A DNA stretch of 41,071 nt, from positions 1-41,071 of the forward strand of contig CANFHC010000028.1 of NCBI GenBank assembly GCA_947446575.1, in the 5' to 3' direction. The stretch comes from Bacteriovoracaceae bacterium. GTDB lineage: Bacteria > Bdellovibrionota > Bacteriovoracia > Bacteriovoracales > Bacteriovoracaceae. Numbering within the stretch: the first letter of the stretch is position 1; each line of letters starts with the position of its first letter. This document shows, in pieces, positions 1-41,071 of the stretch. Under the pieces are notes generated by a model. The model saw only the letters and a program-made list of their open reading frames with translations. It had not been told where the DNA came from and searched no databases. Position numbers and translations under genes: made by a program.

Positions 1-160
1 ACCTCGTCAATTCCCCATATTAAATTGTTAAAGAACAATGCTGCATTTGATTCAGCTCGTGAATCATACTCTTTTTTATCCAAAATGTAATGTAACTTTG
101 AAACTTCACAATTTGTCATTCATACCCTTGGTTAAACTATTAAATAAACTAAAAACAAAA

Positions 161-410
161 CAGCCCACTAACTCCATTTCAAAAAATAAAATTCATAAAA
201 TTCAAAAAACACCCTCAAATAAATCCCAATCCATAACCGCCTCTCCTTAAATTCTCCAATACTATCGAACTAAATACTCAAATCCCCAAAACCCTCAAAT
301 AATAATTAATACTCATATCAATCCTACTCATCAAACTAACAACTCAATTCACACACCAAAAATCTAATCCCAATCCATCATTCGCCATTCCCTGACCTCA
401 TCCACTAAAA
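161..410. other. G-depleted, C-rich tract (candidate Rho-utilisation region)
   Basis: By hand count the + strand of this 250-nt stretch has about 80 C and only 5 G; the rest is A and T. No convincing gene lies here. A rightward RNA would be C-rich, G-poor and largely unstructured, which is what Rho prefers (a 'C over G bubble'), so it could end transcription entering from the left edge. The words CCCTCAAATAA (211-221 and 293-303) and ATCCCAATCCAT (223-234 and 367-378) each occur twice. On the minus strand a consensus AAGGAG lies about 8 nt before a ten-codon ORF (234 to 202, MDWDLFEGVF), and the second copy of the word also opens ATG-GAT-TGG-GAT before a stop. The composition is seen; the Rho role is inference. 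Confidence 0.5.
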
Positions 411-463
411 CTCGTTGTGGGGGTGAGGTCAGGGAATTAGGCGATGATGTATTTAATTGGGAT
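358..463 (-). terminator. Long imperfect inverted repeat ending the Replic_Relax-like gene
   Basis: The core is a perfect 14-bp inverted repeat, ATTCCCTGACCTCA (387-400) against TGAGGTCAGGGAAT (424-437). It extends outward through CATCATTCGCC (376-386) against GGCGATGATG (440-449) and ATCCCAAT (367-374) against ATTGGGAT (456-463). On the minus strand the hairpin begins at the stop codon of the gene ending at 453 and is followed by five T (358-362). It therefore works as a leftward intrinsic terminator, although the long arms could also mark a repeat element. Confidence 0.6.
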
Positions 464-1286
464 GTCCTATAAAAGGTGTGTGATCTGAAGAAGTTAGTCG
501 ATAATCATTTTGTAGCGGCCTCTCAATAATAGTGACCACCTCTTGGGCGGTCTGGTGGGCAGGCATTCTAAAGAATTCTTTTAATAGAAATTTCTCATTT
601 GTTGAATACAATAGAGATTCTCCTTTAAAGGTTAAAAGATCATCTAAAAGAGAAAAGTAAATTTTGCCTTCGGTATAACTCGACGTAGTTCGGTTCCAAT
701 AATCTTTCAGCTTATTTAAAATTGCTTGTGACGGAACGATATACCAAACACCAAGTAAATCTTTATTCCATTGGTACTGGCCCAGAATTTTTTTGTACCT
801 ACTTTGACTTTTTAGGTTCATCTCTAATTCAATTGCCATACTGTGAGAAGAATTATCAATCTTAGATTCAAAAATCCCATCTGGAATTAATTTATTTTTA
901 GCGTCTCTTAAGGAATATTTTTTATAAATCATTGATCGAATTACATGCTCAGCGATCCATTTTTTAATAATCCCTAGTTCTTCTAAAAACATTCTTAGCT
1001 TGATCAATTTAAAATCATGATCGATGCTTGCTTGATTCCAGTAACATTTAAAGTTTTCTAAGCTCATTTTCTTAGCCCCTTTAGGTGCGATGGCCCAAAG
1101 ATTTTCTGTTGTCATTAAAAGCCCTGCTCTTCTGATTAATCCTTCCTTCTCAAGAATACGAAGACGACGTAGGACCGTTGAATAATCAACATTGTTAAAA
1201 TGTTTTTCGATAATGATTGTCGTTGATAATAAACCATAATCTCCTAAATCAGATAAAAGGTGCTGGTCTCTATTTGTGAAATACAT
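453..1286 (-). CDS. Replic_Relax-like protein (winged helix plus nuclease-like core)
   Basis: This 277-residue protein resembles the replication-relaxation family known mainly from plasmids and mobile elements. Residues 1-75 look like a winged helix-turn-helix (LRRLRILEKEGLIRRAG, then LWAIAPKGA). Residues 88-180 carry the family's conserved order: HDFKL around H90, IPDGIF with D136, AIELEMN with E153 and E155, then SQSRYKK and GQYQW. The PD...ExE arrangement resembles a PD-(D/E)xK-type nuclease core, but catalysis is inference. The ATG at 1286 follows AAGGAG, which overlaps the stop of the gene upstream, so the two form one operon. No relaxase, replication initiator or integrase is in view, so this may be the edge or remnant of a mobile element. 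Confidence 0.6.
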   Translation of the reverse strand: MYFTNRDQHLLSDLGDYGLLSTTIIIEKHFNNVDYSTVLRRLRILEKEGLIRRAGLLMTTENLWAIAPKGAKKMSLENFKCYWNQASIDHDFKLIKLRMFLEELGIIKKWIAEHVIRSMIYKKYSLRDAKNKLIPDGIFESKIDNSSHSMAIELEMNLKSQSRYKKILGQYQWNKDLLGVWYIVPSQAILNKLKDYWNRTTSSYTEGKIYFSLLDDLLTFKGESLLYSTNEKFLLKEFFRMPAHQTAQEVVTIIERPLQNDYRLTSSDHTPFIGHPN

Positions 1287-1296
1287 TAATTGCTCC

Positions 1297-1575
1297 TTAA
1301 ATAAAACTTGCTAGTGCTTTTTCGATTACATTTTCACTTTTAACGACTACTGCTTTCTCTTTGGATGCTCTTAAATTTGTAATCATTTCCTTAGCCTCAT
1401 GTAATTCGTTTTTAAGCACGCTGATTTTAAATTCATGACTTCGTTCAATTTTAAAAATTTCCTCTTCACAATAACTCTTTGCTTGTTTTCGTAATGAAGA
1501 TTTAAATTCTTCTTTTTGGTAGTAGCAGTACAAAGCAAAAAGCCCTGAACCCATTAAAGTAAATGTTTCAAGCAT
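1297..1575 (-). CDS. Small membrane-anchored coiled-coil protein
   Basis: I do not recognise this 92-residue protein. The first 20 residues are hydrophobic (METFTLMGSGLFALYCYY-like) and could be one membrane anchor. The rest is charged and helical with a heptad-like pattern (residues 21-75, rich in E, K and L), predicting a coiled coil facing the cytoplasm. The ATG at 1575 follows a strong GAGGAGG. It is the first gene of a two-gene leftward operon; its stop is 10 bp before the Replic_Relax-like start, so a shared function is likely but unknown. Confidence 0.6.
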   Translation of the reverse strand: MLETFTLMGSGLFALYCYYQKEEFKSSLRKQAKSYCEEEIFKIERSHEFKISVLKNELHEAKEMITNLRASKEKAVVVKSENVIEKALASFI

Positions 1576-1978
1576 GCTGGCCTCCTCGAAATAAAATAAG
1601 TTTCAGCAAATCTTGAGATTCGCTAAATTAGCTAATGGAGTTCTTTTTTTGATTGCTAAAGCTTTTTCTCTGCCTTAGTATGAGTGGAAAGGCGTCCAAC
1701 CTTACACTCTCTAGCTTTAAATTTTTCTCATAATCCTCCTCTTGTTTGTCTGAAAAATTACAGACGAATTCAAAAGAGAATCACAATAAATATAATAAAT
1801 AACTCCGAGATGCATTGCCCCCGCAAGTCATTTTTGTTTTTTGAATAAATTCAAATAATTAATTTACAATATTTATCTCGAAAATGTTGATGTTGAATTT
1901 ATTTTGAAATAAGAAGGAGCCCAATAAAGGCCCCTGTGTAGTTCTTGAATATAGTTTTAAATACTGACGTTACTTCGA
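1576..1978. other. Intergenic spacer with small hairpins, no gene seen
   Basis: No ORF with a credible start was found in these 403 bases. The spacer should hold the promoter of the coiled-coil/Replic_Relax operon and the end of the secreted-protein gene to the right. Two possible RNA structures are visible: GAGTG...AAGG...CCTT...CACTC (1682-1709) and GTCTG...CAGAC (1749-1767). On the minus strand GAGGAGG precedes a four-codon ORF (M-R-K-I-stop) near 1730. None of these can be assigned a role from sequence alone. Confidence 0.4.
1908..1934 (-). terminator. Weak leftward terminator
   Basis: GGAGCC (1916-1921) can pair with GGCCCC (1929-1934), with one mismatch. Read leftward, the hairpin is followed by TTCTTATTT. 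It sits about 45 bp beyond the stop of the secreted-protein gene ending at 1979, as expected for its terminator. The stem is short and imperfect. Confidence 0.4.
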
Positions 1979-3040
1979 TTACTCGTTGGAAACGGTTTTT
2001 GTTTTAGAAATAAAAGGTTTGTTTGTCGTAAACAAATCGGTAAATGGTGCTTCAACAATTATCTTATCATCTTCATATATCCTAGCGATCAAAGGCTCAC
2101 CTGGTGAAAAAATGATCTCCATATCAAGATTTGATAGCATGGACTGAATATGAGCTTTCAATTTTTTAGGCTCAGTAGAATCTGTAAGTACAACTGATCG
2201 ACCAAGGCTATTATTAAATCCATGGTAAAAATTAGTTTCTCCAATATCAAAACTAACAGTTGTCTTAGTAAGTAGTGATTTGCCCGCAATTTGATATAAA
2301 TCGAGAGTAAGTATATTTTGATTTCTTTGATAATAAAAATTAGTTGATTGCAAATATTGATCGCTTGAAGCGATACTATTTCCAGCAATCCAACCTGACA
2401 AAGAAGTTTCTTTTTGGTTTATTTCTTTAGCTGGTGGGCTGTCCTTGGAAAATAGTGCAGCTACTTGTGCTCTAGATTTAACTGATGTGTCGACTTTATT
2501 TGCAAGTCTTGCATCACGGTACAACATTTCATGATATATTAATGCGGCTTGATTGAGCGTATCTAGTTCATTCCATATGGGAGTACTAATTTTTAATTTA
2601 TCAATTGAGTCATCAAAAAAAGCAACTTGTTCAACTTTGCATCCTATTGGCGGGGCCGCATGCAAACCAAGATCATTTATTTCTGGTAATTTAAAATTTA
2701 TTGGTAGAAACAGCGTTTCTGTTAAATATTTATCTAAAAGCTGAGTTGTGATGTCTTCCTTGATACGTTCAGGTAAATTATTTACATCATAACCCCAAAG
2801 TCGCCATAGGTTAGTTGTCGCATTCATATAATCCTGGCCAATGTCATTTGATGTTTCAATTAATGAAAAACCAAATTTGACTCTCGCTTCATACAGATCA
2901 AGAAGTTCAGCTGAATCAATCTTTCCCTTCAAGTTCCTGCAAACAATCGCAAAGCCCCCGCCGCTTGTTATAGGGCCAGCCAAAGCTACTCCCAAGAAGA
3001 CCTGTCCTGCAAACACTACTGCTAAAAATAAACTTTTCAT
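1979..3040 (-). CDS. Secreted protein of unknown function
   Basis: This is a 353-residue exported protein. The chosen start (ATG at 3040) follows GGGAGG by about 6 nt and gives a clean signal peptide (MKSLFLAVVFAGQVFLGVALA). An in-frame start 18 codons upstream would bury the signal and has no ribosome site. The mature N-terminus has GGGFAIVCRN then ELLDLYEARVKFGF, a pattern I associate with hypothetical exported proteins of Bdellovibrio-type bacteria. A second Cys (GCKVEQVAFFDDS) and a helix with IYHEMLYRDARL follow. The C-terminal third looks beta-rich. IYHEMLYRD is close to, but does not match, a zinc HExxH. It is divergent from the TIGR02147 gene, so the 116-bp spacer may be shared control DNA. 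Confidence 0.65.
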   Translation of the reverse strand: MKSLFLAVVFAGQVFLGVALAGPITSGGGFAIVCRNLKGKIDSAELLDLYEARVKFGFSLIETSNDIGQDYMNATTNLWRLWGYDVNNLPERIKEDITTQLLDKYLTETLFLPINFKLPEINDLGLHAAPPIGCKVEQVAFFDDSIDKLKISTPIWNELDTLNQAALIYHEMLYRDARLANKVDTSVKSRAQVAALFSKDSPPAKEINQKETSLSGWIAGNSIASSDQYLQSTNFYYQRNQNILTLDLYQIAGKSLLTKTTVSFDIGETNFYHGFNNSLGRSVVLTDSTEPKKLKAHIQSMLSNLDMEIIFSPGEPLIARIYEDDKIIVEAPFTDLFTTNKPFISKTKTVSNE

Positions 3041-3156
3041 TAACAACCTCCCAGTTGGTGTATGAAAATTACTCAAAGTTGTCCAGTTTCTCAATTTATA
3101 TGTTATAATATATTAAGTATGTTTGTTATAAAAAGTAACGACGGAGGGTTTTAGTC

Positions 3157-3954
3157 ATGAATCTCTATGAATATTTTTCATATAAAACTTATTTGATTGA
3201 CCTTATCTCCGATACCCATATCAAGGTTTCGGCTCTTTCTGAGATGGCCGGTTGTAATCGAAGTTATTTTTCACAGATGATCAATGGAAAAGTGCAACTA
3301 ACGAGCGACCATATTATCAATTTAGCAGAAGGTTTGGAATTTTCTGAACTTGAAAAAGAATATTTTATTACCTTGTGTCTTTTAGAGCGCTCCTCACTTA
3401 TTAGCACAAAAGAAATTTTAGAAAAAAAACTTAATATACTCAGGCAAAAAAGCTTAGTACTTTCTAAAAAAATCAAAGACGAAGGTAAATCCTTTGAGCT
3501 GACTGATGAAATGAAGGGAGAATATTATTCAAGTTGGCTGTATGGTCAAATTAATGTTTTAACAAGTATTGAAGATTTTCAAACACCAGAATCGATTGCT
3601 TCAAAGCTAAACATTAACATTAATTTAGTAAAAAAAATTCTTAATCGGTTACGAGACATGCGACTAGTGATTAAAAAAGAAAAAAATTATATTCATCAAG
3701 CTGGCAATTTACATATTCCTCATAAATCTCCACACAATGTAGTTAACCATATGAATTGGAGAATGCGCGCGCTTCAAAAAGTTCAAGAAGATGATGGAAT
3801 CCACTATACGGCAGCTTTTTCTATTTCAAAAAAAGAAATTCCGATCTTAAAATCGCAGTTATTAGAATTTATTAAAAAACAAAGAGAAGTTATAGCTGCT
3901 TCTGGAACTGAAGAGGTTTATTGCTTTAACTGTGATCTATTTAATCCAAGCTAA
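3157..3954 (+). CDS. TIGR02147 family regulator
   Basis: The 265-residue product matches the TIGR02147 family, a group of cytoplasmic HTH-type proteins abundant in Fibrobacter and Bdellovibrio relatives. The hallmark opening is present (YEYFSYKTYLIDLI), then an HTH-like part at about residues 22-60 (VSALSEMAGCNRSYFSQMIN, then HIINLAEGL). A second region (about 115-185) has the LNININLVKKILNRLRDMRLV winged-helix pattern. The ATG lies 9 nt after GGAGGG. It faces away from the secreted-protein gene; such neighbour pairing is common for this family and suggests local regulation, which is inference. Ligand and targets are unknown. Confidence 0.85.
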   Translation: MNLYEYFSYKTYLIDLISDTHIKVSALSEMAGCNRSYFSQMINGKVQLTSDHIINLAEGLEFSELEKEYFITLCLLERSSLISTKEILEKKLNILRQKSLVLSKKIKDEGKSFELTDEMKGEYYSSWLYGQINVLTSIEDFQTPESIASKLNININLVKKILNRLRDMRLVIKKEKNYIHQAGNLHIPHKSPHNVVNHMNWRMRALQKVQEDDGIHYTAAFSISKKEIPILKSQLLEFIKKQREVIAASGTEEVYCFNCDLFNPS

Positions 3955-4112
3955 AAGACTTTTACCTAATAGTTGTAATTAAATGACTTCGAATCGCCAA
4001 GATTGTCAAAATTATTCGTCTTTGCTAACAACAAGCAGCCTCATTACACAATTCAAGAATTTGCTTTTTTTAGTGAATCATGGGGAAAAAGTAAGATAGT
4101 TGGTCTGCGTGG

Positions 4113-4427
4113 CTAAGCAGCTTCAAGATGAATCTTCATCTTGATACCAGCTTTCTTAAACTGATCCTGAAGTGCAAGTTCAACGAAAGTGACTTCTGAG
4201 TATCCTAATATCTTAGCAAACTTTTTAGCTCTCTCTGGACTTACAGATTTAACACCTTTTTCAATCTGAGAAAGGTGAGCCTGAGAAATTCGAAGTTTTT
4301 TAGCGAAAGTAACTTGTGATATCTCATCTGATAAGCGGATAGACTCAAGAGTGCTCCCAAAACTTATCGGTGCCCCAATGGCCTTATCTAAAAATTTCAT
4401 AGCATTGCTTTTTTTCTTAGTAGTCAT
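4113..4427 (-). CDS. Xre-family antitoxin
   Basis: This is a 104-residue cytoplasmic DNA-binding protein with a typical Xre/Cro helix-turn-helix at about residues 22-75 (VTFAKKLRISQAHLSQIEKG). The order toxin-then-antitoxin and an 11-bp overlap with the RelE-like gene upstream are like higBA-type modules. It should bind and neutralise the toxin and repress the operon through the inverted repeat at 4703-4727. A perfect inverted repeat, TCAAGATGAA-TC-TTCATCTTGA (4123-4144), lies in its last codons and could form a stable hairpin in the mRNA. Confidence 0.85.
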   Translation of the reverse strand: MTTKKKSNAMKFLDKAIGAPISFGSTLESIRLSDEISQVTFAKKLRISQAHLSQIEKGVKSVSPERAKKFAKILGYSEVTFVELALQDQFKKAGIKMKIHLEAA

Positions 4428-4698
4428 GTTTATTTACCTCTTCAACATACGCAAATTCAATAATTCCATTTTCTTTAATGGTGTATATGGCCCGATAGGC
4501 GATATTCAATCTAATTGAACGCTGACCTTTTCTTTCACCTTTAAGTGGTTCGTCGTGATAACCAGATATTTTTTGAACTTCACCAAGTCCCAATCGTTCA
4601 ACGTCATTGATCCAAAGACGAAGTTTTCTTTGGATATGGTTTGGAAGTTTTAAAATATCTTTTTCTGCTTTCTTTGAAAGCTCAACAGAAGTGATCAT
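4417..4698 (-). CDS. RelE/ParE-superfamily toxin
   Basis: The 93-residue protein fits the RelE superfamily of ribosome-dependent mRNA endonucleases: basic helices (LSKKAEKDILKLPNHIQRKL), then the PLKGERKGQRSIRLN strand block, YRAIYTI and a C-terminal EFAYVEEVNKHDY. The basic residues on these strands would form the RNA-cutting site in active members. It is the first gene of a leftward pair with the Xre antitoxin. Its ATG at 4698 is only five nt past the -10 hexamer and lacks a Shine-Dalgarno sequence, so the message is probably leaderless. ParE-type gyrase poisoning cannot be excluded from sequence, but the HDY tail favours RelE/HigB. Confidence 0.85.
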   Translation of the reverse strand: MITSVELSKKAEKDILKLPNHIQRKLRLWINDVERLGLGEVQKISGYHDEPLKGERKGQRSIRLNIAYRAIYTIKENGIIEFAYVEEVNKHDY

Positions 4699-4702
4699 GA
4701 TT

Positions 4703-4732
4703 AAATATAACCTGTTGGGTTATATTTGTCAA
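4703..4732 (-). promoter_or_regulatory. Promoter and operator of the RelE/Xre module
   Basis: Read leftward, TTGACA (4732-4727) is separated by exactly 17 nt from TATATT (4709-4704), a near-consensus sigma70-type promoter. A perfect 10-bp inverted repeat, AAATATAACC (4703-4712) and GGTTATATTT (4718-4727) with a 5-nt spacer, covers the -10 and spacer. A repressor bound here would block RNA polymerase, as expected for autorepression by the Xre antitoxin. The -10 ends five nt before the toxin ATG, so transcription should begin at or next to the start codon. Confidence 0.8.
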
Positions 4733-4756
4733 TGAAGAAATAACTGGATTTTTAGA

Positions 4757-4824
4757 GTCCGACCCGGTCCGACTAGTCCGACTGAATCCATGAAATGAGG
4801 TGAAAAAAAGTGAAATATAGTGAA
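4757..4824. repeat. Two sets of helically phased direct repeats
   Basis: GTCCGAC occurs three times (4757-4763, 4767-4773, 4776-4782) at 10- and 9-bp steps. Directly after, GTGAA occurs three times (4800, 4810, 4820) at exactly 10-bp steps. Each copy therefore faces the same side of the helix. The block lies between the divergent RelE/Xre and DUF4160 operons. A 7-bp inverted repeat, ATTCACC-GAA-GGTGAAT (4886-4902), follows. It could be a cooperative protein-binding array or an attachment/recombination site; neither is shown. Confidence 0.5.
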
Positions 4825-4970
4825 GTGACGAAGTCTAAAAAAATTAATGTTCGCTCTTAAACTCTTAATTTGCTTGAAGATTAAAATTCACCGAAGGTGA
4901 ATCGGGTAGTTCGGGGATAAAATACTCCTAGCTTATTCAAATATATATGGCAAATAATACATATTAAAAG

Positions 4971-4998
4971 CCATACAAAAGTATGGTACAATGATTTT
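4971..4998 (+). promoter_or_regulatory. Possible operator and -10 of the DUF4160 operon
   Basis: A perfect inverted repeat, CCATAC-AAAA-GTATGG (4971-4986), touches a -10-like TACAAT (4987-4992). Six nt later comes the GTG start at 4999, and there is no Shine-Dalgarno sequence, which would mean a leaderless message. No good -35 is seen 17 nt upstream (TTAAAA). The ribbon-helix-helix protein made by this operon is a natural candidate to bind the repeat. Confidence 0.45.
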
Positions 4999-5250
4999 GT
5001 GAAAGTTGGAACTATTATCGAGAACGAAAAATGGAAAATTAAGGACCATGCTCCTCCAAAGGAGCATGGTCCTGCACATGTTCATGTTATTGCAAAAGGT
5101 GAAAAAGCAGAAGTTAAGATTTCATTGATAGATTTAGCAGTAATAGGGAAGACTAGATTTAGTAAACAAACAGTTAAGGGTATAATTAAGTATATACATA
5201 AAAACTACGATGTATTAATTGAAGCCTGGGAGAAATTGCATGAAGACTAG
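4999..5250 (+). CDS. DUF4160-like small protein
   Basis: An 83-residue cytoplasmic protein starting with GTG. It shows the DUF4160 pattern: IKDHAPPKEHGPAHVHV with several His (residues 15-31), KGEKAEVKI strand, then a helix ending EAWEKLHED. DUF4160 proteins are small, of unknown activity, and often sit in two-gene toxin-antitoxin-like pairs. Here the stop overlaps the start of a ribbon-helix-helix gene by 11 bp, which supports such a pairing. The codons for residues 15-25 form a perfect 14-bp hairpin. The upstream ATG at 4991 is in another frame and stops at once, so GTG is the only usable start. Confidence 0.65.
   Translation: MKVGTIIENEKWKIKDHAPPKEHGPAHVHVIAKGEKAEVKISLIDLAVIGKTRFSKQTVKGIIKYIHKNYDVLIEAWEKLHED
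5042..5073 (+). repeat. Perfect 14-bp hairpin inside the DUF4160 gene
   Basis: AGGACCATGCTCCT (5042-5055) and AGGAGCATGGTCCT (5060-5073) are exact reverse complements around a CCAA loop. The arms encode DHAP and EHGP, so the inverted repeat also makes a pseudo-repeat in the protein. There is no T-run after it, so it is not an intrinsic terminator. It could slow the ribosome, be an RNase site, or be a DNA palindrome bound by a regulator. Confidence 0.7.
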
Positions 5251-5503
5251 AAAAAAGCCAAGTCTTAAAAAGGCGTTGACTAAGGTAGATAAGGCTCCAA
5301 AAGAACTATATGGAAATATCAAGATTGATCTTTCGTCTCTGCCTTGTTTAAAAAAATCGGAAAGAGAAAAGATCACAGCTAATTTTGATGCAGACTTATT
5401 AGAGATTATTAGAAAATTGGCAAAAAAGCATCATGTTTCATATACGACTTTAATGAATGATGTTCTTAGAAAAGTTTTTGTTGAAGATAAAAAAGCAAGT
5501 TAG
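5240..5503 (+). CDS. Ribbon-helix-helix (CopG/BrnA-like) antitoxin
   Basis: An 87-residue protein whose C-terminal half is a ribbon-helix-helix domain: strand KITANFDADLL (44-54), helix EIIRKLAKKHH, turn VSYTT and helix LMNDVLRKVF (71-80). This is the pattern of CopG/BrnA-type antitoxins, which bind DNA as dimers. The N-terminal 40 residues are basic and could fold on a toxin partner. The ATG at 5240 follows GGGAGA by 7 nt and overlaps the DUF4160 gene; an earlier in-frame start at 5219 has no ribosome site. Its stop directly abuts the next start (TAG-ATG), suggesting coupled translation of all three genes. Partner identity is inference. Confidence 0.75.
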   Translation: MKTRKKPSLKKALTKVDKAPKELYGNIKIDLSSLPCLKKSEREKITANFDADLLEIIRKLAKKHHVSYTTLMNDVLRKVFVEDKKAS

Positions 5504-6157
5504 ATGATAAAATTAAACATATTGGGTCTAAAGGCAACTTGTGAAAATGAATCTTATGAATTTGCTGATAGATTTATTAGAAAGCTCCCTAGAAAAAGTG
5601 ATGGGTCTTTTGATTTATCAAGTGGAGAATTTTACGACAACGACATAGATGCCATAAGGCATGCTTATACGTCGGGACTTTTTACACAGGAATATGGTGA
5701 AAAAGTCACAGAGATCTTAGGTGATATGAATGAAATAGTTCCTTTCGGAGGTAATTCAAGTTCCAACAGTCCTAATTCTAAGAATATGGATTTATGGAAT
5801 AATCGGATAGGTCGAACATTAGGTTTAAAAACTTCTGGAAAGATAAAGCTTTTTAAATTAGTTTTAAAAGCACTTAAAAATGGTGAGCTGATTATTGACC
5901 CAGAAAATGATCCAAGAATTAATGAAGTATCATCAAGCAAGATGATTACAAAAAATAAAGTATTCGTAGTTAAAGAATCAAAGAAAGGGAAAAACTTGAA
6001 TTATTTTGATTTTGAGAAATCACTAATCCTATCAAGAAGTGAATTTATATCTGAAATCAAAATGGGAAAATATCCATTCTATGAAATTAGAATAGTTAAG
6101 GGTGATGAAACTCCAGTGTCTAAAAAAGATAAGAATATTCCGAATAATCTTGGTTAA
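5504..6157 (+). CDS. DUF6973-like protein, possible toxin domain
   Basis: A 217-residue protein with no signal peptide. Residues 45-108 carry a conserved-looking set: DAIRHAYTSGLF (R52, H53), G65, MNE (E77), then NMDLWNNRIGR (D96, N99, N100, R104). From memory this RH...E...MDxxNNxxGR set matches a domain (DUF6973) seen at the ends of polymorphic toxins and in phage-like proteins; activity is not established. The C-terminal 100 residues are basic and unrecognised. The ATG follows the stop of the antitoxin-like gene with no gap and has no clear ribosome site of its own, so translation is likely coupled. Its end overlaps the convergent phosphoesterase gene by 4 bp. Confidence 0.55.
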   Translation: MIKLNILGLKATCENESYEFADRFIRKLPRKSDGSFDLSSGEFYDNDIDAIRHAYTSGLFTQEYGEKVTEILGDMNEIVPFGGNSSSNSPNSKNMDLWNNRIGRTLGLKTSGKIKLFKLVLKALKNGELIIDPENDPRINEVSSSKMITKNKVFVVKESKKGKNLNYFDFEKSLILSRSEFISEIKMGKYPFYEIRIVKGDETPVSKKDKNIPNNLG

Positions 6158-6936
6158 TAATTAATCTCAAAGATACTAATTTCTGGCCTGCATAATAATC
6201 GAAGAGGGACAATTGAAGTTCCAACTCCGCGGCTCACATACATTTTTGCTCGAGTTTTTTGAAACCATCCTTGGTCATAATCTCCAGAACCAGGAGGAAG
6301 GGCAATGGCCCCAATTAGAGGTAGGCGAATCTGGCCCCCGTGGGTGTGACCAGCAAATGCTAAATCAATTGAATTTGAAACTTCATCAAAAAATATTGGT
6401 GAATGAAAAATGGAAATTATTTTTGAATCATTAGGAATATTTTTTAAAATCCTCAAGTCAGGATTTCCAGTCGGTGCATCAGCAAAGCCAGCTAGCCATA
6501 AATTTTCATCAATCTTTATCGTTTTGTTTGTTAAATCTACAATATGATTTCTTGTTAAAATATTGGAAAGATCAGGAATAGGTTCCCAATCTTCCCAGTT
6601 TCCTGGAATGTAATAAATTGCTTTTTTGGCTTTTAGTTCTTTTAAAACTTTTTCGTAACCTGAATTTGTTCCACCTGGTATTGCGATATCGCCAGTTAAA
6701 AATATGAAGTCTGGTTTTTCATGCTCAAGAGTTTTGATTACTTTTTCTTCAATATTACCAATTCCCTTTGTGTGCAAGTCAGAAATTTGAACGATTTTTA
6801 ATTTTTTATTTGAATGCGTATTCAGATTTACTTGATGACGAGTTATTTCTAACCAATTGGTTTCAATGAAATAGGAATAACCCCAGGTCATCAAACTAAG
6901 TATAGCTAAAAAAGATATTAGATATTTTCTCTTCAT
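6154..6936 (-). CDS. Membrane-anchored metallophosphoesterase (YkuE/YaeI-like)
   Basis: A 260-residue calcineurin-like phosphoesterase with an N-terminal signal anchor (residues 4-24), placing the catalytic part in the periplasm. Metal-binding motifs in order: QISDLHTKG (D53, H55), FLTGDIA, IPGNWEDW, FHSP and FAGHTHGGQ, followed by SRGVGTSIVPLRLLCRPE, which is typical of the YkuE/YaeI group. The usual GNHE motif reads GNWED here; a Trp in this place occurs in part of the superfamily but leaves metal binding uncertain. YaeI/LpxG-type members can act on lipid A precursors; the substrate here is unknown. It is convergent with the DUF6973-like gene. Confidence 0.85.
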   Translation of the reverse strand: MKRKYLISFLAILSLMTWGYSYFIETNWLEITRHQVNLNTHSNKKLKIVQISDLHTKGIGNIEEKVIKTLEHEKPDFIFLTGDIAIPGGTNSGYEKVLKELKAKKAIYYIPGNWEDWEPIPDLSNILTRNHIVDLTNKTIKIDENLWLAGFADAPTGNPDLRILKNIPNDSKIISIFHSPIFFDEVSNSIDLAFAGHTHGGQIRLPLIGAIALPPGSGDYDQGWFQKTRAKMYVSRGVGTSIVPLRLLCRPEISIFEINY

Positions 6937-7190
6937 GATTAATTTTATTTTAGAATAAAAGCATTGAAAATAAAGTTTTCCGATTTCTTCATTGGATAAA
7001 ATTAAACCAGATGAAGTAACGTGAAGAAGAAGACTAGCAATTCAATTGCAAACTACTAAAATTTCGCTTTTTACACAGGTCAAGAATTGTTGAAGTACTT
7101 GACTGCAATTCTTTGATATTAGAAACAATTTTTTTTTCGGAGAATTTGGATTTTTTCATTTTTACACCATCGTATGTTAAAGTTTAACCT

Positions 7191-8027
7191 ATGTTTTTGT
7201 ATGAGAAGATGGAAAATTGTGTCCTGAGCTTTTTAATGCTTATTAAAAATTTAAAATATTGTCTTTTAATATTCTGTATTTCAATTAATGCGTTAGGTGC
7301 TACTCCCGCACTTTATGGCACGGCTTCTATTGTTCCCGGGTTAGGGCAAACCCTTAATGGGCATTATCTTGAAGGTGTTAGTTGGTTTGTTACGAGTCTG
7401 GGGTTAATAAGCAGTAAAGATGTTGTCATTAGAAACATCGGCCAAGATATATGGTTTTATAATATCTATGATGCCTGGAAAGATGCTGGCGGCAAACCAT
7501 CTAATGATCATTTTGTTGGATATGAGTATGCTCAAAATTTTAATCCTGCCAATATTGCTGATCCTTTTTCAATAGGTTACTTAGGTGCCGCTGCAGCTAG
7601 CAGATCTAAGGCAAAAAATAACAAAGATAACAAAAATGCAAAAGAAGATTTAGATAAAGTAAGCACTGTTGGCAGCATTGCTATGTTTACTTTTGTTGGA
7701 CTTGGTGAGGAGTCTTTGTTTCGAGGATTTCTGTACCCGTCACTTTCGAGTTGGTTAGGAAATTGGGGAGGAGCGGTAGTTTCTTCGGCAGCATTTTCAT
7801 TTGCTCATGTTGGTGCTTCGAGTGGCGGAAATGCAGCTCGCTTTATAATGGGAATGCTTTTTTGCTGGCAGTATACTCGTAATAATTATCAACTAGGAGC
7901 AAATGTTTTTGCACACTCTTGGTATGATCAAATCCTCATTGGCAATATGAGTATTAGAGATCCACAAAATAAAAAACCTAACTTACGTGATCCACCATTA
8001 GGCATACAGTTCCAGATATCATTTTAA
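7191..8027 (+). CDS. CPBP family intramembrane metalloprotease
   Basis: A 278-residue membrane protein. The C-terminal part has the three CPBP (CAAX protease / bacteriocin-processing) motifs: GEESLFRGF (E173, E174, R178), FSFAHVGA (H206) and NVFAHSWYD (H242). The N-terminal part has SIVPGLGQTLNGHYLEG, a Pro-Gly-Gly-Gln motif shared with small envelope membrane proteins. A signal-like segment is seen at residues 16-37. No good ribosome site precedes 7191; the in-frame ATG at 7236 would put the signal peptide at the very N-terminus and may be the real start. It appears to be a single-gene unit with a 254-bp spacer upstream. The substrate is unknown. Confidence 0.8.
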   Translation: MFLYEKMENCVLSFLMLIKNLKYCLLIFCISINALGATPALYGTASIVPGLGQTLNGHYLEGVSWFVTSLGLISSKDVVIRNIGQDIWFYNIYDAWKDAGGKPSNDHFVGYEYAQNFNPANIADPFSIGYLGAAAASRSKAKNNKDNKNAKEDLDKVSTVGSIAMFTFVGLGEESLFRGFLYPSLSSWLGNWGGAVVSSAAFSFAHVGASSGGNAARFIMGMLFCWQYTRNNYQLGANVFAHSWYDQILIGNMSIRDPQNKKPNLRDPPLGIQFQISF

Positions 8028-8234
8028 CAAAAAATAAATTTGATAGTTTGCTAAAATCAAGGTCACTGCACGCACCATTTGCGCTTTGAGCATCCCCGAA
8101 GAGGTATCAACTTAAAAAATCTTTTAATTAAACTCATCAAAGCTTAACAGTTTCCTAACTTGTAATTCTTGTTGGTTTTAAACATTATACGGCAACTAAC
8201 AAAGCCAATAATGGTTAAACAATGAGGAATCACT

Positions 8235-9074
8235 ATGATTAAGAATTTACTTATCTCAGGTGTCATTTTATCAAGCGCTGTAACGTTTTCTGCTTTTGCT
8301 GAAACGATTACTCATTTTAAAGGTTCGGACACAATGGCCGGAATCTTAACTGATGCAATTATTGCTTCAGGTCTAAATACTGAAATCACTTATGAAGGTG
8401 GCGGAAGCGGATTAGCCGAAACTGCTATCGTTAATGGTGAACAAGGTATTGCTCCAATGTCTCGCGCTTTAAAACCAGAAGCAATCGCTGCTCTTAAAGC
8501 TAAAGGAGTAACACCAGTTGCTCACGTTTTAGCTCTTGATGGTATTGGTATTTTTGTACATGAGTCAAATACTATTGCTGGAATCGATCTTGCTACTTTA
8601 AAAGCAATCTATACATGCAAAATGACTAAATGGGAGCAACTTCCAGGTTCAACTAAGTCAGGACCAATTGTGGCCGTAAGAAGAAATGATGCTTCTGGAA
8701 CAACTGATACTTTTAAAAATCTTGTTGGTGTAAAAGAATTTGGAGCTTGTATTGCTGTTATGGCAGAAACAACTGATATTTCAACTAAGACAGCTACAGA
8801 TGAAAACGCTATTGGATATTCTGGAGCAACTGCTAAAAAAGATGGGAATATTGCTCTTTCTGTTTCAGTTGATGTGAATTCTAAATATGTTCCACTTAAT
8901 GTGAATACTGTTAGAAGTTTTGAATATCCACTTGCAAGAAAACTTTTTATTTTCGAAGCTACTGGATCAAAAGTTCCAAATGCATCAGAAGCTAAATTAT
9001 TAAATTCTTACCTTCTTGATAGATCATTCCTTGATCCAATTGTTCAAGACCATGAATTTTATACAATTGATTAA
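8235..9074 (+). CDS. PstS-like periplasmic phosphate/oxyanion-binding protein
   Basis: A 279-residue exported protein with a clear signal peptide (cleavage after SAFA) and ATG after GAGGA. The ligand-binding motifs of the PstS group are in place: FKGSDTM (residues 29-35), EGGGSGLAE, APMSRALK, DGIGIFVH, VRRNDASGTTDTF and AIGYSG. These bind phosphate by hydrogen bonds in true PstS proteins; related oxyanions are possible. No PstC, PstA or PstB is nearby. Instead six genes for heme proteins, porins and a membrane protein follow on the same strand, and an intrinsic terminator lies just after this gene at 9133-9170. Binding-protein-rich expression is therefore likely. No convincing Pho box was found upstream. 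Confidence 0.85.
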   Translation: MIKNLLISGVILSSAVTFSAFAETITHFKGSDTMAGILTDAIIASGLNTEITYEGGGSGLAETAIVNGEQGIAPMSRALKPEAIAALKAKGVTPVAHVLALDGIGIFVHESNTIAGIDLATLKAIYTCKMTKWEQLPGSTKSGPIVAVRRNDASGTTDTFKNLVGVKEFGACIAVMAETTDISTKTATDENAIGYSGATAKKDGNIALSVSVDVNSKYVPLNVNTVRSFEYPLARKLFIFEATGSKVPNASEAKLLNSYLLDRSFLDPIVQDHEFYTID

Positions 9075-9083
9075 TAGAATTAT

Positions 9084-11732
9084 ATGAAAAACATTTTAAC
9101 TAAAAAAGAATCTAGTTTGTTAATTCGTTTATCTCACGCCAAGACTATTCTTGGCGTGAGTTTTTTATTAATTTTTCTATCAAGTTGTTCGAAATCAAAT
9201 CCAGACAATGAAGATGGATTTACCTCTCGTCTTTTGCAATTAACTGCGGCAGAAAAAGAAAAACTCTGTCCTAAGTTTTCAAGTTCCAACTCGTTTATAG
9301 AACGCACTTACTCCGGTCAAAAAACTGGAGGAAGGATGTCGTTTCAAGAAATTAGAAATAGTGTTAATTCAGCTTGCATGAACTGCCACCAAGCTCCAGC
9401 TCAAAATGGTGGATTTACTTACGAAGACAGTTACGAATCAATTAAACAAAATGCACCGAAATTTGCAAGTGCCATGCTCACAAATGATTTAGGCAAACGT
9501 ATGCCACCTGAGTCTCGAAGAAGAAAAAATCCGGAAGCTTTTATGCAAATTGGAAGAAATCTTCAAAGTTGGATAAGTGCAGGTTCTCCAGAAGGAGAGT
9601 TTGACTTAAATCCAGGAGCTAATTCAGGGACAATTAGCTTAACCCCTGGCGGAGAGCTTGGCGAATGTATGCCAACAGCAGAAGCAGTTGGTTTTGATTA
9701 TAAAAAAGATCTATGGTTTTCTAGTTTAAAAAAATTGCCAAATACTTTGGCCGAAACTGATTTAATGACACTTGATTCATTAGAGCTCGCTGCGCGCGGA
9801 ACTTTCTCTTACAATGTAGAATATCCATTATGGGCAGATAACTCTTCTAAAGGAAGATATGTTCATGTTCCTTATAAAATTGTTAATAATAAATTAACTC
9901 TGCAAACGATTCAATTTAACTCAAACGATAAAAAATTTAATATTCCAGAAAACACGCGTTTTTATAAAACGTTTTATAAAATCATCAAACAGAAAGATGG
10001 AAAGACTCGGGCAAAAAGAATTGAGACTCGAATTATTGTTGTAAGAAATCCTGGAACGGAATCACTCTTTGGAACATATGCATGGGATGAATCTGAACAA
10101 GTGGCAACACTCGTACAAACTCCCTATAGAGATGGATCTCCCTTTAAAGATACGGTAATTAAGATAGTGACTGATGAAAAATTGGGCACTACTCGAACTT
10201 ACGGAATCCCTGGACGTCATCGCTGCTTTGAATGCCATATGGGCTCAGAAAGTAAAAGCCTAGTTTTAGGTTTTTCACCCTTACAATTAAATCGTCGAAA
10301 TATAGGAGAAGCTGGTAGGACAGAATCAATAAATGCTGCCGAATCTTCACAGGTAAAAAGATTATTAGAATACGGAGTCATATCTGGAGTTCAACATACT
10401 GATCAACTTCCCAAACTTGAATGGCTTGGACGTGAGCGACCAAGAAATACACTAGAATTAAGGGCCAATGGATATATGGTCGGTAACTGTGCTCACTGCC
10501 ACAATCCAGATGGATTTGCCTTTACCAAAGAAAACGGAATTACATTAAACTTAAGCGCTGGTGAAACTTTTAATTTTAATACTTTTACAAAATCTGTTCA
10601 AAATCCAACACGTGCCATTGTTAATCACGAAGGAAATTTAGATTTAAGTCATATCTACAGAAAAGTTGCAGATCCTCCTGAAGCACAAGGGATGACTTCC
10701 CAGATGCCGATGCACACAGCAGGGGCTCCAGACTGCAATGTTTTAAAAGTAATGGGTCAATGGATAAAATCCTTCGGTGATTATAACGAAGCAGTAAATT
10801 GGAAACCAGATTGTAAACCTGCAGCAGATGTAAAATGGATTGATCAAGATTTCACTTGGCCTCTATCTGATGTTTATGTTCCGAGAAGAGATGACTGGAA
10901 AGATTTAATTAATGGAATGCCTGAAGATTTTAGAAAACTAGAATTAACTGATGCCTTAAGTGCAATTATTAATAAAGAATATGCTGTTGGTTATTGGAAT
11001 AAAAAAGACTCCTGTAAATTTCCGAATGTTAATTTGCCTGCAGATCAACAAAGGCCGTGGATGGTAAATCGCGGAATTCCTAAACGTCCATTCGGAGAAG
11101 TTTATAATACAACTCCTGGTTCGTGGTTTTTTAGAACTAGTTGTATGAAATGTCATGGGCAAGATGCTGATGGAAATACAGCTCTTGCACGCGGGATTTT
11201 AAATTGGTCTGGAGGAAGTGTGCGTGTTGCAAACTTAAAAGATGGAATGTTTGGAAATCACGGAGAGAATTTAAAAACCTTTGAAAGCGAAAACAAAAAT
11301 CTAGCTGGTAACTATCTAGTTTGGATGGCCATGAAGGGGACTAGAGTTAAGTTTCCGGACGAACTTTCAAGTATTATTGGCAAGCATGGTGGGCAAATGC
11401 TCAATCAAATAAAAGATAAATGCTTGAGACAAATTTCGCCAGACAAAACATCTTCTCCTAATTATTCTGATCATGAAGTTTTTAATAAAGTTTGTTTCCA
11501 AGATAATCGTTATCAAGGAGATCCTGAATTAGCTTTTGATCCCTTTACAGCAAAACCAAAATACCCAGAAAAAGTTGAAGAATGGTTAGACCATGCCGCT
11601 TACAACGGTGGATGGGCCATTTATCAATACTTGAAAGATGCAGCAGAAAACAAAATCCGAGTAGGGAATGATGAATGTGAAAAAGTTTACGGGCAATCTA
11701 TTTTAATACCGAAAATGTTAAGGAGAAAATAA
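9084..11732 (+). CDS. Tetraheme cytochrome c lipoprotein (SO2930-like)
   Basis: An 882-residue envelope protein with four CxxCH heme c sites: CMNCH at 98-102, CFECH at 381-385, CAHCH at 469-473 and CMKCH at 687-691. A lipobox (LSSC, Cys35) marks it as a lipoprotein. The middle, about 210-560, resembles the SO2930-type diheme domain (SYNVEYPLWADNSSKGRYVH, then PGRHRCFECHMG, then MVGNCAHCHNP). An extra heme domain lies on each side. Hence it should be an electron carrier or enzyme in the periplasm or at the outer membrane. The start codon has only a weak ribosome site, and an intrinsic terminator sits in codons 17-29; translation may be needed for read-through. Start choice is supported by the basic n-region before the hydrophobic signal. 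Confidence 0.85.
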   Translation: MKNILTKKESSLLIRLSHAKTILGVSFLLIFLSSCSKSNPDNEDGFTSRLLQLTAAEKEKLCPKFSSSNSFIERTYSGQKTGGRMSFQEIRNSVNSACMNCHQAPAQNGGFTYEDSYESIKQNAPKFASAMLTNDLGKRMPPESRRRKNPEAFMQIGRNLQSWISAGSPEGEFDLNPGANSGTISLTPGGELGECMPTAEAVGFDYKKDLWFSSLKKLPNTLAETDLMTLDSLELAARGTFSYNVEYPLWADNSSKGRYVHVPYKIVNNKLTLQTIQFNSNDKKFNIPENTRFYKTFYKIIKQKDGKTRAKRIETRIIVVRNPGTESLFGTYAWDESEQVATLVQTPYRDGSPFKDTVIKIVTDEKLGTTRTYGIPGRHRCFECHMGSESKSLVLGFSPLQLNRRNIGEAGRTESINAAESSQVKRLLEYGVISGVQHTDQLPKLEWLGRERPRNTLELRANGYMVGNCAHCHNPDGFAFTKENGITLNLSAGETFNFNTFTKSVQNPTRAIVNHEGNLDLSHIYRKVADPPEAQGMTSQMPMHTAGAPDCNVLKVMGQWIKSFGDYNEAVNWKPDCKPAADVKWIDQDFTWPLSDVYVPRRDDWKDLINGMPEDFRKLELTDALSAIINKEYAVGYWNKKDSCKFPNVNLPADQQRPWMVNRGIPKRPFGEVYNTTPGSWFFRTSCMKCHGQDADGNTALARGILNWSGGSVRVANLKDGMFGNHGENLKTFESENKNLAGNYLVWMAMKGTRVKFPDELSSIIGKHGGQMLNQIKDKCLRQISPDKTSSPNYSDHEVFNKVCFQDNRYQGDPELAFDPFTAKPKYPEKVEEWLDHAAYNGGWAIYQYLKDAAENKIRVGNDECEKVYGQSILIPKMLRRK
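9133..9170 (+). terminator. Intrinsic terminator inside the tetraheme gene's signal codons
   Basis: CTCACGCCAAGA (9133-9144) and TCTTGGCGTGAG (9149-9160) form a perfect 12-bp GC-rich stem with a CTAT loop, followed at once by TTTTTTATTA. This is a textbook Rho-independent terminator. It lies 59 nt after the PstS-like gene and 49 nt inside the following ORF. It should end most transcripts after the binding protein and give lower downstream expression. Confidence 0.9.
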
Positions 11733-12320
11733 ATGAAAATTCTAACAAGCACGGCCTTGGCTCTTTGTTTTATTAACCTGAATAGCTTTGCAGCTATTGC
11801 TAAATATGAAATGAAAAAAAATAATGGTGCCGTTAAGTTTTTTGCTCTTGGAAATCCTAGTGCGATTCGAATTGATGGGATAGGGACAGGGCCCGAAGGC
11901 CGTTTAGAAGTTGTCTCTGATGAAAAAAACTCTAAAATTGCAGGTCAATTTGTTTTTGACCTTGGTTCATTAAATTCAGGGATTGATATGAGAGATTCTC
12001 ATATGAAAGAGAAGTATTTAGAAGTTGAAAAATTCCCAACAGCCAAGTTAACGATTGAAACAATTAATCTGGATGGAAATATTTTAAAAAATTTCAATAA
12101 AACCAATGTTCCTTTTACTGGTGTGATGAATTTGCATGGTAAGGAAAAAACAGTTTCAGGAATGGCAGAACTTAAATCTCTTTCCAAAGACGATGTAAAA
12201 GTCGTTGCAAAATTCAAAGTGAAATCGAGTGACTTTAATATAGAGATACCGAGTTTTGCGGGTATTACCGTTGCTGATGAAATTGACCTAGAAGTTGAAA
12301 TGCGAACAGCAACTAAGTAA
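11733..12320 (+). CDS. YceI family periplasmic protein
   Basis: A 195-residue exported protein with a signal peptide (cleavage near SFAA). The YceI lipocalin-like barrel motifs are clear: GQFVFDLGSLNSGIDMRDSH, then YLEVEKFPTAKLTIE and the C-terminal DEIDLEVEM. YceI proteins bind long isoprenoid lipids such as quinones in a hydrophobic barrel. Placed between two multiheme genes, a role in holding a quinone or other lipid cofactor for the redox chain is possible but inferred. The ATG follows directly after the previous stop with AAGGAGA upstream, so it is in the operon. Confidence 0.9.
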   Translation: MKILTSTALALCFINLNSFAAIAKYEMKKNNGAVKFFALGNPSAIRIDGIGTGPEGRLEVVSDEKNSKIAGQFVFDLGSLNSGIDMRDSHMKEKYLEVEKFPTAKLTIETINLDGNILKNFNKTNVPFTGVMNLHGKEKTVSGMAELKSLSKDDVKVVAKFKVKSSDFNIEIPSFAGITVADEIDLEVEMRTATK

Positions 12321-12332
12321 AAATAAAACATT

Positions 12333-13034
12333 ATGAAAATAAATATAAGCCTTTTTCTTCTCGTTGCTACACTTTTGTCATGTGGATTTAAACATGCCAA
12401 AGACAATAATGAAAACCAGACTGAAGTGACTGGTGAATTTGGTATGTCTCAAAAAGTTACATACTCTCAGCTAGAGTCAAAAATATTGGGTCCAAAGTGC
12501 TTGCGATGTCATAGTGACGCTGGTGGAAATCAAGGGAGTTTGAACTTAGAGTCTTATGAGCAAACAAGAGGCCACCTTGAAAGTATCAAACAAAGAGTAT
12601 TGGTAGATCAAAATATGCCTCCTAAATCACCACTGAGCAGTGGAGAGAAATCACTCTTGAATAATTGGATCTTAAATGAGATTTCAACAAATGGACAAAG
12701 CTCACCTCCAGTAAAAATTTCAGTGTTATGGCCCCGAATTAGAGATGAGATTATTCAAAATCATTGTATGCAATGCCACTCACCTCCCGGAACAAATACT
12801 ACTGAAGATCGAATGTCGACGATGGAAGCTGGACTTGATTTAACAAATTTATCCATTGTTAGAGAAAAAGCTGATTTAATATTTAAAAGGGCCATAATCA
12901 TTGGCGACATGCCTCTGTCGCCATTTCCTAATTTGAATGACCAAGAAAAAAAATTGCTTGCCCAATGGATGATCGATGGAATGAAAGATGAAGTGCTTCC
13001 TCCAGCAGATAACCTAGAGGAAAAAATACCGTGA
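12333..13034 (+). CDS. Diheme cytochrome c lipoprotein
   Basis: A 233-residue lipoprotein (LLSC lipobox, Cys17) with two heme c sites, CLRCH (56-60) and CMQCH (145-149). The two halves are similar: each has the heme site followed by MPP or MPLSPFPNL and a W-I/M-D/N-containing helix after an EK-K/S-LL sequence, suggesting an internal duplication of a small cytochrome domain. Pro-Met segments (DQNMPPKSP, GDMPLSPFP) are suitable distal Met ligands. The stop overlaps the next start as GTGA. It likely passes electrons to or from the tetraheme protein and the heme porin. Confidence 0.85.
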   Translation: MKINISLFLLVATLLSCGFKHAKDNNENQTEVTGEFGMSQKVTYSQLESKILGPKCLRCHSDAGGNQGSLNLESYEQTRGHLESIKQRVLVDQNMPPKSPLSSGEKSLLNNWILNEISTNGQSSPPVKISVLWPRIRDEIIQNHCMQCHSPPGTNTTEDRMSTMEAGLDLTNLSIVREKADLIFKRAIIIGDMPLSPFPNLNDQEKKLLAQWMIDGMKDEVLPPADNLEEKIP

Positions 13035-14161
13035 AATTTAGAGTCTTTATATTTCTCTTTTTTTTGATGAACGTTAATTTGGTTTTCGCTTTTCCTGAAA
13101 TGGTGACTCATGGGTATGGAAATTGTATTTCCTGTCATGCCAGCCCTACTGGTGGAGGGCTTCTTACTCCTTACGGTCGGGCATTATCAAAAGAACTACT
13201 TTCAGCAAAATCTTCTGAAAAAACAAAAAATGAAGAACAATTCTTAAAAGGATGGTTTACTCCTCCAGCTAAATTAGAGTTGGGGGGAGATATTCGTTTT
13301 ATGCAAATGTTCATGGATAGTAAGTATGAAACAAGTGGGCGAGCTATTTTAATGCAAGCTGATCTTGAAGCTCAACTAACTCTAGATCCTCGTACTAGAA
13401 TTTTGGCAACTGCAGGACGATTAGAGACAAATTCAACACCCAATAAAATAACGGATACATTTATTAGTCGTCGTCATTGGGTAAATCTGCTTATTGGTCC
13501 AGATGATAATAAAGAAAAATATCAAGTAAGGGTTGGTCGTTTTTTTCCTGCTTACGGGCTAAATATTGCTGAACATAATACAGTTACGAGAAGAGGTTTA
13601 GGGTTCGATCAAAATCAAGAAACATATAATGCAGAACTTTCTTATATTGGAACTGATTGGAATTTTTATGGAACAGTTGTGGCCGGAAGACCTGATAAAA
13701 AAGAACTTGATCGCGAATCAGGTGGTGCTATTCAAATCTCAAAGGTTATTGAATCGCGGTCTAAAGTTGGGGTTAATTTTTATTCAGGTAATGGAGTTAA
13801 TCACTCAAGTGCCGATCGAAGAACTTTAACTGGTTTGTATGCAATATATTCTATAGCTCCAAAATTCTATACAACCGTAGAATTTGATCGATCATATTCA
13901 CCTAAAAAAAGCTACGGATACTTTGAATATGGGAAAATTGGGTATGAATATTTTCAAGGATTACATTTATTTCTAAGTGGAGAATATGAAAAACCTTCGG
14001 CCTTAAAATTTGATAAAAAAATTGAAGCTTTAAGTTTAGGGGTTCAATATTTTCCATGGGTACATTGGGAGTTAAATGGAATCGCCAGAAGAGAGAAAAA
14101 TACATTTGTCTCAATAGAAAGCAGCAATATACTTTTATTAATCTTACATTGTTATTTATAA
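13031..14161 (+). CDS. Outer-membrane porin with an N-terminal heme c site
   Basis: A 376-residue protein with signal peptide (cleavage after VFA, residue 20), followed at once by VTHGYGNCISCHASPTGGG: one CxxCH at 32-36, then LTPYGRALSKELL. From residue 80 onward the chain is rich in alternating strands with aromatic ends (GGDIRFMQMF, YQVRVGRFFPAYG, WNFYGTVVAGRP), as in outer-membrane barrels. A heme at the periplasmic mouth of a barrel would place a redox centre next to a channel. The start is GTG, overlapping the diheme gene by 4 bp. The C-terminus ends LLLILHCYL; another frame also reads strand-like past 14110, so a late frameshift is possible but not needed. Confidence 0.75.
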   Translation: MKFRVFIFLFFLMNVNLVFAFPEMVTHGYGNCISCHASPTGGGLLTPYGRALSKELLSAKSSEKTKNEEQFLKGWFTPPAKLELGGDIRFMQMFMDSKYETSGRAILMQADLEAQLTLDPRTRILATAGRLETNSTPNKITDTFISRRHWVNLLIGPDDNKEKYQVRVGRFFPAYGLNIAEHNTVTRRGLGFDQNQETYNAELSYIGTDWNFYGTVVAGRPDKKELDRESGGAIQISKVIESRSKVGVNFYSGNGVNHSSADRRTLTGLYAIYSIAPKFYTTVEFDRSYSPKKSYGYFEYGKIGYEYFQGLHLFLSGEYEKPSALKFDKKIEALSLGVQYFPWVHWELNGIARREKNTFVSIESSNILLLILHCYL

Positions 14162-14174
14162 GCAGGATCAATTA

Positions 14175-15185
14175 GTGAAAAAGTTAATTTTTATTTTCTT
14201 AGTATTTTTATCTTCCTTAGTTTCAGCTGAAGAAACACCCGTTTTTTTAGAAATTCCAAAAGGATCTGCCAAACTTGGTCTGCTCCTGCAGAATTGGTTA
14301 ATCTATGATGAAAAAAATACTACGGATCGATCTAATTTTAGATTGAGACGAGCTGAGATCAAGTTAAGTGGAACTGTTCAAAAAGATACGTCTTGGTTGA
14401 TAATGTTTGATCCTGCAAAAACGTTAAAAACGGGAGCTATTGTAGCTACTAATGACAACAAAATTTTGCAAGATTTGATATTAAGTTATAGTTTTCTCAA
14501 TGATTTTGAACTTAGTGTTGGGCAATTTAAAATTAATACAACAGCAGAAGGATTACTTTCCTCTTCCAATTTACTACTTCCTGAGCGCTCTATTGTTGGA
14601 AGAACATATGGTGACAAGCGAGATCCAACGATTCGTTTAAATTGGAAAGTAGATAAATTAAAATTTATGGGCGCAATGTCACACGGGAACAAACCCAATA
14701 CCGATGATACAAATTCAGAAAAAGATCTTTATCTAAGAGGTGAGTATACTCCATTTAAAGGCTTAACTGTTGGTAGCTTTTTTGGTGCAGTAGATACATA
14801 TTTTCATAAAAATAAATATGGTGCCAATTTATTTTGGGATCACGAATTGGATTCATTTCATTTTGAATACGCTCATGAAGCTAGCAGCACTACTGCAGGT
14901 GTAAAACGCTCGGGAGGATATGTTGTAGATTTCGCTCATGGTTTCTCATCAGAAATTCAAGCAGTATTTAGATATGAAAATATTCTTTTTGTTAGGTCTT
15001 TAGACATAGAGTCAACTGCTTCAACTTTAGGCATAAATTATTTATTAAAAGAATCTAATTCAAAAGTTCAATTTGCTACTCTCTTTTTGAATAATTTGAC
15101 TGCATCAAATGGATCTTATGATGTAAGCTCAACTCCTATTTCATCTTCTGAATTATTTATAGTATCTTTTCAAATGGGATTTTAG
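14175..15185 (+). CDS. OprP/OprO-type porin
   Basis: A 336-residue outer-membrane protein with a signal peptide (cleavage after VSA) and GTG start preceded by AGGA. Family features: FRLRRAEIKLSGTVQKDTSWLIMFDP, LQDLILSYSFLNDFELSVGQFK, and later LPERSIVGRTYGDKRDPTIRL, the arrangement of phosphate-selective porins (Porin_O_P), and a terminal Phe (FQMGF), the usual last residue of barrel proteins. In known members it forms an anion-selective channel for phosphate or pyrophosphate. Its presence in the same operon as a PstS-like binding protein supports oxyanion uptake. It has no heme site. Confidence 0.8.
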   Translation: MKKLIFIFLVFLSSLVSAEETPVFLEIPKGSAKLGLLLQNWLIYDEKNTTDRSNFRLRRAEIKLSGTVQKDTSWLIMFDPAKTLKTGAIVATNDNKILQDLILSYSFLNDFELSVGQFKINTTAEGLLSSSNLLLPERSIVGRTYGDKRDPTIRLNWKVDKLKFMGAMSHGNKPNTDDTNSEKDLYLRGEYTPFKGLTVGSFFGAVDTYFHKNKYGANLFWDHELDSFHFEYAHEASSTTAGVKRSGGYVVDFAHGFSSEIQAVFRYENILFVRSLDIESTASTLGINYLLKESNSKVQFATLFLNNLTASNGSYDVSSTPISSSELFIVSFQMGF

Positions 15186-15200
15186 GAGATTTTTAATTTT

Positions 15201-16046
15201 ATGTCATGGGTTAACTTAACAAATCCTGTAGCCTTGTGGTGGATATTTTTAGCAGTAGCAAGTATTGTTAATATCATTGCCTGGAGTTGGACGCGCTATT
15301 ATTTATTTAATAAACAATCCTTTAAAAATTTCAGATTTTACAAACTAGTGCCCGAGAACCTTATTTGGTTTTCAGGATTTTACGTTTTTGGTTGTGCTTA
15401 CAGATCAATTTTTACAAAAGCAGATGTTCAAAAGATTTGCCTCTTTGATACTTGGCTCTCTAGTGTTTTTTTAGGAAGATCTGTCGCAACTATTGCTGAA
15501 TTAGCCTTTGTTGCCCAATGGGCAATTGTGATTCGTTATCTTGCAAAGCATACAGATGACAAAACGATTAAAACGATTTCTTTCTTAATCGTTCCTCTTA
15601 TTTTTGTAGCAGAATGTTTTTCTTGGTTTGCGGTCATAACAACAAATTATTTGGGAAATATGATAGAGGAGTCTCTTTGGACAGTTACTTACTCACTGAT
15701 CTTGATTGCTCTGATAAAATTATGGCCTAAGTTCAAAGGTGCATTTCAATATGCACTTGGGATTTCAATTTTTTGTAATTTTACTTATATTCTTTTTATG
15801 ATTTTTGTAGATGTCCATATGTACTTTATCCGTTGGCAAGAAGACCTCGTTACAAAAAAAGATCATTATGGTTTAATCGATGGTTTAGTGGCCTTGAATA
15901 CTAAATGGATTGTCACTTATGATATTAATAGTTGGAGAAATGAAATCCCTTGGATGAGTTTGTACTTCAGCCTCGCAGTCTTAGTGAGCATTGGGCTATG
16001 TTATGTGCCACTGAAAGCAATAGATCTAAAAAAATATATAAAGTAG
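15201..16046 (+). CDS. Polytopic inner-membrane protein of unknown function
   Basis: A 281-residue protein with about seven hydrophobic segments (for example residues 12-30, 84-110, 140-165, 182-205 and 252-270). I do not recognise the family. Notable polar residues lie in or near membrane segments: VAECFSWFAVITTNYLGNMIEESLW and FVDVHMYFIRWQEDL. It is the last gene of the heme/porin operon, 15 bp after the OprP-like gene, with GGAG about 11 nt before the ATG. Position suggests an inner-membrane partner, perhaps a quinone-linked anchor or transporter for the periplasmic components, but this is inference. Confidence 0.7.
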   Translation: MSWVNLTNPVALWWIFLAVASIVNIIAWSWTRYYLFNKQSFKNFRFYKLVPENLIWFSGFYVFGCAYRSIFTKADVQKICLFDTWLSSVFLGRSVATIAELAFVAQWAIVIRYLAKHTDDKTIKTISFLIVPLIFVAECFSWFAVITTNYLGNMIEESLWTVTYSLILIALIKLWPKFKGAFQYALGISIFCNFTYILFMIFVDVHMYFIRWQEDLVTKKDHYGLIDGLVALNTKWIVTYDINSWRNEIPWMSLYFSLAVLVSIGLCYVPLKAIDLKKYIK

Positions 16047-16086
16047 GTTCAGATTCTCAATTCAATAGTTTATTTTTTCAAATATG

Positions 16087-18270
16087 TTATTTTTTGAAAT
16101 TCCTTTTTGCAACTTGAAGTTTTTGATAACTCTCTATGAGTCGCAAGTGCTTATCGAGACCATCAAGATTAGAATTAGTTTTAGTTAATCCAAAAAATCT
16201 AACTTCGCCTGTCACTGTTGCAACGGCGGTGTTTAAAATTTCAGCTCCAAACATACGAGTCATATTTGGTAAATAGTCTGAAAGCTCAAGCTCTTCATTC
16301 AAAGTAATATCTAATACAGTATTAAGTGCTTGGTAATATCTTCTTCTTTCTGCCGAGTTGTCGTTAAATGTCATAAACATTTCAACTAATTCTTTAGCAT
16401 CTTCAAATTCCTTAAGCGCTAATAAAGTGAGGCATTTTAATTCGCCGATATTGAGTTGGCCCCACACCGTATTTTCATCAAAGGCCACACCGATTAGTTC
16501 TGCAATTTTTGTATAATCATCTATTTCACTTTCATCTAACTTTTTAACTAATTTTTTAAGTGCCTTATCGTCTAGCGAGTGTAGATTTAAAATATCAGAT
16601 CTAAAGGCGATTGATTTATTATGGTTATCCCAAATTAGATCCGTTGATTCATAAATTTCAGAATATCCCGGAACTAGAATTCGACAGGCCTTAACACCTA
16701 ATTCTTCAAAGTCAGCTATATAAACTTCTTTTTCTAATTGTTTTAAAATATTCATTAAATAATTATATTCTTCTTCTGTAGATCCAGAAAAATCCCAAGA
16801 ATGAAATTCATAATCCGATTTTTCACTGAAGAATTTCCATGAAATTACTCCAGTTGAATCTATAAAATGATCGATAATATTATTGTGTTCACAGATAGCA
16901 CTTTGGTTAAAAGTTGGAGGAGTTAAAACATTAAATCCTTCAAAACTTCTTCCTTGAAGAAGCTCGGTTAAGCTTCTCTCAAGTGCCACTTCAAATTTTG
17001 GGTGAGCTCCAAAAGACGCAAAGACCCCGCCATTTTTAGGATTCATCAAAGTTACACACATCACAGGAAATTTTCCGCCTAGTGAAGCGTCTTTGACGAC
17101 AATAGGAAATCCCTCAGACTCTAGTCTTGCAATTGCTTCAACTATATTCGGAAATTGAGCCAAAACACTCTTTGGAACATCTGGAAGAGTAATCTCTTCA
17201 AGAATAATTTGATTTTTTACAGCACGCTCAAAAATTTCTGATAGACACTGCACACGTGCTTCGAATTTTGTATTTCCTGCACTCATTCCGTTACTAACAA
17301 ATAAATTACCTATGAGGTTAACAGGTATATAAACTTGTTTTTTATCAGATTGACGTTCGTAGGGAATGGCACAAATTCCACGTTTTAAATTTCCTGAATT
17401 TGTATCAATTAAATGAGAGGCCTTAAGTTCACCATCTGAATTATAAAGTTCTAATAAATAATCATCCATTAAGTCTTTTGGGAGTGTGTCTTTAGGGCCT
17501 GCTTTAAACCATAATTCATTGGGGTAATGGACAAAATCTCCATTTGCGATTTCTTCACCTAGGTATTGATCGTTGTATAAATAATTATTGCTAATGCGCT
17601 CAAGGTATTCTCCTAAAGCAGAAGCAAGTGCTGCATCTTTTGTAGCCCCTTTTCCATTAGTAAAACACATTGGTGAGTCTGCATCGCGAACGTGGACTGA
17701 CCAAACGTGAGGAACTGGATTTCTCCAAGAAGCAATTTCAATTTTAATTCCAAGGCCCGTAATTATCGCAGTCATATTCGCAATTGTTTCTTCTAAAGAG
17801 CAATCCTTACCTAGAATCATTGTCTTTGTATCAGTCTCGCTGGCATGTTTATATAAGAGACCAGAATCAAGTCCTAAAACATCGGTGATTTCTATCTGAA
17901 AGTCAGGACCTTGTTGAATAACTTTTTTAACTGTACATCTATCAATCGATTTTAAAATTCCTTCGCGGTCGTGCTCAGATATACTTTCTGGCAATTCAAC
18001 TTGAATGTTAAAAATTTGTTTGTATCTATTTTCAGGATCAACAATATTGTTCTGAGTAAGACGAATGTCATCTGTCGGAATATTACGAGCGAGGCAATAG
18101 ACCTTCACAAAATAAGCGGCACACATGGCAGATGAAGCTAAAAAATAATCAAAAGGACCAGGGGCAGTCCCATTGCCTTTGTAACGAATTGGTTGATCGG
18201 CAACTAGGGTATAGTCGTCGAAGTGAGCTTCTACTTTAAGATTTTCTAAAAAACGTACATTTATTTGCAT
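16087..18270 (-). CDS. ycaO: OsmC-YcaO fusion protein
   Basis: A 727-residue cytoplasmic protein with two parts. Residues 1-140 are an OsmC-like domain, with NGTAPGPFDYFLASSAMCAAYF and CTVKKVI supplying the two Cys positions of thiol peroxidases. Residues 150-727 are a YcaO domain of the E. coli type: GKGATKDAALASALGEYLERIS, FEARVQCLSEIFERAVK and FEVALERSLTELLQGRSF, which include the ATP-binding acidic residues. E. coli YcaO helps RimO methylthiolate ribosomal protein S12; no RimO gene is nearby. Fusions of OsmC with YcaO are known in proteobacteria. No good ribosome site precedes the ATG at 18270. It converges on the heme/porin operon. Confidence 0.9.
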   Translation of the reverse strand: MQINVRFLENLKVEAHFDDYTLVADQPIRYKGNGTAPGPFDYFLASSAMCAAYFVKVYCLARNIPTDDIRLTQNNIVDPENRYKQIFNIQVELPESISEHDREGILKSIDRCTVKKVIQQGPDFQIEITDVLGLDSGLLYKHASETDTKTMILGKDCSLEETIANMTAIITGLGIKIEIASWRNPVPHVWSVHVRDADSPMCFTNGKGATKDAALASALGEYLERISNNYLYNDQYLGEEIANGDFVHYPNELWFKAGPKDTLPKDLMDDYLLELYNSDGELKASHLIDTNSGNLKRGICAIPYERQSDKKQVYIPVNLIGNLFVSNGMSAGNTKFEARVQCLSEIFERAVKNQIILEEITLPDVPKSVLAQFPNIVEAIARLESEGFPIVVKDASLGGKFPVMCVTLMNPKNGGVFASFGAHPKFEVALERSLTELLQGRSFEGFNVLTPPTFNQSAICEHNNIIDHFIDSTGVISWKFFSEKSDYEFHSWDFSGSTEEEYNYLMNILKQLEKEVYIADFEELGVKACRILVPGYSEIYESTDLIWDNHNKSIAFRSDILNLHSLDDKALKKLVKKLDESEIDDYTKIAELIGVAFDENTVWGQLNIGELKCLTLLALKEFEDAKELVEMFMTFNDNSAERRRYYQALNTVLDITLNEELELSDYLPNMTRMFGAEILNTAVATVTGEVRFFGLTKTNSNLDGLDKHLRLIESYQKLQVAKRNFKK

Positions 18271-18348
18271 AATATAAAGTTCATATCACCATCGTTATGG
18301 ACATTATAGAGGATTTTCAAAAGCACGGTAAAAAATACATTTTAGTTT

Positions 18349-18370
18349 AAGCTACTATAACTTGTAGCTT
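18349..18370. repeat. Short inverted repeat between ycaO and the esterase
   Basis: AAGCTAC (18349-18355) and GTAGCTT (18364-18370) are exact inverted copies with an 8-nt spacer. It lies downstream of the leftward esterase and about 80 bp upstream of the ycaO start. There is no T-run next to it, so an operator for ycaO is as likely as a terminator. Confidence 0.3.
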
Positions 18371-18464
18371 GTATATTCCAAGCTTCTTAAAGAATTAAGG
18401 AGTCTAATCGATCACATGAAATAAATATTATCAACTCAAGTCTAACTATGAATAAAATAGAAAA

Positions 18465-19457
18465 TTATAATCCAAAGGTTTTAAAGAAATTTATAATTAG
18501 CGCTGAAGCGTCTGGACCTTTTGGGTCATTGTAAGGAAGATTGGCAACACCACCACTCCAAGCGTGTGAGAGGTCGTTGATCATGTAGCGCTCAAAAAGG
18601 ACGACATGTTTGTGATTTGTTGTTGTGTATTTATTGTACCCGTATGTCCCAGCAGAGCCTGGAATAAACTTCACATCTTTTTCTAGAAAATAAGAAGTAT
18701 CTCTCGCACCATTATCTAAATAATCATTTAGAATCTTAAATTCTGATTCTACTTGATAGGCATGAGCAGGACTCATATATGGGCTATTCATTCCGTGAAA
18801 GATAATGATCGGCATCTGAGTTGGACGATTAGTTACGAACATTGAACAGTTGTATCCAGTTTGTGCAGCTGTCGGTGCTGGAACTGAAGGGCCATATAAA
18901 ACAACGTCAGCAAAATCCATTGCTGTTGCACTCGAAAAATATTGAGTTCCATCATGAGAAGCTAATGCTTTAAATCGTTCTGGATAACAGTTACCAAGAA
19001 TATTTACCATAGATGCCCCAGCACTCATTCCGGCCGCGAAGACTCTATCTTTATCAGCATTATATTTTTCAAGAACAACATCAAGCATTTCAATAATAAC
19101 TTGAGTCTCTCCTGAGCGAGTGTTATTAACTGGAAGAACCCAGTTCCAACACTTATAAGGATTGTAAGCTTTGTTTTGTTCAGGAAGTAAGACAATAAAT
19201 TTTTCTTTGTCAGCCCATTGTGTAATTCTTGTCCCTTGGGCAAATTCTGCGGCATCTTGTTCACACCCATGAAGCATAACAACGACTGGAGCTTTCGTAT
19301 TCTTTGCAATTCCTTTTGGAATATAGACTTTGTAATTTCTCGTTCCGAAGATGCCATCATATTTACCACTTTCAAAAACATCTGCAGCTATTACAGTGCT
19401 ACTAAAAGTAAGTGCAAGAAGTGCTGAACTAAGGATAAGCGAAATTTTTGTTTTCAA
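18465..19457 (-). CDS. Secreted PHB-depolymerase-type esterase
   Basis: A 330-residue alpha/beta hydrolase with a signal peptide (cleavage after VIAA). Family motifs: VVVMLHGCEQDAAEFA (oxyanion region), CWNW, AAGMSAGASM with the nucleophile Ser145 in G-x-S-x-G, PIIIFHGMNSPYM, and the C-terminal LSHAWSGG (catalytic His) with NDPKGPDASALIINFF. These define the PHB depolymerase / feruloyl esterase-like family. Such enzymes cut short-chain polyesters or aryl esters outside the cytoplasm. The start is TTG with AGGAG 7 nt upstream. A predator could use it on prey polyhydroxybutyrate, but the substrate is inference. Confidence 0.85.
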   Translation of the reverse strand: MKTKISLILSSALLALTFSSTVIAADVFESGKYDGIFGTRNYKVYIPKGIAKNTKAPVVVMLHGCEQDAAEFAQGTRITQWADKEKFIVLLPEQNKAYNPYKCWNWVLPVNNTRSGETQVIIEMLDVVLEKYNADKDRVFAAGMSAGASMVNILGNCYPERFKALASHDGTQYFSSATAMDFADVVLYGPSVPAPTAAQTGYNCSMFVTNRPTQMPIIIFHGMNSPYMSPAHAYQVESEFKILNDYLDNGARDTSYFLEKDVKFIPGSAGTYGYNKYTTTNHKHVVLFERYMINDLSHAWSGGVANLPYNDPKGPDASALIINFFKTFGL

Positions 19458-19634
19458 AACAAACTCCTGAGCGAGTTAATATTAACCCTAATTGAAAGAT
19501 TTTGGATTCTAAGTGAATTTCACCTAATAGTCGAGAAAATCAGGAGGAAGGTAATTTTTACAGTTATAGATATAGATGGGGACATTAAATAAGGATAATG
19601 CTAATTTTCAAGAAAAATAAACAAAGAGTTTTTT

Positions 19635-20684
19635 ATGAATTGCAAAAATATTTTAAGTGTCATTTTACTATCTGTTTTTATTCAGTTGAATGCAGCATTT
19701 GCAGACGTTGAAAATCTAAGTCTTAAAATGGCACCAGGTCGCATATTATCTTTTCAATTAGTTCGTGCTCAAAATCAAAAACTTCCAACTTTTTTATTTT
19801 TACCTGGCGTTAATAGAAGCTTATTAGCTGAAGATGCAGCATTAGAAACTTTAGCTCAACAAGGTTACGGCATCGCTACAATGAACTTTAGTAACCAGCC
19901 TTTTTCTGTCGATAAATTAGAAAAAAACATTATTCCAGCATTTCGTGCGAAGACTTATAAGTTAGAAGATTTTGGAGTTGAAGTTTCTGCTCTTTCAGAT
20001 GAATTAAAAAAGAATTACGGAGTCAAAACAATTGTTCCTGTTTCAATTTCTTTTAGTTCAGCAGTATCTTCAACGATTTCAAATTTTCCATTAATTATTG
20101 ATGCAGTTCCAATGACTTCTTCAGCAGCCGTTAATCCAGATTTAGAATCCTATAGGGCTTATTTAAAAGCTAGTGAAATTTTCAATCCTATTTTTGGGCC
20201 AGGTATTACGCGTTCTCTATTAGATCAAGCCTATTATAAAAAATGGTCAGATCAAGTTGATAGTATTGTTGATCAGTTCAAATTAAACGTAGACAAAAAA
20301 CCTGATATGATAGAAGGCTACACCGTTTTTAGCCGTGCTTCGGAAGGATACGTTTGGGATCTTAAAAAAACTTCAACTCAAACCCGTAGAATTTTTCTTT
20401 TTGCTAGAAATGATTCAAGTACGCTGCTAAAAAATCAATTAGAACTTTTTTTGAAAGTTTTAGATTCTACTCCTAACGCACTAGCATTTATCGTTAATGA
20501 TTCTGGGCATGTTCTACCAACTGATCAACCTGAGTCATATGCCAATATACTTATGTATTTGGTAAGTAGTGAAATTAAAAATGTATCTGGAATTTTTGAA
20601 GTTCAACCAGGAAACACTAAGCCTAAATTGTATAAAGGAGCAGACGCTCAAAAATATGTTAAGGACTTGATTAATTCTTTATAA
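19635..20684 (+). CDS. Secreted alpha/beta-hydrolase-like protein, altered nucleophile elbow
   Basis: A 349-residue exported protein (signal peptide, cleavage after AFA). The fold hints are LPTFLFLPGVNRSLL for the oxyanion strand, IVPVSISFSSAVSS where a G-x-S-x-G elbow should be, RRIFLFARNDSSTLL for the acid strand and VNDSGHVLPTDQPE with a His at the usual place. The Gly residues around the presumed nucleophile Ser are replaced by Val/Ser and Phe/Ser, so it may be inactive or have a different mechanism. Divergent from the esterase; they share a 177-bp spacer. The C-terminus is 2 bp from the convergent response-regulator gene. Confidence 0.55.
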   Translation: MNCKNILSVILLSVFIQLNAAFADVENLSLKMAPGRILSFQLVRAQNQKLPTFLFLPGVNRSLLAEDAALETLAQQGYGIATMNFSNQPFSVDKLEKNIIPAFRAKTYKLEDFGVEVSALSDELKKNYGVKTIVPVSISFSSAVSSTISNFPLIIDAVPMTSSAAVNPDLESYRAYLKASEIFNPIFGPGITRSLLDQAYYKKWSDQVDSIVDQFKLNVDKKPDMIEGYTVFSRASEGYVWDLKKTSTQTRRIFLFARNDSSTLLKNQLELFLKVLDSTPNALAFIVNDSGHVLPTDQPESYANILMYLVSSEIKNVSGIFEVQPGNTKPKLYKGADAQKYVKDLINSL

Positions 20685-20686
20685 GA

Positions 20687-21064
20687 TTAGTTTACAATAC
20701 TTTTTAGAATATCAAAAAGATCTTCAATTTGAATAGGTTTTCTTAGAACTGCAGCGGTGCGCTCTTCTAAGTCTTGGCGCATGTTTTGTTCTGAAGCAGT
20801 CACTAGAATGACGGGAATTTTCCCTAGTTTTTCATTGGTGTGTTTGCTAATAACTTCTAGAAATTCTCTTCCGTTCATAACAGGCATAAAGAGATCCAAG
20901 ATAATAACATCTGGAGCTTCTAGCTTATTATTTTCTAAGATGATCATTGCTTCAGCACCATCTTGAGTTTCGTAAACTTGATAGCCTTCATCTTCAAGTA
21001 TCATCACCATATTTTCGCGAATATCAATATCATCTTCAACTAATAATATTATTTTTCTACTCAT
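20687..21064 (-). CDS. Single-domain response regulator (CheY-like)
   Basis: A 125-residue receiver domain and nothing else. Conserved residues: acidic pair in LLVEDDID (D11, D12), phosphorylated Asp57 in VIILDLFMPVMNG, Thr/Ser in ILVTASE and Lys in VLRKPI. With no output domain it must act by protein contact, like CheY or Spo0F. The ATG at 21064 follows GGGAGAG by about 7 nt; a longer frame from 21121 adds 19 residues with no receiver content. No partner kinase is adjacent; the histidine kinase at 36753 is one candidate only. Confidence 0.9.
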   Translation of the reverse strand: MSRKIILLVEDDIDIRENMVMILEDEGYQVYETQDGAEAMIILENNKLEAPDVIILDLFMPVMNGREFLEVISKHTNEKLGKIPVILVTASEQNMRQDLEERTAAVLRKPIQIEDLFDILKSIVN

Positions 21065-21251
21065 GTGAGTTGCTCTCCCTTGTCTTGATTTATTATACTT
21101 TCCACTTTTTTCCCTCTCCATCTGCCTCTATTCGTTTCTTCGCAATATGGAGTCCTTATCCTAGACTACTTCTTCTTGTGAGTGGAAACACCCTTTCATA
21201 AGGCATAAAAATACGTTCTAGATCTTTATCTACAAAATGTAATTTTGAATT

Positions 21252-22109
21252 TTAACTGCGCTGAAAAATTGTAAAACCTAAATATTTGTTCATTTCTTTT
21301 AATTTATTATTCTCACTAGCATCAGTAGGCATTGTTTTTAACCAACCCGGTGTTGGTGGTGTTCTTTTTAGTCTAAGGGATTCATCAACAAAATAAGTCG
21401 TTTCTTTTTCTGACCAACCAATATTTCTAAAAAATAGAAACCAATTATTAGGATGGAATAAAAAAGGAGCATTCTTCATTTGTTTTATTCTTTTTGGAGT
21501 TTTTAGGAAATTAAGGATTTCAGGAGAGTAATATTCAGTTACCCAAAAACTAAAATTTTCTTGAGCAAAAAGTGCATTTCCAAGAGAAGAAGTTTCTTCA
21601 TTAGAGAGATAAGGAACAACACCTTCAGTAAGAATTAAGACTTTTTTGGATTCATTAGATATTTTTGAAAAAAATGAATTACGTTCGTCTTTTATGGATA
21701 AATCCATTGCTACTCGCTGTAGTACACATTGGGGAGCGACAAGATTAAGTTTTTCATTTTTTAAATCAATAATGTTTGGAAAATCTACTTCGATCCATCT
21801 AAGATTTGCTGGAAGATTTAAGCGATAGGGACGAGTATCAAGTCCCGCTCCAAGATTGACAATAGTATCTATTCCTTCAGCTATAAGTTTTATGATAAAT
21901 TGATCAATGATACATGTTCGAATGATTACTGACCATGCAGTATACCGAGAGCCTTGTGTTCTATGGGCCAACTGCAATTCGTCACTTCCAACCAATAATT
22001 TGGCATAAGGATCTAAAAAAAGTGCATCTTGTCTTTCGGTCTCTTCGGCGCGGTAAGAAGCTACCCAAAGGGCCGTATCTGTTACGTCATTAATTGAAGC
22101 TTTCGTCAT
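21252..22109 (-). CDS. TIGR00027 family SAM-dependent methyltransferase
   Basis: A 285-residue protein of the leucine-carboxyl-methyltransferase-like TIGR00027 family. The family opening is DVTDTALWVASYRAEET, then FLDPYAKLLVG, the SAM site IVNLGAGLDTRPYRL, WIEVDFPNIIDLKNEKL, VLILTEGVVPYLS. Family members modify carboxyl groups of small molecules or proteins; the substrate is unknown here. I chose ATG 22109 because it gives the usual family N-terminus; a GTG at 22148 would add 13 residues. Neither has a clear ribosome site. It is divergent from the papain-like secreted protein gene. Confidence 0.85.
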   Translation of the reverse strand: MTKASINDVTDTALWVASYRAEETERQDALFLDPYAKLLVGSDELQLAHRTQGSRYTAWSVIIRTCIIDQFIIKLIAEGIDTIVNLGAGLDTRPYRLNLPANLRWIEVDFPNIIDLKNEKLNLVAPQCVLQRVAMDLSIKDERNSFFSKISNESKKVLILTEGVVPYLSNEETSSLGNALFAQENFSFWVTEYYSPEILNFLKTPKRIKQMKNAPFLFHPNNWFLFFRNIGWSEKETTYFVDESLRLKRTPPTPGWLKTMPTDASENNKLKEMNKYLGFTIFQRS

Positions 22110-22214
22110 AGAGGCTAATGTAACATGAATCAGGTATTTTTTATACACTACTCTCGATTTTTCAAATAAAACTATGTTAGATCAGAATATTGTTAAAGCT
22201 TCTGGGGGATTAAA

Positions 22215-23123
22215 ATGTTCAAAAAATCACTGACAATTATGGGCCTTTGTTTATTGTATTCATTAAACACATTCGCGGCCCCAATATCTTTAACTGTAAC
22301 TGAATCTCAATCTGTTGGTAATTTCCCCTTAGGAATTGGCTCAATCGTTAATTTAAAATCTGAAGATAATAAAATTTCTGGTCCTGCCGTCTTTTTGGGT
22401 AGTGCCATTCGCCCAGATGGAACTGCAACTTATCAGATGTACCTCAATAAAAAATCTAATAATGTTTATTATATTGAATCGTCTAATTTTTCTAATACTA
22501 ATCCAAAGCTGCAAAATGTTTTAGATCCTTATGAACAGGCCGGGGGAACTTGCACTGGTTATGCAATGTATGACTTTTTACAGCAAACAAATTTAGCTGG
22601 ATTTCAAGGTAGCGGAGTTTTGTCTCAAACTTTATCTTCAGAAGAAGGAAGAACAAATCTATTAGTAGATTCAATTAATCAGTACTATTTAACAATGCAA
22701 CATAAGTATTCTATCAGTGGTATTTTAAATGGTTATGGAAAAAAATTTGGTTTTACATGTAAAAGTTTTAAAACGGACTCGTATGATAATGCTAAAACTA
22801 AAATTTTAACTCAACTAAAAATGGGATTACCTGTTATAGTCTCATTTAATCTTGGTCCAAAAATGGTTCAAGCTCCATTTAAAATTGAAATGTACGATCA
22901 AAAGAATTCTGAAGTTGACAGCCGATTATGGATTCCTCGCAAAATAGGGGAAAGAAATAGTGGTGGTCATAGTATTGTTGCTGCAGGATCATTTGAATTA
23001 AATAATAAAACATACTTAGTAATGATTGATTCGGATTGGTCTGAGCCACGCATCTGGGATATGGATTCATTCTTAAATCAAAAAACAGCTATCGATGAAG
23101 TTCAGTTTATTTCTTGCAAATAA
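22215..23123 (+). CDS. Secreted papain-like (C39/C1-fold) cysteine peptidase candidate
   Basis: A 302-residue exported protein (signal peptide, cleavage after FAA; ATG after GGGGGA). No exact family is recognised, but the order of residues is that of a papain-fold enzyme: DPYEQAGGTCTGYAMYDFLQ with Cys113 at the start of a helix, SGGHSIVAAGSF with His252, and YLVMIDSDWSEPRIWDMDSF with an acidic residue (D272 or D274). This fits a C39-like or staphopain-like peptidase acting in the periplasm or outside. A stable hairpin follows at 23139-23171. A non-peptidase relative with the same fold is possible. Confidence 0.6.
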   Translation: MFKKSLTIMGLCLLYSLNTFAAPISLTVTESQSVGNFPLGIGSIVNLKSEDNKISGPAVFLGSAIRPDGTATYQMYLNKKSNNVYYIESSNFSNTNPKLQNVLDPYEQAGGTCTGYAMYDFLQQTNLAGFQGSGVLSQTLSSEEGRTNLLVDSINQYYLTMQHKYSISGILNGYGKKFGFTCKSFKTDSYDNAKTKILTQLKMGLPVIVSFNLGPKMVQAPFKIEMYDQKNSEVDSRLWIPRKIGERNSGGHSIVAAGSFELNNKTYLVMIDSDWSEPRIWDMDSFLNQKTAIDEVQFISCK

Positions 23124-23138
23124 ATTGTTTTATATATG

Positions 23139-23171
23139 AAGGGCCTCGAACATATTATGTTCGAGGCCCTT
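23139..23171. terminator. Bidirectional terminator-type hairpin
   Basis: AAGGGCCTCGAACAT (23139-23153) and ATGTTCGAGGCCCTT (23157-23171) form a perfect 15-bp stem with an ATT loop. It lies between the convergent papain-like gene and the 40-residue Lys/Glu-rich ORF, and can serve both. Neither side has a long T-run (TTATTCATTT rightward), so termination may be partial. Confidence 0.7.
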
Positions 23172-23177
23172 ATTCAT

Positions 23178-23300
23178 TTAACGAGAAAGTAATTTGTCTT
23201 GTTCTTCTTTTTTTAATTTCTCTTTTTCTTTTTCTTTTTTCTTGTCCTGCTTTTCTTTTATTGTTAGTTTATGTTTTTCTTTTTCATGCAACTTCGCCAT
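23178..23300 (-). CDS. Lys/Glu-rich 40-residue protein
   Basis: A 40-codon ORF, starting ATG-GCG-AAG-TTG-CAT and ending TCT-CGT-TAA. Almost every residue is Lys, Glu, Gln, Asp or Leu (for example EKQDKKKEKEKEKLKKE), which predicts a single charged helix. Support for it being real: a strong AAGGAGAG 6-7 nt before the ATG, a hairpin terminator immediately downstream, and an own spacer of 190 bp upstream shared with the RCC1-like gene. No known family; binding to nucleic acid or ribosome is only a guess. Confidence 0.6.
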   Translation of the reverse strand: MAKLHEKEKHKLTIKEKQDKKKEKEKEKLKKEEQDKLLSR

Positions 23301-23490
23301 AAATCTCTCCTTCTTTTCTTGGTTAGACCCATTTACTTAATCTATCAAAAAAAAAATATTACAACATTTTGCAGTCATCCATAGAAGAAAACAATATAAC
23401 TTAAGTCATATTTTTCATAACATTTAGGAAATAGACTCGCACCAAGAGGCAACTCTATAATTTTATAGTGTCTTAATTCATGGAGTGATT

Positions 23491-25233
23491 ATGTGTAAAT
23501 GTCTTGGAATTATTTTTGTTGGATTGTTACTGTCTACACCAATAAAACTATTTGCTAATAATAATTATATTGAATCAACTGACATTGGAGTAGGAGTCAA
23601 TCACGTTTGTGCTAACACAAGTTTAGGAGTTAAATGTTTTGGAAATTCCGAAACTAAGACATTAAATGCACCAGCGTCTTTAAAGAATTCAAACCTACTT
23701 TCGGCCGGTAATCGTTTTAGTTGTGCAATTGAAACAGCAGGTATTCGTTGTTGGGGTGAAATTCCTGGACGATCTGAATCCTCAATTCTCATTGGAGCCA
23801 AAACTTTAAAAAATCCTAGACTTTTGTCTGTGGGGTATGATCATGCATGTGCAGTGTCTGAAAAAGATGAGATTAAGTGTTGGGGAAAAAATGATTTTGG
23901 AGAAAGTACTCCGCCTAAAAAATTAAAAAATATAAGCGAGATCTCGCTTGGAATGAGTAATAGTTGTGCAATCGCAAGTAATCAAGTTGTCTGTTGGGGA
24001 GGAAGTTTTGCGGGTTCCACAACTATTCCAGACAATATTCAAAATCCAAGAAATATAACTTCTGGTTGGTGGCATCACTGCGCTCTTAGCGATGAAGGAA
24101 TAAAATGTTGGGGTTATCCTTACAAAGAGTATACCGCTCCAGATGATGCGAGCATTATTAGCTTTTCATCAGGGGGATTTTTTAATTGTGCGCTAGTTGC
24201 TGAAGGCGTGAAGTGTTGGGATGAAACAGGTAAGACGAGTTTAGTTGAAGACAGTTTAAGTGCTACTAAAATCAGTGTGGGATCAACCGTTGGATGTGCC
24301 ATAACAATTGAAAGAGGACTTATTTGTTGGCAACTAGCTACAGGGAAATTTAATCGTTTAAAATCTTATGTTCCAGCTGGTAGATTGTTAAAAATTGAAA
24401 ATGTGGCAGCGGGTAATGCTAGCACGTGCGTCTATGGTGATGAAGATAGATTGTTGTGTTGGGGATATAATCCCGATGGGGCACTCAATGTTCCTTCAAC
24501 GATACCAAGGCCCATAAATAAAATGTCGCTGGGAAATCATCGGCTGTGCACTTTAACAAACAATATTGTTAATTGTTATGGAGATAAACGTATTGATTAT
24601 GAAACTCCTAAAAATTTAGGCACTGTGACTATGGTTTCATCTGGCGGTTATCAAATCTGTGCTGCAAGCTCTGCTAAAATGCGATGCTGGGGAGATGATG
24701 TCAGAGATGCTTTAATCATTCCTAAAAACTTAACTTCTATTTCAGAAATATCTTCTGGTTTTACTCATGCATGTGCTGTCGCCAATAACGAAGTAAATTG
24801 TTGGGGAGGAACAGGCCTCATTAAAAATGTGAATCCTGGCGTAAGGATGTTTAACCCTAAAGCGATTTGTGCAGGTGGAACTTTTTCTTGTGGAATAAGT
24901 GCTGAAGGAAAAGTGAGTTGTTGGGGAACGAAAATTCCCTTTGCAGGAGACGTCGATCCAGACAATGCCGTTGTTAATGTTCCGAATGAAATTGAAAGTG
25001 CGACAGAGATCGCTTGTGGGCAAAGTCATGCGTGCGCTATCTATAATGGAAAAATTAAATGCTGGGGCAATGGCAGTTTTTTACCTGAGCGATTGACTCC
25101 AAAAGCAGTCATTAAAAATCCGCATAACTTGACTGCTGGCTGGAATCACACTTGCACTCTTGGAGACCAGGGCCTTAGTTGCTGGGGGAATATGCTTAAT
25201 TTAGAGATGCCAAATTATGCTTTAGAAAAATAA
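23491..25233 (+). CDS. Secreted RCC1-like repeat protein (14 repeats)
   Basis: A 580-residue exported protein. After the signal peptide it is made of about 14 repeats of roughly 40 residues, each with a core like HACAV-x(5-6)-I-K-CWG (for example FSCAIETAGIRCWG, HACAVANNEVNCWG, HTCTLGDQGLSCWG). This is the RCC1 pattern of beta-propellers; 14 repeats would suit two seven-bladed propellers. Most repeats hold two Cys about 10 residues apart, suggesting one disulfide per blade, fitting an exported location. The ATG at 23491 follows GGAG; a GTG two codons earlier is also in frame. RCC1-like propellers bind proteins; the target is unknown. The gene 25254 may be co-transcribed. Confidence 0.85.
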   Translation: MCKCLGIIFVGLLLSTPIKLFANNNYIESTDIGVGVNHVCANTSLGVKCFGNSETKTLNAPASLKNSNLLSAGNRFSCAIETAGIRCWGEIPGRSESSILIGAKTLKNPRLLSVGYDHACAVSEKDEIKCWGKNDFGESTPPKKLKNISEISLGMSNSCAIASNQVVCWGGSFAGSTTIPDNIQNPRNITSGWWHHCALSDEGIKCWGYPYKEYTAPDDASIISFSSGGFFNCALVAEGVKCWDETGKTSLVEDSLSATKISVGSTVGCAITIERGLICWQLATGKFNRLKSYVPAGRLLKIENVAAGNASTCVYGDEDRLLCWGYNPDGALNVPSTIPRPINKMSLGNHRLCTLTNNIVNCYGDKRIDYETPKNLGTVTMVSSGGYQICAASSAKMRCWGDDVRDALIIPKNLTSISEISSGFTHACAVANNEVNCWGGTGLIKNVNPGVRMFNPKAICAGGTFSCGISAEGKVSCWGTKIPFAGDVDPDNAVVNVPNEIESATEIACGQSHACAIYNGKIKCWGNGSFLPERLTPKAVIKNPHNLTAGWNHTCTLGDQGLSCWGNMLNLEMPNYALEK

Positions 25234-25253
25234 TAATTACTAGGAGAAATCAA

Positions 25254-25709
25254 ATGAATCTTTTTAAGAATATATCATTGACGCTAATATGTATTGCATG
25301 CATTGGTGAATCAGCAATGGCCTATACGTGCACTAAAAAAGAAATAACAAATGTCTATATTCCGATTTTACGTGAAGTCGTTGATTGGCCTGATGAAATG
25401 ATTTATCCCTATGCCAAACAATTATGCTTATTAACAAAAGAGCAGAAAGCTTTACAAAAATCAATAAGCTTGCGAGCAGAAGTCATCCGCACTGGAAATT
25501 TTAGAATTTGCAAAGAAGTTATTCCGGGCAATCCCAACCCATCCGATGCTGAATGCAAAGTGGCTTATAATGCTCGAGTTAATGGACTTATTGATCAATG
25601 CCAAACTCTCATAGGCCTTGGGCATAATCCGCATAATGTCGGATTATTTATTGATCCATTAACGGTGGAAGTTTCTTGTTTGCGTGGAACAGATCTATCT
25701 ATGAAGTAG
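25254..25709 (+). CDS. Small secreted Cys-containing protein
   Basis: A 151-residue exported protein (signal peptide, cleavage after AMA; ATG after AGGAGA). I do not recognise it. The mature part has about six Cys (YTCTKK, QLCLL, RICKEV, AECKV, DQCQT, VSCLR), probably disulfide-linked, and looks mainly helical in the middle. It lies 20 bp after the RCC1-like gene, with a terminator right after it, so the two are one operon and may act together outside the cell. Confidence 0.65.
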   Translation: MNLFKNISLTLICIACIGESAMAYTCTKKEITNVYIPILREVVDWPDEMIYPYAKQLCLLTKEQKALQKSISLRAEVIRTGNFRICKEVIPGNPNPSDAECKVAYNARVNGLIDQCQTLIGLGHNPHNVGLFIDPLTVEVSCLRGTDLSMK

Positions 25710-25720
25710 GAATAAGATAT

Positions 25721-25757
25721 GCCCCAATTTTAATTGGGGCAAATTTTATTTTTTTTG
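25721..25757 (+). terminator. Intrinsic terminator of the RCC1-like operon
   Basis: GCCCCAAT (25721-25728) pairs with ATTGGGGC (25733-25740) around a TTTA loop, followed by AAATTTTATTTTTTTTG. It ends the rightward operon 11 bp after its last stop. Its T-rich tail overlaps the end of the convergent 60-residue ORF. Confidence 0.85.
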
Positions 25758-25928
25758 ACTTAATTCAGATTCTTTTGCTTCTTTTTCAATGGAATCCAAA
25801 CCTTTCAAGTTTCCACCATACTCCGGTAGTTCCGAAGAAGAGGCGCCGGGTTTTCTTGTAGAGTCTGGAATCCAATCGTCTTGAAGGTTTTTATCAGCAT
25901 TTCTCGTTTTAATTTTTGTATTGCTCAT
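25746..25928 (-). CDS. Small hydrophilic protein downstream of the DUF3494 gene
   Basis: A 60-residue, highly polar protein with no signal peptide (DDWIPDSTRKPGASSSELPE in the middle, a Lys/Glu tail). I do not recognise it; it looks disordered. Its ATG is 3 bp after the stop of the DUF3494 lipoprotein gene and has no ribosome site of its own, so it would depend on coupled translation. It could also be a chance frame; the codon content is plausible but short. Confidence 0.4.
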   Translation of the reverse strand: MSNTKIKTRNADKNLQDDWIPDSTRKPGASSSELPEYGGNLKGLDSIEKEAKESELSQKK

Positions 25929-25931
25929 AAA

Positions 25932-26726
25932 TTATGGTTTTGTAATTGTATTCTTATCTAAAATAATTTTCTCATTTTTAGAAAAAGCTCTACCTGCGAG
26001 TGTTGATTGTTCTTTCATTTCAAAAGTTAATTGTGACATAATTGTACCAACAACTGAACTTTTTGATTTGATTAAAACATTATCACCAACTTGCCAATAA
26101 ACATTTTTAGCTAATGCTCCTCCACTTAATTTGATAGTAACATCACTTCCAACGCGTAAATCACCTGCTACTTTAAAAACCCATACATCAGTGTCGGAAC
26201 CTTCAAGCGTTAAGTCATTTGGAATAGTCACTCGTGAATTCCATTTATAAACACCAGCTGGAAGAATTTTATTTCCTAAAGCACCAGCAAAAAGATCAAT
26301 TTTGTCAGCATCAGGTGCAGTTGTTTCAGCTTCATTGTATGCATTTATAAGATCAATTTTAGCTTGAGTCACAAAAGCTGCAGCAGTAGCATCGCGATCA
26401 TCGGTCGCATAAATGTCAGCTGCACCTCCAGTTACTTCTGTAGCATTCAGCCCCAGCATATCGCGTGTGCCTGGTCTTAACCCTACTTTGCCAGTCACAG
26501 AAGAAGTTGGAATAGAAGATATAGACTGATGAGCTAGAACGGCGAATGCATCTGCTTGGCGCAGATTAATCGCCTTTACGCTGTGATTTGCTTTAATGGC
26601 AGTGGTAGTTTCTATTGGTGGAGCACCAATGGCTGAAGTCGATGGAGAGTTACTTGAACTTTTTCCGCAACCTGTAATGGCCACTGTACCTACGAGCAGA
26701 GAAACTAGTATTCCAATTTTTTTCAT
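25932..26726 (-). CDS. DUF3494 (ice-binding-like) lipoprotein
   Basis: A 264-residue lipoprotein (lipobox ITGC, Cys20; ATG after AAGGAG). The rest is a DUF3494 beta-solenoid as in bacterial and algal ice-binding proteins: FAVLAHQSISSIPTSSVTGK, VGLRPGT, then LPAGVYKWNSRVTIP, DVWVFKVAGDLRVGSD and NVYWQVGDNVLIKSKSSVVG, and AGRAFSKNEKIILD. In some bacteria this fold binds ice; in others it may be a surface adhesion or structural protein. A paralogue lies at 39976. Whether it binds ice depends on a flat Thr/Ser-rich face that cannot be judged by eye. Confidence 0.85.
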   Translation of the reverse strand: MKKIGILVSLLVGTVAITGCGKSSSNSPSTSAIGAPPIETTTAIKANHSVKAINLRQADAFAVLAHQSISSIPTSSVTGKVGLRPGTRDMLGLNATEVTGGAADIYATDDRDATAAAFVTQAKIDLINAYNEAETTAPDADKIDLFAGALGNKILPAGVYKWNSRVTIPNDLTLEGSDTDVWVFKVAGDLRVGSDVTIKLSGGALAKNVYWQVGDNVLIKSKSSVVGTIMSQLTFEMKEQSTLAGRAFSKNEKIILDKNTITKP

Positions 26727-26947
26727 CGCTAACTCCTTTGACTATTTAATAGTAAATAAAATATTTACCCGGATAGTTAATAACCATGAATCAACTTAGA
26801 AAAAAAATTCTTTTTATAAATTAGTTTGATAATTAATTATTATATGTTTTAGAAAAGCTTATTAAAGATTCTAATTTTTATATTTTATTTATTTTTAAGA
26901 GTTATTTACCATTGATGAATTGATCCTATAAATAGTGAGGAATTAAA

Positions 26948-28891
26948 ATGAGATTTAAAGATAGAGATGAAGCCGGAAAATTATTAGCAGATAAGTTATC
27001 ATCCTATGGGCATTTTGATCCTATTGTTTTAGCGCTCCCTAGAGGAGGTGTGCCAATTGCGGCCATTATTGCAGAAAAACTCAAGGCTAGTTTAGATGTG
27101 GTTTTGGTAAAAAAAATTCAAGCTCCTGGATCAGAAGAATTTGCTATTGGTGCGGTAGCCGAAGATGAAAGACCAATGCTTAATGAATCTTATATTAATG
27201 CTGAAAATCTTGATCGCGACAAAATAGCTTCGACTATTGTTAAGCGCATTTCGGAAATTAGAAAAAGATCAATTTTGTACAGAGAGAAATTGCCTGCATT
27301 ATCTCTAATTGGTAGGACATGCATTCTTGTTGATGATGGATTGGCTACAGGAGCTACAATGGTAGCAGCCGTTGAATGGTTGAAAACTAAAAAAGTAAAA
27401 AGAATAATCATAGCGGTACCCATTGCTTCGACTGAAGGAGCAAAAACGGTAACTCCGATGGTTGATGAATTTGTATCTCTTGTTACTTCAAGCAATATGA
27501 TAGCAGTAGGGTATTGGTACGAAGAATTTAACCAAGTTAGTGACAATGAGGTTTTACAATATCTGGAACGTCGACATGATTCAAAATCTTCTTTGCCAAA
27601 AGCTAAAAGTATTCCCGAAGAAATCGATAAAATAGCTGTTCCTTTTAAAAAAAGCGAAGAACTAAAGAGCATGATCGAAGAAATGAGTAAACATCGAATC
27701 GTTATGCTTGGTGAGGCAACTCATGGTACCAAAGAATATTATCAAATGCGAAGGGAGATTTCTGAAATTTTAATTCAAGATTATGGCTATGACTTTATAG
27801 CTGTTGAGGGGGACTGGCCAGCTTGTTATAACTTAAATAAGTTTGCTCACTCAGATAGCAAAAAAAGTTCAGAGGAAATTGTGCATAATAGTTTTCATCG
27901 CTGGCCGACTTGGATGTGGGCCAATGATGAAATCCCTCCACTTATTGATTGGATGAAAAAAAATGATATGGGTGGTTTTTATGGACTTGATGTCTATTCT
28001 CTTTTTGAATCTTTAGATGAAACAAAAAAATACTTGGCAAAGATAAATCCAAAACTTGCAGCAGAGCTTGTTGCTGGATATGAATGTTTCGATGAGTTTG
28101 GAAAAAATGAAATGAAGTATGCAGAGTCACTTTTGAAGTTTCCAGAAGGATGCGAAAAAGAAGTCGTGGCAAATTTAAGGGAACTGCTCCGGTTAAGAAT
28201 AAATGATGTGCAGCTTTCTAATAAGGAATTTTTTGACGTTAAACAAAATGCCAGAGTTGTAGAGAGTGCTGAAAAATATTATCACACCATGCTCTCGGGA
28301 AGTGTTGATTCTTGGAATATTCGAGACCAGCATATGTTGGAAACACTTGAGCATCTGCTTCACTTTTATGGACCAAACAGTAAAGCCATCATTTGGGCAC
28401 ATAACACTCATGTAGGTGACTATCATGCTACCGATATGCTTAAAGACGGGTATATAAATTTAGGCGGTTTGGCGCGAGAGCGTTTTGGTTTTGAAGATGT
28501 ATTTCTCTGTGGTTTTGGTAGCTATAAAGGGGAAGTGACAGCTGCAAAAGCATGGGGAGCAGAGGTGCAGAACATGATTTTACCAGAAGCAAAAACAGAT
28601 TCGATTGAAGAGTATTTTCATCATGCAGCAGAAAAAAGCAATGCTGAAAAGCTTTATGTTCCGTTAAAAAATCTCGATAAAGACAGTCCATTAAATCGGG
28701 TTTGTGGACATAGAGCAGTAGGGGTAGTTTATGACCCAATTCATGAAAGATTTGGAAGCAACTATGTTCCAACGAAATTAGCTAGTCGGTATGATGCATT
28801 TTTATTCATAGATGAAACACATGCCTTAAAACCAATTCCTTCAACTTTTATCTATGGAGAATTCCCTGAAACATGGCCCCAAGGACAATAA
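26948..28891 (+). CDS. Phosphoribosyltransferase-erythromycin esterase fusion
   Basis: A 647-residue cytoplasmic protein. Residues 1-210 form a type I phosphoribosyltransferase: LALPRGGVPIA and the PRPP loop ILVDDGLATGATM. Residues 230-647 form an erythromycin-esterase-like domain: MLGEATHGTKEYYQMR, FIAVEGDWPACYNLN, FHRWPTWMW, IIWAHNTHVGD and the C-terminal DAFLFIDET. The Glu and His residues of Ere enzymes are in GEATHG and AHNTH. Fused forms are known in other bacteria and may act in nucleotide/sugar modification rather than drug breakdown. The ATG follows GTGAGG. Confidence 0.9.
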   Translation: MRFKDRDEAGKLLADKLSSYGHFDPIVLALPRGGVPIAAIIAEKLKASLDVVLVKKIQAPGSEEFAIGAVAEDERPMLNESYINAENLDRDKIASTIVKRISEIRKRSILYREKLPALSLIGRTCILVDDGLATGATMVAAVEWLKTKKVKRIIIAVPIASTEGAKTVTPMVDEFVSLVTSSNMIAVGYWYEEFNQVSDNEVLQYLERRHDSKSSLPKAKSIPEEIDKIAVPFKKSEELKSMIEEMSKHRIVMLGEATHGTKEYYQMRREISEILIQDYGYDFIAVEGDWPACYNLNKFAHSDSKKSSEEIVHNSFHRWPTWMWANDEIPPLIDWMKKNDMGGFYGLDVYSLFESLDETKKYLAKINPKLAAELVAGYECFDEFGKNEMKYAESLLKFPEGCEKEVVANLRELLRLRINDVQLSNKEFFDVKQNARVVESAEKYYHTMLSGSVDSWNIRDQHMLETLEHLLHFYGPNSKAIIWAHNTHVGDYHATDMLKDGYINLGGLARERFGFEDVFLCGFGSYKGEVTAAKAWGAEVQNMILPEAKTDSIEEYFHHAAEKSNAEKLYVPLKNLDKDSPLNRVCGHRAVGVVYDPIHERFGSNYVPTKLASRYDAFLFIDETHALKPIPSTFIYGEFPETWPQGQ

Positions 28892-28991
28892 AGGGCGTTT
28901 AGAAAAGTTTTTCCTAAACAAGTGCTTACTTTCATAATTTTTAGCAGTATTCTTATAACTGAAATACCTTAATATTTAGTTAGAGAAAGCT

Positions 28992-30593
28992 ATGAATTTA
29001 AAAACGACTCAAACAAAAATTTTTCTTTTTGTTTCCTTATTTTTAACAATATTTTATAACTTCACATTTTTTGAAAAAACTCTGATTGCATTCCCACTTT
29101 CAGGGCGCACCTTTTTATTTCTTGCATCACTATCCATTTGTTTATTTTGCTTTATTAACATTGTGCTGAATCTTTTTCGATCAAAGTATACTACCAAGCC
29201 ATTTTTAATCCTTATCTTGCTTCTGTCATCAATGGCCGCTTATGTAACAGATAGTTATGGAACGATCTTAGATGAAACGATGTTTTTGAATATCTTTGGC
29301 ACAGATCTTCATGAAGCGAGAGATTTATTAAGCTTTAAGGGCTTTCTTTATTTTTCACTTTTAGGAATTTTGCCATCGTATTTAATTTATAAAACAAGGC
29401 TTGAAATATTTTCTTTAAAAAAAGAATTTACATCTCGCTTGAAAACATTGTCCATCTCCTTCGTTGTGGTTTTTTTCATGCTTATTTCTTTTGGAAAAAA
29501 TTATGCCACATTTTTCAGAGAACAAAAAGTTCTTCGCAGTTATACCAATCCTACTTTTTATATATTTTCCATTGGAAAATATGCCGGACGTTTTTACGGT
29601 AACTCAAAAAAAGAATTAATCCGCATTGGTCTTGAAGCAAAAGTTGAGAGAAATAAAAGGATAAGAAAATTGGTTATCTTTGTTGTAGGTGAGACGGCTA
29701 GAAGAGATCGCTTTTCATTAAATGGTTATAAAAAAGAGACGAACCCACTTTTATCAAAAGAAAATGTGATCAGTTTCAATAATATGACTTCTTGTGGAAC
29801 CTCAACTGCCATTTCAGTCCCTTGTATTTTCTCAAATATGCAAAGAAGTCATTTTAGTGCTGATAAAGCAGAAACAACTGAAAACTTGTTAGATATTTTT
29901 TCTCATACGAAAAATATCAATATACTTTGGAGAGACAATAATTCTAATTCCAAAGGAGTCGCCGTTAGAGTTCCTTATGAGGATTTCAAGTTTGCTCCGA
30001 CTAATACAATCTGCGATCCTGAATGCCGAGACGTTGGCATGCTCGTGGGACTTCAAGATTATGTAAATAAGAATAAAAATGGAGATATATTTATTGTACT
30101 TCATCAGATGGGTAATCACGGACCTCAATATCATAAAAGATATCCGAGTAATTTTGAAAAATTTAAACCTGTTTGTGAAACAAATGAACTTGAAAAATGC
30201 ACTAACGAGCAAATTAATAATGCGTACGATAATGCTATTTTATATACCGATTATTTTCTCTCACATGTCGTAAGTTTTCTAAAAGACAATTCCCAAGAGT
30301 TTGGCACGGCCATGCTTTATGTAAGTGACCATGGTGAATCATTAGGGGAGAATGGAGTCTATCTGCATGGACTTCCATATTTTGTAGCACCAGATGAACA
30401 AAAGAATGTGGCTTCGATTCTTTGGCTTGGAGGAGCAATCTCTCAAAATACAAACTACAATTTACTAAAATATAAAGCGACCAGTGCTTTTTCCCACGAT
30501 AATGTATTTCATACGTTCTTAGGTTTAATGGATGTCAAAACAGATCTCTATCATCAAGAAATGGACATGTTACAAAACGTGATTAAAAAATAA
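28992..30593 (+). CDS. eptA: Phosphoethanolamine transferase (EptA-like)
   Basis: A 533-residue inner-membrane enzyme with about five N-terminal membrane helices (residues 10-190) and a periplasmic alkaline-phosphatase-fold domain. Zinc and catalytic motifs: VVGETARRDRFSLNGY, CGTSTAISVPC (nucleophile Thr), LHQMGNHGPQYHKRYP and YVSDHGESLGENGVYLHG, the signature of EptA/MCR enzymes. It moves phosphoethanolamine from phosphatidylethanolamine to lipid A, lowering its negative charge and the binding of cationic peptides. Cys pairs expected for disulfides are present (ICDPEC, PVCETNELEKC). A chromosomal, single-gene setting suggests a native envelope gene. Confidence 0.92.
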   Translation: MNLKTTQTKIFLFVSLFLTIFYNFTFFEKTLIAFPLSGRTFLFLASLSICLFCFINIVLNLFRSKYTTKPFLILILLLSSMAAYVTDSYGTILDETMFLNIFGTDLHEARDLLSFKGFLYFSLLGILPSYLIYKTRLEIFSLKKEFTSRLKTLSISFVVVFFMLISFGKNYATFFREQKVLRSYTNPTFYIFSIGKYAGRFYGNSKKELIRIGLEAKVERNKRIRKLVIFVVGETARRDRFSLNGYKKETNPLLSKENVISFNNMTSCGTSTAISVPCIFSNMQRSHFSADKAETTENLLDIFSHTKNINILWRDNNSNSKGVAVRVPYEDFKFAPTNTICDPECRDVGMLVGLQDYVNKNKNGDIFIVLHQMGNHGPQYHKRYPSNFEKFKPVCETNELEKCTNEQINNAYDNAILYTDYFLSHVVSFLKDNSQEFGTAMLYVSDHGESLGENGVYLHGLPYFVAPDEQKNVASILWLGGAISQNTNYNLLKYKATSAFSHDNVFHTFLGLMDVKTDLYHQEMDMLQNVIKK

Positions 30594-30732
30594 TATATAT
30601 TTTTAAATTATGCTTTCACTTCTAATCTTTTTTTTTCTTAAGTTATAAAAAATTATTTATGCGCTGTTAGTTTTTTTTGATATCACCCAAAAAATGATTG
30701 TTTAAAAGTAATCATTAAACATTGGGAGATTT

Positions 30733-31512
30733 ATGAATAAATATTTGCTAATTGTCTTATTCATTTTTGTTATTAGTCTGAAAGCCACACAGGTGCAAGC
30801 AGAAGTGTGGCATGCGACTCAGAATTGGAATTCATTTTGGGAGAATCAATACCAGTCATGGGTGAATAATACTCTAGCGACCAATGTCTTTACACGAGAA
30901 GATGGATTATTGGCAGGAATTTCCACTGACTGCGCTGATGTTCTTTATGATATTAGAATCCAATTTGCCTTTGAGAATTCATTACCATTTATCATTACAG
31001 CTCCTGATGTTTTACAATCAAAAATGAAGGTCTTTGGAAATAATACAAACATGTTTGATAATATCGCAAATGAAAGATCGCGAGTAAGGGCATTCATTAA
31101 TTATGTAAACGATGAAGTTGGTACAGAAAATCTAGCAAAAGATACTTTCCCAATAAAAATCAAATCTATTAATTCAGGTGTTCTTTACTTTGTTGAATGG
31201 TCCCTCTTTGGAAAACTAGAGCATCACTCCTATATTATTAAAGGATTTGATCAAGATCATGAATTGCAATACTTCGCAGGGGATGCCCCTCGAAAAGTTC
31301 GTAAGTTGCAAATCGATACGAAATATCCTCGATTTAGTTTCAGTGAAGCCCCTTTTGGGTTTAGAAAATGGCGCCACCCAGAGCATCTTCTTATTCCGAT
31401 AAAAGATATTCCAGAAAGTGAGGGATACAGTGACGAGCAATATAAATTATTAGAGAAAGTTGGTAAAGGAGAAATATTAAAGGAGATTAGGAGACAACTC
31501 CAAAATAAATAA
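30733..31512 (+). CDS. Secreted protein, possible cysteine-peptidase fold
   Basis: A 259-residue exported protein (signal peptide, cleavage after VQA; ATG after GGGAG). No known family is certain. GISTDCADVLYDIRIQFAFE has Cys67 starting a helix, as in NlpC/transglutaminase folds; KLEHHSYIIKGF has His164/165 on a strand and FAGDAP an acidic residue, the right order for a Cys-His-Asp triad. Many aromatic residues near the N-terminus could bind glycan. First of three genes on one strand (spacings 8 and 10 bp), with an inverted repeat, AATGATT...AATCATT (30693-30716), just before its ribosome site. Confidence 0.55.
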   Translation: MNKYLLIVLFIFVISLKATQVQAEVWHATQNWNSFWENQYQSWVNNTLATNVFTREDGLLAGISTDCADVLYDIRIQFAFENSLPFIITAPDVLQSKMKVFGNNTNMFDNIANERSRVRAFINYVNDEVGTENLAKDTFPIKIKSINSGVLYFVEWSLFGKLEHHSYIIKGFDQDHELQYFAGDAPRKVRKLQIDTKYPRFSFSEAPFGFRKWRHPEHLLIPIKDIPESEGYSDEQYKLLEKVGKGEILKEIRRQLQNK

Positions 31513-31520
31513 ACAAACTT

Positions 31521-32795
31521 ATGAAAAAAACAATTTTAACTTCTGTCGTTCTCGCATTAACTATTAATCTGTTTGCTGATGAAGCAACAAATCTTCCGGA
31601 GGCCAGAGATAAAGTCTACCAAAACATTAGAGAGTCGGATTCAGAATTGATAACTTCATTGAAAAAGGATGAAGTAGAAAGACTTTATAAAAATACTAGA
31701 GATCTTGAAGTTTTAAAAAAAATTATTGGTGATAGATCTATCAATCGATGTGCCACAAAAGTTATCAATAAAATTCAAAATGATCTAGGTCTCGTTAGCG
31801 AAAAAGATGTTGAACTTGCAGTCTTAGGACTTCGCATGAGCGATGCTATTGATGATGTTAGTGCCAGTCTATTAATTAAGGCAAATGATCTCTCTCACGT
31901 AATTCCCAATCCAATTGCTAAAAATGATTTAACCGATGATGATGAAAATAATGCAATGGCGATTTATAAATCAAATGCTAAGAGTATTCATGATAAAACT
32001 CTTTGCATTGAAGATACATATAGAGATCTTGTTGGAAGTTTAATTTCGAAATCACCAAAGTTCATTAGAAATTTAAAGCACATTAATAAGCTAGCTCTTA
32101 ATAATGGTTATATTAGTGACAATGAATTTAAAAGACTTGAAATGTTGCGCTTTAAAAAAGTACATGAATGGCCAATGACTTTATCAAGTTACGCTCAAAG
32201 TTTGGAAATGCTGAATCGTAAGTTTAGTGAAAGAGTAAAAGAGGCATCTACACTTGTAACTAGTGTTAAATTCCGACAGAAAAAATCCTTGCGCCTCGCT
32301 TTGTATGAAAAATACAACAGCACTCAGATCATTCTGTTGGCTAATATGATGAAAGAGTTAAAGGAGAGATTAGAGTCAAAAGATATCACAATTAATATTA
32401 ATTATGTTGATCGACCCTCTGAAATAATTAATTTGAGTCCAATGGAAAAATTCCGCTTTATTTTAAAATTATTAAGAAAAGAAATGGCGGACATGAATAA
32501 TGGCTCTCTATTAGCTGGGAAACCTGCCAATTATATGGACTTGATTACCGCTAGTTATGAAGTTGGATATATCGGAGCCAATGAAGTTGAGCAACTTGCA
32601 AGTTTACAAAACATTTGGAATCCAGTGATAACACCCAAAGAAAAAGCCATGTATTGGGTTAAGACATTTGGAGGAATGGCCTCAGTCTTACTGCCACCTC
32701 CGTTTGGTTTTGTCTCTGTAATGGTCATTATGTTAATTGATCAACAAATTAAAGATGCACCTGTTAACACTGATTTAGATTTTAGTATGTTTTAA
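31521..32795 (+). CDS. Secreted alpha-helical protein of unknown function
   Basis: A 424-residue protein with a signal peptide (cleavage near LFA). The body is almost fully helical and charged, without recognised domains. A hydrophobic stretch near the C-terminus (about residues 387-412, with SVLLPPPFGFVSVMVIMLI) could sit in a membrane. Lys and Glu are common, two Cys occur (CATK and CIED). It lies between the cysteine-peptidase-like and metallopeptidase genes in an operon, so it could be a scaffold or a substrate for them. No ribosome site is obvious. Confidence 0.6.
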   Translation: MKKTILTSVVLALTINLFADEATNLPEARDKVYQNIRESDSELITSLKKDEVERLYKNTRDLEVLKKIIGDRSINRCATKVINKIQNDLGLVSEKDVELAVLGLRMSDAIDDVSASLLIKANDLSHVIPNPIAKNDLTDDDENNAMAIYKSNAKSIHDKTLCIEDTYRDLVGSLISKSPKFIRNLKHINKLALNNGYISDNEFKRLEMLRFKKVHEWPMTLSSYAQSLEMLNRKFSERVKEASTLVTSVKFRQKKSLRLALYEKYNSTQIILLANMMKELKERLESKDITININYVDRPSEIINLSPMEKFRFILKLLRKEMADMNNGSLLAGKPANYMDLITASYEVGYIGANEVEQLASLQNIWNPVITPKEKAMYWVKTFGGMASVLLPPPFGFVSVMVIMLIDQQIKDAPVNTDLDFSMF

Positions 32796-32805
32796 GGAGT
32801 AAAAA

Positions 32806-34005
32806 ATGAAAGTATTAATAGCGATTTTAGTTTTAGGTATACAGGTAAATGCATTTGGAGCATCAATAAAAAGAAGAGCAGTATTGCGCGATAAAGATTT
32901 TAATGCTGTTATTGATGAGGTTACACTTCCAGATCTAACAAGTGATGTTGGATATGAAGGGAAATATTTCAAAATAGTTCATGGCAAAAACAATGAAGCC
33001 ATTAGATTTGATGACTCAGAAGATTTGCAATTAAAGGCCGCAACAACTTACTACCACTTGAATGTTGCTCGCAAATTTTTCGCCGAAAAAATAAAAGCTC
33101 AATATGTGCAAGAGATGCCTCAGGTAATCATTAGAGTTGATTTAATAAACGTCTTTAACGAATTAGGGCATTTTGCAAATGATAAATTAGATCCACAATT
33201 CAATAATGCTTTAAGTATCCCTGCAGGAATTGGCTATGAACCAAAAGGAGTAAAGCCTTGGGGAAATGAAATTTGGTTCCGTCCATCTAAAGATATTAAT
33301 ATTAAAGATTTTAAAGGAATCGTCGATTACGGTGGAAGTGTAAAAGGAGCGCTGGTAAATTTTCGAAATCAAAACCACATGGCAAATTTAGAACTATTTA
33401 TGGTTGTTGTTTTAAATGGTGGATTGCAGTCCGGTGCAGGTATTACCAGTGTCATGAGAATTGCGGGTAGTAGTTTATTACTTGAAGCTATCTATCAATC
33501 TTCTGATATTGCGGCACAGTTCTTTTCACGAAAAAATTATCATCTAGACTCTGCTTTAGTTCCTGAAATCATTTATCATGAGTTTTCTCACATTGCTCTT
33601 AGTGATCATCTTGAATTAACACATTCAACACCTGTTAATGAAGGGCTTGCTGATTATTTTGCAGGTAAAATTGCTAACAGTAAAAAATTAGCAACTAAGA
33701 TAAATGACTATAATCTTTTTAGCGGGAAAAAAGTAGAGAAGAAACAACAGTATCGTATAGGATTTGAACGAGGTGAGTACGCCAATGCTGATTTTGTTTT
33801 TGGATTACTATGGAATGTTGGTGATACCGTTGGAGTGGATATCGAAAATAATTTTATTTATGGCATGACTAGCCTTCTTACTACAAATGGTACTATTCGT
33901 GACGATCTTATTAATGCGACTCTTGAAGCGTGTAAACTTCATTGCAAAAGTCCATTCAATGATAGACTTCGTCTTTATAAATTATATAATTCAAAAAACA
34001 TGTAA
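32806..34005 (+). CDS. Secreted zinc metallopeptidase (HExxH)
   Basis: A 399-residue exported protein (signal peptide, cleavage near AFGA; ATG after AAGGAG). YHEFSH gives HExxH at 258-262, and VNEGLADYFAG supplies Glu279 seventeen residues later, an arrangement of gluzincin-type zinc peptidases. The long N-terminal part (20-240) is mixed alpha/beta and of unknown role. The family beyond gluzincin is not recognised. It ends the three-gene operon, followed by a strong terminator. A role in breaking prey or matrix protein is likely but inferred. Confidence 0.75.
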   Translation: MKVLIAILVLGIQVNAFGASIKRRAVLRDKDFNAVIDEVTLPDLTSDVGYEGKYFKIVHGKNNEAIRFDDSEDLQLKAATTYYHLNVARKFFAEKIKAQYVQEMPQVIIRVDLINVFNELGHFANDKLDPQFNNALSIPAGIGYEPKGVKPWGNEIWFRPSKDINIKDFKGIVDYGGSVKGALVNFRNQNHMANLELFMVVVLNGGLQSGAGITSVMRIAGSSLLLEAIYQSSDIAAQFFSRKNYHLDSALVPEIIYHEFSHIALSDHLELTHSTPVNEGLADYFAGKIANSKKLATKINDYNLFSGKKVEKKQQYRIGFERGEYANADFVFGLLWNVGDTVGVDIENNFIYGMTSLLTTNGTIRDDLINATLEACKLHCKSPFNDRLRLYKLYNSKNM

Positions 34006-34012
34006 TCTTTTT

Positions 34013-34056
34013 AAAAAGCATTATTGTGACAAATCTTTTCACAATAATGCTTTTTT
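34013..34056 (+). terminator. Strong intrinsic terminator between convergent operons
   Basis: AAAAAGCATTATTGTGA (34013-34029) pairs perfectly over 17 bp with TCACAATAATGCTTTTT (34039-34055) around a 9-nt loop. Its T-run overlaps the stop codon of the leftward gene ending at 34055, and the A-run of the left arm provides a T-run leftward too, so it can end both operons. Confidence 0.85.
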
Positions 34057-34402
34057 AGTTTGAGTTTAAAATATATGTGATCATCGGCGAAAGTTGCCAT
34101 GACATAAAATTAGCCAATAAACTAGTAGTGAAGCAAAAAAACAATTCATTTTCTAAAATCCACCACAGAATAAATGCTTCGGTAATAATAGCAAAGCTCT
34201 CTGCTATAAAAATGTTTTGTAAATAATTTAAATGAAAATTCATGATGCCGAAAAAGACTATTGGGTGAGTTATACTATTTATTCCTGAAATGAAGATAAA
34301 GTTTTGCCACCAAGGCCTTTCTTTTTTTGTGGTTTTAATAAATAGTAAATAGATTGGCATTTCAAGGAGGTTAGACTGCCAGTAGATTTGTAAATAATTC
34401 AT
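34055..34402 (-). CDS. Small membrane protein of unknown function
   Basis: A 115-residue protein with three or four hydrophobic helices (for example residues 10-25, 36-55, 66-90), rich in Phe, Ile, Trp. I do not recognise it. I placed the start at 34402 because this ATG overlaps the stop of the preceding gene as ATGA, a common coupled start; a frame from 34480 would add 26 polar residues without a ribosome site. It is the last gene of a leftward operon. Confidence 0.55.
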   Translation of the reverse strand: MNYLQIYWQSNLLEMPIYLLFIKTTKKERPWWQNFIFISGINSITHPIVFFGIMNFHLNYLQNIFIAESFAIITEAFILWWILENELFFCFTTSLLANFMSWQLSPMITYILNSN

Positions 34403-34698
34403 TTTTTGATTGTTTTTATAAGCTTCAAAAAATTTATTATTTGTAACAGAAGAATAATTGTTATGATGCATATTTGCCAAAAGGAAAGTTGAATCTGGCC
34501 GTTGGAAATATCCTGATAGAAAGAACGCATAACAGGATTAGCGGAGCTATAGTTTTTCAATATTCCAAGCGGAGTCAGAAACAAAACTATATCCCAATTT
34601 GTATCTGATAAGTTAGGCACTTTGTATGCCGAAACGAGCGTTATTCCCGTCATGCAAAGTGCTAGAATAATAAAATGATAGATTAACTTTATTTGCAA
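34399..34698 (-). CDS. Small two-helix membrane protein
   Basis: A 99-residue protein with a hydrophobic N-terminus (residues 4-24) and a second helix (about 72-92, with ICIITIILLLQIINFL); the loop between is likely periplasmic. No family is recognised. The start is TTG at 34698, supported by GGGAG 8 nt upstream inside the end of the secreted gene, and no ATG is available. It overlaps both neighbours (10 bp and 4 bp), so all three are translated from one message. Confidence 0.55.
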   Translation of the reverse strand: MQIKLIYHFIILALCMTGITLVSAYKVPNLSDTNWDIVLFLTPLGILKNYSSANPVMRSFYQDISNGQIQLSFWQICIITIILLLQIINFLKLIKTIKK

Positions 34699-35204
34699 GT
34701 TTTTTGCTCCCAGGGGAAACCATCTCCAAAAATATCACCGTTGTCGCCAACGACTGAACGTGGGAAAATTGAAATAGTGCAAGTGGAATCAGCATGTTTT
34801 ATAATTTTAAATTTTCCATTCACTGATTTTATTTCCCCATCATTACATTCTACAGTCATTACTTTTTCACTTACCGTGCTTGTACCGAGATTGTAAATGC
34901 CTAAGTTTTTAAATGTTTCTTCAAAAACTTTTTTTAATTCTGGCTGCATTGTTGTTACTACAGAGGCAACAGCAGGTAGTATCTTTTGAAGTTTTGCAGC
35001 TTCTGCACCATTTATAAATATTTTATAGTATGGATTAGGGAAACGATGAATTTCCGTTTCTTGATGGTTAATGATTTGATATTCCCGCATTTTTATCTCA
35101 TTGACTTTTATAACAGCAATTCCTCCATCGTTGGCATATGCCAGATGAGTCGTAATGGCGATACTTGCAACAATAACAATTCGTTTGATTTTTTTTGTAC
35201 TCAT
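34689..35204 (-). CDS. Secreted protein, first of a three-gene operon
   Basis: A 171-residue exported protein with a signal peptide (cleavage after AYA) and ATG after AAGGA. No family is recognised. The mature part has two Cys pairs (VECNDGE, STCTISIF, and KTCK at the very end). It is rich in charged residues and seems mixed alpha/beta. As the two genes after it code for membrane proteins with overlapping starts, it may be the periplasmic part of a small envelope complex. Confidence 0.6.
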   Translation of the reverse strand: MSTKKIKRIVIVASIAITTHLAYANDGGIAVIKVNEIKMREYQIINHQETEIHRFPNPYYKIFINGAEAAKLQKILPAVASVVTTMQPELKKVFEETFKNLGIYNLGTSTVSEKVMTVECNDGEIKSVNGKFKIIKHADSTCTISIFPRSVVGDNGDIFGDGFPWEQKTCK

Positions 35205-35455
35205 ATTTTTTCCTTTTACAAGTTTTGTACTCCTTGATTTTTAGCATGAGCTATTTATGCATTGATAATTAAGGATTACTTAATTTCATGGTTGATAGCT
35301 TTGAGGTATGGCTTCCATAGAGAGTGGGCACTTTTAGAAAAATTAATACTGGCTAATTATTAGACAATACCATGCGAAGATTAGTAAAAACCACACTTTA
35401 GAATGATGCTGAAATAAAATTCAATTAGAAGTAATTGAGAGCATATAATTATAGG

Positions 35456-35713
35456 ATGCGTATCCCCTCTGATCAAAAAAGAATTATTCAAGAATGTGTC
35501 AATCATGAAAGCGATATAAAAGATCTTAAAAGAAAAGTTAGACTCCACGATGAACATCGAATCAGAGTGATGAATAAGGAAGAAGCGGATAGAGAAGCAA
35601 GAAAGATAGCGATGATTAAACATGAAGATCAAAATAGAATGGACAAAGTTGCTCGCGAGAAAGAATTTGATAAGCATGTACAATTTCTAAAAAGCTCACT
35701 TAATATTATCTGA
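35456..35713 (+). CDS. Small charged coiled-coil protein
   Basis: An 85-residue, strongly charged helical protein (Lys, Arg, Glu, Asp, His about half of residues), with no signal peptide; IKDLKRKVRLHDEHRIR and EADREARKIAMIKHED predict coiled coils. No family is recognised. The ATG at 35456 comes 6 nt after a perfect TATAAT (35444-35449), so the message may be leaderless, although no good -35 is seen. A TTG seven codons upstream is less likely. Confidence 0.5.
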   Translation: MRIPSDQKRIIQECVNHESDIKDLKRKVRLHDEHRIRVMNKEEADREARKIAMIKHEDQNRMDKVAREKEFDKHVQFLKSSLNII

Positions 35714-35792
35714 TATATTCTTTAAAAATATTATTATTTTTCCCAGAATTCCTCCATTATTTCCCAAGATATAATTTATTGGAGGAACATCA

Positions 35793-36347
35793 ATGAAAAA
35801 AACATTATTTATTTTAGCTATTTTACTAAGTAGTATCTCACAGTCTTATGGTTCTGAAAAACGCACTTACACTAAAAATAATTCCCAAGAAGCTTCTGTT
35901 TTTATTATTACAGATGAGCAAGACAGTACTCAGGCAGCAATGTATGTAGATGGAAAAGAAAACGCACGTTTTATAGATGAAATGCTTAGAGATTCAAACT
36001 CTAAACTTTTCAAGTTGAGACAAGCTATTGAACAAGAAAATTGTGGAACAACTAGCACCACTCCTAAAACGAGAAGGATTGATGGATGTGGGGAAGTGAC
36101 AATTACAAAGGAAATTAGAACTTCTTTTGGTAGAGGAGGTTGGGCATCAGGCGGAGCTGGTTATACATTTTTTGTTGGGTTTACCAGTGAAGGGAGTGGA
36201 CGCTTTTTTGATGTCTCACATATGGCCGTTATTTTTGAAGATGTAGAGGCCAACACAAAAGAAAATGGTGAGTACGCTGGGAGTGTTGTAAAAACTCTGA
36301 ATTTAGAAAAAATTATTAAATTGGAAGATCAATCTCCTGTTAAATAA
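35793..36347 (+). CDS. Secreted protein of unknown function
   Basis: A 184-residue exported protein (signal peptide, cleavage after YGS; ATG after TGGAGGA). I do not recognise it. Features: a Cys pair (ENCGTTST and DGCGEV), a glycine-rich centre (FGRGGWASGGAGYTFFVGF) and a strand FFDVSHMAVIFED. It resembles small beta-rich periplasmic proteins. Single gene; its stop is 1 bp from the convergent GlsB-like gene. Confidence 0.65.
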   Translation: MKKTLFILAILLSSISQSYGSEKRTYTKNNSQEASVFIITDEQDSTQAAMYVDGKENARFIDEMLRDSNSKLFKLRQAIEQENCGTTSTTPKTRRIDGCGEVTITKEIRTSFGRGGWASGGAGYTFFVGFTSEGSGRFFDVSHMAVIFEDVEANTKENGEYAGSVVKTLNLEKIIKLEDQSPVK

Positions 36348-36348
36348 A

Positions 36349-36609
36349 TTATCGTAACATTGAGTTTCTTTCTCTTGAAGCTTTAGAAAAAGCTAATAGT
36401 AAAACTGCACCTAGTACTGCTCCGACAAAACCTGCGGGATGATTACTGCTGTAAATACCTAAGGCTTCCCCAATGAATCGCCCTATTACAGCTCCTAGGA
36501 TTCCCAGTAAGGTTGTTGAAATTACACCCATATGATCATTGCCTGGTTTTACAAAGCGGGCAATGAGCCCCACAAAAAATCCAATAATAATAGTACCTAT
36601 GATTCCCAT
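36349..36609 (-). CDS. GlsB/YeaQ/YmgE family stress-response membrane protein
   Basis: An 86-residue membrane protein of the transglycosylase-associated (GlsB/YeaQ/YmgE) family: IGTIIIGFFVGLIARFVKPG, a glycine-rich second helix (TLLGILGAVIGRFIGEALG) and a third (GFVGAVLGAVLLLAF). Members are induced in general stress or stationary phase; biochemical activity is unknown. ATG after AAGGAGG. An inverted repeat, TATAC-TTAAG-GTATA, lies just upstream. Confidence 0.92.
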   Translation of the reverse strand: MGIIGTIIIGFFVGLIARFVKPGNDHMGVISTTLLGILGAVIGRFIGEALGIYSSNHPAGFVGAVLGAVLLLAFSKASRERNSMLR

Positions 36610-36752
36610 AGAACCTCCTTTTTATACCTTAAGTATATAAGAGCAATCTTTGTTCCATCGCAGAAAACTATAATATAAATTATGTATTCATATATTTAAA
36701 TCATTAGAGGACTAACTTGATCGCATGTTAATTTATAGCTGAGGTTTAGTTT

Positions 36753-38513
36753 GTGAAAAAAGAAAAAAATTATAATTTGACAGCTGATATACTAGAAAAT
36801 GATAAAAATTATATTATCAGCAATTGGCTCTTAAACGTGAGGGCAGAAATCCCGATAGCTCAAAATAAAACCGATGCGGAAGTCGTTGATCATTTGGGCA
36901 GTTTTATCAATATTCTTATTTCTGCACTACGAACTAATCAAGCAGTGGAATTGATGAATAGCAATCGAGAGCTCTCGAAGTTTCATGGGTTTCAAAGATC
37001 ACAATTTCCAGATTACACTTTGGAGCAAATACTTCAAGAGTATCATATATTGCGGGAAACTCTTTTTGATTATCTTATCACAGAAAATAGTAATGGCCTT
37101 ACTGAAATTGATCGAAAAATTCTTCATAGCTTCATTGATAATGGCATTCATGCCTCCATTAATGAATTTGTGCACATGCAGTTAGAGGCAAGAGGAATTT
37201 TAGTTGAAGAAAAATATCGTGGACAGATAATAAATGAGCAAGAGAAAGTAAATATTTCGACAATTGAATTACAGAAGTCACTAAAAACTCTCTCAATTAT
37301 TAATCGGGTTGGACAAAATCTTACTTCAAAATTAGACCTAGATAAGATCATTCAATCTGTCACAGATGCTGCCAGAGATATTACGGGTGCAGAGTTTGGA
37401 GCATTTTTTTATGCTAGTCGAGATGAAAAAGGAGAAAAGGTTTTGTGTTATACGTTTTCTGATCCTAGTAGGGTCATTATTGATAATTATTTAGATGCTA
37501 AATCAATTGAGAGTTTTCATCCGACATTTGCAGGATTTGGCACAATTAGAACAGATGATATTTCTGTTGATCCACGATTTGGAAAAAATCTTTCTTTTTA
37601 TGGCCTACCTCGAAATATTTCCGCTACTAAAAGTTATTTGGGCGTATCTGTCGTTTCAAGAAATGGGGAAGTTTTAGGAGGTTTATTTTTAGGTCACAAA
37701 GACTCAGGTATATTTACCAAGCAAGATGAAGAAATAGTCGAAGGTTTAGCAGCTCAAGCAGCAATAGCAATGGAGAATGGGAAATTGTATCTGAAATTAC
37801 AAGATTCTCTAAAAGATCGCGATACTTTTCTCTCAATAGCTTCGCATGAGTTAAAAACACCCCTCACAAGTTTAACTCTTCAAAGTCAAATGCGAAGAAG
37901 ACAGCTAGCGAAAGGGGATACGGATGCATTCCAAATAGATAATTTAAAAAAAATGTTCGAATCAGATATAAAACAATTAACAAGTCTTAATCGATTGATT
38001 GACGATATGCTGGATATTTCTCGGATGAGAACTGGAAGACTTGAACTTAATAAAGAAATTTTTGATCTCAATAATCTAGTTCATGAAATAGTGGAACGAT
38101 TTCAATCTCAAATTGAAGAAGCCTGTGACAAATTTACTTTCGATTCACAAGAGGTATGTCTGATAGAAGCTGATCCTTACCGAATTGAGCAAGTGATAGT
38201 TAATTTATTAACAAATGCAATGAAATATGGAAAAGGAAAACCCTTAGAGATTAAAGTTTTTAGCGATCATCTTAAAGAAAAAGCATTTTTATGTGTTAGC
38301 GACAATGGCATGGGAGTAAGCGAAGTTGATCAAGAAAGAATTTTTTCTCGTTTTGAAAGAGCTGTATCGCCCAATGAAGTTAGTGGGCTTGGATTAGGAT
38401 TGGCCATTGTCAAAGATATCGTTGAAGCTCACCATGGTGAGATTCATCTCGAAAGTGAGGTGGGGGTAGGATCCACCTTCACAATCGCTTTAAAATTAAT
38501 TCGGGCTAATTAA
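36753..38513 (+). CDS. Sensor histidine kinase (RsbRD_N-GAF-HisKA-HATPase)
   Basis: A 586-residue soluble kinase, GTG start after GAGG. Residues 10-150 resemble the RsbRD N-terminal domain (helical, DYTLEQILQEYHILRETLFDYL). A GAF domain follows (about 190-350, with ITGAEFGAFFY and YLGVSVVSRNGEVLGGLFLG), then the dimer/phospho-acceptor part (FLSIASHELKTPLTSL, His in SHELKTP) and an ATPase domain: VIVNLLTNAMKYG (N box), VSDNGMGVSE (G1), SGLGLGLAIVKDIV (G2). No membrane segment, so it senses a cytoplasmic signal. No response regulator is adjacent. Its end overlaps the convergent caspase-like gene by 8 bp. Confidence 0.92.
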   Translation: MKKEKNYNLTADILENDKNYIISNWLLNVRAEIPIAQNKTDAEVVDHLGSFINILISALRTNQAVELMNSNRELSKFHGFQRSQFPDYTLEQILQEYHILRETLFDYLITENSNGLTEIDRKILHSFIDNGIHASINEFVHMQLEARGILVEEKYRGQIINEQEKVNISTIELQKSLKTLSIINRVGQNLTSKLDLDKIIQSVTDAARDITGAEFGAFFYASRDEKGEKVLCYTFSDPSRVIIDNYLDAKSIESFHPTFAGFGTIRTDDISVDPRFGKNLSFYGLPRNISATKSYLGVSVVSRNGEVLGGLFLGHKDSGIFTKQDEEIVEGLAAQAAIAMENGKLYLKLQDSLKDRDTFLSIASHELKTPLTSLTLQSQMRRRQLAKGDTDAFQIDNLKKMFESDIKQLTSLNRLIDDMLDISRMRTGRLELNKEIFDLNNLVHEIVERFQSQIEEACDKFTFDSQEVCLIEADPYRIEQVIVNLLTNAMKYGKGKPLEIKVFSDHLKEKAFLCVSDNGMGVSEVDQERIFSRFERAVSPNEVSGLGLGLAIVKDIVEAHHGEIHLESEVGVGSTFTIALKLIRAN

Positions 38514-39756
38514 AAGTGCTATTTTTTAAATCATCAAATCCTTTTAATAAACTCAACATCTCGCGGGCCACATTGGTAGGTTCTGTATTGACTGGTGTTT
38601 TAATGTGACAAGTTCCCAAGATAGGAGTTCCATCTGCTTCATATTGACATTGCACACGGGCGTTGCAAGATGTGAAATCACACATTAATTCATTTCCTGG
38701 ATGAGATTGATAGACTAAATCAAAGCGTTCAATGGCACTTTGGATACCTGAAACACATTTATCAAAATAAGTTTTATCTTTGGCTGTTGAGCAGAGCCAG
38801 TCGAATGCAACAGTTTTGAAATCATCAATGCTTGAGCTCATGTTGATGGGGATGACGGATGGAAATGACAGTAGTGAATTCGCCATTCCACGTTCACATC
38901 GACCATCACTATTATTAAATTTGCAGAAAAATTTATTGAAACTTAAGCCACCTTCAATAAAATGTCCCCAAACTGAATTGTATTCTAAGCGTGAAGGTTT
39001 CATCCGAACACAAACTCCTAACTTGCAAGACATAGCTTGAGTATAAGAGGTTTTGTTAATCTCTACATAATTTCCTTTTGTCCAATCGTCTTCTTTATAC
39101 CAAAAACCATCAGATTCAATTCGCTCAAACATTGAACTCGTCAGTGCTCCCGAGACGGGAAGTTTTAGTATTTCACTTAACTCGGGGGCAATATTAAATC
39201 CTGTATTGCATGCATTCAAAGTCACATAAGCATTAGGTAGGAAGTGGTCACGCAATATTTTCAATGCTGCGTAATTATCACCTGGGTAAAAGGCAGCATT
39301 CATGTCTCCGATTTTCATCGCCCATGGAGATGAGTGACCAAAAAAATCAAAGCTCGCGATTTTATCAAACGCCAACATTTCTTTGAGCATATTCTTAGCT
39401 TTGAATTTTTCTAAAACTTTCTTAATAATTAAAATTGAATATTTTTCAAAGACTTGATCATCAGTTGTGTTCAATACATCAGGACTGCTTAAAATTACAA
39501 CTTGATGATCAGGATAGAGTTCTTTATAGCGGTAGGCATGTGAAACTCCTGCTTGGAAAAACTGATCAGAATCTTCTTTGACTGCAGAGCCGACAACAAT
39601 GATGTGAGTTATCTTTGTTGTATCGACAATTAAATCTTGAAAAAGACCTACGCGGTATTCGGTACTCGGAAAATCTTCAGAAGAGGAATGAGCACGATTA
39701 AAAATTATTAGATATGTCATTAAGAAAAAAAAGAAAGAAATAATTTTGATGTTCAT
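38506..39756 (-). CDS. Secreted caspase-fold (clan CD) peptidase candidate
   Basis: A 416-residue exported protein. ATG 39756 gives a signal peptide (cleavage near AHS); an ATG five codons earlier is also in frame. The N-terminal half has the order of a caspase/gingipain-like fold: strand HIIVVGSAV, helix, strand HQVVILSSP, strand ASFDFFGHSS with His141 after hydrophobic residues, and strand AYVTLNACNTG with Cys183, then LPVSGALTSS. His-x-x and Ala-Cys-x-x-Gly at strand ends are the catalytic pair of clan CD. The C-terminal half has many Cys (SCKLGVC, CDFTSCNARVQC), probably disulfides. A CHAT-like or inactive relative is possible. Confidence 0.6.
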   Translation of the reverse strand: MNIKIISFFFFLMTYLIIFNRAHSSSEDFPSTEYRVGLFQDLIVDTTKITHIIVVGSAVKEDSDQFFQAGVSHAYRYKELYPDHQVVILSSPDVLNTTDDQVFEKYSILIIKKVLEKFKAKNMLKEMLAFDKIASFDFFGHSSPWAMKIGDMNAAFYPGDNYAALKILRDHFLPNAYVTLNACNTGFNIAPELSEILKLPVSGALTSSMFERIESDGFWYKEDDWTKGNYVEINKTSYTQAMSCKLGVCVRMKPSRLEYNSVWGHFIEGGLSFNKFFCKFNNSDGRCERGMANSLLSFPSVIPINMSSSIDDFKTVAFDWLCSTAKDKTYFDKCVSGIQSAIERFDLVYQSHPGNELMCDFTSCNARVQCQYEADGTPILGTCHIKTPVNTEPTNVAREMLSLLKGFDDLKNSTFN

Positions 39757-39975
39757 AAAACCTACCTGCATTAAATACGTGAAGTTTTTTTCTCAAGAAA
39801 ATGGTATGCCCCCTTTTTATTTTGGAAAAATATATAAATGCGTACGAGACCAGCGAGTCAAATCTATAACTAGAACGTTTTTTATTGATAATAAAAATCT
39901 CTGACAAAATGACTTGGCTAATGCTGTGATGATTGAGCATGATTGTGCTGGGTAATTCATCAAAGGAGTACGCGC

Positions 39976-40746
39976 ATGATTCAAAAAAAATATATTTCTA
40001 CAATTCTTTTTCTCACGCTCATAACATTTGGTTGTGGAAAACAAGATTCTGAAAATACGAACAGGAGTGGGACAATCTCCCAGACGAAAACACCTATAAA
40101 ATTAAATCCTCTCAATTTAGGAGAAGCCGCTCCCTTTGCTGTCCTTGCCTATGCAAGTATATCTTCAAATTCAAATTCAATAATTAATGGAAAGGTCGGT
40201 TTAAAACCCGGTACGCATGACATGATCAATTTAGATCCATCTGAAGTTCGAGGAGGGGCAATCGATATTATGGGAAGTGACGATGATACGATTCCACTAA
40301 ATCTTTTAAGTATTGCGAAAGTTGATATGGTTGGTGCTTATACTAAAGCTGCTTCATTAATTCCTGACTCAGATAAAATTGGAATTTTCGAAGGGATTAT
40401 AAATGGAAAAAAATTAGAACCGGGTGTCTATAAATGGAATCAAGGTTTATCTATTACTGAAGATTTTACCTTATCTGGCAAAAGCAATGATGTATGGATT
40501 TTTAAAATCCCTGGACACTTAAAAATTAGTTCGGGAGTACATATGATTTTAAATGGTGGTGCCAGTGCTAAGAATGTTTTTTGGCAAGTAGCGGGAAGTG
40601 CAATTATAGAAAGCAATAGTGAAATTGGTGGAACTATAATCGCGCAGCAATTTATAGATTTAAAAGATCATGTTATTTTAACTGGTAGGGCATTCGCAAA
40701 AAATGGTTATGTGAATTTAAGTCATACCACTATAAATATTCCTTAA
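39976..40746 (+). CDS. DUF3494 (ice-binding-like) lipoprotein, second copy
   Basis: A 256-residue lipoprotein (lipobox TFGC, Cys20). The ATG at 39976 follows AAGGAG; a longer frame adds 11 residues with no signal. The DUF3494 solenoid matches the copy at 25932: FAVLAYASISSNSNSIINGK, VGLKPGTHDM, LEPGVYKWNQGLSIT, DVWIFKIPGHLKISSG and NVFWQVAGSAIIESNSEIGG, with a shared domain order and near-equal length. The two are diverged paralogues. Terminator at 40752 follows directly. Confidence 0.85.
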   Translation: MIQKKYISTILFLTLITFGCGKQDSENTNRSGTISQTKTPIKLNPLNLGEAAPFAVLAYASISSNSNSIINGKVGLKPGTHDMINLDPSEVRGGAIDIMGSDDDTIPLNLLSIAKVDMVGAYTKAASLIPDSDKIGIFEGIINGKKLEPGVYKWNQGLSITEDFTLSGKSNDVWIFKIPGHLKISSGVHMILNGGASAKNVFWQVAGSAIIESNSEIGGTIIAQQFIDLKDHVILTGRAFAKNGYVNLSHTTINIP

Positions 40747-40751
40747 AAAAG

Positions 40752-40777
40752 AAAGGCCCTCGTCAGGGCCTTTTTTT
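40752..40777 (+). terminator. Intrinsic terminator after the second DUF3494 gene
   Basis: AAAGGCCCT (40752-40760) and AGGGCCTTT (40765-40773) form a 9-bp stem with a CGTC loop, and the T-run continues to 40777. A-residues before it allow leftward use too, for the convergent L,D-transpeptidase gene, whose stop overlaps the T-run. Confidence 0.9.
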
Positions 40778-41071
40778 ATTGAGCGTAGATTAACATTCCG
40801 CCTTTTATTCGATTGATCACCTCTACACTGTAGCGAGGATCAAGTGCGGGACATCCCCAACTTCGCCCAATTTTACTCCCCGGCTGGACATAATCCGCGG
40901 GGTGAATAACAATTTCTCTACTTCTGGCATTTGAGTTTGTAGTTGAAAGACCGTCAAGCTTAAGTGAGTATCCATGACTACCTTCATATGTCTCAGCGGT
41001 TAAATAAAAACCCTGAGAGCTCTTTTCTGATCCAGGTTCGTTTGAAAATATAGTTGCATACCCATCATAAT
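40776..41071 (-). CDS. L,D-transpeptidase catalytic domain protein (partial, 5' end outside)
   Basis: The last 97 codons of a leftward gene cut by the window edge. Visible motifs: GFYLTAETYEGSHGYSLKLD, SREIVIHPADYV (catalytic-region His) and GRSWGCPALDP with the nucleophile Cys, characteristic of the murein L,D-transpeptidase catalytic-domain family (YkuD_2 type). Such enzymes make or alter 3-3 crosslinks or attach proteins or D-amino acids to peptidoglycan in the periplasm. Predatory relatives carry many copies and modify prey wall with them. The signal peptide would lie beyond the edge. Confidence 0.85.
   Translation of the reverse strand, partial: YDGYATIFSNEPGSEKSSQGFYLTAETYEGSHGYSLKLDGLSTTNSNARSREIVIHPADYVQPGSKIGRSWGCPALDPRYSVEVINRIKGGMLIYAQ

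Follow-up and report, generated by a model that had tools for sequence, protein, structure and literature searches.

A conserved operon of Bdellovibrionota combines a phosphate-binding protein, heme lipoproteins and two porins behind a promoter box shared with pst genes

The window, the whole stretch of DNA analysed here, covers 41,071 nucleotides. It is contig C28 in the draft genome (3.39 Mb) of a Bacteriovoracaceae bacterium. Seven open reading frames, referred to as A to G, locate on the forward strand between positions 8235 and 16046, with intergenic gaps of -4 to 15 nt. The features of the locus are as follows.

8143..8159, + strand: Pho-type box CTTAACAGTTTCCTAAC (CTTAAC and CCTAAC separated by AGTTT), two hexamers with an 11-bp period, starting 92 nt 5' of the ATG of A
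8235..9074, + strand: A, secreted PstS-like phosphate-binding protein; PF12849 (PBP_like_2), E = 4.9e-25
9084..11732, + strand: B, lipoprotein of 882 aa with four heme sites; four CXXCH, lipobox LSSC, a segment matching TIGR03806 (SO2930 diheme)
9133..9160, + strand: terminator-like hairpin CTCACGCCAAGA-CTAT-TCTTGGCGTGAG followed by a T-run, within the signal-peptide codons of B
11733..12320, + strand: C, secreted YceI lipocalin; PF04264, E = 3e-19
12333..13034, + strand: D, diheme c-type lipoprotein; two CXXCH, lipobox LLSC, Cytochrome_CBB3, E = 2.6e-7
13031..14161, + strand: E, fused monoheme cytochrome-porin; CXXCH immediately behind the signal peptide, followed by a 16-strand barrel
14175..15185, + strand: F, porin of the OprO/OprP family; PF07396 (Porin_O_P), E = 5e-16
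15201..16046, + strand: G, polytopic membrane protein without a Pfam or NCBIfam match, family unassigned, accessory

A YcaO gene on the opposite strand (16087-18270) comes after G. The canonical pst genes locate elsewhere in the genome, pstCAB-phoUBR on contig C15 and pstS on C4, and no pstCAB was found next to A at the operon, which agrees with the first-pass annotation of a PstS-like protein without PstCAB. The tetraheme and diheme lipoproteins of that annotation are confirmed by the four and two CXXCH motifs and the lipoboxes of B and D, and its YceI protein, heme-bearing porin and OprP-type porin correspond to C, E and F. Further along the window, a gene fusing a phosphoribosyltransferase domain to an erythromycin-esterase-like domain (26948-28888) adjoins an EptA/B-type phosphoethanolamine transferase gene (28992-30590).

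The best solved relatives of A are the phosphate-binding proteins 4pqj and 4omb (E = 1e-28). The motifs GSDT, GGGS, MSR and RxDxSGT, which lie in regions aligned to these structures, are invariant in 10 A orthologues. Against TIGR02136, the NCBIfam PstS family, A reaches E = 1e-38 and 133 bits, below the cut-off of 207.

In B, the CXXCH motifs locate at residues 98, 381, 469 and 687, and all four, together with the lipobox cysteine, are invariant in 10 orthologues. Residues 219-562 match TIGR03806 with E = 1e-33 and 117 bits, below the cut-off of 313, and no TIGR03805 beta-helix partner is present among the annotated ORFs adjoining B. The AlphaFold2 model of B (pLDDT 43, pTM 0.31) is too poor for a fold search.

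Protein C passes the gathering cut-off of Pfam YceI (70 bits against 23.7). A single-sequence search of solved structures returned only 2x32/2x34, the YceI domain of X158, whereas the C-family profile fits other YceI structures better than X158; the resemblance to the X158 domain is thus a hint only. One structure of an X158-type YceI domain holds ubiquinone-8, and in Cbp2D such a domain forms a fusion with c-type cytochromes (PMC8981238). Meanwhile, the YceI protein BcnA guards, with cytochrome b561, against lipid peroxyl radicals (PMC9113575). By analogy, these two cases offer a precedent for YceI alongside c-type cytochromes and ubiquinone-8, and C is predicted to be a probable isoprenoid quinone carrier.

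The single CXXCH of E lies at residue 32. The AlphaFold2 model of E (pLDDT 77) forms a 16-strand-type barrel, with a heme segment of low confidence. The best fold matches are OprO (4rjw; Z 24.5, rmsd 3.1, 289 aligned residues) and OprP (2o4v; Z 24.3, rmsd 3.2, 290 aligned), a near-tie with several other porins within 1 Z. Published Cyc2 models also pointed to OprO and OprP (PMC8406198). Like Cyc2, E appears to combine a signal peptide with one CXXCH immediately behind it and a 16-strand barrel. On the other hand, the Cyc2 signature AXPXFAR[QK][TY] 5' of the CXXCH occurs in 0/71 members of the E family, and PXL at the Cyc2 position is likewise absent from all 71. The family has a motif peculiar to it, A-[FY]-P-E-x-[VI]-R-H-G-Y-x-N-CxxCH-x-S-P-x-GGG-x-L-T-x-Y-G-R. 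Because the layout of barrel and heme is alike while the signature is replaced by this family motif, we regard E as Cyc2-like in predicted architecture, yet the published motifs set it apart and we do not class it as Cyc2. E also differs from Cyc2 in its neighbours, which are YceI and diheme genes and, at this locus, genes for a PstS-like protein and a porin, all behind a Pho box. The E-family profile gave no porin match among the sequences of solved structures, and a tblastn search of plasmids with E returned nothing credible. For F, the only solved-structure match is OprO (4rjw/4rjx, E = 0.004), and a hit to NCBIfam porin_ExtI (E = 1e-7, 31 bits) does not reach its cut-off of 150.

We surveyed orthologues in 369 genomes of the phylum. 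Long B orthologues (50-80% identity) are present in ten other genomes, and the order A-B-(C)-D-E-porin is kept in these ten, which belong to three families of Bdellovibrionota. The first-pass annotation had proposed a neighbourhood comparison of these genes; the gene order that it described is not unique to one genome, and the recurrence of A to F exceeds chance. Two of the ten loci are cut by contig ends, so that A is missing in G302 and the contig of G186 ends inside B. YceI (C) is missing from five of the ten operons (G168, G174, G165, G176 and G187). In Bacteriovoracaceae and in G302 the final gene encodes a Porin_O_P protein; in family f3 a Porin_5 gene (PF16930) takes this slot. The E proteins of these operons form one clade with support 100/99, which takes in one extra row, L074, adjoining a short B-like fragment.

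The seven-helix protein G had been counted as a member of the operon, a view that the survey does not uphold. Its homologues, with about 6-7 hydrophobic segments in the present protein, occur in 15 of the 369 genomes, only three of which also have B, and in the closest relative, G015 of the same genus, G is located elsewhere, away from the operon. With a position not kept in relatives and a rare distribution, G is rejected as a core member. In G186, G is divergent from A, and the common intergenic region bears the promoter box. Besides G186, L162 has a box near a G gene located elsewhere, and G015 shows a weak one. The G family, as seen in the window (15201-16046) and in L148 (3475-4335), has invariant R93, E100, E156 and E157 and several invariant Trp residues.

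The heme-porin also occurs in a wider setting. A named scan found E-type heme-porins only in records labelled as Bdellovibrionota lineages, as unplaced 'Deltaproteobacteria' and once as 'bacterium' only. Among 69 non-redundant heme-porin loci, a YceI gene is present in 58, directly upstream in 53, and a D-like cytochrome in 50; the same genome holds paralogous cassettes on C13, C8 and C18. On the basis of these counts and paralogues, the diheme lipoprotein, YceI protein and heme-porin form a module, to which the operon adds A, B and F.

Some cassettes adjoin copper genes (L031, L035, L037-L041, L043, L060, L071, L072, L077, L078 and L085), which encode a CsoR-type repressor, multicopper oxidase, CopA-type ATPase, CusBC and CopCD. 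Copper genes lie near 9/63 loci against 2/40 control windows (p = 0.12), mainly in one subclade, and we do not claim a copper link for the whole cassette family. In one Bacteriovoracaceae subclade (L045, L046, L052-L059 and L061), a periplasmic YHS-domain protein is encoded 5' of the cassette, at some loci together with a divergent LysR-type regulator. In L087, a 560-aa protein with 21 CXXCH is encoded directly downstream of the heme-porin on the opposite strand (9054-10736).

The main new result is regulatory, a promoter box shared with the pst genes. Repeats of TGTCAT, the E. coli-type Pho box, are absent from the promoter of A, and the search therefore turned to the form CYTAAC-N5-CYTAAC. 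This pattern has exactly three exact sites in the 3.39-Mb genome, which lie 5' of pstS (C4), of pstC (C15) and of A; the genes behind the C15 box are pstC-pstA-pstB-phoU-phoB-phoR. The reversed control pattern has two matches in the genome. In order to avoid circularity, we built a weight matrix solely from eight pst promoters, and with this matrix the site 5' of A outranks every other position of the window (82,110 in total). Among the orthologous operons, the matrix places the site first within the locus in 8/10 and second in G168.

Counting the CYTRAC form with at least 11/12 matching positions, we find the box 5' of A in nine of the ten orthologous operons (shuffles: mean 0.04, maximum 1), at a spacing of 11 only among the spacings of 7 to 19 scanned. 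Neither the consensus count nor the pst-only matrix finds a clear box in the operon of G164. By comparison, the box is present in 1/158 control upstream regions and in 1/63 paralogous D-YceI-E cassettes. A scan for Sigma-70-like promoters gave no excess over shuffles. Since the box is common to pstS and pstCAB, ranks top with the pst matrix and is rare before the paralogous cassettes, the A-F operon is most likely a member of the PHO regulon, which is the best-supported statement of this analysis; we infer that PhoB binds the box. The same shared box, together with the phosphate-loop motifs retained in A, indicates that the oxyanion of the operon is most likely phosphate itself.

The hairpin at 9133-9160 has 12 perfect pairs, a folding energy of -20.7 kcal/mol and a z-score of -7.0. 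A hairpin 40-80 nt 3' of the A stop codon is significant at 8/10 junctions (z of -2.8 to -7.6), and the structure is conserved across loci while the sequences differ. Binding proteins are usually made in excess. This putative terminator is probably an attenuator that raises the abundance of A over B.

With the PHO uptake genes (pstSCAB-phoU-phoBR, OprP/OprO) the operon shares the promoter box, a phosphate-binding protein and an OprO/P-type porin, but it has no permease genes and adds three c-type heme proteins, the heme-porin included. MtrCAB, Pcc and ExtABCD likewise use c-type lipoproteins and a barrel in the outer membrane to move electrons across it; there, a large barrel is threaded by a multiheme protein, whereas here a 16-strand barrel carries one fused heme and heme counts are low. 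The Geobacter ext cluster also holds a Porin_O_P-type porin (ExtI) among cytochromes, yet the other ext genes are absent here. BcnA-LcoA and Cbp2D/E (X158) set YceI beside redox heme proteins, and X158 is the structure that C retrieves, whereas here a separate YceI protein stands next to a diheme lipoprotein and a heme-porin, with no cytochrome b561.

Phosphate is often bound to ferric oxides. We propose, with a probability of about 0.45, that this is a PHO-regulon operon encoding a starvation-induced outer-membrane electron conduit, which would free mineral-bound phosphate, for example by Fe(III) reduction. When phosphate is scarce, PhoB would bind the 11-bp repeat at 8143 and turn on A to F; transcripts would attenuate at the 9133 hairpin before B, leaving A in excess. 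The YceI protein, as a quinone carrier, together with D and B may then carry electrons outward, starting at the inner membrane or in the periplasm and ending at the heme that would sit at the opening of porin E. With only one heme, E cannot bridge the membrane by itself and needs either a soluble substrate or an electron partner, and since YceI is missing in five operons, the quinone route through it is not obligatory. Close to the cell, electrons leaving E may reduce Fe(III) or else a soluble shuttle, by which phosphate would be released from ferric minerals, enter through F (Porin_5 in other families), be captured by A and reach the PstCAB permease, whose genes lie elsewhere. A narrower version is somewhat more tentative, namely that a PhoB-controlled trans-outer-membrane conduit, built on a non-Cyc2 heme-porin family, mines ferric-mineral phosphate by direct reduction, with liberation, entry and capture encoded in one operon. 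Reductive release of Fe-bound phosphate and reductants induced by phosphorus stress are documented (PMC12852198, citing McRose and Newman 2021).

Against mineral reduction stands the mostly aerobic life of Bdellovibrionota, in which Fe(II) would reoxidise. The conduit might instead serve a Pho-controlled adjustment of respiration, shedding excess electrons or preventing peroxidation of the envelope while A and F scavenge phosphate independently. We consider this unlikely: the protective role of BcnA (PMC9113575) and the paralogous D-YceI-E cassettes without phosphate genes speak for it, but the stable linkage to PstS-like and porin genes over three families suggests a joint task, and five operons do without YceI. 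Of the two options in the first-pass annotation, electron exchange across the outer membrane gains from a heme-porin of Cyc2 layout and two heme lipoproteins, while we found nothing to support the idea that the oxyanion itself is reduced or oxidised. A different chemistry, in which the redox proteins of a phosphate-starvation operon oxidise reduced or organic phosphorus (phosphite, hypophosphite, phosphonate or organophosphate) in the periplasm, with B as the oxidase and electrons passing inward via D and E, would also fit the Pho box 5' of A, and the strong conservation of B (65% mean column identity) is more in keeping with an enzyme than with a simple carrier. We nevertheless hold it to be quite improbable, as B matches cytochrome families and the SO2930 segment only, with no known phosphorus oxidoreductase among them, and a periplasmic oxidase needs no heme on an outer-membrane porin.

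Electrons could also flow inward from iron, if E were a Cyc2-like iron(II) oxidase to which phosphate genes became attached since the Fe(III) formed outside traps phosphate. Although the Cyc2 architecture of E (signal peptide, one CXXCH, OprO/OprP-like barrel) would allow this, the family lacks both Cyc2 motifs in all members, and iron oxidation would remove phosphate, a poor fit to Pho control; we think it very improbable. The handling of selenite, tellurite or arsenate, with an ExtI-like porin and cytochromes reducing a toxic oxyanion, draws on the weak porin_ExtI match of F. That score is far under the cut-off, ext neighbours are absent, and ExtI is unresponsive to phosphate starvation (PMC5877670) whereas the present operon has a pst box, which makes such a role barely plausible.

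The preferred reading remains the starvation-induced conduit that frees mineral-bound phosphate. Among the open-access papers searched, where absence is weak evidence, we found none that links the Pho regulon to cytochromes of the outer membrane, nor any that treats Bdellovibrio together with YceI. Secreted reductants that free phosphate are already known; we found no report of an outer-membrane electron conduit controlled by phosphate starvation. The cassette of YceI, diheme and heme-porin genes is apparently unnamed and spread over the phylum, and it may be a general outer-membrane redox unit. Bdellovibrionota are known for predation. If the proposed conduit is true, it would tie extracellular electron transfer to nutrient scavenging instead of respiration, and would give Bdellovibrionota a mineral-facing physiology.
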